From: Actinotignum schaalii
GTDB taxonomy: Bacteria; Actinomycetota; Actinomycetes; Actinomycetales; Actinomycetaceae
Assembly: GCF_000724605.1 (NCBI RefSeq)
Contig: NZ_CP008802.1
Coordinates: 1,736,001 to 1,800,000 of the forward strand
Direction of reading: 5' to 3'
DNA: 64,000 nucleotides
The position numbers and the translations under genes are program-made. How positions within the stretch are numbered: the stretch's first letter is position 1; each line of letters starts with the position of its first letter. Below the pieces are notes generated by a model. The model saw only the letters and a program-made list of their open reading frames with translations, had not been told where the DNA came from and did no database searches. Shown here in pieces: positions 1-64,000 of the stretch.

Positions 1-1596
1 CGCGCCCCTGAAGAAACCGTGATCGGGGTAGTGGAGCGAACGTTCACTAGCAAATCTGCCGATGTTCCGCAGCTGGGTACACCCGGCTTTCTGCTCGACC
101 AGGTGCAGCAGCCCGGAATTGTGTGGCCCGGCTGGGATTCCGGGGCGGCGCGCCAGCTCGGCGGCACCGCGGCACGTTTCGTGGTGGAGCAACTCGAAGG
201 CCCCGGCAAGGTCTTCCTGTGGGAAACGAATTTCGCCACCCTCAACCCGATTCTGCGCGACACCGCCGGCGCCCCGAGCTTCCAGATGGGGCCGGGCAGC
301 GTGATCGCCCAGCCCGAACCCGCGCACCAGCACGCTAATTGGCTCTTCTCCGCGCCCGGCACCTACCGCATGACGGTGCGCGCCGAAGTGGATACCCCCG
401 GCGGCACCCTCACCGCGCCCGCCCGTACCTACACCTGGGCGGTGGGCGATGCCGCGATTGCGGCCGCGCAGGGTCACGATAACGGTGGCTCCGGTAGCGG
501 TTCCGGTAGCGGTTCCGATAGTGGCTCCGGTAGTGGCTCCGATAGTGGGAACGACGGCGCCGCTGGCGTTCCGGGCGATTCATCTACTCCGGGCGGTGGA
601 TCCACCCCGGGGGCTGGCAATGGGGGAAGTGGCGCCAACGGCACGCCCGGCACCCTGGCGCCGAACGGCGGCGCTACGCAGGCACCCTCGGGCCAGGCTC
701 CCTCGGGCCAGGCGCCCCAGACTCCCGCGGCTCAGGCTCCCGCAGGCCAGGCGCCCCAAGCCCCCGCCGGCCAAGCACCGCAAGCACCCGCCGCGCCGGT
801 GTGCATCCCCACCCCGGTAGAGCGCGCCGCGAGCGGCGGCGCCAGCGGCTCGCATACGATCCCGGCCAATACCCACGTGCACCCCAATTGGGTCTTCACC
901 CAGCCGGGCACCTACACGGTGGGCCTAGCCCTCAACGCCACCGCAACGGACGGCACCCGCCTGTCCACTACCACCACCCTCACCTTCAACGTCGGGGGAA
1001 GCGGCACCGCCAATAGCGGCCACTATGACCTGGGCGCGGTGGTAGACGGCGGGCAGCTACGCGCCGCCGTCAAGGACGATAATTCCGGGCAGTGGCTCGA
1101 CCCGGCTTCCCTGAGCTTCGGGCTGGGGGAGGCCGCGGCCACCACCGCCCCGGCCGGCATCGATTTCGTGGCGGGCGCCGGCGAGCGCATCTACATGATT
1201 TCCTCCAGCCAGGTCTCCGGAGTGCCGTGGTTGGGTGCGAATACCCAGCATCCCAGCTTCCGCGAAGCAACCACCGGCGAACTCACCCTGAGCGTCACGA
1301 GCGTGTCCGGCCCCGGCAAGATGGCCGTTTTCGAATCGGGTACCTTCGGGCAGCTGGTCGGCCAGCAGTGGTTCGGTTCGAGCGGCGGCGGTACCGAAAC
1401 GGTGTGGGAAGGCCGCACCGCGGATGGGCAGCCCTGCGAGCTTTCCGCCGAACAAATCGCCCAGCTGGAACGCGAAGGCAAGAAGCTCGGCAATAACCTC
1501 GCCCATTCCGGTTCCGAGGTGATCGACCCGCTCTCGGTCACCCTGGCCCTCCTCTGCGTGGGTGGGGTGGTGCTGTACACCCGCAAGCGGGCCTAG
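1..1596 (+). CDS. Choice-of-anchor M domain surface protein, C-terminal part (5' end outside window)
   Basis: The frame is open from base 1, so the true start lies upstream. Two copies of an actinobacterial surface-anchored repeat (TIGR03769-like) are visible, with the motifs HANWLFSAPGTYRMTV (about 0.3 kb) and HPNWVFTQPGTYTVGL (about 0.88 kb). Each is tied to a choice-of-anchor M-like beta domain. Between them is a linker of Gly-Ser-Asp repeats followed by APQAPAGQ-type repeats. The C-terminus has a wall-sorting layout: LAHSG, a hydrophobic stretch (VTLALLCVGGVVLYT) and RKRA. Family members are wall-anchored and often sit beside metal-uptake ABC genes; no such neighbour is visible here. Role in adhesion or metal capture is inference. 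Confidence 0.8.
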   Translation, partial: RAPEETVIGVVERTFTSKSADVPQLGTPGFLLDQVQQPGIVWPGWDSGAARQLGGTAARFVVEQLEGPGKVFLWETNFATLNPILRDTAGAPSFQMGPGSVIAQPEPAHQHANWLFSAPGTYRMTVRAEVDTPGGTLTAPARTYTWAVGDAAIAAAQGHDNGGSGSGSGSGSDSGSGSGSDSGNDGAAGVPGDSSTPGGGSTPGAGNGGSGANGTPGTLAPNGGATQAPSGQAPSGQAPQTPAAQAPAGQAPQAPAGQAPQAPAAPVCIPTPVERAASGGASGSHTIPANTHVHPNWVFTQPGTYTVGLALNATATDGTRLSTTTTLTFNVGGSGTANSGHYDLGAVVDGGQLRAAVKDDNSGQWLDPASLSFGLGEAAATTAPAGIDFVAGAGERIYMISSSQVSGVPWLGANTQHPSFREATTGELTLSVTSVSGPGKMAVFESGTFGQLVGQQWFGSSGGGTETVWEGRTADGQPCELSAEQIAQLEREGKKLGNNLAHSGSEVIDPLSVTLALLCVGGVVLYTRKRA

Positions 1597-1688
1597 CCTA
1601 TGATGGGGGCAGCGTCCGCTTCGGCGCCTGTGGCGGCGGCCGGGCGCAGCACACCCAATCAAATACGAGTGAAAAGCGCGGGATACTT

Positions 1689-2243
1689 ATGAAGATTTCA
1701 ATTCTGGTGGGTAGTTTGCGGCGCGGTTCCTACGCGCGCAAAATCGCGAGCGAAGTGGCCGGCTATTTCCCCGAAGGGTACCAGGTGGAGATTGTGGAGA
1801 TCGGTCACCTGCCGCTCTATAACTTCGATTACGACGACGCAGCTGTGACGGACGTACCCCTGCCGGAAAGCTACACCAGCTTCCGGGAAACCATTAAGGC
1901 CAGCGATGGCATCCTCTTTGTCACGCCGGAAAATAACCGCACCGTGCCGGCCTGCCTGAAGAATGCCGTAGATATCGGCTCCAAGCCGAATAGCGATGTG
2001 GCCTGGAAGAACAAGCCGGCCGGCATTATCAGCCATTCGGTGGGGCGCATGGGCGGTTACAGCTCGCAGAAGAACCTGCGCCTGGCGCTTTCCTACTTCG
2101 ATATGCCCATGCCCGGGCAGCCCGAAGTATTCCTGGGCCGCTCCCCGGAGCTCTTCGACGAATCCGGCAAGCTGAAGGCCGATACCGCGGACTTCGTGCG
2201 CGGCTATATTGACCGCTTCGTGGACCTCGTCGAAAAGAAGTAA
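1689..2243 (+). CDS. NAD(P)H-dependent FMN reductase family protein
   Basis: A 184-residue flavodoxin-like protein of the NADPH-dependent FMN reductase family (PF03358). The N-terminal ILVGSLRRGSYARKIA is the FMN phosphate-binding loop, and TPENNRTVPACLKNAVD matches the conserved TPEYN..P..LKNAID region, with Asn-Asn in place of Tyr-Asn. Such cytosolic enzymes reduce FMN or quinones with NAD(P)H. The gene stands alone, followed by a strong hairpin terminator. The ATG at 1689 agrees with the family N-terminus. The physiological substrate cannot be told; it could feed reduced flavin to other enzymes, which is speculation. Confidence 0.85.
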   Translation: MKISILVGSLRRGSYARKIASEVAGYFPEGYQVEIVEIGHLPLYNFDYDDAAVTDVPLPESYTSFRETIKASDGILFVTPENNRTVPACLKNAVDIGSKPNSDVAWKNKPAGIISHSVGRMGGYSSQKNLRLALSYFDMPMPGQPEVFLGRSPELFDESGKLKADTADFVRGYIDRFVDLVEKK

Positions 2244-2264
2244 ATATCGCTTATCGCGTACCGT

Positions 2265-2306
2265 ACCCCCGAGTTGGCTCCCGGCCGGCTCGGGGGTGCT
2301 TTTTCG
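2265..2306 (+). terminator. Rho-independent terminator after FMN reductase
   Basis: Inverted repeat ACCCCCGAG ... CTCGGGGGT followed by GCTTTTTC, 22 bp after the stop codon of the FMN reductase. Confidence 0.8.
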
Positions 2307-2395
2307 TGGCCGGAATGCTGGTGGGGAAGGAGCGGCGTCGTCGTTATGACATACACCACTGCGGCGAGCCTTAAGTCCTAGGCGTCCACAATGCG

Positions 2396-2442
2396 ACACT
2401 ATATCTAGTGGTCTAAATTGAAGCGACCACAATATCTAGTGT
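2396..2442 (+). promoter_or_regulatory. Tandem NrdR boxes upstream of nrdF
   Basis: Two near-identical 16-bp palindromic boxes: ACACTATATCTAGTGG at 2396-2411 and CCACAATATCTAGTGT at 2427-2442. They match the NrdR consensus (acaCwAtATaTwgtgt). Starts are 31 bp apart, about three helical turns, the usual spacing for cooperative NrdR binding. NrdR represses ribonucleotide reductase genes. The second box ends 22 bp before the chosen nrdF start, so it covers the promoter or the leader. Confidence 0.88.
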
Positions 2443-2464
2443 TTTGATGAAAATTGGAGAAGTC

Positions 2465-3487
2465 ATGAGCGCACCTGATGGACGGCATTACACCCTGCGT
2501 TCCTTTATGCCGCCGCAGTACATCCAGCATCCCGAGGGGCCTTTCCGGCCGATCAACTGGAATTACGTCCCGGAGGAGAAGGACTTGGAGGTGTGGCGCC
2601 GGCTCACCGCGAATTTCTGGCTGCCGGAAAAGGTACCGCTCTCCAATGACCTGCCCTCCTGGCAGCGCATGAGCGAGGTGGAGCAGACCCTCGTGATGCG
2701 GGTCTTCACCGGCCTGACCCTGCTCGATACCGTGCAGGCCAGCATCGGTGAAATTAGCCAGATTCAGGACGCGCATACCGAACACGAGCAGGCCGTCTAC
2801 GCCAATATCGCCTTTATGCAGGCGGTGCACGCGCGCTCGTATTCCTCGATTTTCTCCACCCTGGCCTCGAGCACCCAGATCGAGGAAGCCTACACCTGGG
2901 CCGTGGATAATCCGCTGCTCCAGCAGCGAGCCAAGGCGGTGCTGGAACACTACGTGGGCGATGATTCGCTTAAGCGCAAGGTTTCCTCCACCCTGCTCTC
3001 CTCGCTGCTGCTCTACGCCGGGTTCTTCCTGCCCCTCTACCTGTCCTGCCGCGGCAAGCTCATGAATACCGCGGATCTTATCCGCCTCATCCTGCGCGAT
3101 AAGGCGGTGCACGGGTACTACTCCGGGTACAAGTACCAGCGCGGCCTGGAAGAATGCAGCGAGGCGCGGCGCGCGGACATGGAAGAATTCACCTACGGGT
3201 TGCTCGAGAAGCTCTACCGGATGGAACTCGACTACTCCGGTGAACTCTACGAACCCGTGGGGTTGATGGACGACGTCGCAATTTTCGTCCGCTACAACGC
3301 CAATAAGGCGCTTATGAACCTTGGCTACCAGGCGCGCTTCAGCGGTGAAGAAACGCGGGTGAGCCCGGAGATCCTCACCGCGCTCTCCCCGGCTGCCGAT
3401 GAAAACCACGATTTCTTCTCCGGGTCGGGTTCTTCCTACATTATTGGGGAATCGGAAGATACCACCGATGACGATTGGGATTTCTAA
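2465..3487 (+). CDS. nrdF: Ribonucleotide reductase small subunit NrdF, class Ie-like (QSK variant)
   Basis: Radical-generating beta subunit of class I ribonucleotide reductase, 340 residues from ATG 2465 (GGAGA at 2456-2460). An upstream TTG or ATG would place the start against the NrdR box. NrdF hallmarks are the helix with HARSYSSIF, the NTADLIRLI segment, HGYYSGYKYQ and the NrdE-docking tail DDDWDF. Compared with standard NrdF, three of four carboxylate metal ligands are replaced: MESVHA reads MQAVHA (Gln119), LESFLFYSG reads LSSLLLYAG (Ser179), and RDEAVHG reads RDKAVHG (Lys213). Asp88, His122, His216 and the radical Tyr126 remain. Gln/Ser/Lys is the known signature of metal-free class Ie enzymes, where an NrdI-dependent modification of the Tyr to DOPA carries the radical. 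nrdH, nrdI and nrdE are not in this window, so the gene is separated from its partners here. Confidence 0.93.
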   Translation: MSAPDGRHYTLRSFMPPQYIQHPEGPFRPINWNYVPEEKDLEVWRRLTANFWLPEKVPLSNDLPSWQRMSEVEQTLVMRVFTGLTLLDTVQASIGEISQIQDAHTEHEQAVYANIAFMQAVHARSYSSIFSTLASSTQIEEAYTWAVDNPLLQQRAKAVLEHYVGDDSLKRKVSSTLLSSLLLYAGFFLPLYLSCRGKLMNTADLIRLILRDKAVHGYYSGYKYQRGLEECSEARRADMEEFTYGLLEKLYRMELDYSGELYEPVGLMDDVAIFVRYNANKALMNLGYQARFSGEETRVSPEILTALSPAADENHDFFSGSGSSYIIGESEDTTDDDWDF

Positions 3488-4117
3488 AGTAGTCCGAAGA
3501 TAAGTAGTCCACATACGAATAGCCGAAGGTGGGCGGCCCAAAGGTCCTGACCTGCGGCGTGATGAGCGGGGTGGTCACCCGCGCGGGTGATGCGTGCGGG
3601 TGGCCGCCCCGAAAAACGAGAGATTGGGTACATTTCGTGGAGTGATGCCCCAGGTCGGAGCCGCGGCGGCACATAAGTATTCACGCGGCGGGACGCGGCG
3701 CGGATCGGGGGATGTACCGCGCGTGCACCCGCCCTTTCGCCGCGCCGGCACGGGACTTTAGTACCGGCTGGGCGGCGCGGGTGACAGGCGAAGCCTCGCA
3801 GCCCCGCGGAAAAGTATTATTATTCACGCAGTTGTGGGCGGTATTGTGGCGGCGTGGGTGCGCGGCCGGGCCCCTGAAAAAGCGGCCGGGCGAGCCTGAG
3901 CGCAGCGAAGCTCCCGGCTCAAAACCGCGCGGTGCTGCGGGTTAATACTTAGTAAATAATTCTGAAACGCTGTGATAAAAAGTTAGTTATCTCCGCGGGG
4001 AAAGCTGTGTTGCTACGCGGTTTATATAACCTTTTGTACTGAATAATTGAATACGGCTCTTTGTGCTAGGCTCATGAATTGTTTAGGCGATTTAGCTGAC
4101 GGGGTCGGTTGAATTGC
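3488..4117. other. Non-coding stretch between nrdF and the giant adhesin
   Basis: No convincing gene. Just after nrdF lie two copies of AAGTAGTCC (3488-3511) and ATAGCCGAAG (3519-3528), words also found after the SdpI gene near 15.04 kb. A loose inverted repeat follows (GTGGGCGGCCC near 3529 with GGGTGGCCGCCCC near 3600). From about 3950 the sequence becomes AT-rich and should hold the adhesin promoter; TAGGCT near 4067 is a possible -10, but no clear -35 is seen. Confidence 0.45.
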
Positions 4118-4129
4118 GGGGGGGGGGGG
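4118..4129 (+). repeat. 12-G homopolymer tract in adhesin leader
   Basis: Twelve consecutive G, 84 bp before the adhesin start codon. A C-rich ACCCTCCC at about 4144-4151 could pair with part of the tract, with AATTG/CAATT just outside, so tract length would change the register of a leader hairpin. Tracts of this length are prone to slipped-strand changes. Confidence 0.7.
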
Positions 4130-4212
4130 TGCTCTCCAGCGCTACCCTCCCACAATTGACGCTCTCCTCACGCTTCACCCTAACGATCCATAAACCTACT
4201 AATGGAGAAATA

Positions 4213-7200
4213 ATGTCCCAACACACGGAGTCGACTCAGTCGGCGCCCGGAGTCTCCGCGTCTGTGTCCCGCAAGGGTGGGCATCGTCGTCGCACGAAAG
4301 TGTGGGCCGGTCTCACCGCCGCGGCGCTCATGACGACGTTTGCTTCGGGAATCGCCTACGCTGCACCGCAAGGTAATTCCGGTGCGGCGCCGACTGCTCC
4401 CACGGCGCAGTGTCCGACGTATGTCGGTGACACCGCTGTCGAAGCAGGCGCGAACCAAGCTGGCGCTAACCGACCGGATATTCCTTTCAAGCAAGATGCC
4501 ATTATCGAAGCCGATGCTTTCAAGACCGGCTGGATTAAGAGCACCACCGATGCCAGTAACGCCAAGAACACGCTCTCGGGGCGTGCGTTCTTCGGTGGCG
4601 TTGGCACGCCGGCAACCACGTCCAATGGTGCAACCCCGGTTCCGGACGGAACCAAGGTGTACCTCCAGTGGCGTGATACCGACGGCGCGGCCTCCCCGAT
4701 TTATTCCACCACCGTCAAGACGATTGACGAGAGCGACGGAAGCCAGATCGGCCCCGGCGCCTACGCTTTTGATCTGCGCGTGCCCTGGGTAGATAACACC
4801 GGCAAGCAGCACCTTTACAAGGCTGTTGACGGCCAGTACTACCGCCTGTGGATCAATGATTTCACCAACCCGGCCGGTAACCCCGTCACCATGGTGCGCC
4901 AGGCCGGCGGCTTCTTCCCGGGTGCCTTCGTCAATAGCGTGACGGCCAATAACCTGGGCCAGTTCCCGCTTATCGGCACGAATATGCAGCGGACCGCGGT
5001 ATTCATGTACACCGATCCGAATGATTACCTCACCCGCCCCAAGAACGAATGGGTCAATGATGAGAAGGGTCCCCTGACCGACCCGGCCGTGACCCTCTCC
5101 ACCCGGGACTCCGTTTCCGGCAAGGTGTGGTTCGAATCCGGTGCTGGCGATCTTGCCAACTCCGCCACCGGCCCGAACTTCAATACCTCGGGTGACGTGG
5201 TGGCCTCCGGCTACACCGTGGTGCTTTCGCAGCTGACCCCCGCGGGCAAGGCTGCGCTCCAGGAACTGCGTAATGCCACCCCGTCCGTGAATGACCGCGA
5301 GGTCAAGGTCCGTGACATGCTCACCGAGCACCCCGATTACATCGAGGGCACCTACACGGCCACCACGAACGAAAAGGGCATGTATACCATCCGCCTGCCG
5401 AAGAACGCCGGCGCGGATGTGGACCGTATTTACATGTACGTCCTGGACCCGAACGGACGAGTAGTCCCGAACTACTCCTCCTTCATGCGCCAGACCTTCA
5501 ATATGTTCAACTCGAATGCTTCGTGGACTCCGCAGACTTCCGCGGCTGTCAATCTGATTACCAATAACTGGTACAACGTCAATCTGGCGCTGGTGCTCAG
5601 CGTGCAGGTGGAACTGGATATTACGAACTTCGACGCCCAGGAAAACTATGCCCTCCCCGGGCAGACCGCTGAAATCAAGCTGACCGGCAAGGATCTCTCC
5701 CCGCTGCCTAACCGCATCGAGTGGACCGATTCCAAGGGCAAGGTTGTGCAGACCAACGGCGGCCTGAAGAAGCTGAGCGACGCCAGCAAGGCATACTTCA
5801 AGGTTCCGGATAACGCGAAGGACGGCGAAATCTACACGGCAACTCTCTATGCTGCCGAGAACGCTGTTTCTTCCGATTCCTTCATCGTGCGCGCGATTCC
5901 CGTCAAGTACGACGCCGTCCAGGTGAAGAAGACCCAAACCGAGAAGAGCAAGGCTCCTTACGCAACCCGCGAAGCCAAGGGCTTCACGCAGGCCGGTAAT
6001 AACAAGTACCAGCTGCCCGCCGATGCCACCTACGAACTGGGTGAAGGCGCGAAGGCCTGGGCTACTGTTGATCCGGCCACCGGCGTGGTGACCGTCAAGC
6101 CCGGCGCGGACGTGGCTCCCTGTGACTACCGCATCCCGGTGGTTGCTACCGTGACCGATCCGCTCAACGCCAAGAACAAGCTCAAGCTCAAGACCTGGGT
6201 TCCGGTCAAGGTGCTGGCGCAGCTCACCGATACCTACGATCCGAATTACAAGCAGGACAATACGGTAGAGGCTGGGAAGACCATTGAGGTCCCGGCCCCC
6301 ACCTTCGATAAGGTCGCTACCAAGAAGGTTGAAACTGATCCCGCTCCGACGGAGAAGGGCAAGAAGACCACCTTCAAGCTCGGCGACAACTCCCCGATTA
6401 CCGCCACGGTTAACCCCGAAACCGGCGCCATTACGGTGACCCCGGCCGCGGGTACCGCCGCTGGCCCCTACGAGGTTCCCGTTGTTGTCACCTACCCGGA
6501 TGGCAGCACCGATACCGTCAAGGTTCCGGTTACCGTGACCGTTCCGGCTCCGGTGGATACCGATAATGACGGTGTGAACGACGACGCAGACCAGTGCCCC
6601 ACCATCGCCGGTCCGGCTTCCAACAATGGTTGCCCGGCGTGGAGTGATGGCGAGGGTAAGCCCGGCGCGGACGTGACGCTGGCGAAGGATCCCGCTAACG
6701 GCGATATCCCGAACACCGCGACCTGCGTGGCGGGTAATGGTGCTACCTGCACCATCGGCCAGGACGGCAATATCACCGTGAAGGTGCCGGACGGCGCGAC
6801 CCCCGGTACCGAGATCCCGGTGACCGTCAAGAATGACGGCAAGGACCTGGACACCTCCAAGGTGACCGTGCTTGCTCCGAATAACCCGGCCTGGAATGAC
6901 ACGACCACCAAGCCGAGCGAACCGGCTCAGCTGCCTAACGCGGGTGGCCCGGTTCCGGATGGTTCCACCGTTGAGGTGACCGGTCCGGGTACCGCCAAGC
7001 TCAACCAGGATGGCTCGATCACGGTCACTCCGAACGCGAATGCGAAGGATAAGGACCAGATCGTTGTCAAGGTCAAGGACCCCAACGGTAAGGACCTGGA
7101 TACGGCGACCGTGACCATTGCGGATCCTGATCCTGATAAGGATGGGGTGTCCGGGGATGCCGATCAGTGCCCGACCATCGCAGGGCCGGCTTCCAATAAT

Positions 7201-9213
7201 GGTTGCCCGGCGTGGAACGACGGCGAAGGTAAGCCCGGCACTGATGTGACGCTCACGAAGGATCCGGCCAATGGCCCGATTCCGGCTTCGGCCACCTGTG
7301 AAGCAACCGGTGGTGCCACGTGCACCATTGGCGGGGATGGCAACGTCGTCGTCAAGGTTCCGGAGGGTGCAACCCCCGGTACCGAGATTGCGGTGACCAT
7401 CAAGGATGGTGACAAGGTCCTCGACAAGTCCAAGGTGACCGTCACGGCGCCCGCTCCGGTTCCGAACCCGGACGGCGATAACGACGGTGTGCCCGACGCG
7501 ACCGACCAGTGCCCCACCATCGCCGGCCCGGCTTCCAATAACGGTTGCCCGGCGTGGAACGACGGCGAAGGTAAGCCCGGCGCGGACGTGACGCTCACAA
7601 AGGACCCGGCCAATGGCCCGATTCCGGCTTCTGCCACCTGTGAAGCAACCGGCGGTGCTACCTGCACCATCGGTGCGGATGGCAATGTTGTGGTCAAGGT
7701 ACCCGCCGACGCCAAGGACAAGTCCGAGATCACCGTGACCATCAAGGATGGCGATAAGGTTCTCGACACCTCCAAGGTGACTGTTAAGGATCCGGATACC
7801 GATGGCGATGGCCTGACCGATTCCGAAGAGGAAAAGATCGGGACCGATCCGAACAACCCGGATACTGACGGTGATGGGATCAACGACGGTGACGAGGTCA
7901 ATGGCACCAAGAACCCGTTCAAGGACGATAAGTTCAATAAGGACGGCAAGCCTGGTAACACCGATCCGCTCAACCCGGACACTGATGGTGACGGGGTGAA
8001 TGACGGTGACGAAGTCACCGGTAAGAACAACGGTGGCAAGCCGACTAACCCGAACAAGGCCGATACCGATGGCGACGGCGTGACCGACGCTGACGAAATC
8101 AAGGACGGCACGGACCCGAACAACGCTGACACCGATGGCGACGGCGTGAATGACGGGGACGAGAAGAAGGACGGGACTGACCCGAAGAATCCGGATACCG
8201 ATGGTGACGGCGTGTCTGATGGTCGTGAAAAGGACCTGGGCACCGATCCGAAGAATCCGGATACTGATGGGGATGGCCTGACCGATGGTGAGGAAGCCGG
8301 TACGGATATCGACGAGAATGGTAAGCCTGCTCGTAATGAGGATGGCACCCCGAAGGTTGATGACTCCAAGGCCACCAAGACCGACCCGAAGAACCCCGAT
8401 ACCGACGGTGACGGACTCGCCGATGGTGAGGAAAAGAAGATCGGTACTGATCCGAAGAACCCTGACACTGACGGTGACGGGCTCACGGATGGGGATGAGG
8501 TGAACGGCACCAAGAACCCGTTCCAGGACGATAAGTTCAATAAGGACGGCAAGCCCGGTAATACTGACCCGCTCAACCCTGACACCGATGGTGACGGTCT
8601 CACTGATGGTGATGAGGTGACGGGTGCGAAGAATGGTGGCAAGCCGACTAACCCGAATAAGGCCGATACCGATGGTGACGGCGTCAATGATGGCGACGAA
8701 ATCAATAACGGTACCGACCCGAACAAGGGCGACACCGACGGTGATGGCCTGACCGACGGTGAGGAAAAGGTGATCGGGACTGATCCGAAGAACCCTGACA
8801 CCGATGGCGATGGGATCAATGACGGGGATGAGGTCAATGGCACGAAGAACCCGTTCAAGGATGACAAGTTCAATAAGGACGGCAAGCCCGGTAACACTGA
8901 CCCGCTCAACCCTGACACCGATGGTGATGGTCTCACTGATGGTGACGAGGTGACGGGCGTGAAGAATGGTGGCAAGCCGACTAACCCGAATAAGGCCGAC
9001 ACGGATGGTGATGGTATCAATGACGGTGACGAGATTAAGAACGGCACCGATCCGTTGAACCCGAACGATCCGGGTAAGCCTGCACCGAAGACTAAGAAGG
9101 TCAAGAAGGCCAAGGGCCTGACCGCGACCGGTGCCGATGTGGCATCGCTGGCTGTCTTCGCTCTGCTGGCCGCCGGTGCGGGTAGCGTGGCAATTCGCCG
9201 CCGCAAGAAGTAA
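4213..9213 (+). CDS. Giant wall-anchored thrombospondin type 3 repeat adhesin
   Basis: 1,666 residues from ATG 4213 (GGAGAAA five bases upstream). A long twin-Arg-free signal peptide (HRRRTK, then [19 protein letters not shown]) is followed by about 550 residues of unassigned beta-rich sequence. A Rib/YPDG-like domain ([17 protein letters not shown]) lies near residue 760. Three copies of a module beginning [20 protein letters not shown] start near residues 785, 975 and 1090. From about 1,190 to 1,620 come many Asp-rich DTDGDGxxDGxE repeats of the bacterial thrombospondin type 3 kind, which bind calcium and stiffen stalks. The tail is LTATGADV, a hydrophobic helix and RRRKK, a sorting signal with a non-LPXTG motif. 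Role as a calcium-stabilised adhesin is inference. A poly-G tract in the leader suggests variable expression. Confidence 0.85.
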
Positions 9214-9306
9214 CGCAATGTTGCTGAGGTAGCCGAAAGCTACCCAACCAGCCGCGCGGCTGCGGAAGTTGCCAATGGGTGACGGAAGCAGTCGCGTGGC
9301 TAACGC

Positions 9307-9342
9307 AAGGGGCCGCTCCTGAATTATCAGGGGCGGCCCCTT
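9307..9342 (+). terminator. Terminator after giant adhesin
   Basis: AAGGGGCCGCTCCTGA, loop ATTA, TCAGGGGCGGCCCCTT: 16-base arms with one mismatch followed by TTGCG. It lies 94 bp after the adhesin stop. Confidence 0.75.
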
Positions 9343-9386
9343 TGCGTGCGCGGCGCGTAGCCTTCCGGAATGGAGGCTGCAATGCC

Positions 9387-10034
9387 GGCCGTGCATATGA
9401 TCTCATCCCTGAACTTGATCCAATGTCAACGCGCGATGTGCTGCGTGCGCACGGAACCATGATGAGAGGACTGGTTGCCGAGAGCGGGCGGTTCCGCTCT
9501 GGCGGTGTGGGGGTCTTTGCGGGGAATGTGGTTGTGCACGCGGCACCTCCGGCGGATCTGGTTCCGCAACACATCTCCCATTTGCTCGCGTGGTATCAGG
9601 AATCCACGTTGCATCCGCTTATAAAAAGCGCGGTTTTCCATTACGAATTCGAGTTCATTCATCCCTTCGCCGACGGCAACGGACGCACGGGCCGGCTTTG
9701 GCATTCCCTGCTCCTTCGGCAATGGAAGGAGCTCTTCTTCTGGCTTCCTGTTGAGGAACTTATTCAATCGCGGCAACAGGACTATTACCGAGCTTTCGTT
9801 GTTGCGGGTAAAGAAGGGGAAAGCTCGAGTTTTGTTGAGCTTATGTTGGAGATAATCCGCGATTCTTTGACCGAGGTTGACGTACTTGGTCGGTCGACCG
9901 ACCAAGATACCGACCAAGATAGCGTCTAAGTGACCGACCAAGATACCGCCCACGATGCCGTCTTAGTTAGCGATCAAGATGCTGGTCACGCTGCCAGCCG
10001 TGATAGCGCTGGTTCCGATACCCCGAAAATATAA
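9387..10034 (+). pseudogene. Decayed Fic family (AMPylase) gene
   Basis: Fic core motif HPFADGNGRTGRLWH (9660-9704; consensus HxFx[D/E]GNGRxxR) and the preceding SGGVGVFAGNVVVHAAPP region are intact. The protein lacks the usual first ~90-100 residues, including the expected inhibitory-helix region, because an adhesin terminator lies where that sequence should be. Homology begins only at AYDLIPELDP (about 9396); the best remaining start is ATG 9423. After the stop at 9928-9930 the same frame continues with VTDQDT... to 10034, echoing the TDQDTDQDSV just before the stop. This indicates a nonsense mutation in the C-terminal DQxxDQ region typical of longer Fic proteins. If still made from 9423, it would be a short protein with an uninhibited active site. 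Confidence 0.75.
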
Positions 10035-10072
10035 CCTCTTGCCGCACTGTCTCGGGCGGGCTATCCTTATCG

Positions 10073-10087
10073 CATAACAGTGTTATG
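10073..10087 (+). promoter_or_regulatory. Palindromic operator of the TetR gene
   Basis: Perfect inverted repeat CATAAC-AGT-GTTATG ending 15 bp before the TetR start. A near copy (13 of 15 bases) lies at 48006-48020 before another gene. Confidence 0.7.
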
Positions 10088-10102
10088 TGAGGTGGGGTTG
10101 TG

Positions 10103-10783
10103 ATGGCGGCACGTGGAAATGGCTCAACGCAGGAACGGATTCTTGCCGCGGCTTTGCGGAATTTTTCCGAGCACGGCTATGAAGCGGCCAGTTTGCGTGT
10201 GATTGCCAAAGAAGCCAATGTCACCACCGGTGCCCTCTACACTCACTTTGATAATAAACAAGCGTTGTTTGCGGCCCTTGTGGAGCCCTGTTGCCAGGAA
10301 TTACGCCAGCGGCACCGCGAAGGTATTATGCGCGGTCTGGCCCTCACGGAAAAATCGCTCGCCGAAAAGCCGCTTTCCGAAAAGGCTCGCGTGGAAGAAC
10401 CGGGGCAGGACGGTAGCAGCGCCGGTGAGGAGCTTGGTAGCAGTATCACGGAGTGGATGATCGATTACGTCTATGACCATCTCACCGTATTTCAGCTAGT
10501 TCTGTGGGGATCCGCGGGTACTCCCTATCAGAGCTTCGTAGCTGACCTAGCGGAATACGAAGCCCGCCTATATATCGAGCTCGGCCCGGAAGATGCGGTA
10601 TGGCCCGCCTTTGCGCAAGTCATGTGCGAAACCGGCTGGTACGGCTTCTTTGGTGCCCTCAGGCAAGGCCTCAACCGTGAGAACGCCAAAAAATACCTGG
10701 GCTTACTTCAGAGCTTCCGGGAAGCCGGGTGGCGGAGTCTCCTGGAAGATCGGATGCCTTCCGGCACGCATGCACTCGGGTAG
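10103..10783 (+). CDS. TetR/AcrR family transcriptional regulator
   Basis: About 226 residues. The N-terminal helix-turn-helix is canonical for TetR: RILAAALRNFSEHGYEAASLRVIAKEANVTTGALYTHFDNKQALFAALV in consecutive motifs. A polar insertion (LTEKSLAEKPLSEKARVEE) sits between DNA-binding and ligand domains. ATG 10103 is preferred over GTG 10100 because AGGTGG ends seven bases before it. The palindrome at 10073-10087 is the likely auto-operator. The gene is 12 bp before a two-gene ABC transporter, so it probably controls that transporter in response to a ligand; ligand unknown. Confidence 0.9.
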   Translation: MAARGNGSTQERILAAALRNFSEHGYEAASLRVIAKEANVTTGALYTHFDNKQALFAALVEPCCQELRQRHREGIMRGLALTEKSLAEKPLSEKARVEEPGQDGSSAGEELGSSITEWMIDYVYDHLTVFQLVLWGSAGTPYQSFVADLAEYEARLYIELGPEDAVWPAFAQVMCETGWYGFFGALRQGLNRENAKKYLGLLQSFREAGWRSLLEDRMPSGTHALG

Positions 10784-10795
10784 AAAGAAGATCCC

Positions 10796-12634
10796 ATGTC
10801 TCACCATCAAGGGAACAGCACCGCCCGCACCCGCGAAGCGAGTACCTGGCAGCTGGTCGCACCCGTGCGCACGTCAATGCTGATCTCCTTCATTATTGCC
10901 GGGATCGGTTCTGGCGCTTCGGTCATTCCGTATATCGCATTAGTTGGCCTGGCTGATGACTGGCTCGGCGGCCACGGCACGGCACGTATCTGGTGGTGGT
11001 TGGGGCTCACTCTGGTGGGCTTACTGGTACACCACATCTGTTACAACTGGGCAGTTGGTATCACCCATATCAGCGAAGCAGGGCTGCGGCACCGGCTGCG
11101 CCGTCGTATCATCACACACTTAGGCGCTCTACCTTTGGGGCGGGTGCGGCGGCTAGGCCCCGGTGAAATCCGCAAAATCGTGGTTGATGACACCAGCGCC
11201 ATCCATACCCTGGTTGCCCATGCCAGTGCCGAGCTCGCCAGCGCGCTTGTGGCGCCGCTGGTGGGCGGCATCTACCTGTGCGTGCTCGACCGGCGGCTCG
11301 CGCTCCTCCTGGGCGGAGTATTTATCGTTGCTGTTGGCCTGGCCATGGGGATTGCTTTCCGTGGCGGGGATCAGGCCGTTAAAGATTATGACGTCGCCCA
11401 ACGGAAACTCGCGGAAGCGACCGTGGAGCTCGTCGATGGCATAAAAGAAATCAAAAACTACCAACTCCCCGCTACCGGAGTCGGCGGGCGTTTCACCGCG
11501 GCGCGGGAAGAAAACTCCGACGCGTCCTTCCGCTGGTTGGCCGGGGCCGGTAAAGGAATCGCGGTGGTATCCGCATTGAGCCAGCCTGGCGTGATCCTCG
11601 CGTGGAGCGCCCCGCTCATCTGCTGGTTCGTGTGGAACGGCTGGATCACGCCCGCGAGCAGCCTGGCGTTCTTCACCATTTGGCTCGGGTTGCCCGCGGG
11701 CTTGGGGCAACTTATGACGCTCACCCAGAACCTGCAAGGCTCGCTGCGGGCCGGGGGAGATACGGCCGCGCTGCTGGCCGAAAAACCTCAGGAAGTAGGG
11801 GATTATCAGGCTCCTGCTCCGGTTGCGCGCACTACGGCTTCGGCCACTACGGCTTCGGCCGCTAAGGCTGAGGCCGTTACAGATTCGGACACCCCGTCGT
11901 CCTCCGCCCCGGAGCTATGTTTCCAGAATGTGTCCTTCGGTTATGCGCCGGGCCGCCGGGTCCTGCACGATATTAGTTTTACCCTCCCGCCCGGAACTCT
12001 GACCGCCGTGGTCGGGCCCTCGGGAGCGGGGAAAACGACGATCGGCGCGCTCGCGGCACGTTTTTGGGATCCGGAAAGCGGCTGCATTACCCTCGGCGGG
12101 CACGACTTGCGCGAATACAGCCGCGCGGGGCTCTACAACCAGGTGGGCACAGTATTTCAAGATGTGTCCCTAGCCTCGGTGAGCGTGCGGGATAACCTCC
12201 TGCTCGGCAACCGGGAGGCTACCGATGCACAGATAAAGGAAGCGGCGGCTCGCGCGCATATCGCCGAACGCATCGCTGCGCTCCCGGCCGGATATGACAC
12301 GATCCTGGGGGAGGTCGCTGTTCTTTCCGGTGGTGAAGCGCAGCGTCTGAGTATCGCCCGCACGCTGCTGGCGGATCCGCCCCTCCTCATACTGGATGAA
12401 GCGAGCGCACACCAAGATACTCATACCGCGCAGGCGCTGCACCAGGTTATCGCAGCGCGGCGCGGGCATAGCTCCACCTTGGTGATCGCCCACCGGCTGA
12501 GCAAACTCGCGCAAGCCGACCAGATTCTGGTGATCGCGGGCGGGCGTATCGTGCAATCCGGCCGCCACGCCGAACTCGCGGCCACCGAGGGCCTGTACCG
12601 CGACATGCTGAAAGAGCAGGGAATCCCATGCTGA
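10796..12634 (+). CDS. ABC transporter, fused permease-ATPase, first half of heterodimer
   Basis: 612 residues: six membrane helices in the first ~300, then an ATPase domain. Walker A GPSGAGKT is near residue 407, signature LSGGEAQRL near 510, Walker B LLILDEAS near 529 with the catalytic Glu, and the switch His in VIAHRLS. The D-loop is unusual (SAHQD rather than SALD). An Ala/Thr-rich linker (TTASATTASAAKAEA) joins the halves. It overlaps the next gene by 7 bp, so the two are translated together as a heterodimer. Drug exporter under TetR control is the simplest reading, although the arrangement (two fused half-transporters) is shared with siderophore importers of the YbtPQ/IrtAB kind. Confidence 0.88.
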   Translation: MSHHQGNSTARTREASTWQLVAPVRTSMLISFIIAGIGSGASVIPYIALVGLADDWLGGHGTARIWWWLGLTLVGLLVHHICYNWAVGITHISEAGLRHRLRRRIITHLGALPLGRVRRLGPGEIRKIVVDDTSAIHTLVAHASAELASALVAPLVGGIYLCVLDRRLALLLGGVFIVAVGLAMGIAFRGGDQAVKDYDVAQRKLAEATVELVDGIKEIKNYQLPATGVGGRFTAAREENSDASFRWLAGAGKGIAVVSALSQPGVILAWSAPLICWFVWNGWITPASSLAFFTIWLGLPAGLGQLMTLTQNLQGSLRAGGDTAALLAEKPQEVGDYQAPAPVARTTASATTASAAKAEAVTDSDTPSSSAPELCFQNVSFGYAPGRRVLHDISFTLPPGTLTAVVGPSGAGKTTIGALAARFWDPESGCITLGGHDLREYSRAGLYNQVGTVFQDVSLASVSVRDNLLLGNREATDAQIKEAAARAHIAERIAALPAGYDTILGEVAVLSGGEAQRLSIARTLLADPPLLILDEASAHQDTHTAQALHQVIAARRGHSSTLVIAHRLSKLAQADQILVIAGGRIVQSGRHAELAATEGLYRDMLKEQGIPC

Positions 12635-14400
12635 AAATGCTCACGGCGATGCGCACCGTACTACACGTGCGCCAAATAAAAATCCTGATAGGGGCCTACA
12701 CCGCGGCCGCGGTGGCCCAGGGCATCACCTTAGCGATGCTCATCGGGTTCCTCCGGGCACTGCTCGCTGAGGGAGGTGTTGGTGTTTCCGGTGGCGATGG
12801 AGCAGGCGGCGGTGCCGGCGTAGGCGTGGTCGGCGGCGCGACGGTCGATGAGCAGCTGACCTCGTGGCTCCTTGCGGTATGCATTAGCGGAGCCATCACA
12901 TTTTTGCTCTACGTGGTGACGATGAGCTGGTCCTACCGGGTGAGCGTGTACGCGATTTGCGACGAGCTCATGAAGAAAATCGGCGCGGCGGTAGTGCGGC
13001 TCCCGGTCGGGTGGTTCACCCCGTCCCGCCGCACCGCGGTCATAAATGCCACGTCGAAAGACGTTAACGCCCTCTCCCACCTGGCTTCCCTGGTCTTCCC
13101 CGCGGTGATCTCAGGGGTGGTGGTTCCCTTCGTTATGGCTGTGGTGGTCACGGTGGTTGAGTGGCGCCTCGGGGTGGTTCTCGCGGTGACCAGTATCGGA
13201 TTGTGGTTCATCTGGGGATGGATGCACCGAGCAGTGCGCGAAGCCCAAGCCAGCGAAGCCCGACTCTCACGCCGGGTAGCCGGGCGGATTATCGAATTCG
13301 CGAAACTCCAGCAAGTCCTGCGCGGCAGTGGGCAAACCGGGTGGCAGCCCCTAGATGAGGCGCTCGCGGCCGAGTCCTCCGGAATCCTGCGGACGCTGCG
13401 CAGCCAAAGCCGCCCGGCCTCCGCGTTCCTCCTGCTAGTCGAGCTGGCTTTCGCCGTATGCCTGGGCTGGGGCGGAGCCCTGGTGGTTGGTGGCGGCCTG
13501 GACTTCCTGAGCTTCTTGGCCATCGCCGTCGTTCTCACCCGTATTAATTTGCCGCTCTCGCAATCAGTCTTATATTCCACTGCGCTCACGGATTCCATGC
13601 AAGCCCTCGAGCTGGTGCGCGAAATTATCGCGGCCGCCGAGGAACATCCCGATATCTCGACTATCGCCGCGCCCGCGAATGCGGATTCTGGCGCGCCCGC
13701 GCCCGTTAACGCGGAGGCGGCTGCATCTTCGAACACGGCTCCGGGTGCGCTCGTGGATAGCACCATCGAATTTTCCGGGGTGACCTTCGGCTACGATCCG
13801 CGCTACCCCGTGCTGCGTGACCTCAACTTGAAAGCCCCGGCAGGTAAAGTGACCGCTTTAGTGGGCCCGTCCGGGGTAGGGAAAACCACCGCGCTGGCTT
13901 TGGTCGCCGGTTTTTGGCAGCCACAGGGCGGAACCATCACACTCGGTGGGCGCGATATTCGCGAATGCCAGCCCATGCGCCACATCGCAATGGTGTTCCA
14001 GGACGTTTACCTCTTCAGCGGATCCATCCGGGAAAACCTAACGCTGGCCAAGCCGGATGCCACGGAGGAAGAAATCCTCACCGCGGTAAGCCAGGCCGGC
14101 CTGGATCCGGTTGTCGAGCAGCTGCCTGCCGGCCTGGACACCCAGGTGGGCCCGGGCGGGAATGCGCTTTCTGGTGGGGAGAAACAACGCGTTGCCATCG
14201 CCCGAGCTTTCCTCAAGGACAGCCCGATCCTCCTTCTCGACGAAATCACCTCCGCGCTGGACAGCATCACCGAGGCAGTCATCGGCGAAGCGATACGGCG
14301 CCTCGCCGCGGGCCGCACGGTGCTCATGGTTGCGCACCGCCCGTCCACAATCGCGTGGGCGGACCAAGTGATCGATTTTTCGCAGCTTATGGCACGCTGA
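12628..14400 (+). CDS. ABC transporter, fused permease-ATPase, second half of heterodimer
   Basis: 590 residues. Membrane part first, with a Gly/Val-rich insertion (GVGVSGGDGAGGGAGVGVV) in the first extracytoplasmic loop. The ATPase has Walker A GPSGVGKT near 412, LSGGEKQRV near 513, LLLDEITSALDS near 536 and VAHRPST. Start ATG 12628 overlaps the end of the partner gene. Pairs with the preceding half-transporter; substrate unknown. Confidence 0.88.
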   Translation: MLKMLTAMRTVLHVRQIKILIGAYTAAAVAQGITLAMLIGFLRALLAEGGVGVSGGDGAGGGAGVGVVGGATVDEQLTSWLLAVCISGAITFLLYVVTMSWSYRVSVYAICDELMKKIGAAVVRLPVGWFTPSRRTAVINATSKDVNALSHLASLVFPAVISGVVVPFVMAVVVTVVEWRLGVVLAVTSIGLWFIWGWMHRAVREAQASEARLSRRVAGRIIEFAKLQQVLRGSGQTGWQPLDEALAAESSGILRTLRSQSRPASAFLLLVELAFAVCLGWGGALVVGGGLDFLSFLAIAVVLTRINLPLSQSVLYSTALTDSMQALELVREIIAAAEEHPDISTIAAPANADSGAPAPVNAEAAASSNTAPGALVDSTIEFSGVTFGYDPRYPVLRDLNLKAPAGKVTALVGPSGVGKTTALALVAGFWQPQGGTITLGGRDIRECQPMRHIAMVFQDVYLFSGSIRENLTLAKPDATEEEILTAVSQAGLDPVVEQLPAGLDTQVGPGGNALSGGEKQRVAIARAFLKDSPILLLDEITSALDSITEAVIGEAIRRLAAGRTVLMVAHRPSTIAWADQVIDFSQLMAR

Positions 14401-14593
14401 ACTTGGACGTTTTTGGCAGCGCAGCATGCCCAGGGGAGGCAACCTGGCGGAATTTCCGACAGGTTCTATCGGTTATGAATTTGATGTGGGTACTGGTACG
14501 ACGACGCTACCACTCAGTAAACTGGCAGCTGGAAAAATACCGTTCACCGAGAAGATCACCACCAGCAACGAAGCTGGAAGATGGGAGGATTCG

Positions 14594-14989
14594 ATGACCT
14601 GGAAGGTCGCGGTAGTCATAGTGGTGACCTTGTGGGGTTCTGCGCTGGTTAGTGGCTGGCTTGCCTACGCCTCGCGCAAAAAGACCCTCAAGCTTAACGA
14701 ACTCATCGGGTACCGCACCGACATCATCATGACGAACCAGGAAACGTGGCAGGAAGCGCACGCTGCAGCCTGGCCGTGGACGGCTGCCGCCACGGCATGC
14801 CTGGTCCTCAGTGGTTTCGCGGTATTCCTTCCGCTTTCCGACGGGGTGCTCGCTGCGATCATCGTCCTCAGCATGGTGGTGCTGCTCGCCTGCGTATTTG
14901 CCGGTGCACACCACGCCCAAAAGGCTGCGAAGGAGATTCTCGCCGCGAGCGCGGACGAAGCGAGCGAGCCTGTACCCGCTTCGAAATAG
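14594..14989 (+). CDS. SdpI/YhfL family membrane protein
   Basis: 131 residues from ATG 14594, preceded by GGGAGG five bases upstream. The frame extends further upstream but without family resemblance. One N-terminal helix, then the SdpI-family signature NELIGYRTDIIMTNQETWQEAH, then two more helices. SdpI in Bacillus is the immunity protein against the SdpC toxin; distant family members are common and their roles unknown. No toxin gene is adjacent. Confidence 0.78.
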   Translation: MTWKVAVVIVVTLWGSALVSGWLAYASRKKTLKLNELIGYRTDIIMTNQETWQEAHAAAWPWTAAATACLVLSGFAVFLPLSDGVLAAIIVLSMVVLLACVFAGAHHAQKAAKEILAASADEASEPVPASK

Positions 14990-15011
14990 CCGAGCGGCAC
15001 GACTGTGAGCG

Positions 15012-15060
15012 GCGGTCGAAAAGGAGTGTTAGCCGCGGTCGAAAAGTAGTCTAGAACCAA
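15012..15060 (+). repeat. Short direct repeat, 23-bp period, after SdpI gene
   Basis: GCGGTCGAAAAGGAGT at 15012 and GCGGTCGAAAAGTAGT at 15035. The second copy continues as CTAGAACCA. GAAAAGTAGTCYAGAACCA recurs on the minus strand at about 63095-63113, and a related AAAGTAGTCC pair follows nrdF at 3488. Confidence 0.55.
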
Positions 15061-15094
15061 TGATTGAAAAATAGCCGAAGTTGCAAGCCTCTCC

Positions 15095-15173
15095 GGAGGG
15101 GGCATGTGTTTTCTCAGGTGTACTGCGTTTGTCGTACAGCCGCAGTACACCTCGGAAAACACATAGTGCCTCC
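15095..15173. repeat. Long imperfect palindrome (copy A of a dispersed element)
   Basis: Arms of 33 bases (15095-15127 and 15141-15173) pair with about six mismatches around a 13-base loop containing TGTCGTACA. The central sequences (ATGTGTTTTC, TGTCGTACA, CTCGGAAAA, GCCTCCC) recur in the same order at 29034-29117, showing a repeat family and not a chance hairpin. It lies between the SdpI gene and the RelB gene. Confidence 0.8.
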
Positions 15174-15292
15174 CGCGCAGCCCTGGAAAGTTGTCGTAGT
15201 TGCCACGTAAGATTCATGGCAACAGTGCCCTCGGGGTACTGTACAAACTCACCACATCTCAAGTACGCGCATAGAAAGAAAGGGTGGTTCCC

Positions 15293-15589
15293 GTGGCATA
15301 TACACCGACGATCACCATACGGATTGATCCCGAATTGAAATTCGAGGCCGAATCTGTTTTCCGAGGTTTTGGGTTGTCCATGACCGAGGCAATTCGGATT
15401 TTTCTTCACAAGGCAGTCATGGTTGGGGGCTTCCCCTTCCCCGTGAGGGCGCTGAAGTTTCAAGCCACAACGGAGAAAATCATGATTACGAACGAATCAG
15501 AGTATTACAATCCCAACGACATCTTGGACGACGACGAATTCCCGTGGGAGTACTTCGAGTCTCGCCGGATAGAAGGCGCTGCACAGTAG
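15293..15589 (+). CDS. RelB/DinJ-type antitoxin, orphan
   Basis: 98 residues from GTG 15293 (AAAGAAAGGG upstream). The ribbon-helix-helix start TPTITIRIDPELKFEAESVFRGFGLSMTEAIRIFLHKAV is typical of RelB/DinJ antitoxins, which neutralise YafQ/RelE toxins and repress their own promoter. The C-terminus is very acidic (DILDDDEFPWEY). No toxin gene follows; a strong terminator comes 13 bp after the stop. Confidence 0.85.
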   Translation: MAYTPTITIRIDPELKFEAESVFRGFGLSMTEAIRIFLHKAVMVGGFPFPVRALKFQATTEKIMITNESEYYNPNDILDDDEFPWEYFESRRIEGAAQ

Positions 15590-15602
15590 CGCTTTAAATG
15601 CT

Positions 15603-15638
15603 GTGGGTGGGCGCGCGATATTTCGCGCGCCCACCCAC
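15603..15638 (+). terminator. Strong hairpin after relB
   Basis: GTGGGTGGGCGCGCGA and its exact complement around a short loop (16-base arms). No long T tract follows. Confidence 0.7.
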
Positions 15639-15811
15639 TTGAGTTCGATTACGAGCCGTGCTTGCGTGCCGTTGCTGCCGGACACCTATGGTACGGACCG
15701 CGAGGAAAGAGCCGCTCCGGCCGGCAGGGCCGGTCCGTCCCAGCTATGTCGACTGCCCCGGCCACGCCGAAGTCCGCGACACCGGCCCGCGCCGAAGCCC
15801 ACGCGCCAGCG
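15639..15811. other. Intergenic gap, nothing recognised
   Basis: GC-rich gap of about 170 bp between a plus-strand terminator and the 3' end of the minus-strand siderophore operon. Only short complementary stretches (GGCCGGCAGGGCCGG) are seen. Confidence 0.4.
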
Positions 15812-16471
15812 CTAATCCCCGAGCCACTCCAGCATGCGGTAGAGCAACTGCGTGGCACCGGGCATGAAGCCGGCCCCGTGATGGTAGGTCGCGTCCATCG
15901 TGGAAACCACCAGCTCGGCAGGGAAAGTCACATTATCGTGGTAGAGCAGCATATTCGGGTGATCGGGAAGCGCCAAATAATGGCCGCCCCAGGGATCCAC
16001 GCCCGGCCCGGTCTGTTCCACCTGCGTGAGCACCACCAGCGCCGTCGCCCCTGCCGGAGGCGCGAGCACCCCGTGATAATGCCAGTGGACGGCCTCGTCG
16101 GAAAGATACGCCCAGAGCGGGTGATCAGTGTTTACCGAGCGCCGCCCCAGATCCTCGCCGGTACGCCAGGACCAGAAATTCGTGCCGCGCGGAGTCTCAG
16201 ACGTGCCCGGCAACCAACTACCCACCTGGTTAATACCATCGATAAATACTTTTTTACCGGCCTGCCCCAGGAAATCCAGTACCTGGCCGTGCTTCGCGGC
16301 CACCACGCCCGGGTGATTACGCGCCGCCAGATAGACGGCGTCGAACTCCGAAAAATCTCCCGAATAATCCGGCCAGTACACGGGGGTGACCGGGCGTGCC
16401 CGCACCGCCGGATCCTTCACGGTCGCGAGGTGGAAAAACGAACCGGTATGCACAAATGCTATTTTCTTCAT
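15812..16471 (-). CDS. ThuA-like / class I glutamine-amidotransferase-like protein
   Basis: 219 residues. The start KKIAFVHTGSFFH, the central FDAVYLAARNHPGVVAAKHGQVLDFLGQAGKKVFIDG and the HWHYHGV/YHHGAGF motifs suggest the Rossmann-like ThuA/GATase-1 fold. No Cys nucleophile in the usual GxCxG context is seen, so amidotransferase activity is unlikely. It is the last gene of the iron-box operon, two bases after the other ThuA-like gene, so the two are made together. A role in handling the imported iron chelate or its ligand is inferred from position alone. Confidence 0.6.
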   Translation of the reverse strand: MKKIAFVHTGSFFHLATVKDPAVRARPVTPVYWPDYSGDFSEFDAVYLAARNHPGVVAAKHGQVLDFLGQAGKKVFIDGINQVGSWLPGTSETPRGTNFWSWRTGEDLGRRSVNTDHPLWAYLSDEAVHWHYHGVLAPPAGATALVVLTQVEQTGPGVDPWGGHYLALPDHPNMLLYHDNVTFPAELVVSTMDATYHHGAGFMPGATQLLYRMLEWLGD

Positions 16472-16473
16472 CG

Positions 16474-17085
16474 CTACTTCTCCAGGTACTCGGTGATGGC
16501 GCGGCGCAGCCCGGCGGCGGAGGTCCCGGGGAAAGCGAAACCGCTGAGGTCGTTACCGTTGTGGACGATCACTTCGCCTGCGCCCAGCCGGTAGCTCACG
16601 TCCACCGGCAGCTTACCCGGGCCGATCCCGGTGATCACCCGCGCGCCTTCGGGCAGCTCAGCGAGGAAAGAACGCGCGTAAAAACCGGCCACCCCGATCT
16701 CGCGTAATTCCTCGAAAGAATGCTGGCCGGGCACGCCGGTGCGCAGCAGCATATCGCGCCGCTCCACGCCCTTCCAGATCGGATGCGGCTCCACCGCGCT
16801 CAACCACACATCATCGAGCCCGTGAAATTCCATTTTTCGATGGCTCGGCAGCCCATCCACCCAGCGCCGCATCGGCAGGCCGTTGGCCAGCAGTTTTCCG
16901 CCCGCCCGCACCCACGCGCTCAGGCGTTCGCGCTGAGTTTCCAAGAAAAGCTGATCGGCGCCCATCGACACCACAATTCCGCGGTAATCGGCCAGCTGGG
17001 TGCCGGGCAGCTCGTAGGTATCAATAAGATCAGGTGGCGTGCTTGCGTCGCGCACCGTATTCATAATCGTGAGGATCTTACCCAT
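16474..17085 (-). CDS. ThuA-like protein coupled to siderophore ABC operon
   Basis: 203 residues from ATG 17085 (AAAGGA upstream), overlapping the ATPase gene end by 8 bp. The segment YRGIVVSMGADQLFLETQRERLSAWVRAGGKLLANG has the shape of ThuA/GATase-like proteins (a G-x-D loop, then a helix with W, then the GG..L.NG strand). Near the end GAGEVIVHNGNDLSGF. No nucleophilic Cys is visible. It differs from its neighbour in sequence but is similar in size and fold class, so the two may form a heterodimer. Function unknown; iron regulation and coupling argue for a step in metal-chelate use. Confidence 0.6.
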   Translation of the reverse strand: MGKILTIMNTVRDASTPPDLIDTYELPGTQLADYRGIVVSMGADQLFLETQRERLSAWVRAGGKLLANGLPMRRWVDGLPSHRKMEFHGLDDVWLSAVEPHPIWKGVERRDMLLRTGVPGQHSFEELREIGVAGFYARSFLAELPEGARVITGIGPGKLPVDVSYRLGAGEVIVHNGNDLSGFAFPGTSAAGLRRAITEYLEK

Positions 17086-17878
17086 CGTGGTCCTTTCTTT
17101 GCGAGGGTGGGGTGGAAGCGGAAGAGGCGGCGTCGTCGTTCGCACTAAAATCCGGTACGACGACGCACTGCGAGCCACGATCAACCGGAACATCACGGAC
17201 CCGAATCGGAGTGCGATAAAGGGTGCTCAGTCGCGCTTCGGTGAGTTGGCGCGCGGTTTCGCCGATGGAGAGGTCGTCGGCATCCATGACGAGGGTGGTG
17301 CGCGAGGTGAGGAAGGCGTGCGCCGGGTCATGCGTGGTCATAATAATGGCCAGGCCCTCGGCCGCGAGCGTGCGAATAATCGTGAGGACGCGGCGCTGAT
17401 TGCGCAGGTCCAGGGCGGATGTCGGTTCGTCCAAAATGAGAGTGCTCGGGGTGGCGACCAGCGCGCGGGCAATGAGCGTGAGCTGGCGTTGCCCGCCGGA
17501 GAGCTCCGCGTAGGTGGCCCCGCCCAAATGCGCGATGCCGACCCGTTCGAGCGCCTCCCAGGCGGCCTCGCTATCGGCGGCCGAGGGGCTGGCGAAAACT
17601 CGCATGGTGCGGGCCCGGCCCATGAGGACCATGTCATGCACGGTGAACTGGTGGTTTGCCGCGTGGGATTGCGGCACGTAGCCGATGGGTCCGTCGGCAT
17701 GGACGGTGCCTTCCACCGGGGTGCGCACCCCGGCCAAGCAGGTCAGCAGGGTAGTTTTCCCGCGCGCATTCGGCCCGAGCACGGTCAGCACTTCGCCGGG
17801 GCGGGCCTCCAGCTCCACCCCGCGGAACAGCCACGGGCCGCCGCGATAGTGATGCCCAAGATTATCTGCTTTAAGCAA
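17078..17878 (-). CDS. Siderophore/heme-type ABC transporter ATPase (FecE/FepC-like)
   Basis: 266 residues if started at TTG 17878 (GGAAGGGGCGGG upstream), giving an 8-bp overlap with the permease end; a further TTG at 17917 would overlap by 47 bp. Walker A GPNARGKTT, signature LSGGQRQLTLIARAL, Walker B LILDEPTSALD and switch MTTHDPAHA are all present. It energises the FecCD-type permease encoded just upstream. The 8-bp overlap with the following ThuA-like gene implies coupled translation. Confidence 0.87.
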   Translation of the reverse strand: MLKADNLGHHYRGGPWLFRGVELEARPGEVLTVLGPNARGKTTLLTCLAGVRTPVEGTVHADGPIGYVPQSHAANHQFTVHDMVLMGRARTMRVFASPSAADSEAAWEALERVGIAHLGGATYAELSGGQRQLTLIARALVATPSTLILDEPTSALDLRNQRRVLTIIRTLAAEGLAIIMTTHDPAHAFLTSRTTLVMDADDLSIGETARQLTEARLSTLYRTPIRVRDVPVDRGSQCVVVPDFSANDDAASSASTPPSQRKDHDG

Positions 17879-18959
17879 GAGCCCGCCCCTTCCGCGCGCG
17901 CCGAATAAGCAGCCCAATAAATACCGGGGCGCCGATGGTGGCGGTCAAAATCCCTACCGGAATTTCCACCGAGGTCGCATTGCGCGCAATCGTGTCAATA
18001 ATAAGGAGATACATTCCGCCCATGAGGAAAGACTCCGGGATAACCACGCGATTATCGTGCCCCACCAGCAGGCGTACCAGATGCGGAATCACCAGGCCCA
18101 CCCAGCCAATAATGCCAGCTGCGGCCACCGAAGCCGCGGTAAGAAGGGCGACGGCGAAAATACACACCCAGCGCATCGCACTCGGATTAATACCGAGCGC
18201 CCGGGCATCCTCATCGCCCAGCGAGAGCACATTAATACGCCAGCGCAGCGCCACTACCACGATCAGCCCGATAATAACGGGAATAATAATAGTGGTGACT
18301 TTTGCCCACGACGCCGCAGCTAGCGAGCCCATAAGCCAGAAAGTAATCGAGGGGAGTTTACTGTACGGGTCGGCCACGTAGGTCATGAGGGACACCATGG
18401 CATTAAAGAACGCGGACACGACCACGCCGGCCAGCACGATGGTGAGGGTGGCCGAATGGGAGCGAATCCGCCCGATAAGCATCACGCAGACAACCGCGGA
18501 AAGCCCGAATACAAAGGTGGATCCCATGAGAATAAAACTCGAAGTACCCACGAGGATTGCCAGCACCCCGCCGAAGGCCGCCGCGGAAGAAACCCCCACA
18601 ATATCGGGGGAGACCAGCGGGTTACGGAATAGGGACTGGAGCACCGCGCCGGAAACGGCCAGGCATCCGCCGAGCACCACGGCAAGAATGACTCGCGGGG
18701 CCCGAATTTGGTTAATAGCCACCAGCGCGGAGCGATCTACATCATCCGGACTTGAGAAGAGGATGCGCACCACGTCCGGAGCACTAATGGAGAGCTGGCC
18801 CATGCCCATCGCCACCACCATCGCGCCGAGCAGCGCGATGGTGGTGATGAGCAGCATCGCGAAAGCCGCGGTGCGGCGCCGGGCGATGGTGCTGACGGCG
18901 GTGGTTGGCGCGCTGGCCGCGGGTGCGGGGGCGGTAGCCCCCGCCGTCGTCGTACTCAT
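17871..18959 (-). CDS. FecCD family iron-chelate ABC permease
   Basis: About 362 residues from ATG 18959; an upstream ATG 19046 would overlap the binding-protein gene by 17 bp and add an Ala/Gly-rich tail (GASGASGASGAAPG). FecCD features: about ten membrane helices, QIRAPRVILAVVLGGCLAVSGAVLQ, RNPLVSPDIVGVSSAAAFG and GLVIPHLVRLLVGHD near the end. A single permease gene suggests a homodimer. Family members import Fe-siderophores, heme or cobalamin; the iron box upstream of the operon favours iron. Confidence 0.88.
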   Translation of the reverse strand: MSTTTAGATAPAPAASAPTTAVSTIARRRTAAFAMLLITTIALLGAMVVAMGMGQLSISAPDVVRILFSSPDDVDRSALVAINQIRAPRVILAVVLGGCLAVSGAVLQSLFRNPLVSPDIVGVSSAAAFGGVLAILVGTSSFILMGSTFVFGLSAVVCVMLIGRIRSHSATLTIVLAGVVVSAFFNAMVSLMTYVADPYSKLPSITFWLMGSLAAASWAKVTTIIIPVIIGLIVVVALRWRINVLSLGDEDARALGINPSAMRWVCIFAVALLTAASVAAAGIIGWVGLVIPHLVRLLVGHDNRVVIPESFLMGGMYLLIIDTIARNATSVEIPVGILTATIGAPVFIGLLIRRARKGRALA

Positions 18960-19029
18960 CGTTCCCGGCGCTGCACCGGACGCACCGGATGCGCCGGACG
19001 CACCGGCCGCGGCCGCTGAATCTGCGGAT

Positions 19030-20187
19030 TTAGCGGACAACGTCATAATTAGCGCTGCCCGCATTAATATCGGTGCGCAGGACCAGATCGATATCTTCGT
19101 CGGTGAGGTCGTAGTTGTAGACCCACTTCGTCTTTTCGCGCATGAGCGCGGGCATATCGACCTTAAATTCGCCCGGGTAGGCAAGGGCCGCCACGTAATT
19201 CCAGTACAGCGGGGATTCCGCGCAGGGAACCTGCCAGCGGTACACGCCCAGCGGGGCGCGGTAGACGCGCTTATTCTTAATAGCACTTACTTCGGCCAGG
19301 CGCGGATCGTTATAAAGATCGTCCGGCACGGCCTTATCGAAAGCGGAAAGGAAAATAATTTCCGGATCCCAGGCCAGGATCTGCTCCGGGGAAACAATGC
19401 CATCCTGCACCACATCCGAGGTGGCCATATTCTGAATTCCGGCCACGTCAAAAACGTGCTGCCCGTAGCTCTTTTCCGTATTCGCGGACATCTTTTCCGC
19501 CGAGTAGCTCAGCTGCAGCCCGCGCGGCTTGGGCTTGCCCAGCGCTGCGACCTGCTTGGATATCGATTCCTGTTCGCTGTGCATATAGTCGATAAGCTGC
19601 GCGGCGCGATCTTCCTTGCCGAGGATCTCACCGAAAAGCTTAATCCAGGTTTCCAGATTTTCCTGGGTGCCGTACTTGAGCCCGAGCACCGGAATGCCGG
19701 CTGACTCAATCGGGGTAATAAGATCCTCGCTGCGGTCACCCCACTGAATAAATACGTCCGGATCCTGCACCAGAATGGTTTCCATATTTGGGGTGAACTG
19801 CCGATCCGCGATCACCGGGGTGGTCACGGACGCCGGGAAAATCTTCGAAATAATACCCTGCTTATTAGCGACCAGCAGCGACTCATTAATACCAACAATG
19901 CGGTCCCAGGAGCCGTCCACCGCGGCAATAATGGTGGGCGCGGGAATCACCGCGGAGGCAATTTTTTGCACCGGGCGCGTGACTTCCACCTGGTGGCCGC
20001 GCTGATCGGTCACGGTGATGGGGCCGCTTGCGGCATCGCCCGTGGCGGGGGAGGCCGACGACGCAGCTGCGCTGGCACTACTCGAGCTGGTAGGTGATTC
20101 GGTAGAGGTGGAAGATGCGGAACAGCTCGCCAGTAACCCGGCGCAGAGCGCGCTCAGGGCAACGGTCATGACACGGCGTTTCACCAA
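19030..20187 (-). CDS. Siderophore-type ABC transporter substrate-binding lipoprotein
   Basis: 385 residues. Signal peptide with lipobox LLASC (Cys22), a Ser/Ala-rich linker, then a FecB/TroA-fold binding protein: ITVTDQRGHQVEVTRPVQKI, DPDVFIQWGD, SPEQILAWDPEIIFLSAF and WNYVAALAYPGEF. It is the first gene of a five-gene minus-strand operon (binding protein, permease, ATPase, two ThuA-like proteins). An iron box lies 50 bp upstream of its start. Captures a ferric chelate at the cell surface; the exact ligand cannot be told. Confidence 0.9.
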   Translation of the reverse strand: MVKRRVMTVALSALCAGLLASCSASSTSTESPTSSSSASAAASSASPATGDAASGPITVTDQRGHQVEVTRPVQKIASAVIPAPTIIAAVDGSWDRIVGINESLLVANKQGIISKIFPASVTTPVIADRQFTPNMETILVQDPDVFIQWGDRSEDLITPIESAGIPVLGLKYGTQENLETWIKLFGEILGKEDRAAQLIDYMHSEQESISKQVAALGKPKPRGLQLSYSAEKMSANTEKSYGQHVFDVAGIQNMATSDVVQDGIVSPEQILAWDPEIIFLSAFDKAVPDDLYNDPRLAEVSAIKNKRVYRAPLGVYRWQVPCAESPLYWNYVAALAYPGEFKVDMPALMREKTKWVYNYDLTDEDIDLVLRTDINAGSANYDVVR

Positions 20188-20236
20188 TGCTCCTTCGTTA
20201 GCGGCCGGGGCGTGAAACCGGCTCCCGACCTAGTGG

Positions 20237-20255
20237 TTAGGTGGCCCTAACTTTA
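20237..20255 (-). promoter_or_regulatory. DtxR/IdeR-type iron box before siderophore operon
   Basis: TTAGGTGGCCCTAACTTTA matches the 19-bp DtxR/IdeR consensus at about 15 positions (TTAGG-N4-CCTAA core). Located directly upstream of the binding-protein gene, so the operon should be derepressed under iron limitation. Two further boxes with the same spacing lie at about 25612 and 35666. Confidence 0.82.
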
Positions 20256-20352
20256 TGGACTGGAGTGCGGGGTGTCAACCGTTATGTGGCGTGAAAATCC
20301 TTGTAAATGCTTGAAAATCCGGGGGTGGGTATGAGTATGCGCAGAGTTGGCT

Positions 20353-21621
20353 TTATTGGCCCAGTGCGCTGAGCGGGAAAGTGATAACGCCGTCGCCCGC
20401 AGGCCCTGTTATTCCCGTCCCGGTAATGACGGCAAGGAAAGCGGGTTCGCCGCGTTCGGGTGTAATTTGGGCGACCGCTTTTTTGAGATTGTGTGCACCC
20501 TGGGTGATCTGCCCGCCCCCGAGCTTGACTTCGACGCCCGCCCACACACCTCCCGGGAATTCCAACACCGCATCGATTTCATGGCCGTAGGAATCGCGGT
20601 AATGCCGCACGTGCCCGCCCAGGGTCTCAGCGAAAACGCTGAGATCGTGCACAACCGCGGACTCAAAAATAAATCCGAGAGTTTCCAGATCTCGCCGCAG
20701 TGCGGCACTATCCGCGGCAAGTGCCGCGCAGGCGAGCGCCGGGTCGGCCAGGTGATACTTGGGCGATAGGCGCACTTGGGCTTTGGAACGGAGCCGAACC
20801 GACCAGGCCGGAACCGCCTCAATAACGAAAAGCCGCTGGAGAGTATCGAGAAGCGTGGATACCGTTTGCCGACTCGACGCGGGGAAAACCGCATCCAGAT
20901 CCTTTTTGAGAGTGGCGATGGAGACCTCGGTTGCCACTGAGCGAGCCAGGGCTCGAAGCAGATGCAAGATGAGTTGCGGATCTTGGCGCAAGGTAATAAT
21001 CCGAGGAATATCCGCACGCGCAATCTCCTGGAGGTAGCTGGTCAGCGCGAAGGCGGCTGCCTCGCCTTCCAGCTCAAGCATCCCGGGGAATCCCGGGCGC
21101 AGCAGGGCCTCAATCACGGAATCGAGAGAAGGCGTGCTGAGGTTCGGGGAAACGGGCTCCCCGGCGAGGAGCTTGTCGAGGGATACCGTGCCCGAGCTCC
21201 GCCCCTTTTCCTGCCAGGTCATCGTGCGTTGGCGGATGCGGGTGAAACGCCCGGCGCCGGTGTGGCGCGTGATGTCATCTGCCGGAACGGAAGAGCCGGT
21301 GAGAATGAAATTCCCGAAGCCGGGGGAGAAATCCACCGCCCGGCGCACCATATTCCACAGGTCCGGATTGAGCTGCCACTCGTCGAGGAGTCGCGGGCGT
21401 TCGCCTTCCAGAAGCGCATCCGGAGCTATCTGCGCGAGCTGTTGCGCTTGCGGGGTGTCCAAGAAAATGGCGGATTCGCAGTGACGCAGTGCCGTCATCG
21501 TCTTTCCGCAGCCGCGCGGGCCTTCAATGACTAACGCGCCTGACGAGGCGAGGGCCCGGGTGACCAGGCGGTCCAGAGTCCGGGGAAGGTAGGGAATTCC
21601 TGCAACTGCTTCCGTGTCCAT
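20353..21621 (-). CDS. AAA ATPase with DUF4143 / PD-(D/E)XK-like C-terminus
   Basis: 422 residues. N-terminal P-loop VIEGPRGCGKTMTA, Walker B-like RLLDEWQ, then ILTGSSVP (sensor). The C-terminal half has the DUF4143 pattern SPKYHLADPALACAAL, GFIFESAVVHDLSVFA and YRDSYGHEIDAVLEF ... GVEVKLG, a nuclease-like fold. A large, common and poorly understood family, sometimes acquired horizontally, with no assigned physiological role. Stands alone. The promoter region has four copies of a TACAAAATGTAG-like repeat, implying dedicated regulation, perhaps by the protein itself. Confidence 0.85.
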   Translation of the reverse strand: MDTEAVAGIPYLPRTLDRLVTRALASSGALVIEGPRGCGKTMTALRHCESAIFLDTPQAQQLAQIAPDALLEGERPRLLDEWQLNPDLWNMVRRAVDFSPGFGNFILTGSSVPADDITRHTGAGRFTRIRQRTMTWQEKGRSSGTVSLDKLLAGEPVSPNLSTPSLDSVIEALLRPGFPGMLELEGEAAAFALTSYLQEIARADIPRIITLRQDPQLILHLLRALARSVATEVSIATLKKDLDAVFPASSRQTVSTLLDTLQRLFVIEAVPAWSVRLRSKAQVRLSPKYHLADPALACAALAADSAALRRDLETLGFIFESAVVHDLSVFAETLGGHVRHYRDSYGHEIDAVLEFPGGVWAGVEVKLGGGQITQGAHNLKKAVAQITPERGEPAFLAVITGTGITGPAGDGVITFPLSALGQ

Positions 21622-21643
21622 AGCCCTAGTCTAGAGGGTGGGG

Positions 21644-21725
21644 TACAAAATGTAGAGTCCTTACGTTGCATTTTGTAGGCTTTCTACGTTACAAAATGTA
21701 GGGCGGATAGGTTGCAAAATGTAGG
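21644..21725 (-). repeat. Four-copy operator-like repeat upstream of AAA/DUF4143 gene
   Basis: TACAAAATGTAGAG at 21644, inverted CCTACAAAATGCAA at 21666-21679, TTACAAAATGTAGGG at about 21689, and TTGCAAAATGTAGG at 21712. AT-rich in a GC-rich setting and right before the start codon at 21621, preceded on the minus strand by a TAGACT -10-like word only nine bases from the ATG (possibly a leaderless transcript). Confidence 0.65.
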
Positions 21726-21728
21726 ATG

Positions 21729-21765
21729 GGGCCCGCCGGGCTTCTTGAAACGCACCGGCGGGCCC
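21729..21765 (-). terminator. Terminator of the iron-regulated ABC pair
   Basis: GGGCCCGCCGG ... CCGGCGGGCCC, 11-base perfect arms, 44 bp downstream of the last ABC gene on the minus strand. Confidence 0.65.
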
Positions 21766-21808
21766 GTGATATGCACGCGAAGAGCCGCGCTCCGCCGCCG
21801 AAGCGGCG

Positions 21809-23683
21809 CTAATCAGCCGCAGCCCCGAGCTGCCAGCCGGCCGCGCGCCGTCGATCCTCCCAGAACTTCCGGTACAGCCCGCCGTTTGTCAACAGCTCGG
21901 CGTGCGTACCCACTTCGCGCACGGTACCGCCCGCGTCGAGCACCACGATCTGGTCCGCACCCTGCACAGTTTCCAGCTTGTGGGCAATCACCAGCACGGT
22001 TGCCTCCTGGCGCAGCTGCTGAATGCAGGCGCGGATAGCGGCGGTATTTTCCGGGTCGAGGGCCGAGGTGGCCTCGTCGAAAAGCACGATAGGAGCGTGC
22101 TTGAGCAGGGCCCGCGCGATGGATACCCGCTGGCGTTCCCCGCCCGATAGCATCCCGCCGCGTTCGCCCACCGGGCTCTCCCAGCCGCCCGGCAACCGCG
22201 CGGCAATATCGCTCACCCCGGCCATATCCGCGGCTGCCCGCACTTCGGCATCCGTGGCGCCCTCGCGCCCCACCCGAATATTCGCTTCGAGGGTGTCGTC
22301 GTACAGATAAACATCCTGGAACACCATGGACAACTGCGCCATGAGCTGCGCCGTCGTTTGATCACGCACATCCACGCCACCGATCTTCACGCTGCCGCCG
22401 TCCACGTCCCAGAACCGGCACATGAGCCGGAACAGGGTGGATTTGCCGGCCCCGGAGGGTCCCACAATCGCGGTGAGGGTGCCCGGGCGGGCCGTGAAAC
22501 TCACGCCGTCCAGCACCGGGGTATCCGCGCGGTACCCGAAACGAACGTCGCGGAGGGCAACTTCGCCGGGCGTAGGAAGGGCGACGTCGCTAGCGGGCTC
22601 GCTCGGGACAGGTGCATCGAGCACCTCGCGCATGGAGTCAAGCGGGGTACGAGCCACCTCGGTCGCCATCACGAAGGAAGTGAAATCCTCCAGATTCCGC
22701 ATGAACCGCAGCGCCACCCCGAGGAAAGCGAGGGTGGCCGCCGGGTTGAGCAGCCCGCCCGTGCACAGGTGCACCGCCAGCGCGATAAGGCTGACCACCA
22801 GCAGCTGCGCCCCCACCCCGGAAAGCAGATTTGCGCCGATGCCCAGCCACAGCGAACGGCGCTGGGCGGCGAGATTCGCGTTCACGGCGGTATGGAGCGG
22901 CGCGAACGTGGCGGCCTGGCCGGTGGCCCGCAGGATGGGCTGGCACCGGGCGTATTCCACGATCCGGTCAGCCAGATCACTTTCGGTAGCACTGGTGGCC
23001 AGCTCGGAGCGGCGTCGTAAAACCCGGGCCGCGGCGGCCAGCGCGCACAGCAGCGGGAACGCAACCGTGAGGGCGAGCCCCAGCTGCCACTGCCAGATCC
23101 ACATCCCCACCAGCAGCACCAGCGCGGCGGTGGCATTGCGGATAATCGGGGTGGTGAAATGGGCGATGCCCTGGCCGATAGCCATAAGGCCGTCGGTGAC
23201 CAGGCGCGAGAGCGTGCCGGCCCAGCCGGAGCGGAACCAGCCCAGCGGCAGGCGGGAGAGCTGGTCGCCCAGCAGGCTCAGGCTGTGGCGGATCACGTCC
23301 ATGGCGGCGGTGTAGGCCATGACCGCCTGAACGTAGGCGGTGAGCAGGCCGGCCACCGCAAGTCCGGCAAGCACGCTAATCCAGCCGCCCACGCCGAGCC
23401 CGAGGGTCGGGGTGCCGGTGGACCAGGTCAGCGCCAGGGGCACCACGGTGAGCAGCGCGAGCCCCTCGATCATCCCGGAAAGGATGACCAGGATAATCGA
23501 GCGGCGGTAGTAGCCGTGGCCTTTCTCGGTGAGGACCGAGCCGTAGGCGTGTACGAGGAGCGGATCGGAGAAACGCCCGGTGTGCGTGTGGGCGCCGTAC
23601 GTGGTGGGTGCGCTGGTCGCGTCCGCGCGCCCGCCGTCCGCGCGCCCGCCGTAAGTATTCGCGGCATCAGAGTTCTTAGGCAT
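21809..23683 (-). CDS. ABC half-transporter, siderophore-import type, second subunit
   Basis: 624 residues with a polar N-terminal tail (GGRADGGRADATSAP), six membrane helices and an ATPase: Walker A GPSGAGKST, signature LSGGERQRVSIARAL, Walker B IVLFDEATSALD, VIAHKLETV. Starts 8 bp inside the end of the partner gene. Fused-type heterodimers such as YbtPQ and IrtAB import ferric siderophores although they look like exporters; the iron box in front of this pair favours that role over drug export. Confidence 0.82.
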   Translation of the reverse strand: MPKNSDAANTYGGRADGGRADATSAPTTYGAHTHTGRFSDPLLVHAYGSVLTEKGHGYYRRSIILVILSGMIEGLALLTVVPLALTWSTGTPTLGLGVGGWISVLAGLAVAGLLTAYVQAVMAYTAAMDVIRHSLSLLGDQLSRLPLGWFRSGWAGTLSRLVTDGLMAIGQGIAHFTTPIIRNATAALVLLVGMWIWQWQLGLALTVAFPLLCALAAAARVLRRRSELATSATESDLADRIVEYARCQPILRATGQAATFAPLHTAVNANLAAQRRSLWLGIGANLLSGVGAQLLVVSLIALAVHLCTGGLLNPAATLAFLGVALRFMRNLEDFTSFVMATEVARTPLDSMREVLDAPVPSEPASDVALPTPGEVALRDVRFGYRADTPVLDGVSFTARPGTLTAIVGPSGAGKSTLFRLMCRFWDVDGGSVKIGGVDVRDQTTAQLMAQLSMVFQDVYLYDDTLEANIRVGREGATDAEVRAAADMAGVSDIAARLPGGWESPVGERGGMLSGGERQRVSIARALLKHAPIVLFDEATSALDPENTAAIRACIQQLRQEATVLVIAHKLETVQGADQIVVLDAGGTVREVGTHAELLTNGGLYRKFWEDRRRAAGWQLGAAAD

Positions 23684-25550
23684 CTTCGCGTCCTTCCATG
23701 AGCCGCACCCAGAAGGGATGCGTGGCTACTTCGTCCGGGGTACCCAGGGCGGAAATCCGCCCCTGTTCCAAAATGCACACCTGATCCACCCCGAGCACCG
23801 ATTCGGCGTGGTGCGCGATGACGAGCACGGTGCGCCCGGCCACCAAACGGTTGAGGGCGCTTTGGATTTCCGCCTCGCATTGGGGATCGGTGGCCACGGT
23901 CGCCTCATCCAAAATAAGCAGATCGGCGTCGGCCAGCAGCGCCCGCGCGATGGCCAGGCGCTGGTTTTGGCCCCCGGACATCGTGGTATCTTCCCCGAGC
24001 ACCGTGTCCAGGCCCTTGGGGAGGGCGCAGATATCTTCCCAAATATTGGCGGCGCGGGCCGCCTGCTCGATGGCGGCGTCGTCGGCATGGGGGCGCGCGA
24101 GGCGAATATTATCGCGCACGGACATGCGCAGCATTTGCGCGTCTTGGAGCACGAAAGCGACCCGCGCGTAGAGGTCTTTTTCGGGGAGGGTGCGCAGGTC
24201 GCGCCCGTCGAGGAGCACCCGCCCGCTATCCGGATCGCGGAAGCGCGCGAGCATGGTCGCCAGCGTGGATTTGCCCGAACCGGAGGGCCCGAGCAGCGCG
24301 GTCACGGTGCCGCGGCGCAGCGTGAGGGAGACGCCGTCGAGCGCCTGGATGGTGCGCCCGGCGCGCGGATAGGAGTAGCTCACGTTCTCGAAAACAACGT
24401 GCGCGGGTACGACGCCGCCCGCGGCTTCCCCGGTGCGCGCGGCCGCGGGAGCTGCGGGATCGGCTACGGGCGCTTCCAGCTGCGGGAGCTGTTCCACGCT
24501 CGTCACCTCGATAATCCGCAGTGCGGAATTCCCGGCCAGCTGGTAGGACCACATGCTGGTGGAGAGGGTGTCGAAGGTGAGCGGCACGATGAGGCCGATG
24601 AGGGAGCAGGCGATGACCTCGGGGAGAGTGGCGCCGCCAGCCGCCAGGATCAGCGAGCCGAGCCCCATATTGACGAGCAGCACCACCGGCGCGGAAATGA
24701 AGGACATCGCCAGCGCGGAGCCTTTGAGCAGCGGCCCGCACCAGTCCCAGTAGAAATTCCCGAAATCATCGGCGGCGCGCGCGAAGGCGCGGTGCGCGTG
24801 GCCGACTTTCCCGAAGCTTTTGACCACCTGGATGCCTTCCACGAATTCCACCCCGCGCGCGGCGAGGTAGCCGAGCCGGTCGTCCATCTCCGCGGTTTTT
24901 TCGCCCATATCGCGCATCATGAACATTTGCGCCGCGAAATAGAACGGCAGCGGGATGATGGTGAGGAGTCCCAGGCGCCAATTCACGGTAAAAGCGAAAA
25001 TAACGAGGGCGAGCGGGGTGGCGACCGCGGCCGTGGTTTCCACCGGGGCGTGCGCCACCAGGGTGTGCAGCGTGGTGGTGTCGGCCTGGATTGCTTTGCG
25101 GATCTGCCCGGAGCGCGCCCGGGAGAACCACGAGAGCGGCGCGCGCGAAATCTGCGCGATAATGCGCTCTTGGAGCAGGCCGCGCAATGTGAGATCCGCG
25201 AAATGCGTGATGGTGAGCGCCAGGAAGTAGAGGAGCAGCTGGGTGCAAAAAGCCCCGGCAAGTAGTTTCACATTCCAGCTGAGCGCCGCGGTATCTATCG
25301 GCGTTCCCGCGCGCCAGGCCGGCAGTAAAATATCGCCGATGCGCACCAGCGCAATAAACGGCGCCACGGCCACGAGCGAGGAGCACACCGCCACGAAGCG
25401 GCCGAGCAACAGGCGCGGGGCAATCGGCGCCATGAGTTCTTTGAGGGCACGCTGTCCTTGCGCGCGTTTTTCTTTATATGTATCGACACGCGTGGCCGCG
25501 CCGCCGTTCGGGGCGGTGCCGGCATCTGCGTGGGTGAGTTGAGCCGTCAT
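23676..25550 (-). CDS. ABC half-transporter, siderophore-import type, first subunit
   Basis: 624 residues from ATG 25550, with GGAGG six bases upstream. Membrane domain, then ATPase with GPSGSGKST, MSGGQNQRLAIARAL (Met for Leu in the signature) and LLILDEATVATDPQ. The degenerate D-loop (VATDP) suggests one of the two ATP sites is weakened, usual for heterodimers. First gene of a two-gene operon behind an iron box at 25612. Likely moves a ferric siderophore or exports a chelator; direction not decidable from sequence. Confidence 0.82.
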   Translation of the reverse strand: MTAQLTHADAGTAPNGGAATRVDTYKEKRAQGQRALKELMAPIAPRLLLGRFVAVCSSLVAVAPFIALVRIGDILLPAWRAGTPIDTAALSWNVKLLAGAFCTQLLLYFLALTITHFADLTLRGLLQERIIAQISRAPLSWFSRARSGQIRKAIQADTTTLHTLVAHAPVETTAAVATPLALVIFAFTVNWRLGLLTIIPLPFYFAAQMFMMRDMGEKTAEMDDRLGYLAARGVEFVEGIQVVKSFGKVGHAHRAFARAADDFGNFYWDWCGPLLKGSALAMSFISAPVVLLVNMGLGSLILAAGGATLPEVIACSLIGLIVPLTFDTLSTSMWSYQLAGNSALRIIEVTSVEQLPQLEAPVADPAAPAAARTGEAAGGVVPAHVVFENVSYSYPRAGRTIQALDGVSLTLRRGTVTALLGPSGSGKSTLATMLARFRDPDSGRVLLDGRDLRTLPEKDLYARVAFVLQDAQMLRMSVRDNIRLARPHADDAAIEQAARAANIWEDICALPKGLDTVLGEDTTMSGGQNQRLAIARALLADADLLILDEATVATDPQCEAEIQSALNRLVAGRTVLVIAHHAESVLGVDQVCILEQGRISALGTPDEVATHPFWVRLMEGREDA

Positions 25551-25611
25551 CCCATTCCTCCGCGAACAGTAGGAGAGGTGCCCCGCGGGCGATCCGCGGA
25601 GCACCTCCATA

Positions 25612-25630
25612 TTAGGCTTCCCTTACTTCG
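25612..25630 (-). promoter_or_regulatory. Iron box before heterodimeric ABC pair
   Basis: On the minus strand TAAGGGAAGCCTAAT agrees with the TWAGG-N4-CCTAA core and 13 of 18 positions of the DtxR/IdeR consensus. It sits 62 bp before the start of the first ABC gene. Weaker than the box at 20237. Confidence 0.65.
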
Positions 25631-25650
25631 TGGTAAATAGGACTCAGAAA

Positions 25651-28266
25651 TTACCGCGCCGCGGCGGGCACCTCCTCATTTTTTGGTACGACGACGCCGC
25701 TACCGGCTTTCGCCTCGCGGGGCCGGGACGCGCCGGCGTGGCCATCGCGCCGCGTTGTGATGATGGCGGCGAGGACGGTGGCCAGCACCGAAGCAGCGAA
25801 CCATACCCCGAGCGCGCCGGCGTAGGTGGCGGTGTCAATCGGGCCACCGGCAATCGCGGCACGTAGGGCATTGACCGTGTGGGTGACGGGCAGCAGCGGG
25901 TGGACAGCCTGGAAGAAGCCCGGCGCTGTTTCCACCGGGTAGATGCCGCCGGCCGCGCCCAGTTGGATCACGATCATGAGGAGCGCGATGAAGCGACCCG
26001 GGGCGCCGAAAAGCGCAATGAGTGCCTGGTTGATCGCGATATACACAATCGAGGAGGTGACGCAGATAGCCAGGGTGGCGCCCGGGTTAATGAGATCCAC
26101 ATTTCCGAAGGCGTGGAGTATCCCGACCAGCAGGCCCGCCTGCACGATTCCCATGAGCGCCCCGCTAGCAACCGAACCGAGCCCGAGCCGCAGCCCGGAT
26201 AGAAGTGTAGAACTCTCTGTGATGCCACTCGGAAAATCTCGGGTTGTCGCGGAATGAATTCGCGGATGCGCGCTATCTTTCGCCTTTTTGTGTCGCAACA
26301 AGGGCGGCTTCATGAGGTAGAGGCCGATAGCGCCCACCCACATCGCCAGTGCGATGAAGTAGCAGGCGACTGCCGCACCGAAATCACCGACGGGGTGGGC
26401 GCGGGTGGTGCTCAATTCCACCGGGGTGGCCCCCACCCGCTGCATCGTTTCCGATTCGCTCGGGGTGTAGACCGGGATTTTCTCCGCACCTTCGGAGAGC
26501 TTCACTTCCAGGGTGGCGGCGCCTTCGCGCAGGGTGTGCAGGCCATCGCGCAGGGTCTCCTGGTTGGTCGCGAGGGCGGTGGCGCCGCTGCTTACCTGGG
26601 TGGCTCCGGTGTGGGCAGCGCGTGCTCCGGCGGCTAGTTCGGGGGCGCGGGCGGCCAGTTCGCCGCTTCCGGTAGCGAGGAGTGCGGTTCCGTTCGCTAG
26701 CTGGGTGGCGCCGGCGGCAGCGCGGTTGCTCCCGGCGGCGAGGGCATCGAGTTGGCTCGCAAATTCCGTGGTGGCGGCCAGTGCTTGCTGGCCTCCCGCG
26801 GCGGCGCGCTGCGTACCCGCGGCCAGCTGGGTGGCACCGTCCTTGAGCTGCGCCGCCCCGGCGCTCGCGGCCTGCGCTCCGCTGGCAAGCGCGCTCAACC
26901 CGCCGCTTTCGGTGCCTGCGCTAGGCGTGCCGCTCGCGCCGGTAGCGCTGCCCGCAGCCGAACCGCTGCCCGTTCCGTTTTCGCTATCCGCGCCGGATCC
27001 GCCCGCCGTTCTGCTTTCCTCACCTACGAGGGCGGCGATTCCGCCCTGGAGCTGGGTGGATCCTTCAAGAAGCTGCGCTGTGCCGGCCTGGGCCTCGGCG
27101 AGCTTCGCCTTGATCACTTCCGGAGGTAGCACATCGTACATCGCGATGAGGGTGTTCAATCCGTCATTGAGGCTGCTGAGCCCGCCGCTGAGCTTCTCCG
27201 CTCCGGTGCCCAGCTGCTGCGCGCCGGCAAGGGCGCGGTTGGCGCCCTCCGCCAGCGCGTCATTACCTTCCGCTACTTTCTGGCTGCCCGCCGCCACATC
27301 CTGGCTGGCGGCCGCCAAGGTGTCCAGGCCCGCGGCGCTGCGCTCGGCCCCATCTCGGAGCTGGCCGGCCGCCAGGCTCGCGGCACTGGCCCCACCGGCT
27401 ATTTGGGAAACCCCCTCGCTGAGGCTGCTGGCCCCGCCGGCGGCATCGCCTGCACCGGCCGCGAGCTGAGCTGCGCCGTCGTTCAAACGCCCCGCACCGG
27501 AAGCCAAAGTTTCCGTTCCGCTGGCGAGGCTCCCGGCTCCCGCGGCCAGTTCGTCGGCGCCCTGCGCGAGTTGGGTCGCGCCGCCGGTCGCGTCGCGCAG
27601 CCCGGCGCCCAGCTCTCCGGCCCCGCCCGCGGCGGCGCTCAGCTGCTCGCTGAGCGTCCCGAAGGAGAGGTAGATGCCGTCAAGGTACTCGGCCGATACC
27701 TTCTCCGAAACCGCCGCGGTGGCGGTGGAGGCGATGACGCGTCCCACATTGCCGACAATATAGTTGAGGGCGTCGTCGGTGACGAAGGAGAGCCGGGCGC
27801 GGGTGGCGGCTTCCGGGCCGCGCGCCACGGAAGTGGCATCGCTGGAAAACGACGCCGGAATGCTCAGCACCGCGTAGATATCGCCGTTAGCCAGTTTCTG
27901 CCGGGCCTCCGCGGCGGAGTATTCCTGCCACTGGAAGTTCTGGCGTTCCTCGGTTTCCAGGAGCTTGGTGGTGATGTTCGCGCCCAGGTTCACCTCGGAG
28001 CCGTTCAGCTGCGTGCCGCGATCCTCGTTCACAATCGCGGCCGGGATCTCATTGAGGTTGCCGAGCGGGTCGTCGTAGGCGCCGGTGAGAGTCAGGGCGT
28101 AGATCATCGGGATAATGGCGAGCCCGAACATAATAATCGCGGGGCGGATGCGCTCCCGCCAGCTGCGGGCGGCAGCCGGCTGCGCGGCTGGCGCGGCCTG
28201 CCCGGTTTCCGCGGTGGTGCGCGGCGTCGTATCCGGCTGCGGGGCGGTGTTTCGTGATTCGCTCAT
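25651..28266 (-). CDS. YhgE/Pip family membrane protein
   Basis: 871 residues. N-terminal membrane helix (IIMFGLAIIPMIYALTLTGAYDDP) followed by the Pip motif VNEDRGTQLNGSEVNLG. A ~400-residue extracytoplasmic region has many seven-residue repeats of the xLxxGAx type (e.g. GATQLAQGADELAAGAGSLA), interrupted by a Gly/Ser-rich spacer (GTGSGSAAGSATGASG). The C-terminus has five or six helices resembling ABC-2 type permeases. Relatives act in phage infection (Pip), ESX/type VII-like secretion (EsaA) or drug resistance. Overlaps its TetR gene by 4 bp, so both are one operon. Confidence 0.88.
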   Translation of the reverse strand: MSESRNTAPQPDTTPRTTAETGQAAPAAQPAAARSWRERIRPAIIMFGLAIIPMIYALTLTGAYDDPLGNLNEIPAAIVNEDRGTQLNGSEVNLGANITTKLLETEERQNFQWQEYSAAEARQKLANGDIYAVLSIPASFSSDATSVARGPEAATRARLSFVTDDALNYIVGNVGRVIASTATAAVSEKVSAEYLDGIYLSFGTLSEQLSAAAGGAGELGAGLRDATGGATQLAQGADELAAGAGSLASGTETLASGAGRLNDGAAQLAAGAGDAAGGASSLSEGVSQIAGGASAASLAAGQLRDGAERSAAGLDTLAAASQDVAAGSQKVAEGNDALAEGANRALAGAQQLGTGAEKLSGGLSSLNDGLNTLIAMYDVLPPEVIKAKLAEAQAGTAQLLEGSTQLQGGIAALVGEESRTAGGSGADSENGTGSGSAAGSATGASGTPSAGTESGGLSALASGAQAASAGAAQLKDGATQLAAGTQRAAAGGQQALAATTEFASQLDALAAGSNRAAAGATQLANGTALLATGSGELAARAPELAAGARAAHTGATQVSSGATALATNQETLRDGLHTLREGAATLEVKLSEGAEKIPVYTPSESETMQRVGATPVELSTTRAHPVGDFGAAVACYFIALAMWVGAIGLYLMKPPLLRHKKAKDSAHPRIHSATTRDFPSGITESSTLLSGLRLGLGSVASGALMGIVQAGLLVGILHAFGNVDLINPGATLAICVTSSIVYIAINQALIALFGAPGRFIALLMIVIQLGAAGGIYPVETAPGFFQAVHPLLPVTHTVNALRAAIAGGPIDTATYAGALGVWFAASVLATVLAAIITTRRDGHAGASRPREAKAGSGVVVPKNEEVPAAAR

Positions 28267-28997
28267 GAGTGTTCTCCATAGGCGGCGCGGGTAAAACTGC
28301 CCACTTCGGTGGCGAGGCGGGGAAGATCGTCGGGGTCGGCGGGTTCCTCGGTCATCCAGTGGAGCACGCGCCAGAGCAGGCCGGCCGCCACCATGGAAGC
28401 GAAGTCCATTTCCGCTTTCGACGGCGGGGTATAGGTGCCGTTCTCACCTGCGGGCGTGCCGAACATGACGCGGCCGCGGGCGCGAATGGCCGGGGCGCTC
28501 AGTAGGCGATCACGAATCGCCGCGATAATTGGGGCGGCGCTGCCGAGGGCCGCAGAGCTGGTGAGGGTCGCGACAATAAGGTGGCGGTGCTCCAGCAGAG
28601 TGGTGAGCATGGGGAGCAACACCTGCCGCTGCACGTCGAGCGAAGGTTCTTCCGAGGTCGGCACCGGGGTGGCGTCGAAAATTGCGCGGAGCCGTGTAAG
28701 AACGACGGCGCTCACCAGCTGCCTAATCCCAGAAAAATGCTGGTAAAAGGTGGGGCGGGTGACCCCGGCTTCGCGGGTGATCCAGGAGATAGTGAGATCG
28801 TCAATCGCCGCACCGCTATCAATGAGCGCGCCGGCGGCGTGCACTAGCGCATCGTAGGAGCGCCGGGCCCGCGGGTCGTCTGCTGCGGGGCCGAGGGCGC
28901 TCTGCTGGTTTGCGGCCGGGCCGAGGGCGCTCTGCTGGTCTGCGTTCGGCATTCGGCTCGTGCCGCCGTTGGGATCGTCTGTGTGTACCTCTCTCAT
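28263..28997 (-). CDS. TetR family regulator of the YhgE/Pip gene
   Basis: About 244 residues from the ATG at about 28997; the frame continues upstream into a repeat element and is not coding there. N-terminal HTH: LTISWITREAGVTRPTFYQHFSGIRQLV. The N-terminus carries a tandem duplication (QQSALGPAA twice). The palindrome TTTACA-CA-TGTAAA immediately upstream is the likely operator. The ATGA overlap with the YhgE/Pip gene indicates that it controls that gene. Confidence 0.85.
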   Translation of the reverse strand: MREVHTDDPNGGTSRMPNADQQSALGPAANQQSALGPAADDPRARRSYDALVHAAGALIDSGAAIDDLTISWITREAGVTRPTFYQHFSGIRQLVSAVVLTRLRAIFDATPVPTSEEPSLDVQRQVLLPMLTTLLEHRHLIVATLTSSAALGSAAPIIAAIRDRLLSAPAIRARGRVMFGTPAGENGTYTPPSKAEMDFASMVAAGLLWRVLHWMTEEPADPDDLPRLATEVGSFTRAAYGEHS

Positions 28998-29005
28998 GCC
29001 GCCTA

Positions 29006-29020
29006 ATTTACACATGTAAA
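29006..29020 (-). promoter_or_regulatory. TetR operator before TetR-YhgE operon
   Basis: Palindrome TTTACA-CA-TGTAAA about 10 bp upstream of the TetR start codon (position good to one base). Confidence 0.65.
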
Positions 29021-29033
29021 ATAGGCAGCGCAA

Positions 29034-29117
29034 GGGGAGGAGGGGTGGTATGTGTTTTCCGAGCTGTAGTGCAGATGTCGTACATGCGAAGTACATCTCG
29101 GAAAAACACCCCGCCTC
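29034..29117. repeat. Long imperfect palindrome (copy B of a dispersed element)
   Basis: Shares in order ATGTGTTTTC, TGTCGTACA, CTCGGAAAA and GCCTCCC with the element at 15095-15173. Arms pair imperfectly (GGGAGG.GGGGTG ... TTTTCCGAG against CTCGGAAAAACACCCC.CCTCCC). Lies between the TetR promoter and two further structured elements. Confidence 0.75.
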
Positions 29118-29166
29118 CCGCCGGCGCGGGATCGGTGGAATGGGTCAGTTTCAAGATTCAAGGCCG

Positions 29167-29254
29167 CAAAGTGGGCATTCTAGACAACGCATCTCGCGTA
29201 GTGGGCGTAAGAGACACGAAATCGTTCCGAAACGGTGCTCTTACGCCCACTTTG
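29167..29254. repeat. 88-bp structured element 1 with competing arms
   Basis: Begins CAAAGTGGGC and ends GCCCACTTTG (10 bp pairing). An inner left arm GTGGGCGTAAGAG (29201-29213) pairs perfectly with CTCTTACGCCCAC (29238-29250), so two left arms compete for one right arm. The right arm is followed by TTTTC. Confidence 0.75.
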
Positions 29255-29310
29255 TTTTCGGGGGGGGCGGGCTGGAAGGGCCCGGGCTGGAAGGGCCCGG
29301 GCCGCCAGAT
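29255..29310 (+). repeat. G8 tract and tandem GGGCTGGAAGGGCCC
   Basis: Eight Gs followed by two tandem 15-bp copies of GGGCTGGAAGGGCCC (29269-29298), between the two 88-bp elements. Confidence 0.6.
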
Positions 29311-29360
29311 GCCAGATCGGCTCCGGGTGGTGACTAGCCACCAGGCCCGCGGTGCAGAGA

Positions 29361-29448
29361 CAAAGTGGTACTGGAGAACAGTGGGCCTGACAGAGTGGTA
29401 CTCCACGACAGAAGATCGGGTCTTGGCTGTAGCTCCAGTACCACTTTG
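29361..29448. repeat. 88-bp structured element 2 with competing arms
   Basis: Exactly the same length and layout as the element 194 bp upstream. CAAAGTGGTACTGGAG (29361-29376) pairs perfectly with CTCCAGTACCACTTTG (29433-29448), and a middle arm AGTGGTACT near 29394 competes for the same partner. Arm sequences differ from element 1 yet stay complementary. Confidence 0.75.
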
Positions 29449-29695
29449 CGAGCCGGCGTGATGGTGGGCGGTCAGTAGCTGTCATTCGCAGGCCCGCCCA
29501 CCGGCTTAAAATCACCGAACCCCCGGCCTGTCACTCGGCCGAGGGTCCGGGAGAAAAGCGCGCGGCGGCTCAGGCCCGGTTCAATGCCTGCTCAGCGCCG
29601 CGTGCCGGGTGGTCCGGTTCGTGCCGCAGTCCGCGCCGTGCGCCGCGAAGCACCCGCGCCGCACGCACGCGCGCTAAGCGCGCACGACCAACCAC
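29449..29695. other. Intergenic gap downstream of codA
   Basis: No gene seen. A modest hairpin CGGCC ... GGCCG near 29523-29543 may act as terminator for the minus-strand codA. The rest is GC-rich with no recognisable structure. Confidence 0.35.
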
Positions 29696-30964
29696 CTACA
29701 AATGCCAGGCGCGCTCCGGCTCAGTGGACTCGAAAAGCAGCTCGCCGCGCCGGTAGGACGCCAGCACCGGGGCATGGAAAGCCAGAGCCTCGCGCCAGGA
29801 CTGCGCCCCCAGCACGATGAAGTTCGCGGGATTCCCCACCTTGATTCCGTAATCGGGCAGGTGGAGGGTGCGCGCGCCGTTGTGGGTGATGAAGCGATAC
29901 GAATTGTCGATCTGCGAAGCCCCCATCATCTGGGTCACGTACAGCCCGATGAGGGTCACGTCGCGCAGCGAGCCCGTGCCCAGCGGATTCCACGGATCGA
30001 CGATATCGTCCTGCCCGAAGGACACGTTGATCCCCGCTTCCGTCAGCTCCTTGACCCGGGTCACCCCGCGGCGCTTCGGATAGGTATCCGTGCGCCCCTG
30101 CAGGTGGGTATTGACCATCGGATTGGATACAAAATTGATTCCGCTCATCTTGAGCAGTCGCAGCAGCCGAATGAAATAGGCATTGTTATACGAATGCATC
30201 GCCGTGGTATGCGAGGCCGTGACCTTCTCCCCGATACCCGCCTCGTAGGCCCGAGTCGCCAGGGTTTCCAGGCCGCGCGAAGCGCCGTCGTCGATCTCAT
30301 CACAATGCACGTCCATGAGGAGGTTGAATTCCTGCGCGAGTCCCACCGCGTAATTCAGCGAGCTCACCGAGTATTCGCGCGTGAATTCGTAATGCGGGAT
30401 GGCGCCGATGGCGTCCACGCCCAGCTCGGCGGCGGTGCGCAGCAGTTCGCGCCCGTGCGGGTAGGATTCGATGCCTTCCTGCGGGAAAGCCACCAGTTGC
30501 AAGGTGACGCGGTCGCGCAATTCCTCGCGCAGTTCGAGCAGGGCGTGCAGCGCGGTGAGCTTCGGGTCGTTGATATCCACATGGGAGCGGATGTACTGGA
30601 TGCCGAAACGCACCTGCTGGCGGATCGCCCGCATGGCGCGCTCCTTGACATCCTCCACCGTGAGCTTCGCCTTGCGTTGCGACCAAATTTCGATGCCCTC
30701 GAAGAGGGTGCCCGATTCGTTGGGGTGCGGATCGCCTTCGGTCATCGTGGTGTCCAGGTGCACGTGGGATTCCACGATGGGCGGCAGGGCCAGGCGCCCG
30801 CCAAAGTCGCGGACGGTGGCGGCCGGCGCGTGGCTCGGCTGCGCCGTCGTACCGGAAACGGGGGTTGCGGGCGTGATCGCGGTAATGACGCCGTCGGTCA
30901 CGGTGATATCGGAGAGGTGCTCAGCGTTTTCGATGCGCAGATTCCGGAAAATCTGGGTGCTCAC
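29696..30964 (-). CDS. codA: Cytosine deaminase
   Basis: 422 residues, amidohydrolase fold. Metal-binding ESHVHLD near residue 65, then DVHCDE, TASHTTAM and FGQDDIVDPW match the CodA active site (two His, later His, catalytic Glu-217-type and Asp-313-type). Converts cytosine to uracil and ammonia for pyrimidine salvage, and probably isocytosine or creatinine analogues weakly. Follows codB in the same direction with a 51-bp gap, so the two form a salvage operon. Full length. Confidence 0.93.
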   Translation of the reverse strand: MSTQIFRNLRIENAEHLSDITVTDGVITAITPATPVSGTTAQPSHAPAATVRDFGGRLALPPIVESHVHLDTTMTEGDPHPNESGTLFEGIEIWSQRKAKLTVEDVKERAMRAIRQQVRFGIQYIRSHVDINDPKLTALHALLELREELRDRVTLQLVAFPQEGIESYPHGRELLRTAAELGVDAIGAIPHYEFTREYSVSSLNYAVGLAQEFNLLMDVHCDEIDDGASRGLETLATRAYEAGIGEKVTASHTTAMHSYNNAYFIRLLRLLKMSGINFVSNPMVNTHLQGRTDTYPKRRGVTRVKELTEAGINVSFGQDDIVDPWNPLGTGSLRDVTLIGLYVTQMMGASQIDNSYRFITHNGARTLHLPDYGIKVGNPANFIVLGAQSWREALAFHAPVLASYRRGELLFESTEPERAWHL

Positions 30965-31015
30965 GGGTGCTCCTTTCGAGTGCGTGCGATACGTTACGGT
31001 GCGGCGCGCGGGCGC

Positions 31016-32455
31016 TTACTTCATTTTTGCGACGACGCCGCGGCCAGCGAAGAACACGGCCAGCGTGGCCACGATAGCGTTGAGCGAGGCAATCCCCACC
31101 GGGATGGTCCAGCCCACCAGCGCCCCGGCCGCCACCGCGATCACCGCGGGCCAAGCCACCGCGCGGGTCGCCGAGGTATTCGAGGTGTCCGCGGCGGAAA
31201 TCCGCCCGGTTTCCACGGCTTCCACGATGGCCTGGTAGGCGCGGCGGTTGGCGAAGTAGTCGGCCACCAGCACGGTGCCGATCGGGGGCAGGGTGGCGTT
31301 GAGGAAGCTCAGCCAGCCCACGAAGTTGTCGTAGAGCCACAGCGCGCACAGGGTGCCAAGGATGCCGGCGATGATGACCAGCGGCTTCTTGGGGCGCTTC
31401 GTCATATTCGCGAAGCCCAGGCCGGTGGTGTAGAGGGCGTTGTTATTCGTGGTCCAAATATTCGCGCCCAGCACGATGAGCGCGGGGATGGCCAGGCCCT
31501 GGGCGATCATGACGTAGAAAATATCGTCCTTGCCGGTGAAAGCCCCGCCCACCGCGCCGAAGGAGAACATGAGGGTATTGCCCAGCAGGAAGGCGATGAC
31601 CGTGGTGATAACCGCGGATTTCGCGGAGCCGGCGAAGCGGGTGAAGTTCGGGGTGGCCGAGCCGCCCGAGATGAACGAGCCGACCACCAGGCCAACTCCC
31701 ACCATAACCGGCATGCCGCTGGTGTTCGCAAAGATGCGGGTGAGGCCGCCGCCGTCCACCGTGGCGGTCACCATCGAGTAGGTGCCCAGCCCCGCGATAA
31801 GCGGCACGGAGATGAAGGACACGATTTCGATGGCCTTGATGCCGTAGTAGGCAGAGGCGGTCATGAGGCCGCCGGCGATAAGCACAATCGGCCAGGGGCT
31901 AATATTGAGGATTTCCGCGGTCGGGATGGCGAACATGGCCACGCCCACGCCGAACCAGCCCATCTGGGTGAAGGCGATGAGGAAGGAGGGGAGGAAGGAA
32001 CCGAAGCGGCCGAAGGAGTGGCGGGCGAGTTCATCCACGCCCATCCCGGTTTTCGCGCCCACGTAGGCCAGCGCCCCGGTGAAGGTGGCCAGGATCGCGC
32101 CGCCGATGGAGACCGCGGCGATGAAGCCGCCCAGATCTAGGCCGATGCCGAGCTTCGCCCCGACCGACATGGACGCGGAGAAGAAAGTGAAGCCGAGCAT
32201 AACAAAGCCGACGGCCCAAAAGGAACGTCGGCTTGAAGTGGGAACAACTCCGAATGAGAAATCCTCGTCCGGCCGGTTGTTAACTCCTGCGGAATCAGGA
32301 ATACCGGAAAGGCCGGGATTATCGGGAATACCGGAACTGGTGGAAATTCCAGAACCGGTGGAAATACCGGATTCGGCGGGAATGGTGAGATTCCCATCGA
32401 TGGGGTGATCAATCGATTGAGTGGCGGTCGGGATTTTCGTTTCCGTCACGGACAT
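31016..32455 (-). CDS. codB: Cytosine permease, NCS1 family
   Basis: 479 residues, about 12 membrane helices (SFWAVGFVMLGFTFFSASMSVGAKLG starts the first), with NCS1 features such as GIGLDLGGFIAAVSIGG and DNFVGWLSFLNATLPPIGTVL. Imports cytosine for the adjacent deaminase. The first ~70 residues are an unusual polar tail built from degenerate repeats of GIST/SGIP type (underlying DNA is GGAATACCGGA-like repeats) and are not part of the family. The start at ATG 32455 is followed by MSVTETK; a later start inside the tail cannot be excluded. Confidence 0.9.
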   Translation of the reverse strand: MSVTETKIPTATQSIDHPIDGNLTIPAESGISTGSGISTSSGIPDNPGLSGIPDSAGVNNRPDEDFSFGVVPTSSRRSFWAVGFVMLGFTFFSASMSVGAKLGIGLDLGGFIAAVSIGGAILATFTGALAYVGAKTGMGVDELARHSFGRFGSFLPSFLIAFTQMGWFGVGVAMFAIPTAEILNISPWPIVLIAGGLMTASAYYGIKAIEIVSFISVPLIAGLGTYSMVTATVDGGGLTRIFANTSGMPVMVGVGLVVGSFISGGSATPNFTRFAGSAKSAVITTVIAFLLGNTLMFSFGAVGGAFTGKDDIFYVMIAQGLAIPALIVLGANIWTTNNNALYTTGLGFANMTKRPKKPLVIIAGILGTLCALWLYDNFVGWLSFLNATLPPIGTVLVADYFANRRAYQAIVEAVETGRISAADTSNTSATRAVAWPAVIAVAAGALVGWTIPVGIASLNAIVATLAVFFAGRGVVAKMK

Positions 32456-32603
32456 GAGTGAGTGTGCCTCCGAATTTTCCTGAGCCTGCCTGATTTTGGC
32501 TCAAATTGCCAATAGCATATTCCTCTCCCGGGGCCGAGGGAAATTTTTTCGGCGTGAAACGGGTCTCACTCGGATAGTGCCCATTAAGAGGTACGACGAC
32601 GGC

Positions 32604-32638
32604 GGGGGTGGTACATCGCAGTGCGATGTACCACCCCC
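32604..32638 (-). terminator. Terminator of CnaB surface protein gene
   Basis: GGGGGTGGTACATCGCA, one-base centre, TGCGATGTACCACCCCC: 17-base perfect arms, 22 bp beyond the end of the minus-strand surface gene. Directly next to it is a GGTACGACGACG word seen repeatedly in the window. Confidence 0.65.
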
Positions 32639-32659
32639 GTGAGCTGGCGCAGGGCGCGG

Positions 32660-35398
32660 TTAGCGCTCGGTGCGGATGCGGCGCCAGGCCAGGATTCCGA
32701 GGCCCGCTACGAGCGCGGTGGCCGCGAAAGCTGCTCCGGAACGAGCGTCGCTACCGGTGCGCACAATCCGCGGCGGATTAGCCGGAGGGGTGCTTGGAGG
32801 AGTTACCGGCGGTGTGCTCGGCGGCACCGTGGGCGGTGTCGTTGGAGGCATGCTCGGCGGCACCGTTGGCGGCACGCTCGGCGGCGTTGTGGGAGGCGCC
32901 GGGGGAGTGGTCGGCGGAACGGGCGGCTCCGTGGTCGGTGGCACGCTCGGAGTAGGCGGCGTGGTTGGCGGAGTCGGAGGCTCCGTCGTCGGCGGGCACG
33001 GTGGCGTTGTGGGAGGTGCCGGAGGCTCCGTTGTTGGCGGAGTAGTCGGAGGCGCCGGCGGCTCCGTGGTGGGCGGCGGCGGTGTATGAGTATTCGTGAT
33101 GACGTACCCGTTGGTCGCATCCCCGCTGATCACGCTTGTATACCCGGGAACCTGCACTTCGCGAACCGAGTACACCGCCTTGCGGCCCTCGCGGTACACC
33201 GGGAGATCCGTGAAAGCCCCGGTCCATCCGTTCGCGGCGCTCAGCTCCAGGCTCTGACCCACCGGCTGGCCCGCATCCAGGAGTTCCACCGTGACCTTAT
33301 CGGGGCGCAGCCCGGCAGGCGCGGCGTCGTCGTTCCATTTCTTCGCCACCGAAACCTCGGTGGACATGGTGTTAGTGAGTGCCACCGTGTAGAGCTTCGC
33401 GCCGTCGTCCGCCGTGGTGGCGGTGGTGCGCAGCGTGTACGGGGAGCTTTCCGCGCCGTGCTCGCGGAATTCGATGGGGAGTTGCCTGCCGGTGGCCGCG
33501 TCGATGAGCGTGGCCGGGTTGGGGAAGTTCGCGATCTCGGCCGTCCACTGCTGCGCGGCCGTGAGGGTGATTTCCTGGAGTTTGTGCCCGCCTACCAGTA
33601 CGTCCAGTGTGATGGATTCGGGGCGGGTGGCGGCGTCGTCGCCCTCCCAGGCCTTCGTGACGCGCAGGGTCCAGATGTCATCCTCGCCGAAAATCAGCTC
33701 ACCGTTATTGGCGATGCCGCCGCCGGAGATTCCCTCGGTGGTAGCGTGATTATTTTCGACAATAACGCTCGCCAGTACCTCGGCCAGGGCTTTTGCCTCG
33801 GCGCTCGGCACCGACTTGAAAGCTTTATTGTCATTAATCGGCTGGCCGAAGGGAACCGGGGTATTTTGCCCGCCTTCCTGGTAACGCGGCAGCTGCTTTT
33901 CCGGCTCCCAATTGGAGCGGATGCTGTAGACGGAACCGTCCTGGAACCACACGCGCGGCGAGCCGCCGAGCATCCGTTCGGTCACCACAACCGGTTTGCC
34001 CTTGGTCGGTGTTGCACTGCCGTAGTCGTGCTCGGAAACGCTGAGGAAATCATCGCCCGCGCCCTTGTACTTTTTGTCCTTGCCGATATCGGGTGCGGAA
34101 TTATCGAAAATAGCGACGCCCCGGGTGATATGCAGGGTGGTCCTGCCGGTGGGGCAGTTCCACACCCCGCCACCCTGGGCGCTGATGGGATGCCCACCCA
34201 CTCCGATAAGGAACGCGTCCCGAATATCGTTATTGCGGACGAGGGCGTTATGGACGGTGAGGGTGGAGCCGTCGTCGTTATAAATACCGCCGCCACCGTA
34301 GAAGCCTTGAGCGGTGTTATCGCGAATGAGCGCCGCATTAATAACGGCCTTAGTAGTGCCGCCGAAAGCCATGCCGCCGCCGGATTTCAGCGCGGTGTTA
34401 CCGGTAACGGTCAGTCCGGTGATTGAGGCGGTGGCGTTTTGGATATTGAGGCCGCCACCGAAACCGCTGGCGGAATTATCCGCGACCGTGCCACCGGTGA
34501 TATGTACGTCGCCACCACTGGTGAAAATACCGCCGCCGGCGCCCGCAAATTCACCATTGGAATTTCCGCGGATTTCCCCGCCACTCATGGTGAAGGGGGA
34601 TTGCATAAGAGCCATGGCCCCGCCGATTTCAGTGGCGTTTTCACTCAGGGTGCCGCCGCTCAGTTCCACGGTGGCGCCTTCGGTGAAGACCGCCCCGCCA
34701 TAACCGCGGAACCGCGGGTGGCTCACCGTGTTCTTGCTGAGCGTGCCCCCGCTGATCACGAGCTTCGCGGGCTGCTCCGCGCTGCCCCACACCCCGATAG
34801 CGCCGCCGAGTTGCAGGCCGGAATTCTCGGTGAGGGTGCCGCCACTCACGGTGATGCTTCCGCCGTAGGCGGTAATCGGTGCATATTTTTTGGCGACGAC
34901 GCCGCTCGGCCCGAGCGTGCCATCCTGCGGCGCACTGGAATTCTTAGAGAAATCAGCGGTGCCGCTGATATTCAGGTCCCCGCCCTTGACGAAAATAACC
35001 GGGCCGGTGAGGGCCGTATCGTGAATCGAGCCGGCACTTACCGTGAGCGTGCCCTCCACCACGAATTGGGCCTTGGTAAACGAAGGTCCGGCCAGGGTGA
35101 GAGAACCACCCTTGTCCACCTGGATCGCGGGTAGGTTCGCGCCGGCGACGTCGCCGCTGCCGGTGAGGGTGAGCTGGGTGCCGGCCGGAACCCGCAGCAC
35201 CGGCGAGTCCGCGCTGAGAGTCAACTTATGGGAAAGAGTCGCGCTCACATCACCCGATTGGGAAGCGGTGGTGATGAGTTCATCCCACGTGGACGGAGTG
35301 ACCTCGCCCGGCTCCCCGAGCGCGGCCGGTAGCGGTGCAATCACCGCTAATAAGCCAATAATAAGGGCGCTCAGGGCGCCGGAGAGTTTTCTGACCAC
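32660..35398 (-). CDS. Wall-anchored surface protein: beta-helix, two CnaB domains, Pro-rich stalk
   Basis: 912 residues. Signal peptide (ALSALIIGLLAVIAPLPAALG). Residues ~80-430 are right-handed beta-helix repeats of the GGxL/SGGTLSEN kind, like polymorphic membrane and adhesin passenger domains. Then two CnaB-like domains (AWEGDDAATRPESITLDVLVGG and KWNDDAAPAGLRPDKVTVELLDAG), which often hold isopeptide bonds, and ~110 residues of PPTTEPPAPPTTPP repeats that would span the wall. Tail IVRTGSDA, hydrophobic helix and RRIRTER is a sorting signal with a non-LPXTG motif. Likely a host-facing adhesin; ligand unknown. Divergent from the iron-regulated ECF operon. Confidence 0.85.
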   Translation of the reverse strand: MVRKLSGALSALIIGLLAVIAPLPAALGEPGEVTPSTWDELITTASQSGDVSATLSHKLTLSADSPVLRVPAGTQLTLTGSGDVAGANLPAIQVDKGGSLTLAGPSFTKAQFVVEGTLTVSAGSIHDTALTGPVIFVKGGDLNISGTADFSKNSSAPQDGTLGPSGVVAKKYAPITAYGGSITVSGGTLTENSGLQLGGAIGVWGSAEQPAKLVISGGTLSKNTVSHPRFRGYGGAVFTEGATVELSGGTLSENATEIGGAMALMQSPFTMSGGEIRGNSNGEFAGAGGGIFTSGGDVHITGGTVADNSASGFGGGLNIQNATASITGLTVTGNTALKSGGGMAFGGTTKAVINAALIRDNTAQGFYGGGGIYNDDGSTLTVHNALVRNNDIRDAFLIGVGGHPISAQGGGVWNCPTGRTTLHITRGVAIFDNSAPDIGKDKKYKGAGDDFLSVSEHDYGSATPTKGKPVVVTERMLGGSPRVWFQDGSVYSIRSNWEPEKQLPRYQEGGQNTPVPFGQPINDNKAFKSVPSAEAKALAEVLASVIVENNHATTEGISGGGIANNGELIFGEDDIWTLRVTKAWEGDDAATRPESITLDVLVGGHKLQEITLTAAQQWTAEIANFPNPATLIDAATGRQLPIEFREHGAESSPYTLRTTATTADDGAKLYTVALTNTMSTEVSVAKKWNDDAAPAGLRPDKVTVELLDAGQPVGQSLELSAANGWTGAFTDLPVYREGRKAVYSVREVQVPGYTSVISGDATNGYVITNTHTPPPPTTEPPAPPTTPPTTEPPAPPTTPPCPPTTEPPTPPTTPPTPSVPPTTEPPVPPTTPPAPPTTPPSVPPTVPPSMPPTTPPTVPPSTPPVTPPSTPPANPPRIVRTGSDARSGAAFAATALVAGLGILAWRRIRTER

Positions 35399-35660
35399 GG
35401 CTGTCCTCCTTCGGGGTGGTCATAAAAAACGCCGCCATTCGCGTTCTTAATAAAAACTATACATAACTCAGAATACTCTTTCGTTCGATGCTACGGTGGC
35501 CATTGTGGGGCACTGTGGCGCGCTTCGCGGCCGGGTTAGCGATGCTCCGAAACCGCCGCGAAACCACCTTGAAGTCACCTCACCACTCCCGTATTTCACC
35601 TGTATTTCACACGTCCTATTGACGCACGCTCAGATCGCGCTACAGTTAATCCCCGAAAGT
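35399..35660. other. Divergent promoter region
   Basis: AT-rich stretch (35425-35480) just before the surface protein, expected to hold its promoter; no hexamer pair is clear. The part nearer the ECF genes includes the iron box listed separately. Confidence 0.4.
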
Positions 35661-35684
35661 TCAAGTTAGGGTGCCCTAATCAGC
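35661..35684 (+). promoter_or_regulatory. Iron box before ECF transporter operon
   Basis: TTAGGGTGCCCTAA (35666-35679) is a fully palindromic TTAGG-N4-CCTAA core of the DtxR/IdeR type, 47 bp before the S-component start. Same spacing as the boxes at 20237 and 25612. Confidence 0.78.
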
Positions 35685-35725
35685 CCCTGATTCGTCTTCA
35701 CTACTTCGCTCAGGAGTGACTCACC

Positions 35726-36292
35726 GTGAAAACTAAAGACTTTATTAACATTGGCGTTTTTACCGCCATCTACTTCGTTGTGCTTTTCGGCTTCGGCATG
35801 CTGGGCGTCATCAACCCGGCCATGATGTTCGTGGGCTACGCGCTGGGGATTATCGCCAACGGCGTCGTCGTTTTCCTCTTCAAAGCACGCGCCCCGAAAT
35901 TCGGCACCCTCGGGCTGATGGCACTGCTCGTAGGCGCGCTTATGGTGCTCACCGGCCATCCGTGGGTGACCGTGCTGCTCACCTTCGGCCTGGGGCTGCT
36001 GGGCGATTACCTCTTCACGCGCGGCAAGCGCTACCTCAAGATCCTCGGCTATGCGTTGATGTCGCTGTGGTACGTCGCCCCGTGGTTCCCGGTCCTCACC
36101 GACGCGGAAGGCTACTACCAGTACATCGCCGGCTCCATGGGCACCGAGTACGCCGACGGCCTGCGCTGGTTCCTCTCCCCGACCATGATTGCCATCTGGG
36201 GCGTGGCCGTGTTCGTGCTCGGGATCATCGGCGGTTTCTTCGGTGATTCGGTGCTGCGTCGCCATTTCCGCACGTCCGGTATCGCACGCTAG
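35726..36292 (+). CDS. MptD/Trep_Strep family ECF transporter S component
   Basis: 188 residues, about five hydrophobic helices, resembling the MptD-like (TIGR02185) substrate-binding S subunits of ECF transporters: KTKDFINIGVFTAIYFVVLFGFG, NGVVVFLFKARAPKFGTLGLMALLVG. It confers substrate specificity on the T and A subunits encoded next. Substrate for this subfamily is not established; the iron box suggests an iron-related compound. First gene of a three-gene operon. Confidence 0.83.
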   Translation: MKTKDFINIGVFTAIYFVVLFGFGMLGVINPAMMFVGYALGIIANGVVVFLFKARAPKFGTLGLMALLVGALMVLTGHPWVTVLLTFGLGLLGDYLFTRGKRYLKILGYALMSLWYVAPWFPVLTDAEGYYQYIAGSMGTEYADGLRWFLSPTMIAIWGVAVFVLGIIGGFFGDSVLRRHFRTSGIAR

Positions 36293-36305
36293 CCGCGAGG
36301 TTCCG

Positions 36306-37190
36306 GTGGATTCCACAATTTTTAACGACGACGCCGCGGGCCCGCGTGCTCGCGGCCCACTCGCTTCCCCTACCAGCGTGCCCGCCACGCCCGGCAGCGG
36401 CGTGCCCGCTAATCCGGGCACCGAGGTGCCCGCGGTGCTTGATGCCGGCGCGATTCTCAGCCTGGATGAGCGCCGGCGCTGGCGCCCCGACCCGCGCACC
36501 GTCCTCCTCCTGGTGCTGGTGGGTAATGCCCTGGTCATGACGCGCGGCAGTTTCCTGCTCGCGGTCATTGTGGTGCTGGTGGCCGCGCTCGCGCTCGTGA
36601 GTAACGGGCGGGTGAAACTGGCCCTCGGCATCATCGTGGTGGAATCCTTCTGGATGTTCCTTATTTTCCTCCCGAGCCTCACCGGGGCCTCCGCCTTGGG
36701 TGCCTTTTTCGTGGCCTTCGGGTTCTGGATGTTCAAGTTATGCGCGGCGGCCGCCCTGGCCGGGTATGCCCTCACGGTGCTGGTGCCCGGCGAGCTGGTG
36801 GCCGCGCTGCGCGCCCTGCGTATCCCGGTGGCGGTCACCGCCCCGGTCACCGTGCTGCTACGTTTCTTGCCCATTGTGGTTTCTGAATATCGGGCGGTGC
36901 GCGAGGCGATGGCCCTGCGCGGCCTGGCCATGGGGTGGAGCGCCGTGTTCCACCCGCTGCGCTACCTGGAATTTATTTTGGTCCCGCTGCTGTCCTCCTG
37001 CGCCCGCATTGCCGATGACATGACAGCCGCGGGAACCCTGCGCGGCCTCGGCTCGCGCACCCGCCCCACGTCGCTGCATCGCCTGCGTTTCTCCTGGGTG
37101 GATGCGCTGTGGCTCGCGGTCATCGCGGCCCTCATTGTGGCGCGCTACTACCTCGCCAATATCAGTTTCACCCCGGGAGGAGTGCGATGA
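36306..37190 (+). CDS. ECF transporter T component
   Basis: 294 residues from GTG 36306 (GAGG upstream); the open frame to the left is not coding. A disordered N-terminus (ASPTSVPATPGSGVPANPG) is followed by four or five helices. The coupling-helix motif is RFLPIVVSEYRAVREAMALRG, and AGTLRGLGSRTRP is the second Ala-Arg-Gly type motif of EcfT. Links the S component to the ATPase. Its stop overlaps the ATPase start by 4 bp. Confidence 0.85.
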   Translation: MDSTIFNDDAAGPRARGPLASPTSVPATPGSGVPANPGTEVPAVLDAGAILSLDERRRWRPDPRTVLLLVLVGNALVMTRGSFLLAVIVVLVAALALVSNGRVKLALGIIVVESFWMFLIFLPSLTGASALGAFFVAFGFWMFKLCAAAALAGYALTVLVPGELVAALRALRIPVAVTAPVTVLLRFLPIVVSEYRAVREAMALRGLAMGWSAVFHPLRYLEFILVPLLSSCARIADDMTAAGTLRGLGSRTRPTSLHRLRFSWVDALWLAVIAALIVARYYLANISFTPGGVR

Positions 37191-38773
37191 GCGCGCCCGA
37201 TCAGCAAGGCCCCGAAGCCCAGGGCACCGCGGCTCCCGAAACTGCGGCCGCCGCAACGTCTGCTTCCGCAACCGCGGATTCCGCCACCTACCTGCGCGGC
37301 GTGACCTTCACCTACCAGAGCGATCCCGAGCTGCCCGCTACCGAGTGCGGCGTGCGCGATGTCGACCTCGACTTCCCGGCCGGCTCGTGCACCCTCATCA
37401 CCGGGCCGTCCGGCTCCGGGAAATCCACGATCCTCAAGCTCCTCAACGGCCTTATCCCCGAGCTTTACCCTGGCGAACTGCACGGCGAGGTCCGCCTGGC
37501 AGGGCACAGCACCACCGCCACTCCGATTCAGGAACTCGGGCGCGCTGCCGGCACTGTTTTCCAAAACCCGCGCGCGCAATTCTTCACCGCGAAAGTCCTC
37601 GAGGAACTCGCCTTCGCCGGCGAAAACGCCGGGGACGCCGCCGAGGTTATCGCCGAACGCATCGCCCACGCCGCCACCACCTGGAATATCGAGCGTTTCC
37701 TGCCACGCCGCCTCGCCCAGCTTTCCGGGGGCGAATTGCAATTAGTGGCGAGCGCCGCCGCGCTGGTCGGCCCGCACCGCATCCTCCTTTTCGACGAACC
37801 AACCTCCAACCTCAGCCCCGAGATGGTCGGGCATTTCGCGCAGGTTGTACGCGCCCTCAAAGCCCGCGGCTGGACCACGATCATCGCCGAACACCGCCTC
37901 TACCCGCTGCGTGGCGTAGCGGACCGCGTCGTCGTGATGCACGGCGGGCGCATCACCGGGCGCTACGCCGCCGCGGATTTCTTCGCGATGGACGAAAGCG
38001 AACGCATCGGCTTGGGCCTGCGGACCTTGCGGGTACCCGAACGTGCGGCGCGCGTGCCCGCCACTACACATAAGGGCGACGACGCCGGCCCGTCTGCCAG
38101 CGCGCCCACCACTCCGGGCGTGGTGGCCGAGGCGGTGCGCTTTGCCTACGGGCCCCACGAGGTGCTCAATCTGGAGCGCGTGGAGATCCCGGCCGGGCAG
38201 GTCACCGCGCTGACGGGGCCCAACGGGGCGGGGAAAACCACCCTGGCTCGGGTACTCATCGGCCTGGCCCATCCGGAATCGGGTGCGCGGATTTCCTTCG
38301 GTGGGAAAATGTGCCGGGGGCGCGAGCGGCTGCGCCATTCCAGCTTGGTGATGCAGGATGTCACCCGCCAGCTTTTCGCGGAAACCGTGCGCGGGGAAGT
38401 GGCTCTGGGTAATTCCGGGGTGAGCGCGGAACGGATCGAGCAGGTCTTGGCGGACCTCGGATTAGGCGAAGTGGCGGACCGGCATCCGGCTACCCTATCG
38501 GGCGGGCAGAAGCAGCGCCTCGTCGTCGCCAATGCAACGGTGGCACATGCCGACTTTTATGTCTTTGACGAACCGACCTCCGGGGTGGATTATCGGCACC
38601 TCCGCTCCATCTCCACTCACATCCGCGCGCTTGCAGCGCGCGGAGCCACGGTCCTGGTGATCAGCCACGATCCGGAGTTCATTAACGAGGTGGCCGATAA
38701 CGAGCTGCATTTGGAGCCGCGGGATCCGGAAAGTGGAACGCAGCGCGCCGAGCTATTCGGCCTGCTAAAGTGA
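37187..38773 (+). CDS. ECF transporter ATPase, two ATPase domains fused
   Basis: 528 residues from ATG 37187 (GGAGGAGTGCG upstream, ATGA overlap). Domain 1: GPSGSGKST near residue 74, LSGGELQLVASAAALV, ILLFDEPTSNL. Domain 2: GPNGAGKTT near 343, LSGGQKQRLVVANATV, FYVFDEPTSGVDY. The two halves correspond to EcfA1 and EcfA2 in one chain, sufficient for one ECF complex. Ends 5 bp before the trp leader peptide. Confidence 0.9.
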   Translation: MSAPDQQGPEAQGTAAPETAAAATSASATADSATYLRGVTFTYQSDPELPATECGVRDVDLDFPAGSCTLITGPSGSGKSTILKLLNGLIPELYPGELHGEVRLAGHSTTATPIQELGRAAGTVFQNPRAQFFTAKVLEELAFAGENAGDAAEVIAERIAHAATTWNIERFLPRRLAQLSGGELQLVASAAALVGPHRILLFDEPTSNLSPEMVGHFAQVVRALKARGWTTIIAEHRLYPLRGVADRVVVMHGGRITGRYAAADFFAMDESERIGLGLRTLRVPERAARVPATTHKGDDAGPSASAPTTPGVVAEAVRFAYGPHEVLNLERVEIPAGQVTALTGPNGAGKTTLARVLIGLAHPESGARISFGGKMCRGRERLRHSSLVMQDVTRQLFAETVRGEVALGNSGVSAERIEQVLADLGLGEVADRHPATLSGGQKQRLVVANATVAHADFYVFDEPTSGVDYRHLRSISTHIRALAARGATVLVISHDPEFINEVADNELHLEPRDPESGTQRAELFGLLK

Positions 38774-38778
38774 CGGGT

Positions 38779-38841
38779 ATGGATACGGGTTGTGCAAAGC
38801 TTGCGGCGCTGGGCGCCGGCTGGCGTCGATGGCGCGCCTAA
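38779..38841 (+). CDS. trpL: trp leader peptide
   Basis: A 20-residue open frame, ATG 38779 to TAA 38839, ending GAGWRRWRA, with two Trp codons in its last six codons. It lies 102 bp before trpE, where a trp attenuator leader is expected. No clear Shine-Dalgarno precedes the ATG and a TAAAGT -10-like word lies at 38766-38771, so it may be a leaderless transcript. Trp starvation should stall ribosomes at the two UGG codons. Confidence 0.72.
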   Translation: MDTGCAKLAALGAGWRRWRA

Positions 38842-38878
38842 TTTTTCTTCCCCGCACGCGCGTGCTTTCTAAGCGGGC
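38812..38878 (+). promoter_or_regulatory. Putative trp attenuator
   Basis: GGCGC (38812) can pair with GCGCC (38834-38838) right before TAATTTTTC, a terminator-like layout that contains both Trp codons. A second hairpin CCCGC ... GCGGG with inner GCACG/CGTGC follows at about 38852-38878. Mutually exclusive folding was judged by eye only. Confidence 0.5.
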
Positions 38879-38943
38879 CGTGCCCCAGGGATCAACGTCA
38901 CCCCATAATCAAAACCCCCGCACTGTTATCACAAAGGATAATT

Positions 38944-40500
38944 ATGCAGTTTTACCCTGCCCTCGCTGAGCTGAGCGCCCTCGGATCCGAGTATCGCGTT
39001 GAGCCCGAGCAGCACTCGGCGCCCGAGCATTACTCTGCGCCCGAGCAGCACTCGGCGCCCGAGCATCACTCCGTGCCTGAGTACCGTGCCGCGCCCGTCG
39101 CCACCGAAATTCTTTCCGATTCCCTCACGCCCGTCACCGCCCTGAAAATACTCAAAAACGTTTCCGATCACGTCTATATGCTCGAATCGGCCGGCCAGGA
39201 TCAAACCTGGGGGCGTTACACCTTCCTCGGCTACGATCCGAAACTTGAAATTACCGCCGTGGACGGGCAGGTGCGGATTAATGATCAGCCGGCCGCTTAT
39301 GATTCCCCTTCGGATGCGATCCGCGAGGTGCTCGCCCGCTACCGCAGCCCGAAAATCCCGGGGATGCCGCCCTTCGCCGGCGGTCTGGTGGGATATTTTT
39401 CCTATGACTATGTGAAATATGCCGAACCGACCCTGCGCCTCGATGCCCCGAACGAGGAGGGATTTAATGATGTCGATCTCATGCTCTTCGACACCGTTAT
39501 TGCCTTCGATAACTTCCGCCAAAAAATCATATTAATCAAGGTGGTGGGTCTCGATAACCTCGAGGAAGAATACCCGCGTGCCACGGAAGAATTACGCGAC
39601 CTGGCCCAGTTGCTGCTGCACGGGGAGCCGATTGCGGATACTACCGGGCACCTGACCGGGCCAATTACCCCGGTCCTTAATAAAGAGGAATTCGTGGCGA
39701 TGGTGGAGCGCGCCAAGCACTATATTCACGAGGGTGATATTTTCCAGATCGTGCTCTCTAATTGCTTGCGCGCGGAATTCACCGGTTCCCTTATTGATAC
39801 TTATCGAGTGTTGCGTACTATTAATCCTTCTCCGTATATGTTCTATTTCAGTGGGCATAATATTGAGGTGGCGGGGGCCTCCCCGGAAACCCTGGTGAAA
39901 TTGGAGGATGGCACCCTCTTCACCTTCCCGCTGGCCGGTACTCGGCCGCGCGGTGCCACGCCCGCGGAGGATGCTCGCCTGGAAGAAGAACTGCTGGCCG
40001 ACCCGAAGGAGCTGGCCGAACATAATATGCTCGTGGATTTGGGGCGTAATGATATTGGCCGCCTGGCGCAATTCGGCACCGTGAACGTGGATCGTTTCCA
40101 TGACGTGGTGCGTTTCTCCCACGTCATGCATATTGGTTCCACGGTGAGCGGGAAAATTCGCCCCGAGTGCGATGCCCTGGACGCTGTCGCCTCGATTCTG
40201 CCCGCGGGTACCCTGAGCGGGGCGCCGAAGATTCGCGCCTGTCAGCTCATTAATGATCTCGAAGGCAATAAACGTGGTATTTATGGCGGGGCCATCGGCT
40301 ACCTCGATTTTTCCGGGAACCTCGATACCTGCATCGGTATCCGCATCGCCTACAAGATCGGGAACACGGTCTACGCGCGCAGCGGCGCGGGTATCGTCCA
40401 AGATTCCGTTGCCGCCACCGAATACCAAGAAACCCTAAATAAGGCTGCGGCCGTCCTGGAAGCTTTGCACGACGCCGCCCAGCTGGAGGAATGCTCATGA
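38944..40500 (+). CDS. trpE: Anthranilate synthase component I
   Basis: 518 residues. Feedback-site segment YMLESAGQDQTWGRYTFLGYDP, then catalytic-domain motifs LAGTRPRGATPAEDARLEEELL, LGRNDIGR, PAGTLSGAPKIRA and RSGAGIVQDS. Makes anthranilate from chorismate with ammonia or glutamine from TrpG. The N-terminus holds a foreign insertion: five tandem 6-residue units (PEQHSA-like, 18-bp period, 39009-39095) between the first helix and the usual EILSDSLTPV. A Trp-rich leader peptide upstream favours tryptophan over p-aminobenzoate synthesis. trpD/C/B/A do not follow. Confidence 0.92.
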   Translation: MQFYPALAELSALGSEYRVEPEQHSAPEHYSAPEQHSAPEHHSVPEYRAAPVATEILSDSLTPVTALKILKNVSDHVYMLESAGQDQTWGRYTFLGYDPKLEITAVDGQVRINDQPAAYDSPSDAIREVLARYRSPKIPGMPPFAGGLVGYFSYDYVKYAEPTLRLDAPNEEGFNDVDLMLFDTVIAFDNFRQKIILIKVVGLDNLEEEYPRATEELRDLAQLLLHGEPIADTTGHLTGPITPVLNKEEFVAMVERAKHYIHEGDIFQIVLSNCLRAEFTGSLIDTYRVLRTINPSPYMFYFSGHNIEVAGASPETLVKLEDGTLFTFPLAGTRPRGATPAEDARLEEELLADPKELAEHNMLVDLGRNDIGRLAQFGTVNVDRFHDVVRFSHVMHIGSTVSGKIRPECDALDAVASILPAGTLSGAPKIRACQLINDLEGNKRGIYGGAIGYLDFSGNLDTCIGIRIAYKIGNTVYARSGAGIVQDSVAATEYQETLNKAAAVLEALHDAAQLEECS

Positions 40501-41072
40501 TCCTCATCATTGATAACTACGATTCTTTCACCTACAACCTGGTGCAGCTGGTCGGATCTTTCCGCCCGGATGTCAAGGTGGTGCGTAATGATGCCCTGAG
40601 CGTGGCGGAGATTGATGCGTTGGCCCCGGATGGAATTATTATTTCCCCGGGCCCGGGCTTCCCCCGCGACGCCGGCGTATCCATGCCGCTGGTGGAGCAG
40701 CTAGCCGGAAAATACCCCATCCTCGGGGTGTGCCTGGGCCACCAGGCAATTTGCGAGGCATTCGGAGCTACCGTGACGTACGCGGCGGAGGTGGTGCACG
40801 GCATCGCCCGCCCGGCGCGCATGGATACCTCCAGTACCCTCTTTGCGGGGTGCGAGGATGAGGAAATGGTGGCTCGCTACCATTCGCTTGCGGTGCGCGA
40901 AGATACCCTCGGCGATGATCTGGCCGTGACCTCGCGCTGCGTGGGGGACGGGGAGGTCATGGCGGTGGAGCACCGCCGCTTCCCCGTCTTCGGGGTGCAA
41001 TTCCATCCCGAATCGATCCTCACCCCCTGCGGGCGCACGATCATGAAGAATTTCCTCGCGCGCTGCCGGTAG
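40497..41072 (+). CDS. trpG: Anthranilate synthase component II (glutamine amidotransferase)
   Basis: 191 residues from ATG 40497 (GGAGGA six bases before; 4-bp overlap with trpE). MILIIDNYDSFTYNLVQ start, oxyanion loop SPGPGFPRDAG, nucleophile Cys in GVCLGHQAICEAFG, and catalytic His/Glu in VQFHPESI. Supplies ammonia to TrpE. Could also serve folate synthesis, as in other bacteria with a shared subunit. Confidence 0.93.
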   Translation: MILIIDNYDSFTYNLVQLVGSFRPDVKVVRNDALSVAEIDALAPDGIIISPGPGFPRDAGVSMPLVEQLAGKYPILGVCLGHQAICEAFGATVTYAAEVVHGIARPARMDTSSTLFAGCEDEEMVARYHSLAVREDTLGDDLAVTSRCVGDGEVMAVEHRRFPVFGVQFHPESILTPCGRTIMKNFLARCR

Positions 41073-41074
41073 CT

Positions 41075-41109
41075 GCGCCGTCGTACCCTATGGTGGTACG
41101 ACGCCGCGC
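41075..41109 (+). terminator. Hairpin after trpEG built from the GGTACGACG word
   Basis: GCGCCGTCGTACC ... GGTACGACGCCGC, 13-base arms with one mismatch, 3 bp after the trpG stop. No T tract. Confidence 0.6.
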
Positions 41110-41123
41110 ACTAGAATCGCGGC

Positions 41124-42587
41124 ATGACTGACGACGCGCCTGCACCCGCGCAGCTCCCCACGCCTGAGCGGCCGCTATGGCGAGCCCGCGGAGTCGGCGC
41201 GGCTGCCGTGCTGGTGCTTTCCTGGGTGGCTGTTGTGTGGACTGTGCGTCAGTCCCTGATGCTGAACTCATACGGAGATGGCGTGTGGTGTACGCGGGGT
41301 GCCGCGCGGTGGTGCCGGGAGGCGTCTTTCCCGGGGCACTATCATCTCCTTATTATCATCGTCGGAATTGTGGTGGGGATACGTGCCTGGATCGTTCTCG
41401 GGCGTTCGCTACCGCGCACCTCGAGCAAGTTTGGCGGTGCCGGCGGTCCGCGCAAGCAGGTACGTTACCTGGCGATAGCGGTGGAAGTGCTCGGTGCGCT
41501 CGCGGTGGTCGCGATAGCGATCCTCGGAAGTTTGGCCGCGCTCTTCGGCGGTATGCCTGAGGTAGCCGCGGCCGGGGTAGGTCTGCTCGGGTTCGGAACG
41601 GGAATGCTCTTTTCCCTTACCCTCGCGGTGGGAACGGGTGCCTGCCGTGCGGCGTGGATGAACGGCGGGGTGGTGGCCGTGGCCGGAGCTGGCGCGGGCG
41701 TGCTGATGGCTCCTAGCCTGATCACCGCGGGGCCCCTGGGTTTGATCATGGTGGTTATTGTTTCTTGTGGGGTGATGCTGGGTGGTCTTGTTTTTGCGCG
41801 GGAAAACTGCCGGGTAGAAGTCGATACGGCGGCCGAAAATGTTGGCGGGCCTGCTGGCGGATCACCGGGTTCTCTCCTGAAACTTAGCCTGGGCGTCACC
41901 GGCGCGGCGGTGACGCTTTCTGCCTTAGGTTGGTGGCTGCTTCCTTCGCCGGCGGATCGCACCTATGTGAAGGGCGAGTCGGTGACGTTCCCGCGAGAAG
42001 TGGAAGATTCCCGAGAATCTTCTGGGGCGCCCGTACCGCAAACTACGCCTACCGGGGAGGATTCGCCCACGCCGGAACCTTTGCCTATTTCTGGAGAGCC
42101 GTCCAGGTCTACACGAGATCCGCGCCCGAGCGCGGTTTCGGAACCATGTACGTCCGCGCAGGTGGGGGTGAGCCGGAGCTCGGTGGATGGTGCTCTTGGT
42201 GCGCGGCAGGTGCGAATCACGCTCACCAATCGCGGCGCGACCGCGTGCTCGGTGCGGGGCATGACCGGGGTGTGGCTCTCCGATGCGGGAGGTGCGGGCG
42301 ATAGCCTTCCCGGCACCGAGCTCACGACGACCGAGCTCAGAACCACGGAAATCACCGGAGCGGACTCCAGCGCCTATGAGTGTGGAGTTGAGCTTCCTCC
42401 GGGGGACAGTGCCACGATGGAGATTGAGTGGCGGGTAAGTAATTCCGGGGATGCTGGCGAGCAGCAGTCTTTAGGGCTCCAACTGAGTCCCGGTGGTGAA
42501 GTGATACCGGTACCCGCGCGGAAAGGCGAGGAGACGTGGTTCGACGGCGATATTACGGTGCCCATCCGGATAGGACCCTGGCACTAA
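41124..42587 (+). CDS. Membrane protein with extracytoplasmic DUF4232-like domain
   Basis: 487 residues. About seven hydrophobic helices in the first ~280 residues (e.g. AAVLVLSWVAVVWTVRQ, YHLLIIIVGIVVGIRAWIVLG). A polar Ser/Pro-rich linker follows, then a C-terminal beta domain starting PCTSAQVGVSRSSVDGALGARQVRITLTNRGATACSVRG, which resembles DUF4232 domains of actinobacterial lipoproteins. Function unknown. Possibly a surface sensor or envelope protein. Confidence 0.68.
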   Translation: MTDDAPAPAQLPTPERPLWRARGVGAAAVLVLSWVAVVWTVRQSLMLNSYGDGVWCTRGAARWCREASFPGHYHLLIIIVGIVVGIRAWIVLGRSLPRTSSKFGGAGGPRKQVRYLAIAVEVLGALAVVAIAILGSLAALFGGMPEVAAAGVGLLGFGTGMLFSLTLAVGTGACRAAWMNGGVVAVAGAGAGVLMAPSLITAGPLGLIMVVIVSCGVMLGGLVFARENCRVEVDTAAENVGGPAGGSPGSLLKLSLGVTGAAVTLSALGWWLLPSPADRTYVKGESVTFPREVEDSRESSGAPVPQTTPTGEDSPTPEPLPISGEPSRSTRDPRPSAVSEPCTSAQVGVSRSSVDGALGARQVRITLTNRGATACSVRGMTGVWLSDAGGAGDSLPGTELTTTELRTTEITGADSSAYECGVELPPGDSATMEIEWRVSNSGDAGEQQSLGLQLSPGGEVIPVPARKGEETWFDGDITVPIRIGPWH

Positions 42588-42609
42588 CGCAATTATTCTC
42601 ATTGGCGTG

Positions 42610-43521
42610 TTACTCAGAGCGGGCCACCCGATCCGCCAGGTAATTCGCCTGGTGCGCGAGACCTAGCGTGCCAATAAAAACCCGGAAGAGAAGCCGGGCA
42701 AACAGGCCAGATTTGCCAAGACTTGCGGTGAAGGTGACGAAGCAGCCCTCGCCGGTAGCACTCGATAGGGCTTCCGGATCGTCTTCCGCAAGCACAGCCA
42801 AGCGGCGGGAGTGTTTTCCGGAAGCTTTGCGCGGCCCGGACAAATCGTGCCGTTTGGACAAATCGTGCGGTTCGGAAAGCTCCCATACCGTGGGCTGGCC
42901 TTCTGATCCTGCGTAACGAAGTCTCCAGCGAGCTCCTGTTGAGGAACCATCGGTGAAATTGGTGGAGTCGAATTCTGGGGAAAGCGCGTATTCACGAATT
43001 TTGCTGGCGCTGGTTGGCAGGTAGATCCGTAGCCGCGCGGTGTGCTTGATCCGGCGGGGCTGGGTGAGGGGTTCGGCTGTCTCAAGCGTAGCGATGAGCT
43101 GCTCAAGATCAATTCCGGCGCGTTCCACAATCGCGCGGCACGAAGCCTCATCGCGAAGCAAACGCATAGCTACGCCGCAGTGATAATCATTGCCCGGGAA
43201 TTTCCCGCTGAGGAATTTCTGCAGGTCTGCAGGTGTGGAAAGCTCGGCGTCGTCGTCGAAAATCTCAATGAGGGTGCGTTCACGCAGGAGCACGGGCGGT
43301 AACCCAAATTCTTCGAGGCGTTCCGTGTGGAGCTGGTCAACGTGCTCGCGCGCAACCCGCAGCGTAAGGCCAGCGCGGGCGCAGACTCGGCTGGCGCTGC
43401 CCCCGCACGCGAGCAAGGCGAGAAAAACATCAATGAGGCTGATCTCGTCACGCCAAGCGCGGCGCGCTTCGAAAGCGGAATTCTGGATGAGCTGCAGGGC
43501 AGCGGCGGCAGGCATTTTCAT
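42610..43521 (-). CDS. Standalone Clp-N-like domain protein
   Basis: 303 residues from ATG 43521 (AAGGA upstream). The first ~150 residues hold two Clp_N-like helical repeats (SAFEARRAWRDEISLIDVFLALLACGG and VAMRLLRDEASCRAIVERAGIDLEQL), as in the substrate-receiving end of ClpC/ClpA, but no ATPase follows. The C-terminal half (SGPRK, AVLAEDDPEALS, EGCFVTFTASLG) may be an SRPBCC-like fold, low confidence. Overlaps a small HTH gene by 4 bp; such pairs occur in other actinobacteria with no known role. Confidence 0.62.
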   Translation of the reverse strand: MKMPAAAALQLIQNSAFEARRAWRDEISLIDVFLALLACGGSASRVCARAGLTLRVAREHVDQLHTERLEEFGLPPVLLRERTLIEIFDDDAELSTPADLQKFLSGKFPGNDYHCGVAMRLLRDEASCRAIVERAGIDLEQLIATLETAEPLTQPRRIKHTARLRIYLPTSASKIREYALSPEFDSTNFTDGSSTGARWRLRYAGSEGQPTVWELSEPHDLSKRHDLSGPRKASGKHSRRLAVLAEDDPEALSSATGEGCFVTFTASLGKSGLFARLLFRVFIGTLGLAHQANYLADRVARSE

Positions 43522-43748
43522 GACGGGTTCCTTAGGTCGCGCGGCAGCCCCGCCGCGTATTTGCGATGGGCTGATTGCTTGGTTACCTCCAGGCAACGGC
43601 CAATATCGCTCCAGGACATGCCCGCGCGCACCGCTTCCTCGACGTAGTACTTCGTGACGCGATCAGCCTCCACGCGCATGGCGTGGGCGGCGCGCAGCTT
43701 CTCTGCGATCACCGCCGGATCTAGCCTCGCTTGTTGCTTTTTCGTCAT
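43518..43748 (-). CDS. Small helix-turn-helix protein
   Basis: 76 residues from ATG 43748. KYYVEEAVRAGMSWSDIGRCLEVTKQSAHRKYA is a helix-turn-helix of the kind found in small regulators linked to Clp-N proteins. 4-bp overlap with the Clp-N-like gene, so they are co-translated. DNA target unknown. Confidence 0.72.
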   Translation of the reverse strand: MTKKQQARLDPAVIAEKLRAAHAMRVEADRVTKYYVEEAVRAGMSWSDIGRCLEVTKQSAHRKYAAGLPRDLRNPS

Positions 43749-43794
43749 CACGCCGTCAGTATATGCTGACGCACTTCTATGAGGCAAGGTGGCA

Positions 43795-44187
43795 TTACAC
43801 CTGTGGTGCGGAGTCGCCGGGCCGAGCGGACTGGCAGACGCGGAGCGCGGCGGCGCATATTCCCAGGGATCCAACTATCCATCCGGAAGCGCCGATGAGG
43901 TTAAGTTTGTCCGGACCGTCGGTGAGCCACAATGAAATAACACCCGCGCAGAGCACCGCCGCGCATAATGCGTAGGCGATGCTCGCCCGAGTCCAGCCGG
44001 CAAGTCGGTGCGTGCAGCCGGTGCCAGCGGCGGCCACCAACACCGTGGCAGCCACAAAAACCGCGGGCGCTGCGGTTCGGGGCGTGAAGTGCCAGGCGTC
44101 TGTCAGGTTGAGAGCCAGGGCGCCGAGGCACATTGCGAGCAAAATGAAAGAACTGGCGAGCGATCCGTAGCGAGCCACGATATGCAT
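43795..44187 (-). CDS. Hypothetical four-helix membrane protein
   Basis: 130 residues with four hydrophobic segments (SLASSFILLAMCLGALALNL; APAVFVAATVLVAAAG; IAYALCAAVLCAGVISLWL; GASGWIVGSLGICAAALRV). GGAGG lies about ten bases before ATG 44187. No family recognised. Followed 46 bp later by the HTH/Clp-N pair and may be co-transcribed. Confidence 0.65.
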   Translation of the reverse strand: MHIVARYGSLASSFILLAMCLGALALNLTDAWHFTPRTAAPAVFVAATVLVAAAGTGCTHRLAGWTRASIAYALCAAVLCAGVISLWLTDGPDKLNLIGASGWIVGSLGICAAALRVCQSARPGDSAPQV

Positions 44188-44243
44188 GGTAGCGAAACCT
44201 CCTCGTTGAGATGTTCTGTGGGTACGGGTGTGGGTGCGGATGC

Positions 44244-44320
44244 AACGCTCCCCGAGATGGTCGATGTTTCGTCCAATCCCGGGGAGCGTTAGTTTTGTTT
44301 CGGTGTGATCGTACGATCAC
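44244..44320. terminator. Two palindromes after the repeat surface protein
   Basis: AACGCTCCCCG (44244-44254) with CGGGGAGCGTT (44280-44290), followed on the plus strand by AGTTTTGTTT; and a perfect 16-bp palindrome GTGATCGTACGATCAC at 44305-44320. They lie just past the end of the minus-strand surface gene and before the membrane protein gene. Confidence 0.55.
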
Positions 44321-44335
44321 GTTCCTGAAACTTTT

Positions 44336-47239
44336 TTAGCGGCGACGACGCCCAGCGGCCAGGGCCCCACCGGCAGCCACCGCGGCGGCCGCAGCCAAGA
44401 GCCCAAGCGTCACGTCAGCACCGGTGTGCTGCAGCTTCTTGACCTTCTTGACCTTGGCGGGCTTGGAAGCGTCCGGCTTGTCACCCTTATTGCCCTTGTC
44501 GGCATCGCCGTTATCGGCCGGGGTGAGCAGCTTGACGGTCTTCTCGGCCGGGATCTGGGTCTCGGAGCCGTCGGGGAAGGTGACGGTCACGGTCCCGTCC
44601 TTACCCACAGTCACCTGAGTGTTCTCGGGCAGGTCGGGGTTGGCCTTCTTGACCTTGTCCTTCACCTGGTCCTGCTCTTCAGGGGTGAGGTTGGTCAGGT
44701 CCACAACTCCAGTGAGCTCGGGATCCTTGAGAGTGGTCTTCTCGTTGTCCTTGAGCTTGCGGACAGTCTTGTCGGCCGGGATCTGGGTCTCGGAGCCGTC
44801 GGGGAAGGTGACGGTCACGGTCCCGTCCTTACCCACAGTCACCTGAGTGTTCTCGGGCAGGTCGGGGTTGGCCTTCTTGACCTTGTCCTTCACCTGGTCC
44901 TGCTCTTCAGGGGTGAGGTTGTTGGGATCGACAACGCCGGTTACTTCAGGATCCTTGAGAGTGATCTTCTCGTTGTCCTTGAGCTGGCGAACCGTCTTGT
45001 CCGGAGTGATCGTGGTCGTCGACTGGTCCGGGAAGGTTACGGTGACCGTGCCGTTTTCGGAGACGGTGATCGTGGTGCCTTCGGGGAGCTTCGGGTTCTT
45101 CTTTTCGACGGCCTTCTTGACCTGTTCGCGTTCGGGATCGGTCAGCTTGTTGACATCAACAACACCGGTGATTTCGGGGTCGTTGATCTTGATCTTCTCG
45201 TTGTCCTTGAGCTGGCGAACCGTCTTGTCCGGAGTGAAAGTAGTTGAGGAGCCGTCCTTGTAGGTCACGGTTGCAGTGCCATTGTCGGAGACAGTGATCT
45301 TGGCATCCGTGGGCAGGTCCGGGTTCTTAGCCTTGATAGCATCGCTAACCTTGGTCTTTTCCTCGGGCGTGAGTTTATCGAGGTCAACAACGCCGGTGAT
45401 GTCAGGATCCTTCAGGGTGATCTTCTCTGCCATCTTCGGCTTGGTCACGGCGATCTTGAAGGGAACCTTCACTGGATCAGGCTGACCGGGGACCGTCACG
45501 AGCACAGTGCCCGTCACATCGCCGGTCTCCTTATCCTCGGGGATCTGGTACGTGATCTTGCCATCCTCGCCAACAGTGAGTCCAGCGGGAGCTTCGCCGT
45601 CGACCTTAAACGTGGAACCGTCCGGGAAAGTGAAGCCTTCCGGCGTGGAGATCGGAACCTCAACCGTGGAACCGGACTTGCCGCTGGAATCCGGGTATGA
45701 AGGCGTGACGAGCGGCGCCTTGAAGGTCTTGGTGCCGAGGTCCTTGCCGTTGCGGTTGAAGACAATCGTGACATTGCCTTCCTTGTCCACCGTGACTTTG
45801 TCCGTGTCCTTGAGCTGGTTGAGTTCCTTGACCTTCTTCGCAATAGCTTCCTGTTCGCCGGGCGTCAGGTTATTCGGGTCGGATACTGCTGTCTCGGAAA
45901 TCTTGGACGTGTAGTAAATGATGGTTGCGGTCAGCTTCGGGGAGACTGCACCAAGGTCGGTTGTGAGCGTGCCGGGGAATTCCTGGGTGCCGGGTTCGTG
46001 GCTGATCCCGGGAACCTCAATATTCTTGGTAATTTTGCCCTTGACCTCGTTGTGGACGTCCTGCTTAGAAAGTCCCGCGTCGTCCCCGTACTTGAGAATT
46101 CCGAGCTTGCCGTAATCCACATCGATAAGCCCCTTCACATCTTCGGGGGTGAAAGGCGCGTCGGTATCCAGGCTGCGGATGAGAGTGTCCTGCTTCGTGG
46201 GGAGAACACGCACCTTAAACAGATTCGAGAAGGACTGGGTGTAGCGCATATCGTCGGCTTTGTCCGTGCGGATTCCGATAAAACGCTTACCGCCAATCGA
46301 ATTGGAGATACCAGCGTCATACTGACCGGAGATAACGGCGGTATTGCCGGCGAGCTTAAGGTCAAACCCGGAAAGCTGTTTCGTAGCTGGCCACGCCTCG
46401 CCCTGGCCCGGGGCGTTAGTTCCCCAGAGCTTACCCTTGCTGTAGTCATCGGCTTTCAGAGTAACTGTTACCGGAGGAATGGGAGTGGACTTCAGTTTGT
46501 TCTGGTTTGTGTTCGTGGAAGGATCGAGGAAGACCAGAATATTGGGAACCTTCCCGATAACGCTCACGGATTCGCTGCTGGGAACGACGACGCTAAACCC
46601 GTCTTCACCGGCCTTGTTTGTGATAGTGAGCTCTCCCTGATTGTCCACGGTGACCTGATCGCGGGTGAGGCCGAGAGCTGGGTTGTTCTTGAGGAAAGCA
46701 TCAACGATCATTGCCTGCTGATCCGCAGACAGGGTGTAGCTATTCGGGTCAGCAACAGTTACTTTGCCCGCGTTATGGGTGCTTTGATTTTGAGGGGCGC
46801 CCTTTTGGGGATCCGGGTTTTCCTCCCGGAACGCGAACGGTGGAGCGTAGTAGAAAACCTTGACGTTGTAAGTGTCGAAGGTGTCCGGAGTCCCCTTCTT
46901 GGCCACGATAACCGGTACGTCCTTAACGCGATCTTTACGCTTTGGGCCGTAGGAGTTAGCGTTGGCTTCGCTGAGGTTCTTTACCGTGAACTCATACTCA
47001 TCGGGATTCAGGTTGTTTTTGGTGAGCTGAGCCTTGACGGAGTCAATCACCTCAGCCTCGGTCAGTCCATTGACTAAGAAGAAGTTCTTTGCGATGGCAC
47101 CGCCGAACTTTGCGGAATTGGCTTGTTCGGCGCTGGAAGCTCCCGCGGGGGAGGCTGGATCGGCGAGCGCGGGTGTGCCGCCGAAGAATATAAGGGTGGC
47201 CGCCAGGGTGGCACCCGCTATCTTACGAAAAGAGGTCAC
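44336..47239 (-). CDS. Wall-anchored repeat surface protein
   Basis: 967 residues. Signal peptide (KIAGATLAATLIFFGGTPALA), a ~400-residue region in which several copies of a DPNxLTxxEQxAI segment are already visible, then a YPDSSGKSG region and four tandem ~75-residue repeats, each with VDLDKLTPEEKTKV-like helix followed by VTVGKDGTVTVTFPDGS and ending TVRKLKDNEK. The last two repeats are nearly identical in DNA, implying recent duplication. Tail LQHTGADV, Ala-rich helix, GRRRR is a sorting signal with a non-LPXTG motif. Probably an adhesin or wall spacer; ligand unknown. Confidence 0.85.
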   Translation of the reverse strand: MTSFRKIAGATLAATLIFFGGTPALADPASPAGASSAEQANSAKFGGAIAKNFFLVNGLTEAEVIDSVKAQLTKNNLNPDEYEFTVKNLSEANANSYGPKRKDRVKDVPVIVAKKGTPDTFDTYNVKVFYYAPPFAFREENPDPQKGAPQNQSTHNAGKVTVADPNSYTLSADQQAMIVDAFLKNNPALGLTRDQVTVDNQGELTITNKAGEDGFSVVVPSSESVSVIGKVPNILVFLDPSTNTNQNKLKSTPIPPVTVTLKADDYSKGKLWGTNAPGQGEAWPATKQLSGFDLKLAGNTAVISGQYDAGISNSIGGKRFIGIRTDKADDMRYTQSFSNLFKVRVLPTKQDTLIRSLDTDAPFTPEDVKGLIDVDYGKLGILKYGDDAGLSKQDVHNEVKGKITKNIEVPGISHEPGTQEFPGTLTTDLGAVSPKLTATIIYYTSKISETAVSDPNNLTPGEQEAIAKKVKELNQLKDTDKVTVDKEGNVTIVFNRNGKDLGTKTFKAPLVTPSYPDSSGKSGSTVEVPISTPEGFTFPDGSTFKVDGEAPAGLTVGEDGKITYQIPEDKETGDVTGTVLVTVPGQPDPVKVPFKIAVTKPKMAEKITLKDPDITGVVDLDKLTPEEKTKVSDAIKAKNPDLPTDAKITVSDNGTATVTYKDGSSTTFTPDKTVRQLKDNEKIKINDPEITGVVDVNKLTDPEREQVKKAVEKKNPKLPEGTTITVSENGTVTVTFPDQSTTTITPDKTVRQLKDNEKITLKDPEVTGVVDPNNLTPEEQDQVKDKVKKANPDLPENTQVTVGKDGTVTVTFPDGSETQIPADKTVRKLKDNEKTTLKDPELTGVVDLTNLTPEEQDQVKDKVKKANPDLPENTQVTVGKDGTVTVTFPDGSETQIPAEKTVKLLTPADNGDADKGNKGDKPDASKPAKVKKVKKLQHTGADVTLGLLAAAAAVAAGGALAAGRRRR

Positions 47240-47499
47240 GAGATCCCTTCCTTATTTCCCAATCGTTGAACAATGAATACAACATTGATTTGAATAGAGA
47301 ATTCGTATCATTATTCTAATCTGCAGGTCAGAGGGTTGAAAACCGATTTCCTGTGACGTATGACCAGGTCGTAGCGGGAGTGTGGCGTCGTCGTGCCTTA
47401 TTGGGGTGGGGCGTGGCTGAGCCGATGTGAAATAGTGGGTAGGTGATGGTGGTGTGATGCTTGGTGGTCGGAGCGCTGGTGGCTATGGAAATGAAATGG
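47240..47499. other. Intergenic region between surface protein and a small gene
   Basis: Contains the promoter side of the surface gene: an AT-rich patch at 47262-47325 with TTGATT and TATTCT words on the plus strand. No gene seen. A GGCGTCGTCGT word occurs at about 47384. Confidence 0.35.
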
Positions 47500-47898
47500 C
47501 TATGGGGTTGATGTGGGCAATCTCGTATACCGCTGAGCATAGGATTGCGTTGAATTTCGAAGTTTTCCGTGGAAGATCCGATTCTCCGGCAGTTCCGGGA
47601 ATTTTGATTCCCACATCTCGTAGACGCGCCACGGCAAACTGAGTGTTGGCCAGACCCGCATGAGGAGTTCCCGATTTAGCCAGCGCTCCTGCTGTTCTGT
47701 GGTTCCCTCGTTGATCAAAGCTGTGTAACCGCGCTTGATGAGGCCGTTGCTTTCAAGATGGATCGTCTGGGAATTCGGTGCCCAGATAATCGAATGGTCG
47801 AGGTAGAGAGTGCCGCCCATGCCGGGGCCGCGAAGCGCATCCAGGGAAGAGGGCAGTTCGTAATGCTTGCGTTGTGAGTATGGTGCAATATCGCGCAT
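47500..47898 (-). CDS. Hypothetical protein, possible antitoxin-associated family
   Basis: 132 residues from ATG 47898, preceded by GGGAGGAG six bases away. The central pattern LYLDHSIIWAPNSQTIHLE ... EGTTEQQERWLNRELLMRVWPTLSLPWRVYEMWESKFPEL resembles small actinobacterial proteins that often precede AbiEii-type nucleotidyltransferase toxins; this link is from memory and uncertain. No toxin gene follows here. The last ~20 residues diverge and may be a decayed end. Confidence 0.5.
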   Translation of the reverse strand: MRDIAPYSQRKHYELPSSLDALRGPGMGGTLYLDHSIIWAPNSQTIHLESNGLIKRGYTALINEGTTEQQERWLNRELLMRVWPTLSLPWRVYEMWESKFPELPENRIFHGKLRNSTQSYAQRYTRLPTSTP

Positions 47899-48005
47899 GT
47901 GGACTCCTCCCTAGTTCTCCCTCCAGCCTAGAGGGGAAGGGCGCCACCTGCGACAGCGGAACAATTAAATTGAACGCCGCGCGGAATAAATGTGATAAAA
48001 TTATG

Positions 48006-48020
48006 CGTAACAGCGTTATG
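48006..48020 (+). promoter_or_regulatory. Second copy of the TetR operator-like palindrome
   Basis: CGTAACAGCGTTATG differs from the operator at 10073-10087 (CATAACAGTGTTATG) at two positions that keep the half-sites mostly complementary. Flanks also match (GC before, TGTRGG or similar after). 39 bp before the next gene. Confidence 0.6.
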
Positions 48021-48058
48021 TAGGGGCGAGGTTATGTAGGCACGAGGAGGTGCGGGTT

Positions 48059-48490
48059 ATGGCACGGCTACATGTGAGGAGGCGGTGGTCCTTCTTTGAT
48101 GATAGGAGCCGCCATTATTTGAGCGTCAACGGAAAGAAACGCCCGGAGGTGCTGCTTCCCGAACACGATAATGTTTTTGAGGTGAACGACGGCGCCTGTG
48201 TTGCCCAGGTGCGCACGCTGGTTCCCCTCAAGAGCAATCCCGTATCTTTCTCCGCGGCGGCGGATAGCGATATCTATCTCAGCTATCGCCTCAAGAAGGG
48301 AGCCATTATTGGCCTCATTGTGCTATTCGGCGCGGTGGCGGCCCTGCCCTTCGTGGTGAAGTCCGTGGATCGCATGATTCTGCTACCGGTGGCCGGGGTG
48401 TGCCTGATCGTGCTGCTGGTGCTGTCGCTCACCGTTTTTTCAACGATGTACACGCTCAAAATAGAGGACTCATCCAAAGTGGCTGCGTAG
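48059..48490 (+). CDS. Hypothetical two-helix membrane protein
   Basis: 143 residues from ATG 48059, with AGGAGGTG at 48045-48052. The N-terminal half is soluble (RWSFFDDRSRHYLSVNGKKRPEVLLPEHDNVFEVNDG, possibly a small beta domain) and two helices follow (GAIIGLIVLFGAVAALPFVV; ILLPVAGVCLIVLLVLSLTVF). No family recognised. The operator-like palindrome upstream suggests control by the TetR protein encoded at 10.1 kb. Confidence 0.68.
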   Translation: MARLHVRRRWSFFDDRSRHYLSVNGKKRPEVLLPEHDNVFEVNDGACVAQVRTLVPLKSNPVSFSAAADSDIYLSYRLKKGAIIGLIVLFGAVAALPFVVKSVDRMILLPVAGVCLIVLLVLSLTVFSTMYTLKIEDSSKVAA

Positions 48491-48537
48491 CCGGCCACGT
48501 GGGCCGGCCTCCCGTAGCCATGTGTGCTGGCAGCGGG

Positions 48538-49137
48538 CTAGGCGGCGTCGTCGTTCTTATCGGGAATGCACTGCGTTGTTGACGAAATGCGCTGGGCGCC
48601 GCGATGGTCGGCGAGCCAGCGCTGGCCGTTGACGTCCGTGAAACAGAAGCGGAAGTTTTCGTTGATGACGGTGCGCGGGGGCCGGTCGCCGAAAAGGGCG
48701 TCGCCGTAGGTGTCCACGTACTCGGCTTTTTCTTTCGGCGGGAGCGTGGGGAACGTGATTTCGTAGCCGGCGGAGGTTTGCCGGAATTCGTGATAGTGGT
48801 CGGCGGAGACGGCGAGGCCGTCGAGTGGGGCCGGCAGCGCGAGCGTGAGGTCGAAAACCGGGTTGGGGGAGGCGTTGTGGAAACTCGAGGTGATCTGCCG
48901 GCCGATTTTCCCGGTGTCGGTGCGGTGTTCCTCCGCGGTGATCTTATTTTGGGCGAAGGCTTGGTTGGCCTGGGAGAATTGCTCGGCTTTGATCGCCTCG
49001 TGGCGGTCGTAAATATTCAAGCCGAGCACGGCCACCGCGATAACCACCGAAATCAGCGAAAGCGTTTCGGATAGCGGCAGCCAGCCGCGCCGCTTCCCGC
49101 GCGGCTGTTCAGTGCCGGTGGCCTTCTCCTCATCCAT
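48538..49137 (-). CDS. Hypothetical membrane-anchored protein
   Basis: 199 residues from ATG 49137 (AAAGGGA eight bases upstream). A charged N-terminus (EKATGTEQPRGKRRG) precedes one helix (LSLISVVIAVAVLGLNIYD), then a ~145-residue soluble beta-rich domain with PVFDLTLALPAP and FCFTDVNGQRWLADH. The C-terminal domain looks like those of small actinobacterial proteins that follow a single helix; no function known. Confidence 0.62.
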   Translation of the reverse strand: MDEEKATGTEQPRGKRRGWLPLSETLSLISVVIAVAVLGLNIYDRHEAIKAEQFSQANQAFAQNKITAEEHRTDTGKIGRQITSSFHNASPNPVFDLTLALPAPLDGLAVSADHYHEFRQTSAGYEITFPTLPPKEKAEYVDTYGDALFGDRPPRTVINENFRFCFTDVNGQRWLADHRGAQRISSTTQCIPDKNDDAA

Positions 49138-49414
49138 GCGGTTGTCCCTTTTCTGCCTGTTTCTGAACCGTGGCCGCGCTTGGCGTGAACCGATGCCGGC
49201 GCCGTGCAGCGCGGGCCTACAGTGTGCGGCCACCGATGAATTTTAGCGGTTGGGGTTGTGGTGATAAAGCGCGGACGCGGCCTGAGTGGAAAGAAATCCA
49301 GCCCGTCTGCAACCGAAGATCACAGCGGGCTGAACGATTGGTGTAAATGTACCACGAGTGGGGCGAGGACGCGTGGGCGGTGAATTAGGAGAATCTGCCG
49401 CTTACTTAGGTACT
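49138..49414 (-). terminator. Gap with terminator of Phd gene
   Basis: 277 bp without a gene. CAGCCCG (49299-49305) pairs with CGGGCTG (49326-49332); on the minus strand the stem is followed by GATTTCTTTCC, a fair terminator for the Phd/YefM gene. A toxin gene would be expected here and none is seen. Confidence 0.5.
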
Positions 49415-49657
49415 TCACTTCGCCAGTTCCTCATATACGCGCGCATTTTTTCTTATGAGTGCGGCTGAGACCTTCGCGAGCTCGGCATCGTCCGGTTCTG
49501 CGATTTCATCCGCCTTAGCGAATTCTGTAATGATGTAACGAGGGCGATTATTTTTCAAAATAACGGCTGAACCGTACTCGTCTACCAATCGCGCCACCTT
49601 CGAGAAATTCTGGTTCGCTTCCGAAATTGGCACCAGGGTATTCGTATTGACATTCAT
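49415..49657 (-). CDS. Phd/YefM family antitoxin, orphan
   Basis: 80 residues: VPISEANQNFSKVARLVDEYGSAVILKNNRPRYIITEF is the Phd/YefM DNA-binding fold. Such antitoxins bind Doc or YoeB-type toxins through the acidic C-terminus and repress their own promoter. No toxin follows. An imperfect palindrome lies just upstream (49681-49709). Confidence 0.87.
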   Translation of the reverse strand: MNVNTNTLVPISEANQNFSKVARLVDEYGSAVILKNNRPRYIITEFAKADEIAEPDDAELAKVSAALIRKNARVYEELAK

Positions 49658-49680
49658 GGCGTACCTCCCCTTCCAAGAAG

Positions 49681-49709
49681 AATATACAACATATCCTAGG
49701 TTGAATATA
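49681..49709 (-). promoter_or_regulatory. Auto-operator candidate of Phd/YefM gene
   Basis: AATATACAAC (49681-49690) and GTTGAATATA (49700-49709) form an imperfect AT-rich inverted repeat around CCTAG, 24 bp before the Phd start codon. Confidence 0.55.
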
Positions 49710-49763
49710 GCCTAATTCGAAGGGGGTGTAGGCATCGGTTTTGGCGAGAGTTAGCCCGCCTGG

Positions 49764-50030
49764 CTAACTGTTTCTGATGCTTGTGACCAGATCGTTCACG
49801 GCTTCTTCGGAATCAAGGCCCAAACGTTCTGCTTCGCCGGCAAGTCCATCTTGGAGAACTGACATTGCGTAGCGGGCGGAGTTGATCACGTGTACGTCGT
49901 TGCCGTCTACGACAAAGCCGATGCGGTCTCCTTTGATGATACCCAGCCGCTCGCGCACCGCCTTCGGGATGGTCACGCGTCGGTTTGCCTTCACCTTGGC
50001 GGATTCTGCGAATTCCTTAGTCACCGTCAT
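49764..50030 (-). CDS. AbrB/MazE-like (SpoVT) DNA-binding protein
   Basis: 88 residues. The AbrB swapped-hairpin fold is clear: KVKANRRVTIPKAVRERLGIIKGDRIGFVVDGNDVHVINS. The helical C-terminus would bind a partner toxin or dimerise. Annotated relatives are type II antitoxins with PIN or other toxins; none adjoins. Could equally be a free-standing transition-state-type regulator. Confidence 0.83.
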   Translation of the reverse strand: MTVTKEFAESAKVKANRRVTIPKAVRERLGIIKGDRIGFVVDGNDVHVINSARYAMSVLQDGLAGEAERLGLDSEEAVNDLVTSIRNS

Positions 50031-50224
50031 CCCTCCTTGGATGCGGGCGGTAGTGCTAATGCTTCGATTCTAAGCCGCAATTCTCGTTTGGTGTCGGTAA
50101 TGCATATTGACACGGGGTGCGTGAACTTTTGTGTTTCGAGGCTGCTGGATGAGTCGGCTACACGTTTGCTGATGCACTTACAAATACCCTAAACTGTCAG
50201 TGCGATCAACAGTTGGGGGAAATA

Positions 50225-50497
50225 ATGGCGTCGAGTAGTCTTACTATCCGTCTTGATAGCGAATTGAAGGATGGGGCGGCAAGTGTCGTGGAATCCTACG
50301 GGCTAGACCTATCCTCCGTCGTGCGAGCGTTTTTCACCGAAATGGTGAACACTAACTCGATTCCTTTGTCTTTCGATTACAAGCGCCCAAACGAGGAGAG
50401 TCTTCGAGCTATTCGTGAGACTAAGGAAATGATTGCCTCGGGCAGCGGTAAAAGTTATGAGACTGGCCGCGACCTCATTGAAGCGGCCTTGGCGTGA
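50225..50497 (+). CDS. RelB/DinJ-type antitoxin, orphan
   Basis: 90 residues from ATG 50225 (GGGGGAAAT upstream). SSSLTIRLDSELKDGAASVVESYGLDLSSVVRAFFTEMV is the ribbon-helix-helix of RelB/DinJ. It is paralogous in family to the antitoxin at 15.3 kb. The next feature is a tRNA on the other strand; no YafQ or RelE gene is seen. Confidence 0.85.
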   Translation: MASSSLTIRLDSELKDGAASVVESYGLDLSSVVRAFFTEMVNTNSIPLSFDYKRPNEESLRAIRETKEMIASGSGKSYETGRDLIEAALA

Positions 50498-50502
50498 GAA
50501 GG

Positions 50503-50576
50503 TGGAGCGGGCGACGGGAATCGAACCCGCCTCTGCAGCTTGGGAAGCTGCCATTCTACCGATGAACTACGCCCGC
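50503..50576 (-). tRNA. tRNA-Gly (anticodon CCC)
   Basis: Acceptor stem GCGGGCG with CGCCCGC, D-arm TAGTTCATCGGTAGAA, anticodon loop TTCCCAA, T-loop GGTTCGATTCC, then T and an encoded CCA end. All four arms are in place. Confidence 0.96.
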
Positions 50577-50849
50577 GAGAGCGGTGAAACCTCACGCAAG
50601 CGGCCGAACCGCAGTGCGAAAGAATCACTAGGTAATTATCCTAGCGTGCCATCCCTGCCAGCGCAAAGCGCGCCCGCGGCTTAGCGCGCGCAGTCCGTGT
50701 GGTGCAGTGCTTGCGGCATGTGTTGTTCAGGTTCCGCGGCACGTGCGGTCCAGCACTCGCTGCGCGGAAGCGCGCCCAAATCGCTTCAATTACTCCACAT
50801 ACCGCCGCGCGGGTGGCGCCCACCCGCGCGGGCGTGTCAGAATCTAGGC
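50577..50849. other. Intergenic region between tRNA-Gly and dcd
   Basis: 273 bp holding the tRNA promoter (minus) and dcd promoter (plus). No clear hexamers. GTGCAGTGCTTGCGGCA and similar GC-rich text; nothing else recognised. Confidence 0.35.
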
Positions 50850-51449
50850 GTGTTACTTTCCGATGTTGATATTTTGCGTTCCGTGAGCGAGGGCCGCATC
50901 GCCCTGCACCCCTGGGATCCGGCGATGGTGCAGCCCTCCTCCATCGATATTCACCTCGACCGTTTTTTCCGTCTCTTCGATAACCACAAATACCCGGTCA
51001 TCGACCCGGCTGCGGATCAATCCGACCTCACCCGCCTGGTAGAAGTCCCGGCCGACGGCGAATTCGTTTTACACCCGGGAGAGTTCGTGCTCGGCTCCAC
51101 TTTTGAGCAGGTCACCTTGGGGAACGACGTCGCAGCTCGCCTGGAAGGAAAATCCTCCCTCGGACGCCTGGGACTCCTCACCCATTCCACCGCCGGGTTC
51201 ATCGACCCGGGCTTCTCCGGGCATGTCACCCTTGAGCTCTCCAATACGGCAACGATGCCGATTAAGCTCTATCCGGGCATGAAAGTGGGCCAGTTCTGCT
51301 TCTTCCAGCTCTCCTCTGCGGCCAATAACCCCTACGGAGCCGGCGCAAGCGGTTCGCGCTACCAGGGCCAGCGCGGCCCCACGGCCTCGCGCTCCCACCT
51401 TAACTTCCACCGTATCGACGTGACCCACTATCCGGAAGCTGATAACTAA
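50850..51449 (+). CDS. dcd: dCTP deaminase
   Basis: 199 residues from GTG 50850. [53 protein letters not shown] and [11 protein letters not shown] are the Dcd/dUTPase-family motifs (nucleotide contacts and the catalytic Glu of VTLEL). Converts dCTP to dUTP (some actinobacterial forms go on to dUMP) for thymidylate synthesis. Length is normal for the family. Upstream extension of the frame lacks family similarity. Confidence 0.93.
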
Positions 51450-51803
51450 ACTCCAGCCCTAGTACAACGCACCTGGCGCACCGCCCGGAGCGCCCCGCAC
51501 CCAGAAACCGTGCTCGAAGCGCGTCAGCCTTAGCAAGCCTCGCGCTCCCAAGGCAAGCGCCGGCCGCGCGGTCTCATCGAGAGCGGAAACACGGGACACT
51601 CCCGCATATTTTCGCTACTGTAATGATGTTCCATGCGTTAACAACGAGCTCCACCGCCTAAGAAACCGGCGCCCGCACCTACCAGCTGCATCGCGCCAGG
51701 TCAGCCGCGGAGGGGCTCCGTGGCGTATGTTCAGCACGCGGCGCACGTAGAGCACGTAGCGCACCCCGCGTGCATGGCAAAGGTTGAAGGGACGGAGGCT
51801 GCC
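51450..51803. other. Intergenic region before Mrp operon
   Basis: 354 bp; no gene or strong hairpin recognised. Presumably contains the mrp promoter, but no clear hexamers were found. Confidence 0.35.
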
Positions 51804-54800
51804 GTGGCATATGTGCTCCTACTATTTGTGGTGGGGGCGCTGTGTGCACCGCTCGTGATGCAGCGCGGGCGTTTCGGTTTCGCGATCCTCGCCCTCCTCC
51901 CGGCCGGCACCTTCCTGTGGCTCCTCAGCCTCATTCCCCGTATCCTCCGCGGTGATATTTACCAGCAGTCCCTCACCTGGGTTCCTCAGCTGGGCATGGA
52001 TCTCGATATCCGCATCGACGCCCTCGGCCTGCTCCTCGCCCTCATCGCCACCGGCGTGGGCGCGGCCGTGCTCTTCTACTCGGCGCGGTATTTCAAACGC
52101 GATGCCTCCTACCTGGGCCGCTTCGGCGCGATCTTCGTGGCTTTCGCCGGCGCCATGCTCGGCCTGGTCACCACGGATAACACCATCGCCCTCTATATTT
52201 ACTGGGAACTCACCACCGTCTTTTCCTTCCTCCTCATCGGCCACTATTCCGACCGCCAATCCTCGCGGCGCGCGGCCTTCCAGGCCATTATCGTGACCAC
52301 GGCCGGCGGGCTGGCCATGCTGGGCGGAATCACCATGCTGGGCGTCATGCCCGGAGGATCCTTCTCATTGCACGAGCTCGTGGTGGCCTCCCACGAAGCA
52401 ACAATTTCCCCGGGGAATTCCGCGCTGCTCACGAGCGCCGTCGTACTTGTACTTGTTGGAGCCTTCTCCAAATCAGCCCTGGTGCCTTTCCATTTCTGGC
52501 TGCCGGCCGCCATGGCCGCGCCCACGCCGGTTTCCGCCTACCTGCACGCCGCGGCGATGGTCAAAGCGGGGGTGTACCTGGTGGCACGCCTCGCCCCCGG
52601 TTTTGCGCATAACTCCGCCTGGCACTGGATGGTCATTATCCTCGCCTCGTACACGGTGCTGCTGGGCGGCTACCGGGCTCTCAAACAAACCGATATCAAA
52701 TTGGTGACCGCTTTCGGCACGGTCTCCCAGCTCGGGCTCATTATTCTTTTCGTCGGCTACGGGGATTCGGCAATGCTGCTGGCCGGGCTCATGCTGCTGC
52801 TGGCCCACTCCCTCTTCAAATCCGCGCTCTTCCTTTCCGTGGGCATCGTGGACGTGTGCACCGGCACCCGTGACCTGCGCGAACTATCCAATGTGGGCCG
52901 CAATATGCCCGCGGTCGCCACCTTCGCCGGGATGGCGGATGCTTCCATGATGGGCTTCCCGCCCTTCGCGGCGTTCGTGGCCAAAGAAGGTGCGCTCGGT
53001 GCGCTGTGGGGCGGGAGCGCCACCGATATTGCGGTGCTCGTGCTCATCGCGGTGGGCTCCGCGCTCACGGTGGCCTACGGCCTGCGTTTCTGGTGGGGTG
53101 CCTTCATGCGCAAACCGTGCGTGGAAGATACCGAGGTGCGTGACGTTTCCGCGGTGATGATTTGGCCCGTGGGGATTTTGGCGACGGCGGGCCTGGTGGC
53201 CGGGCTCGCAACCACGCCCATCAGCACCTTCCTGGAGCAGTACCTGGCCCAATACCCGGTCCTGGCCCCCTACCAGGGCCACCTGCACCTGTGGTCCGGC
53301 TTCAACGGGCCCTTCCTGGTGACCCTCGCCATCCTCGTGGCCGGCTGCCTCCTCTTCTGGCAGCGCCACCGCATTTCTGCCTTCACCCAGCGCCACGCCA
53401 TCCGCACCAGCGCCGAGGAAGCCTACCAGCGCATCGTTTCGGGCACCGAACGTTTCTCCATGACGGTTACCGCCCGCACCCAATCCGGTTCGCTTCCCAC
53501 CTACCTCCTCACCATTTTCTGGTTCCTGCTCATCACCGTGGGAATCGCGCTGCTGACCAACCCGGTCGGCACCCTGGTGGTGCCGCGACTCTTCGATAGC
53601 TGGGCGCAGGCCGCGGTGGCGGTTGTGGGGTGCCTGGGCGTGCTGCTCGCCGCGGCTTCCCGCCACCGCCTCAAAGCCGTGATCCTCATGGGAATCGGCG
53701 GCTACGCCGTGGCCCTCACCTACGAGATCTACGGGGCGCCGGACTTGGCTCTCACCCAGGTGCTTTCCGAAACTCTCACGCTCGTGGTCTTTGTGCTGGT
53801 GCTGCGCCGCCTGCCCTCCTACTTCTCCTCCCGCCGCACCAAAGGCACCCAGCGCTTCCGCATCGTTTTCGCGGCCATCATGGGGCTGCTTTTCGCGGGG
53901 CTCGCCTACCTGGCGGCCGGGGTGCGCACCCACGCCCCGATTTCGGAGCTCTTCGCCGACGAAGGCTTCCGCTTCGGGTACGGGCGCAATATCGTCAACG
54001 TCACCCTCGTGGATATCCGGGCGTGGGACACCATGGGCGAGACCTCGGTGCTGGTGGTCTGCGCCGTCGGCATCGCCTCCCTCCTCTTCGTACGCGACCG
54101 CTTCGGCGGCACGGACCGGCTGCGCAATATCCTCGGCGCTAAAAGCGAACGGGCGCAACGCTGGCGGCGCCTGGGCGAGGACCCGGCGGAATACGTGCGC
54201 AACTCGGTGCGCGCGGAAGAAGAAGCGCGGCGTTCGGGGCGCAACCGGGTCTGGCTCGCCTCCGCGAACCGCCCGGGCGTGGCCTCCCGCCCGATGATGC
54301 TGCAAATCGGCACCCGCCTGGTCTTCCACACCATCCTCATTATTTCGCTCTTCTTCCTCTTCGCCGGGCACAATATGCCGGGCGGCGGCTTCGCCGGCGG
54401 GCTGCTCGCCGGCATCGCGCTGACCTTGCGCTACCTGGCCGGCGGGCGTTTCGAACTGGGCGCCACCCTCCCCATCCTCCCCGCCCACCTGCTGGGAACC
54501 GGGCTGGGTCTGGCCACTCTTTCCTCGCTCGCCCCGATCCTATTGGGTGGTAGCCCGCTGCAAACCGCGAAAATCGATATGGTACTTCCCATTTTTGGGG
54601 ACGTTCATTTTACGACGGCGCTCATCTTTGACACCGGCGTCTATATCGCGGTTGTTGGTCTGGTAGCCGAAATTCTGCGGTCCCTCGGCGCGGAAATTGA
54701 CCGGCACGGGGAAATGGAAGAAGGCGTGTGGGACGCCGATATTCGCATCGAACCTTCCCACGACGCCCGCCAGAACCTGCGCGAAGAAATGGAATCCCAG

Positions 54801-54899
54801 GCCGGCCTCAGCGAGCGCACCTCCCCGCAACAGGAAGCCGAACGCCTGGCTATGGCCGCCGAACAGCGCGATGCCGCAACGGAAGGAGAGCAGCAATGA
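51804..54899 (+). CDS. mrpA: Mrp Na+/H+ antiporter subunit A (fused A-B)
   Basis: About 1,031 residues from GTG 51804 (GGAGG six bases before; the upstream frame is not family-like). The NuoL-like part has YWELTTVFSFLLIGHYS, then AFSKSALVPFHFWLPAAMAAPTPVSAYLHAAAMVKAGVYLVAR, the proton-path helix with its conserved Lys and His. A C-terminal MrpB-like domain (MLQIGTRLVFHTILIISLFFLFAGHNMPGGGFAGGLLAG) replaces a separate mrpB. The tail is acidic/polar. Forms the membrane complex with C-G, exchanging Na+ for H+ for pH and salt tolerance. Confidence 0.93.
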   Translation: MAYVLLLFVVGALCAPLVMQRGRFGFAILALLPAGTFLWLLSLIPRILRGDIYQQSLTWVPQLGMDLDIRIDALGLLLALIATGVGAAVLFYSARYFKRDASYLGRFGAIFVAFAGAMLGLVTTDNTIALYIYWELTTVFSFLLIGHYSDRQSSRRAAFQAIIVTTAGGLAMLGGITMLGVMPGGSFSLHELVVASHEATISPGNSALLTSAVVLVLVGAFSKSALVPFHFWLPAAMAAPTPVSAYLHAAAMVKAGVYLVARLAPGFAHNSAWHWMVIILASYTVLLGGYRALKQTDIKLVTAFGTVSQLGLIILFVGYGDSAMLLAGLMLLLAHSLFKSALFLSVGIVDVCTGTRDLRELSNVGRNMPAVATFAGMADASMMGFPPFAAFVAKEGALGALWGGSATDIAVLVLIAVGSALTVAYGLRFWWGAFMRKPCVEDTEVRDVSAVMIWPVGILATAGLVAGLATTPISTFLEQYLAQYPVLAPYQGHLHLWSGFNGPFLVTLAILVAGCLLFWQRHRISAFTQRHAIRTSAEEAYQRIVSGTERFSMTVTARTQSGSLPTYLLTIFWFLLITVGIALLTNPVGTLVVPRLFDSWAQAAVAVVGCLGVLLAAASRHRLKAVILMGIGGYAVALTYEIYGAPDLALTQVLSETLTLVVFVLVLRRLPSYFSSRRTKGTQRFRIVFAAIMGLLFAGLAYLAAGVRTHAPISELFADEGFRFGYGRNIVNVTLVDIRAWDTMGETSVLVVCAVGIASLLFVRDRFGGTDRLRNILGAKSERAQRWRRLGEDPAEYVRNSVRAEEEARRSGRNRVWLASANRPGVASRPMMLQIGTRLVFHTILIISLFFLFAGHNMPGGGFAGGLLAGIALTLRYLAGGRFELGATLPILPAHLLGTGLGLATLSSLAPILLGGSPLQTAKIDMVLPIFGDVHFTTALIFDTGVYIAVVGLVAEILRSLGAEIDRHGEMEEGVWDADIRIEPSHDARQNLREEMESQAGLSERTSPQQEAERLAMAAEQRDAATEGEQQ

Positions 54900-55480
54900 G
54901 CGTATCTCTCGCCCTCATCCTCATGTGCGGGGTTTTCGTTGCGGTAGGCGTCTACCTGATTTTGGAGCGCTCCCTCTCGCGGGTCATCCTCGGGTTGGGT
55001 TGCCTTTCCAACGGCGTCAATATTCTTTTCCTCATCGCGGGCGGCCGCACCGGCAACCCGCCCTTCATCGGCAACGGCTCGCCGGACCTGTGGGCGGACC
55101 CGCTGGTCATGGCCATGATGCTCACCGCCATCGTGATTACCTTGGCTACTACCGGCTTCCTGCTGGCCATGGCCTACCGCACCTGGCAGCTGCGCGACGA
55201 TGACGAAGTGCGCGACGACGTGGAGGATCGCGCCGTCGCCGTACGCCAGCAATTGGAAGAAAGCAGCCAGCGATCCGAAGTGGGAACAGACTTGCAGGAA
55301 ACCTCCGCGGAATTCCGCGACGAAACCGATACCCCGGCCCCGCGTTTCGGGCGTCTGGGCCGCTGGAACCGCCGGCACCCCAAGCGCCGCCGGCACCGCT
55401 ACGTGGCCAACCCGAACGCCACCCACGGTGTGGACGGCTCGCTGGGGAACGGTAAAAATGCGGGAGGTGCGCGGCGATGA
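54896..55480 (+). CDS. mrpC: Mrp antiporter subunit C, with long C-terminal extension
   Basis: 194 residues; ATGA overlap with mrpA. The first ~105 residues are the NuoK-like three-helix MrpC (GVYLILERSLSRVILGLGCLSNGVNILFLIAGG; DPLVMAMMLTAIVITLATTGFLLAMAYR). About 85 further residues are charged and end in a basic stretch (RRHPKRRRHRYVANP), not usual for MrpC (typically 110-125 residues). Function of the tail unknown. Confidence 0.9.
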   Translation: MSVSLALILMCGVFVAVGVYLILERSLSRVILGLGCLSNGVNILFLIAGGRTGNPPFIGNGSPDLWADPLVMAMMLTAIVITLATTGFLLAMAYRTWQLRDDDEVRDDVEDRAVAVRQQLEESSQRSEVGTDLQETSAEFRDETDTPAPRFGRLGRWNRRHPKRRRHRYVANPNATHGVDGSLGNGKNAGGARR

Positions 55481-57258
55481 TTTCCTGGCTGCTGGCCGTT
55501 CCCATTGTGCTGCCTCTGCTGGCCGCCGGGGTGCTCCTGGCGATTCCGCGCCGGCGCCGCGTGCAGGCCTGGACCGCGGTGGGGATGCTCTCCATCGTCC
55601 TCGTGGTGGCGGTCATTCTGCTTTTCGTTTCCGCGCGCGGCCCCATCACTCTGGACGTGGGCAATTGGGCGGCGCCCGTGGGCATTTCCCTGGTGGCCGA
55701 CCGGCTTTCCACCATCATGCTCACCACCTCGGTTACGGTGACCCTCATCGTGCTGGTGTATTCGGTGTTCCAGGGCGTGGCAGACGGCGAACGCGGCGCC
55801 CCCACCTCGGTGTACTACCCGGCTTTCATGATTCTCTCCGCCGGGGTATCCGATGCGTTCCTCACCGGCGATTTGTTCAATATGTACGTCGGCTTTGAGA
55901 TCCTGCTGGCCGCCTCCTTTGTGCTCCTCACCATGGGCGGCACGGCCGAACGCATGCGCTCCGGCTCGGTTTACGTGATCGTCTCCATGGTCTCCTCCCT
56001 CATCTTCCTTACCGCGCTCGGGCTCACCTACGCCGCGGTGGGCAGCGTGAACCTGGCCGACCTGGCCGTCAAACTCCCGCAGGTGGATCCGGGAATGCGC
56101 ATGGTCCTCCAGATCCTCTTCCTCGTGGCCTTCGGCCTGAAGGCGGCGATTTTCCCGCTGGCCGCCTGGCTGCCCGACTCCTATCCCACCGCATCCGGCC
56201 CGGTCACGGCGGTATTCGCCGGCCTGCTCACCAAGGTGGGCGTGTACGCGATTATCCGCACCCAGGTGCTGCTCTTCCCGGGTGGGCGCCTGGACGATAT
56301 CCTCGGCGGCTTCGCGGTGGCCACCATGCTTATCGGTATCCTCGGCGCGATCGCGCAGGAAAATATTAAGCGCCTGCTGTCCTTCACCCTGGTCAGCCAT
56401 ATCGGCTACCTCATCTGGGGTATCGCCATTTCCACCGAAGCGGGGCTGTCCTCCACGATTTTCTACGCCGTGCACCATATTGTGGTGCAAACCGCGCTTT
56501 TCTTGGTGGTGGGCCTCATCGGTTGGGTGGCAGGAACGACGTCGCTCGTGCGGCTCGGCTCCATTATGCGCGCGGCCCCCGTGGTTGCGATTCTCTATTT
56601 CCTTCCCGCGCTCTCCCTGGGCGGTATCCCGCCGCTATCCGGATTCCTCGGCAAAGTGGGGCTACTGGAAGCGAGTGCCGCGCGCGGAACGCCGATTGAC
56701 TGGGTGCTCATTGCGGCCGGTCTGGTCACCTCGCTGCTCACGCTTTACGCCGTGATTCGCGCCTGGAATATGGCTTTCTGGCAGGAAGCCCCGGCGGAAC
56801 TGCCCTCCACCACCTACCCGAGCGGCATGGTGATTTCCGCCTCCGGGCTCATCGCGGTCATGCTGGGTATTACCTTCGCGGCCGCGCCGCTGCGCTCATT
56901 TACCGACGGCGCCGCCGCCGAGCTGGAAGCCCGCACCCCCTATATCAGCGCGGTGCTTCCCGATTGGGATCGCGGCACCGGGATTTCCCCGGAGGTGGAT
57001 GAAGAAACCGTGGTACCCCACGAAGATTCCACCCCGGATACCGGCACCTTCACCCAAACTCCCGAACCGAAGGAAAGTCCGCGCCTGCTGCGCTCTCCGA
57101 GTCCCACGCCCGTGGCCACGCTGGTGCCGACCGGTGCACCGGTGCCGAGTGGTGCGCCGTCGTTCCCAACACCCGCGCCCGCGGCGGTTCCCGCGCAAGG
57201 TCCCGCACCCGTTTCCGCACCCACGCCCGTTCCCGCAGTTACCGGAGGTGAGCAATGA
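55477..57258 (+). CDS. mrpD: Mrp antiporter subunit D
   Basis: 593 residues, NuoN/M-like, with GLKAAIFPLAAWLPDSYPTASGPVTAVFAGLLTKVGVYAIIRT (conserved Lys residues of the proton channel) and LSLGGIPPLSGFLGK. The last ~90 residues are a Pro/Ala/Thr-rich tail (PTPAPAAVPAQGPAPVSAP) absent from typical MrpD (~490-500 residues). ATGA overlaps on both sides. Confidence 0.93.
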   Translation: MISWLLAVPIVLPLLAAGVLLAIPRRRRVQAWTAVGMLSIVLVVAVILLFVSARGPITLDVGNWAAPVGISLVADRLSTIMLTTSVTVTLIVLVYSVFQGVADGERGAPTSVYYPAFMILSAGVSDAFLTGDLFNMYVGFEILLAASFVLLTMGGTAERMRSGSVYVIVSMVSSLIFLTALGLTYAAVGSVNLADLAVKLPQVDPGMRMVLQILFLVAFGLKAAIFPLAAWLPDSYPTASGPVTAVFAGLLTKVGVYAIIRTQVLLFPGGRLDDILGGFAVATMLIGILGAIAQENIKRLLSFTLVSHIGYLIWGIAISTEAGLSSTIFYAVHHIVVQTALFLVVGLIGWVAGTTSLVRLGSIMRAAPVVAILYFLPALSLGGIPPLSGFLGKVGLLEASAARGTPIDWVLIAAGLVTSLLTLYAVIRAWNMAFWQEAPAELPSTTYPSGMVISASGLIAVMLGITFAAAPLRSFTDGAAAELEARTPYISAVLPDWDRGTGISPEVDEETVVPHEDSTPDTGTFTQTPEPKESPRLLRSPSPTPVATLVPTGAPVPSGAPSFPTPAPAAVPAQGPAPVSAPTPVPAVTGGEQ

Positions 57259-57890
57259 GTCGCGAAAGTGAAGCAATTCGCCTGGTCACCCGGCGTGAAG
57301 GTCGTTTCCCGAGCGCCTCCCTGGGGGTGCTGGTGTGGCTGACGATTGTGTGGGTGCTGCTTTGGGGGCAGGTGAGCGCCGCCAATATTGTGGCTGGTTT
57401 TGCCCTCGCCCTCCTCGTGACCGAAGTGGCGCCGTTCCCTACCGCCTCCTTCGACGGGCGGTTCCGCATCTGGGGTGTGATCCGGCTGGTTGTGATTTTC
57501 GTGCGTGACCTCGTGCATGCCTCCTGGCAGCAAGCTTGGTTCATCCTGCGGCGCGCCACCCCGCGCGGCGCGGTGATCCGCGTGCGGCTGCGCTCCCACT
57601 CCGATGCTTATCTTGCGATTACCGCCGGGATGTCCACCCTGGTGCCCGGCTCGCTCGTCATCGATACCGACGCCGCCACGGGCACCCTCTACGTGCATGT
57701 ATTCGACGTGGGCATGGCCGGGGGCGTGAGCGCCGCGCACCAATCGGTACTCGATTTGGAAGAGCGGGTGCTGCGCGCTTTCGCCTCCCGCAGCGAGCTG
57801 GTGCAGGCCGGATTCGTGCCCGGTTCCAGCCCCAAGGCCGGGCGTTTGCCCGTTCCCTTCGCTCCCGATAGTTCCGGAGGTGAACGGTGA
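57255..57890 (+). CDS. mrpE: Mrp antiporter subunit E
   Basis: 211 residues. LTIVWVLLWGQVSAANIVAGFALALLV, then VIFVRDLVHASWQQAW and the MrpE-typical soluble part ITAGMSTLVPGSLVIDTDAATGTLYVHVFD. Needed for stability of the complex. 4-bp overlaps with mrpD and mrpF. Confidence 0.92.
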   Translation: MSRESEAIRLVTRREGRFPSASLGVLVWLTIVWVLLWGQVSAANIVAGFALALLVTEVAPFPTASFDGRFRIWGVIRLVVIFVRDLVHASWQQAWFILRRATPRGAVIRVRLRSHSDAYLAITAGMSTLVPGSLVIDTDAATGTLYVHVFDVGMAGGVSAAHQSVLDLEERVLRAFASRSELVQAGFVPGSSPKAGRLPVPFAPDSSGGER

Positions 57891-58270
57891 TTATTGTGAT
57901 GGTGATTTGCGGGGTGCTCCTGACTATCTCCGCGCTGCTGGTGACGGTCCGCATCGTCAAAGGTCCCACGGTCCTTGACCGGGTGGGGGCGCTTGATGTG
58001 ATCACGTCGATTATGGTGGGGGCGCTCTGCCTACTCGCGGCGGTGACCCGGCGAGCGGATTTGCTGGCGGTATTCGTCGTCGTCGCCATTGTTGGTTTCC
58101 TCGGATCCGTGGCCGTGGCGCGCTTCATCCGGCCCGTGGACCAAAATGACCCGAAGGAAATGCGGCGCCTCGAAAAAGCGAACGAACGCGAAACCACTGA
58201 CGAAGAAGAAGACGAAAGCCCCGCCCACGATCCGGATCGCGATACCGAACAGGAAGGAGCCCGGCCGTGA
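57887..58270 (+). CDS. mrpF: Mrp antiporter subunit F
   Basis: 127 residues; three helices in the first ~85 ([40 protein letters not shown] is the family signature). An acidic tail (ETTDEEEDESPAHDPD) is longer than usual. Overlaps mrpG by 4 bp. Confidence 0.91.
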   Translation: MIIVMVICGVLLTISALLVTVRIVKGPTVLDRVGALDVITSIMVGALCLLAAVTRRADLLAVFVVVAIVGFLGSVAVARFIRPVDQNDPKEMRRLEKANERETTDEEEDESPAHDPDRDTEQEGARP

Positions 58271-58674
58271 GTCCCTGGGATATTATCGGCGCCGCGCTTA
58301 TGTTGGCCAGCGCCACCCTCACGTTCGTGGCCGCCATCGGCATGTTCCGCTACCCGGACCTCATGACGCGCCTGCACGTGGCCACAAAACCGCAGGTCCT
58401 CTCCCTGATCATGGGCTGCCTGGGCGCGGCCTGCCTGGTGCGCGACCCGTCAATGACGTGGACGCTGCTCCTCGTGATCGGCTGCCAGCTCATCACCTCG
58501 CCCATCTCCGCGCATATGCTCTCGCGCGCCGGGTACCGCACCGGCCGCATCGATTCGGATGCCATGGTCGTGGACGAATTGCGCGAGGACCTGCGCTTCG
58601 GGCGTGGTCTGAGTCATAATAGTTCTGGACAGGACAAGAATTCCGCGCGGGGGAGCACCTCCGCGCACTCATGA
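58267..58674 (+). CDS. mrpG: Mrp antiporter subunit G
   Basis: 135 residues, three helices. GAALMLASATLTFVAAIGMFRYPDLMTRLHVATKPQVLSLI is the MrpG signature. Ends the operon order A(B)-C-D-E-F-G. Confidence 0.92.
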   Translation: MSPWDIIGAALMLASATLTFVAAIGMFRYPDLMTRLHVATKPQVLSLIMGCLGAACLVRDPSMTWTLLLVIGCQLITSPISAHMLSRAGYRTGRIDSDAMVVDELREDLRFGRGLSHNSSGQDKNSARGSTSAHS

Positions 58675-58741
58675 TCGAGGGCGGTGCCGGGCCTCCTGGC
58701 CGCATCTGGCCGGGGCCGCGCCGCGCGAAGAAAGGGACGTT

Positions 58742-59011
58742 ATGGATATCGGTTGGAAAGTTGTGAGCGCGGGCGTGGGCGTGCTCTCGGGGATCGTCGC
58801 CAATAAAATCGTGGACGTGGTGTGGAAGGGCATTTCCGGGCGGGAGATTCCCGATTCGGAGGACCCGAACGCGCCGCTCGTGGACGCGATGATTTTCGCG
58901 GTGGTATCCGCCGGGGTGGCCGCGGCCGTTTCCCAGCTCACCCAGCGCCAGGCCGCCAAATGGTACGGCAAGGGCGAAGCGATCGATTCGCAGGCACGCG
59001 CCCGGGCCTAA
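58742..59011 (+). CDS. DUF4235 family membrane protein
   Basis: 89 residues, two helices. GWKVVSAGVGVLSGIVANKIVDVVWKG and VSAGVAAAVSQLTQRQAAKWY are the DUF4235 pattern, common and uncharacterised in actinobacteria. Stands 67 bp after mrpG and may be read through from it. Confidence 0.83.
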   Translation: MDIGWKVVSAGVGVLSGIVANKIVDVVWKGISGREIPDSEDPNAPLVDAMIFAVVSAGVAAAVSQLTQRQAAKWYGKGEAIDSQARARA

Positions 59012-59075
59012 GGTTCGCGCGGCGGTGCCTCGCCTTCGCGCGGCGCCGATCCGGTTCCGGCTCGGGACCGCAGGC

Positions 59076-59104
59076 GTGAAAATACGGGACCTCCGTACTA
59101 GACT
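59076..59104 (+). promoter_or_regulatory. Promoter of thiBPQ
   Basis: GTGAAA (59076-59081), 17-base spacer, TAGACT (59099-59104): a good primary-sigma promoter immediately before the riboswitch. Confidence 0.65.
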
Positions 59105-59110
59105 GGACGG

Positions 59111-59206
59111 CACGACAGGGGAGCGCAGCAGCGCTGAGAGTGCGGCCGGCACGCGGCACGCAGACCCTCGAACCTGATCCGGTTAGTACCGGCGAAGGGA
59201 GTCGAG
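59111..59206 (+). ncRNA. TPP (THI-box) riboswitch
   Basis: Conserved TPP aptamer elements in order: CAGGGGAGC, GCTGAGAGTGCGGC, GCAGACCCTCGAACCTGATCC, GGTTAGTACCGGCGAAGGGAG. Downstream, CCTCCT (59231-59236) can pair with the ribosome binding site AGGAGG (59246-59251), and CTCCG/CGGAG (59215-59228) forms a competing hairpin, indicating translational control of thiB by thiamine pyrophosphate. Confidence 0.95.
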
Positions 59207-59255
59207 ATCTCTCCTCCGCACCGCGGAGACCCTCCTTATATCCTGAGGAGGATGC

Positions 59256-60302
59256 ATGGTCCAGAAAAATAGGCACGGCGCCCGCGTTCTTGCGGCCGCC
59301 GCGATGGTTGCGGCACTGGCCCTGGCCGGCTGCTCAAAGAACGACGACGCCGCCTCTCCGGCAGCGAGCGATCAGCCCACCACCGTCCGGGTGGTCAGCC
59401 ACGAATCATTCAACCTGCCCGATGAGCTCATCGCCCGCTTCGAGAAAGAATCCGGGTACACCATCGTGAAATCGGCGCCCGGGGATACCGGCCAGGTTGT
59501 TAACCAATTGGTGCTGGCGGATGGCAAACCCGGCGCGGATATGGTGTTCGGGGTGGATACCTACACCGCCTACCAGGCCCTCGATGGTCATACCATCGCT
59601 GATTATTCTTCCCCGAAACTCCCCGCGGGGGTGACCGCCCTGGAAGGGAAACTCAATCCCATCGACCAGGGCGAAGTCTGCGTGAATTACGACCGCGAGT
59701 GGTTCACCCAGAAAAATATGATTCCGCCCCTGAGCTTCGCGGATCTTTCCCGCCCCGAATACGCCGGGCTGCTCGCGGTGGAAAATCCCGCGCTTTCCTC
59801 ACCCGGCCTGGCCTTCCTGGCCGCCACTGCCCACGTTGCCGGGGGAACGGAGGGGCTCTCCCAGCTGTGGGGCCAGCTGCTCGGGGCCGGCACTCGCATT
59901 TCCGGTTCGTGGACGGATGCCTACTACACCGATTTTTCCGGCTCGGAAGGCAAGGGAAACTACCCGCTGGTGGTGTCCTATTCTTCCTCCCCGGCCGCTG
60001 AAAACGGGCGCACCGGCGTGATCGAATCGACCTGCGTACGCCAGGTGGAATACGCCGGGGTGCTGCGCGGGGCAGAGAACCCGGAAGGCGCGCAGGCTTT
60101 TATTGATTTCCTGCTTTCTGAGGATGTGCAGAAGGCTATCCCGGAGTCGATGTACGTGTACCCGGTGGCCGATGTGGAGCTGCCCGCGAGCTGGCAGCAG
60201 CACGCCCCGCGGGTCAAGGATCCCATCGTGCTGGACGCCAAAGAAGTGGGCGCCCAGCGCGCCGAATGGATTCGCGCCTGGCGGGACATCGCGGGAATGT
60301 GA
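59256..60302 (+). CDS. thiB: Thiamine ABC transporter substrate-binding lipoprotein
   Basis: 348 residues; lipobox LALAGC (Cys26). ThiB-type type-2 binding protein: VVSHESFNLPDELIARFEKESGYTI, GKPGADMVFGVDT, CVNYDREWF and VSYSSSPAAE near the thiamine site. ATG 59256 follows AGGAGG by four bases. Captures thiamine or its phosphates. A TPP riboswitch directly upstream confirms the substrate. Confidence 0.94.
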   Translation: MVQKNRHGARVLAAAAMVAALALAGCSKNDDAASPAASDQPTTVRVVSHESFNLPDELIARFEKESGYTIVKSAPGDTGQVVNQLVLADGKPGADMVFGVDTYTAYQALDGHTIADYSSPKLPAGVTALEGKLNPIDQGEVCVNYDREWFTQKNMIPPLSFADLSRPEYAGLLAVENPALSSPGLAFLAATAHVAGGTEGLSQLWGQLLGAGTRISGSWTDAYYTDFSGSEGKGNYPLVVSYSSSPAAENGRTGVIESTCVRQVEYAGVLRGAENPEGAQAFIDFLLSEDVQKAIPESMYVYPVADVELPASWQQHAPRVKDPIVLDAKEVGAQRAEWIRAWRDIAGM

Positions 60303-61984
60303 GTAACGCATTCCGTATCCCGCGCCCGCGCGGAGCTTCCCTGGTGGTTGCCCTCGCGCTCGCGGTCCCGCTATTTTTCCTCGCGGTCTTCTTCCTGTGG
60401 CCGGTGGTGGCGATGCTCGCGCGCGGGCTCGTTATCCCGGCCGGGGTGGATACCGCGGGTTTCGCCGCCGAGCTCACCCGCCCGCGCACCTGGAAAGTCG
60501 CCGGGCAAACCCTGTGGATGGCCGCGGCCAGTACCTTCTGCTCGGTAGTGCTGGGGCTTCCCCTCGCCTATGTGCTTTACCGGCTGCGCCTGCCCGGGGT
60601 GCGGGCGGTGCGGGCCTTCGTGGTGGTGCCTTTCGTGCTCCCCACCGTGGTGGTGGGTACCGCGTTCCGGGCGCTGCTGCGCGCGGACGGCCCGTACGGT
60701 TTCCTCGGTTGGGATTCCAGCCCGTGGGCGGTGGTCGCGGCCATGGTTTTCTTCAATACCGCGGTGATTTCCCGGACGGTGGGACCGCTGTGGGCGGCGC
60801 TGCCCCCGCACGCGGAGGCGGCCCGCACCCTGGGTGCCTCCCCGTGGCGGGCTTTCCGTACCGTCACGCTTCTGGAATTGGCCCCGGCTATTACCTCCGG
60901 CGCGGCTATTGTCTTTTTATTTTGTTCGACGTCGTTCGGAATCGTGCAAACCTTAGGTGCACCCGGCTACGGGACCCTCGAAACTGAAATCTGGGTGCAG
61001 ACCACCACTTTCCTCGATTTACGGGCTGCGGCGGTGCTCTCGCTGCTGCAAGTGGTGATCGTCGGGGCCGCCACCGCGGTGGCGGCCCGGGCCACCCGGC
61101 GCACCTCCGCGGCGCTGCGCCTGCGGCCGGCTGCCCGGAGGAAGGTGAGCCGGAGTGATATTCCGGCGCTGCTCATCAGCGCGGCAACAGTTATTTTCCT
61201 TATTGGAGCCCCGCTCCTCACCTTGGTGGCGCGTTCCTTCCAGCGTTCGGGTACCTGGACGCTGGAGAACTACCGCAATCTCATCGGTTCTTCCGGGTTC
61301 TCGGGGGTCTCGGCTTCCAATGCGCTCCGGAATTCTTTGACAACGGGCCTGAGCGCTGCTGTTCTTGCCCTGCTCCTCGGGGCGCTGCTGGCTTTCGCGC
61401 TGGCTTCCCCGTGGGCCCCGCCGCGGCCGGTGAGCGCGGCCGCGGAAGGGATCGCCCTGCTGCCGCTGGGAGTTTCCGCGGTGACGGTCGGTTTCGGATT
61501 ATTCCTCACCATCCGCATGCTTGTTCCCTCCGCGCAGTTGCTTGTGCCGGTTGCCCAAGCGGTGGTGGCTCTTCCCCTCGTGGCCCGGGTGATCCTCCCG
61601 GTGGTGCGGGCCATTGACCCGCGCCTGCGCGAGGCCGCCGCCACCCTGGGGGCCGGCCCGGGGCGGGTCTGGAGAAGTATTGACCTGCCGCTGGCGGCCC
61701 GCGCGCTCGCGGTGGCGGCCGGTTTCGGCCTGGCCATTTCTTTAGGGGAGTACGGTGCTACGTCCTTCCTGGCCACCAGTGATTCCACCACGCTCCCGGT
61801 GTTGATCGGCCAGCTCCTGGGGAGGCCCGGGGCGGAAAATTACGGGACCGCAATGGCTGGGGCGGTGGTGCTCGGTACGGTCACCGGGGGGCTCATGGCG
61901 CTGAGTGAAATGGCGGCGCCTGCCGGGGCTGCGTCGTCGTTATTAACGCAGCAGAAAGGAAAGCTTCGTGTTAGAACTTCGTGA
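60299..61984 (+). CDS. thiP: Thiamine ABC transporter permease
   Basis: 561 residues from GTG 60299 (GTGA overlap with thiB). About 12 helices with two permease (EAA) loops: ALPPHAEAARTLGASPWRAFRTVTL and AIDPRLREAAATLGAGPGRVWRSIDLP. Fused two-domain permease of ThiP type. Part of thiBPQ. Confidence 0.92.
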   Translation: MSNAFRIPRPRGASLVVALALAVPLFFLAVFFLWPVVAMLARGLVIPAGVDTAGFAAELTRPRTWKVAGQTLWMAAASTFCSVVLGLPLAYVLYRLRLPGVRAVRAFVVVPFVLPTVVVGTAFRALLRADGPYGFLGWDSSPWAVVAAMVFFNTAVISRTVGPLWAALPPHAEAARTLGASPWRAFRTVTLLELAPAITSGAAIVFLFCSTSFGIVQTLGAPGYGTLETEIWVQTTTFLDLRAAAVLSLLQVVIVGAATAVAARATRRTSAALRLRPAARRKVSRSDIPALLISAATVIFLIGAPLLTLVARSFQRSGTWTLENYRNLIGSSGFSGVSASNALRNSLTTGLSAAVLALLLGALLAFALASPWAPPRPVSAAAEGIALLPLGVSAVTVGFGLFLTIRMLVPSAQLLVPVAQAVVALPLVARVILPVVRAIDPRLREAAATLGAGPGRVWRSIDLPLAARALAVAAGFGLAISLGEYGATSFLATSDSTTLPVLIGQLLGRPGAENYGTAMAGAVVLGTVTGGLMALSEMAAPAGAASSLLTQQKGKLRVRTS

Positions 61985-62612
61985 CGTATCGGTGCGTTAC
62001 CCGGACGGTTTCGAGGCGGTGCGCGGCGTGAATCTTAGCGTGGAGTCGGGTACGACCGTGGCGCTGCTGGGGGCGTCCGGTTCGGGGAAATCCTCGCTGC
62101 TGCGCGGAATCGCCGGTCTGGAGGCAGTGCGCGGGCAGGTGCTTATCGACGGCGCTGATATGACGGCGGTTCCTACCCACCGGCGCGGGGTGGGTATGGT
62201 GTTCCAGGACGGGCAGCTTTTCCCGAATCGCAGCGTGGGCGGAAATATTGCCTACGGGATTGAGAAGGGGCGTTCGCGCGCCGAGGTGGCGGCGGAGGTG
62301 GAGCGCTGGCTGGAGCTGGTGGAACTGAGCGGTTATGCCAAGCGGGCGGTCACGACTCTTTCGGGTGGGCAAGCCCAGCGGGTAGCTCTGGCGCGTTCCC
62401 TGGCGGCACGCCCGCGGGTGCTGCTCCTGGACGAACCGCTTTCCGCCCTCGATACCCGCCTGCGCGAGGACCTGGCGGTATTCCTGCGCCGGGTGCTGCA
62501 AAAGGCCGGCACAACGGCGGTCTACGTGACCCACAATGATGCCGAAGCGGCGACCGTTGCCGACCGGGTGGTGCGCATGGATAGCGGGCGGCTGGTTGCT
62601 GTGTCGGAGTAA
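61968..62612 (+). CDS. thiQ: Thiamine ABC transporter ATPase
   Basis: 214 residues from GTG 61968 (GAAAGGAAAG upstream), overlapping thiP by 17 bp. LLGASGSGKSSLLRGIAGLE, LSGGQAQRVALARSL, VLLLDEPLSALD and VYVTHNDAEA. Energises ThiP. Short, as typical for ThiQ. Confidence 0.92.
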   Translation: MLELRDVSVRYPDGFEAVRGVNLSVESGTTVALLGASGSGKSSLLRGIAGLEAVRGQVLIDGADMTAVPTHRRGVGMVFQDGQLFPNRSVGGNIAYGIEKGRSRAEVAAEVERWLELVELSGYAKRAVTTLSGGQAQRVALARSLAARPRVLLLDEPLSALDTRLREDLAVFLRRVLQKAGTTAVYVTHNDAEAATVADRVVRMDSGRLVAVSE

Positions 62613-62663
62613 GTGGTGCGGGTTCGCGGCGTTTTCCGGTTCGCTACGATCCCGGAACTACGG

Positions 62664-62870
62664 TTAGTCGTCCTTTGCTTGCCGAACACCCTGGATAATT
62701 CCGGGAAGTGTGAAGGACAGCCGTAGCGCGACATATGTGGCAGCGAAGACCGCGAACCATATCAAGCCGTTATGCATATTCCAGCCCGGCTCTTTGGCCA
62801 GAAAAGCCACAAGCAAAGCAAGCAATCCGGCGCAGATATCCGCCATACGGGCTCTAGTCTTGTCAGTCAT
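62664..62870 (-). CDS. Small two-helix membrane protein
   Basis: 68 residues from ATG 62870; an ATG 12 bases earlier is also possible and neither has a strong ribosome binding site. Helices ADICAGLLALLVAFLAKEPGW and LIWFAVFAATYVALRLSFTL. No family recognised. Confidence 0.5.
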   Translation of the reverse strand: MTDKTRARMADICAGLLALLVAFLAKEPGWNMHNGLIWFAVFAATYVALRLSFTLPGIIQGVRQAKDD

Positions 62871-63287
62871 GAGCGGTTCCATATCTATTAGTTTCGTACC
62901 GAGCGCAAGGTTTAACTTGCGCTCGATATTCGGGCATGCGCCCTCGACGGAGGACGGGTAGCACCGTGAGAAAACGGGTGCTGCTCTCCTTTGAGAGATG
63001 ATGCCAGTTAACCACGCGTGGCTACTTCCGGGTACCGACAAGTGTCGGTGTTTTACCTCAATCAGTAGGTGGCAGTGGGGCTGCGGATAGCGGTGGTTCT
63101 GGACTACTTTTCTGCCGAAGCGGACAGTCTACTGATAAATGGCGGAACTGAATACTGACAGTTATCGGTGTTGCAGGCGTGGTTGCCAGTGTTTAAATAG
63201 GAATACATCCAAAGGTTACCGCAGTACGTTCCTATAAGCGGCGTATCTGCCTATGCTATTCAGTCCGTATTGAAAGGAAATGAAGAA
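62871..63287. other. Non-coding stretch before secreted protein gene
   Basis: About 0.4 kb. Contains ACCGACA-AG-TGTCGGT (63034-63049) followed by GTTTTA, a plausible terminator; AGCACC ... GGTGCT near 62961-62983; and a minus-strand copy of GAAAAGTAGTCCAGAACCA (about 63095-63113). The last 100 bp are AT-rich and should hold the promoter of the next gene. Confidence 0.45.
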
Positions 63288-63920
63288 ATGAAATTGCATA
63301 GAATTACACGAATTGCAACGACAAGTATCGCCGCATCTGTTTTATCGTTTGCGGCCGTAGGTGTAGCTTCAGCCTCCGAAATGTCGATAATCCACGGAGG
63401 TCATGAAAATGCCTTCCGGGCACCATCCAGTAGTGGATCCGATTCAGTTTCGTCATATATCGCGAGTGTGGATATGGATAAGCTGGGACGTGATTCTAAT
63501 AACGTGCAGCAAAACTCGGTTTCCCCAGATCGAGAAAGGTCAATTCGTTACGTCGAAAATGTAGAAGCAGTGCCACGTTTCGTGGCTAGCCTCATAGACG
63601 GGGATACGCTAACTGTGGATGCCAATGGGACTAAAATCAGTTGGCGTGATAAATATGGAGTTGAAGTCGCGTATTTAGATGCGACAAATGGAGGTACAAC
63701 ACCTAACCAATTCTTCGTAATAGAAGGTAACGTAATTACAATTATTGCGGCGTCTACTCGTGCACAGTGTGGTAAATCGTACTTTGGGCAAGTGGTGTTT
63801 GGCCTAGCGTGGGCTGGCGGTGTGTGTGGTCCAATGCACCTAATTCCGGCGCTTGGGATAGCTTGCGATGCAGTAACAATTATCGGCGCCCCGATCATCA
63901 ATTGGGATAGTGTGTGTTGA
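63288..63920 (+). CDS. Secreted protein with four-cysteine hydrophobic C-terminus, unknown
   Basis: 210 residues from ATG 63288 (AAAGGAAA upstream). Signal peptide ASVLSFAAVGVASASE, a polar middle (VSSYIASVDMDKLGRDSNN; FVASLIDGDTLTVDANG), and a hydrophobic Gly-rich end with four Cys (AQCGKS, GGVCGP, IACDAV, DSVC). The gene is clearly more AT-rich than its neighbours and uses less GC-biased codons. The pattern (secreted precursor, Cys-containing hydrophobic tail, membrane protein gene immediately after) recalls bacteriocin loci such as halocin C8-like precursors, but no family is confidently assigned. Confidence 0.6.
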   Translation: MKLHRITRIATTSIAASVLSFAAVGVASASEMSIIHGGHENAFRAPSSSGSDSVSSYIASVDMDKLGRDSNNVQQNSVSPDRERSIRYVENVEAVPRFVASLIDGDTLTVDANGTKISWRDKYGVEVAYLDATNGGTTPNQFFVIEGNVITIIAASTRAQCGKSYFGQVVFGLAWAGGVCGPMHLIPALGIACDAVTIIGAPIINWDSVC

Positions 63921-63922
63921 AA

Positions 63923-64000
63923 ATGAAACACCTGCAACGAATGATTAGGTTCTTTATCGCTACGGGTGGGGCAATAGGAGTATCAAGTTTGATACTTTAT
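63923..64000 (+). CDS. Start of a membrane protein (runs off window)
   Basis: Open from ATG 63923 to the window edge (a TTG at 63917 is also possible, overlapping the previous stop). The first residues KHLQRMIRFFIATGGAIGV contain a basic start and a hydrophobic stretch, as in a membrane or secreted protein. Its tight spacing to the secreted gene suggests one operon. Confidence 0.5.
   Translation, partial: MKHLQRMIRFFIATGGAIGVSSLILY

Follow-up and report, generated by a model that had tools for sequence, protein, structure and literature searches.

The gene at positions 2465..3487 on the forward strand of the 64,000-nucleotide stretch of Actinotignum schaalii DNA that we analyzed (the window) encodes a ribonucleotide reductase small subunit (R2) in which the metal site looks altered. 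The locus raises the question of what kind of R2 this is, with which partners it would work, and why an organism that also has a canonical R2 would keep it.

The QSK small subunit and its partners

The gene, designated here nrdF2, corresponds to C1:1738465-1739487 in the genome and encodes a 340-aa product that matches PF00268 in Pfam. Its frame is open and intact over 2465-3487; a mechanical ORF starts at a TTG at 2444, and the ATG at 2465 has GGAGA immediately 5' to it. The protein is 98% identical to the A. timonense copy and 96% identical to that of A. sanguinis. A PDB search identified the Gardnerella R2e-QSK structures 8RAG and 8RAH as the closest solved structures (E 4e-150). Residues 13-340 aligned with them without a gap at an offset of +24, so that Gln119, Ser179, Lys213 and Tyr126 correspond to Q143, S203, K237 and Y150.

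We placed NrdF2 in an alignment of 82 NrdF rows, made of 80 loci, the window NrdF2 and the product of the canonical nrdF1 of the same genome. Asp88, Gln119, His122, Tyr126, Ser179, Lys213 and His216 occupied the ligand and radical columns, and these seven columns read DQHYSKH in 40 rows and DEHYEEH in 42, accounting for all 82. The codons of Gln119 (2819..2821), Ser179 (2999..3001) and Lys213 (3101..3103), all on the forward strand, fall in columns of Glu ligands. NrdF2 is without the three Glu metal ligands of class Ib R2, which the nrdF1 product has. The codon of Tyr126, the residue expected to become DOPA from the function described in the part of PMC11846895 used here, lies at 2840..2842 of the same strand. 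The first-pass annotation had read Gln119, Ser179 and Lys213 as replacements of metal-binding glutamates in a protein that keeps Asp88, both histidines and Tyr126. The retained residues are as it said, and all three replacements match Q143, S203 and K237 of Gardnerella and stay in the ligand columns rather than off them. A maximum-likelihood tree of 98 NrdF rows (ligand columns retained, VPK rows absent) put 56 QSK rows, with NrdF2 inside, on one side of a branch with an SH-aLRT support of 100, and the nrdF1 product among the 42 EEE rows on the opposite side. Alignment, tree and closest structure concur with the earlier class assignment and, judged by its residues and its clade, NrdF2 is a member of the already described class Ie QSK type. 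The type itself, with its metal-free DOPA site, its need for NrdI and its spread in Actinomycetota, has been published (PMC11846895, in the part used here). Among the best 30 of 104 plasmid records that matched NrdF2, the top one being 64% identical, no close relative was found; the annotated plasmid records among these 30 were labelled class Ib by their annotation.

The genome (2.16 Mb) holds two nrdF genes, one nrdI, one class I R1 gene (nrdE) and one class III gene (nrdD). The one nrdI and the one nrdE are both in nrdHIE at C1:1643320-1646159, and the canonical nrdF1 (DEHYEEH) is at C1:1651697-1652674. The first-pass annotation had described nrdF2 as separate from nrdHIE, and the distance is 92 kb; the second canonical nrdF and the nrdI that it proposed to look for elsewhere in the genome were located as nrdF1 and within nrdHIE, respectively. 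There is no nrdI adjacent to nrdF2, a gene that is nearby in 34 of the 39 named QSK loci but is non-defining chemically, and the NrdI available to NrdF2 is that of nrdHIE. Both nrdF genes were found in five of six genus genomes, with the nrdF2 frame intact and 96-100% identity. The sixth genome (G005) had a single nrdF match, of the nrdF1 kind, and no QSK copy; its nrdHIE and nrdF1 have the same order and spacing as in our genome.

Since there is a single NrdI and a single NrdE for two R2s, both R2 proteins must share them. The C-terminal tail of R2 docks R1 in the NrdF family, and the last 34 residues of NrdF1 and NrdF2 are identical at 31 positions; this tail is well conserved family-wide, so the identity is a weak point. 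In a NrdE tree built without Gardnerella, QSK-operon and EEE-operon sequences were fully separate (support of 100) and our NrdE fell on the EEE side, an arrangement against which placement with QSK was not rejected (p-AU 0.17). The placement of our NrdI had a support of 82, with a p-AU of 0.79 for the alternative. Gardnerella NrdI grouped with Bifidobacteriaceae class Ib sequences (99), and Gardnerella NrdE likewise grouped with Bifidobacterium class Ib sequences. By the same placement, a QSK NrdF seems to have been recruited into a class Ib operon in Gardnerella (L034, L036 and L037). The NrdI and NrdE of Gardnerella function with its QSK NrdF, and some QSK nrdF genes rely on a distant nrdE according to the survey in the same paper (PMC11846895, as far as drawn on here). 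Because in this laboratory-proven system a QSK NrdF works alongside an NrdI and an NrdE of class Ib-like type, it is plausible that NrdI and NrdE are shared between the QSK and the canonical R2 in Actinotignum.

NrdR-type boxes upstream of nrdF2

Two NrdR-type boxes precede nrdF2 on the forward strand. The first, ACACTATATCTAGTGG at 2396..2411, is the same in all five QSK-bearing genus genomes, and a pattern scan located the second, CCACAATATCTAGTGT, at 2427..2442, 31 bp from the first; one of the two matches on the other strand too. The pattern was derived from the genome's own promoters and from the known NrdR box. Its exact matches in the whole genome occur only before nrdH, where two boxes lie 32 bp apart, and before nrdF2. 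With one mismatch allowed, ten more sites appeared, including one before nrdD, for a total of 15, close to the 11 given by a reversed-pattern control. Independent support came from 40 class Ib loci, 24 of which had the pattern with at most two mismatches, compared to 0.1 in shuffles. The nrdF2 boxes were identical, with 0 mismatches, in 5/5 QSK-bearing genus genomes. No NrdR site was found at up to 3 mismatches in the nrdF1 promoters of the same five genomes; the nrdF1 promoter of our genome has no box (best match with 6 mismatches), and neither has the promoter of fmnR, the gene upstream of nrdF2. The boxes common to nrdF2 and nrdHIE mark nrdF2 as the putative NrdR-responsive R2 here. In G005, an NrdR-like site with 3 mismatches lies at -72 of the single nrdF, followed ~31 bp further by what looks by eye like part of a second. 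From this one comparison with G005, our reading is that the metal-free R2 would have taken over NrdR control from the manganese R2.

Two other elements were considered. The 11-mer GGCGTCGTCGT also precedes nrdH, nrdF1 and nrdF2; it was ruled out as a shared nrd promoter element, as it occurs 10 times in the window, on both strands (e.g. 2334, 17129, 33323 and 48544). With at most 3 mismatches, the palindrome GTTCGGCAYRCCGAAC lies 5' of the nrd operons in 13 of 43 QSK groups and at 2 of 40 class Ib loci, counts that provide a lead only because the pattern was drawn from the same loci; it was not found in the window promoters.

A flavin reductase and manganese-type genes around QSK nrdF

Upstream of nrdF2, at 1689..2243 of the forward strand, lies fmnR, a recurrent QSK nrdF neighbour that encodes a 184-aa protein of the PF03358 NADPH-dependent FMN reductase family (110 bits, cut-off 24). 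Its nearest PDB relatives are 1RTT, 3U7R (which we take to be FerB), YieF and chromate reductases. Residue 89 (1953-1955), the Cys of a PAC motif within a conserved PENN stretch, is invariant in 14 dereplicated fmnR sequences. A terminator-like hairpin with a stem of 17 pairs lies between the two genes at 2263..2299 of the forward strand and recurs in L003, L004 and L092; the scanned stretch had three terminator-like sites against a shuffled mean of 3.0. Given this hairpin, fmnR and nrdF2 are probably transcribed separately in this genus.

Ten named genera, or eleven counting Brachybacterium, have a close relative of fmnR in the vicinity of QSK nrdF. In whole-genome searches fmnR was present in 19 of the 39 named QSK genomes, with Micrococcus lylae as a twentieth in which the copy is cut by a contig end, and in none of 11 EEE genomes (those of 11 of the 41 EEE loci). 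These 20 genomes carry 21 copies, each at most 10 kb from a QSK nrdF and on its strand; in Leucobacter sp. 7(1), the additional copy (L219) comes after a second QSK nrdF. With near-copies included, fmnR was on the nrdF strand in 27/27 pairs measured. The fmnR and nrdF distances of 14 dereplicated linked pairs were correlated (Mantel r 0.62, p 0.004; Spearman 0.49, p 0.016).

We also examined even samples of the order (396 genomes) and the class (394 genomes). In the order sample, fmnR relatives of at least 70% identity occurred in 13 genomes, the next tier being at 36-42%, and QSK nrdF, with residues checked, occurred in at least 36. Ten of the 13 were among these QSK genomes (Fisher p 3e-9). 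Seven of the ten have fmnR linked to an intact QSK nrdF; in the remaining three, fmnR lies beside a decayed copy (G051), on two small contigs (G241), or unlinked and 2.2 Mb from QSK nrdF (G377). In G051 (L157), fmnR adjoins both this decayed nrdF, which is QSK-like, and the remains of an nrdI-like gene, and an intact QSK copy is elsewhere in the genome. Four genomes (G348, G219, G041 and G789) have fmnR without QSK nrdF. The class sample had fmnR in two genomes (ours and G789) and QSK nrdF (E 1e-141 or better) in three (ours, G011 and G602), so that both occurred together in our genome only. In the fmnR tree, the family was monophyletic (99), and the five unlinked copies (L153-L156 and L216) were dispersed within it.

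Class Ib NrdF uses manganese, and a class Ie QSK protein would replace it. When the genes within 9 kb of the 39 named QSK loci were clustered unprompted, nrdI and nrdE came out on top, followed by a cluster of ABC ATPases that was too broad to be scored and then by fmnR, of which the clustering caught only 12 loci; GTP-PEPCK, a DtxR/MntR-type regulator, a metal ABC permease and a metal-binding lipoprotein were also recovered. A directed scan of these loci located fmnR at 19, the MntR-type gene at 15, PEPCK at 8, the binding protein at 7 and the permease at 6, with at least one manganese-type gene near 17/39; each of the five was near 0/41 EEE loci. The 39 loci were free of any fmnR-based choice, yet are the nearest relatives of nrdF2, and the same holds for the 41 EEE loci. 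Dereplication at 97% NrdF identity left 28 named groups, with fmnR in 11, the MntR-type gene in 11, PEPCK in 7, the permease in 6 and the binding protein in 5; any manganese-type gene was present in 11 groups, any module in 16 and no module in 12. A wider set of 64 QSK loci, duplicates included, comprised four chosen for carrying fmnR (L160, L161, L165 and L217) and was taken without the 13 order-sample QSK genomes (11 Bifidobacterium-like, G366 and G241). It gave 43 groups, of which 15 had fmnR, 16 the MntR-type gene, 7 PEPCK, 9 the permease and 9 the binding protein; any manganese-type gene was in 17, any module in 24 and none in 19. Each module was found in 0/31 EEE (class Ib) groups. With dereplication at 93%, 13/33 QSK groups had any manganese-type gene and 18/33 any module, compared to 0/19 EEE groups.

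A within-genome control was assembled from 14 EEE loci of QSK-bearing genomes, minus two that hold a QSK gene, plus our own nrdF1, giving 13 loci. Manganese genes were present at one of them (G377), and fmnR or PEPCK at none; the comparison with 17/43 QSK groups gave a p of 0.03. At the G377 locus (L251), a manganese importer and an MntR-type gene adjoin the class Ib nrdHIEF and not the QSK operon, indicating that the link between QSK and manganese is not exclusive.

One regulator (L019) was scanned and scored best against MntR, under that model's curated cut-off; a single scanned binding protein (L035) matched manganese and zinc models, both under cut-off. The xxEH residue of the regulators and the Glu or His of the binding proteins are markers of metal type. 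The xxEH metal motif carries E or D instead of Cys in each of the 25 regulators, and Glu occupies the place of the zinc-type His in each of the 16 binding proteins. We infer from these residues that the metal of the neighbour module is manganese. In 11 loci the nrd operon and a gene for an SBP or PEPCK point away from each other across a gap of 175-331 bp (518 bp in L014).

No manganese genes were found near nrdF2 itself in the window, in L086-L088 or in the 10-kb flanks of L003 and L004, so that a manganese-sparing role in this genus is inferred. The first-pass annotation had related metal-independence to three iron-regulated uptake loci in the window. Two DtxR-like sites with 5 mismatches each were present in the 64 kb, compared to 0 in five shuffles, so that the three loci found weak support. 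The proposed tie to iron uptake is likewise weak in the window, and the module that recurs around QSK nrdF elsewhere is of the manganese type. One DtxR-like site, at 20237, is just 5' of a PF01497 binding protein gene. Also in the window are what looks by eye like a 1699-aa surface-type protein (4114-9213) with many repeats and a C-terminal anchor-like end, and a TPP riboswitch (59107-59217) before an ABC-type binding protein gene.

Eleven PEPCK copies lie in cassettes near QSK loci (L219 included), and those of L160 and L161 repeat those of L032 and L033. The three that we scanned matched both PEPCK_GTP Pfam domains. Compared with the GTP-PEPCKs of M. tuberculosis (4R43), human and rat, the cassette paralogue matches over nearly its whole length and keeps the P-loop and the metal Asp. 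A structural alignment defines metal site 1 as Lys, His and Asp (PMC4370629, in the part used), and it is this Lys that holds oxaloacetate-bound Mn (PMC7948413, likewise in part). In 11/11 cassette copies the Lys is replaced by Ile and the His by Gln, with the Asp kept; these substitutions set them apart from all three reference enzymes. Taken with the QSK NrdF, this ligand loss means that the same loci carry two enzymes with lost metal ligands. Copies that have lost manganese-site ligands in this way would extend the idea of manganese sparing to a central carbon enzyme.

Six loci of different genera (L032, L033, L160, L161, L221 and L222) have QSK nrdIEF cassettes with NrdF proteins at least 97% identical, a sign of recent horizontal transfer, and IS3-like genes were seen by eye near the L160 and L161 cassettes. 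Leucobacter sp. 7(1) has two QSK cassettes (L010 and L219), each with nrdI, nrdE, fmnR and a PEPCK paralogue. Neighbourhoods in PMC11846895 comprised RNR genes within 300 nt, and its main text makes no mention of a transporter, MntR or NADPH. We found no paper tying class Ie to flavin reductase, MntR or PEPCK, although Srinivas 2018 and Blaesi 2018 may mention such neighbours; a review on class Ie and MntR (PMC9936198), as far as covered, gave no such tie. No paper joining nrdF and ribonucleotide reductase with an NADPH-dependent FMN reductase was found either.

Proposed role and comparison with known systems

We consider it likely that the nrdF2 product is a functional class Ie R2 of the QSK type that is fed by NrdI and a flavin reductase, uses the shared NrdE, responds to NrdR and is useful when manganese is scarce. 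A flavin reductase, for which the adjacent FmnR is the likeliest candidate, would reduce the single cellular NrdI, which would then make superoxide or a related oxidant that converts Tyr126 to DOPA and its radical. Lys213 would stand in for metal 1 in the NrdF2 site, and the radical would be handed to the single shared NrdE. With the manganese-type nrdF1 lacking NrdR boxes, nrdF2 would be the R2 that answers to NrdR, and its selective value would be deoxynucleotide supply under manganese scarcity. The residues, clade, gene content, boxes and neighbour statistics come from our analysis, and the metal-free state, DOPA and NrdI-dependence are carried over from the published Gardnerella protein.

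An unlikely but serious alternative is that NrdF2 is nothing more than a typical QSK R2 of class Ie and came by its neighbours through accidents of horizontal transfer, with no selection for manganese sparing. Near-identical QSK NrdF proteins in different genera, IS-like genes near some of them, the 12/28 named groups without any module and the incomplete linkage of fmnR and manganese genes would all suit it. Accident does not readily account for modules in 16/28 named and 24/43 wider QSK groups against 0/31 class Ib groups, for the common strand of all 27 fmnR-nrdF pairs (near-copies included), or for the correlated distances of the 14 rows (Mantel r 0.62, p 0.004). It is a little less probable still that FmnR is a quinone reductase of the YieF/ChrR/FerB kind, a family known for quinone reduction, which would return dopaquinone or free quinones to hydroquinone and would not reduce NrdI. 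The nearest solved relatives of FmnR (1RTT, 3U7R, YieF and chromate reductases) fit this assignment, but the DOPA is buried.

That nrdF2 is a decaying or inactive paralogue, with nrdF1 doing the work, is very improbable. It is solitary, without its own nrdI and nrdE, and a decayed QSK copy is known elsewhere (L157); however, its frame is intact with 96-100% identity across five genus genomes, every active-site residue is kept and its NrdR-type boxes are without mismatch. Least credible of all is a residual metal site made of the retained Asp88, His122 and His216, as Gardnerella QSK, with the same residues, had trace Mn and Fe by TXRF and metal-free crystals (PMC11846895, in the part used).

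Within the favoured explanation of a working, NrdI-fed QSK R2, the claims differ in strength. A manganese-sparing role of class Ie QSK is reasonably probable for the group and less so for this genus. FmnR may be the electron donor for NrdI, an assignment to which we would not quite commit ourselves. A more speculative possibility is that actinobacterial QSK is a mobile manganese-sparing cassette, comprising an MntR-type switch, a manganese importer, a metal-free RNR with an NrdI-feeding flavin reductase, and a GTP-PEPCK that, with the Lys and His of metal site 1 gone, would run without catalytic Mn(II). In this genus it would have been cut down to fmnR and nrdF2, with NrdR control passed to the metal-free R2. 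What is new here is the system around QSK nrdF, of which our genus displays only fmnR and the NrdR switch, the manganese part coming from relatives. The recurrence of manganese-uptake and MntR-type genes nearby would explain why a metal-free reductase exists and indicates under which conditions it should be produced. We know of no NrdI reductase for class Ie, and the conserved flavin reductase encoded close to QSK nrdF offers a specific candidate open to test. The maturation components of the class Ie DOPA radical were still open in a 2021 review (PMC8463856), and a 2025 study lacked means to keep NrdI reduced in the assay (PMC11846895), both as far as used here.

Among known systems, the manganese sparing of Staphylococcus aureus (PMC12421985, PMC9973326 and PMC6684088, in the parts used), in which manganese enzymes are cut or replaced alongside MntR and mntABC, follows the same idea; it uses superoxide dismutase, aldolase and phosphoglycerate mutase, and no ribonucleotide reductase or PEPCK was found in those parts. 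An NrdI reductase is known in Bacillus cereus, where FNR2 passes electrons from NAD(P)H to NrdI, the job proposed for FmnR (PMC10294844, in part). FNR2 is a TrxR-like FAD enzyme, whereas FmnR belongs to the PF03358 family and has a candidate role. NrdF2 also matches the class Ie VPK structures 6GP2 and 6EBO (Mesoplasma, Aerococcus, Streptococcus), and metal-free DOPA chemistry is expected of both; VPK proteins have Val/Pro/Lys where NrdF2 has Gln/Ser/Lys, and the published survey found their genes arranged as nrdFIE in nearly every genome it covered. The closest system is the class Ie QSK of Gardnerella vaginalis (8RAG, 8RAH), which has the same Gln/Ser/Lys for three Glu, retains the Asp, two His and Tyr, falls in one clade with NrdF2 and has class Ib-like NrdI and NrdE by tree. 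Its R2 was metal-free, DOPA-containing, active and NrdI-dependent by experiment, and its nrdHIEF is one operon in a genome with no other class I R2 (PMC11846895, in the part used). In Actinotignum, on the other hand, nrdF2 is solitary, NrdI and NrdE would be shared with nrdF1, and an FMN reductase gene is adjacent.
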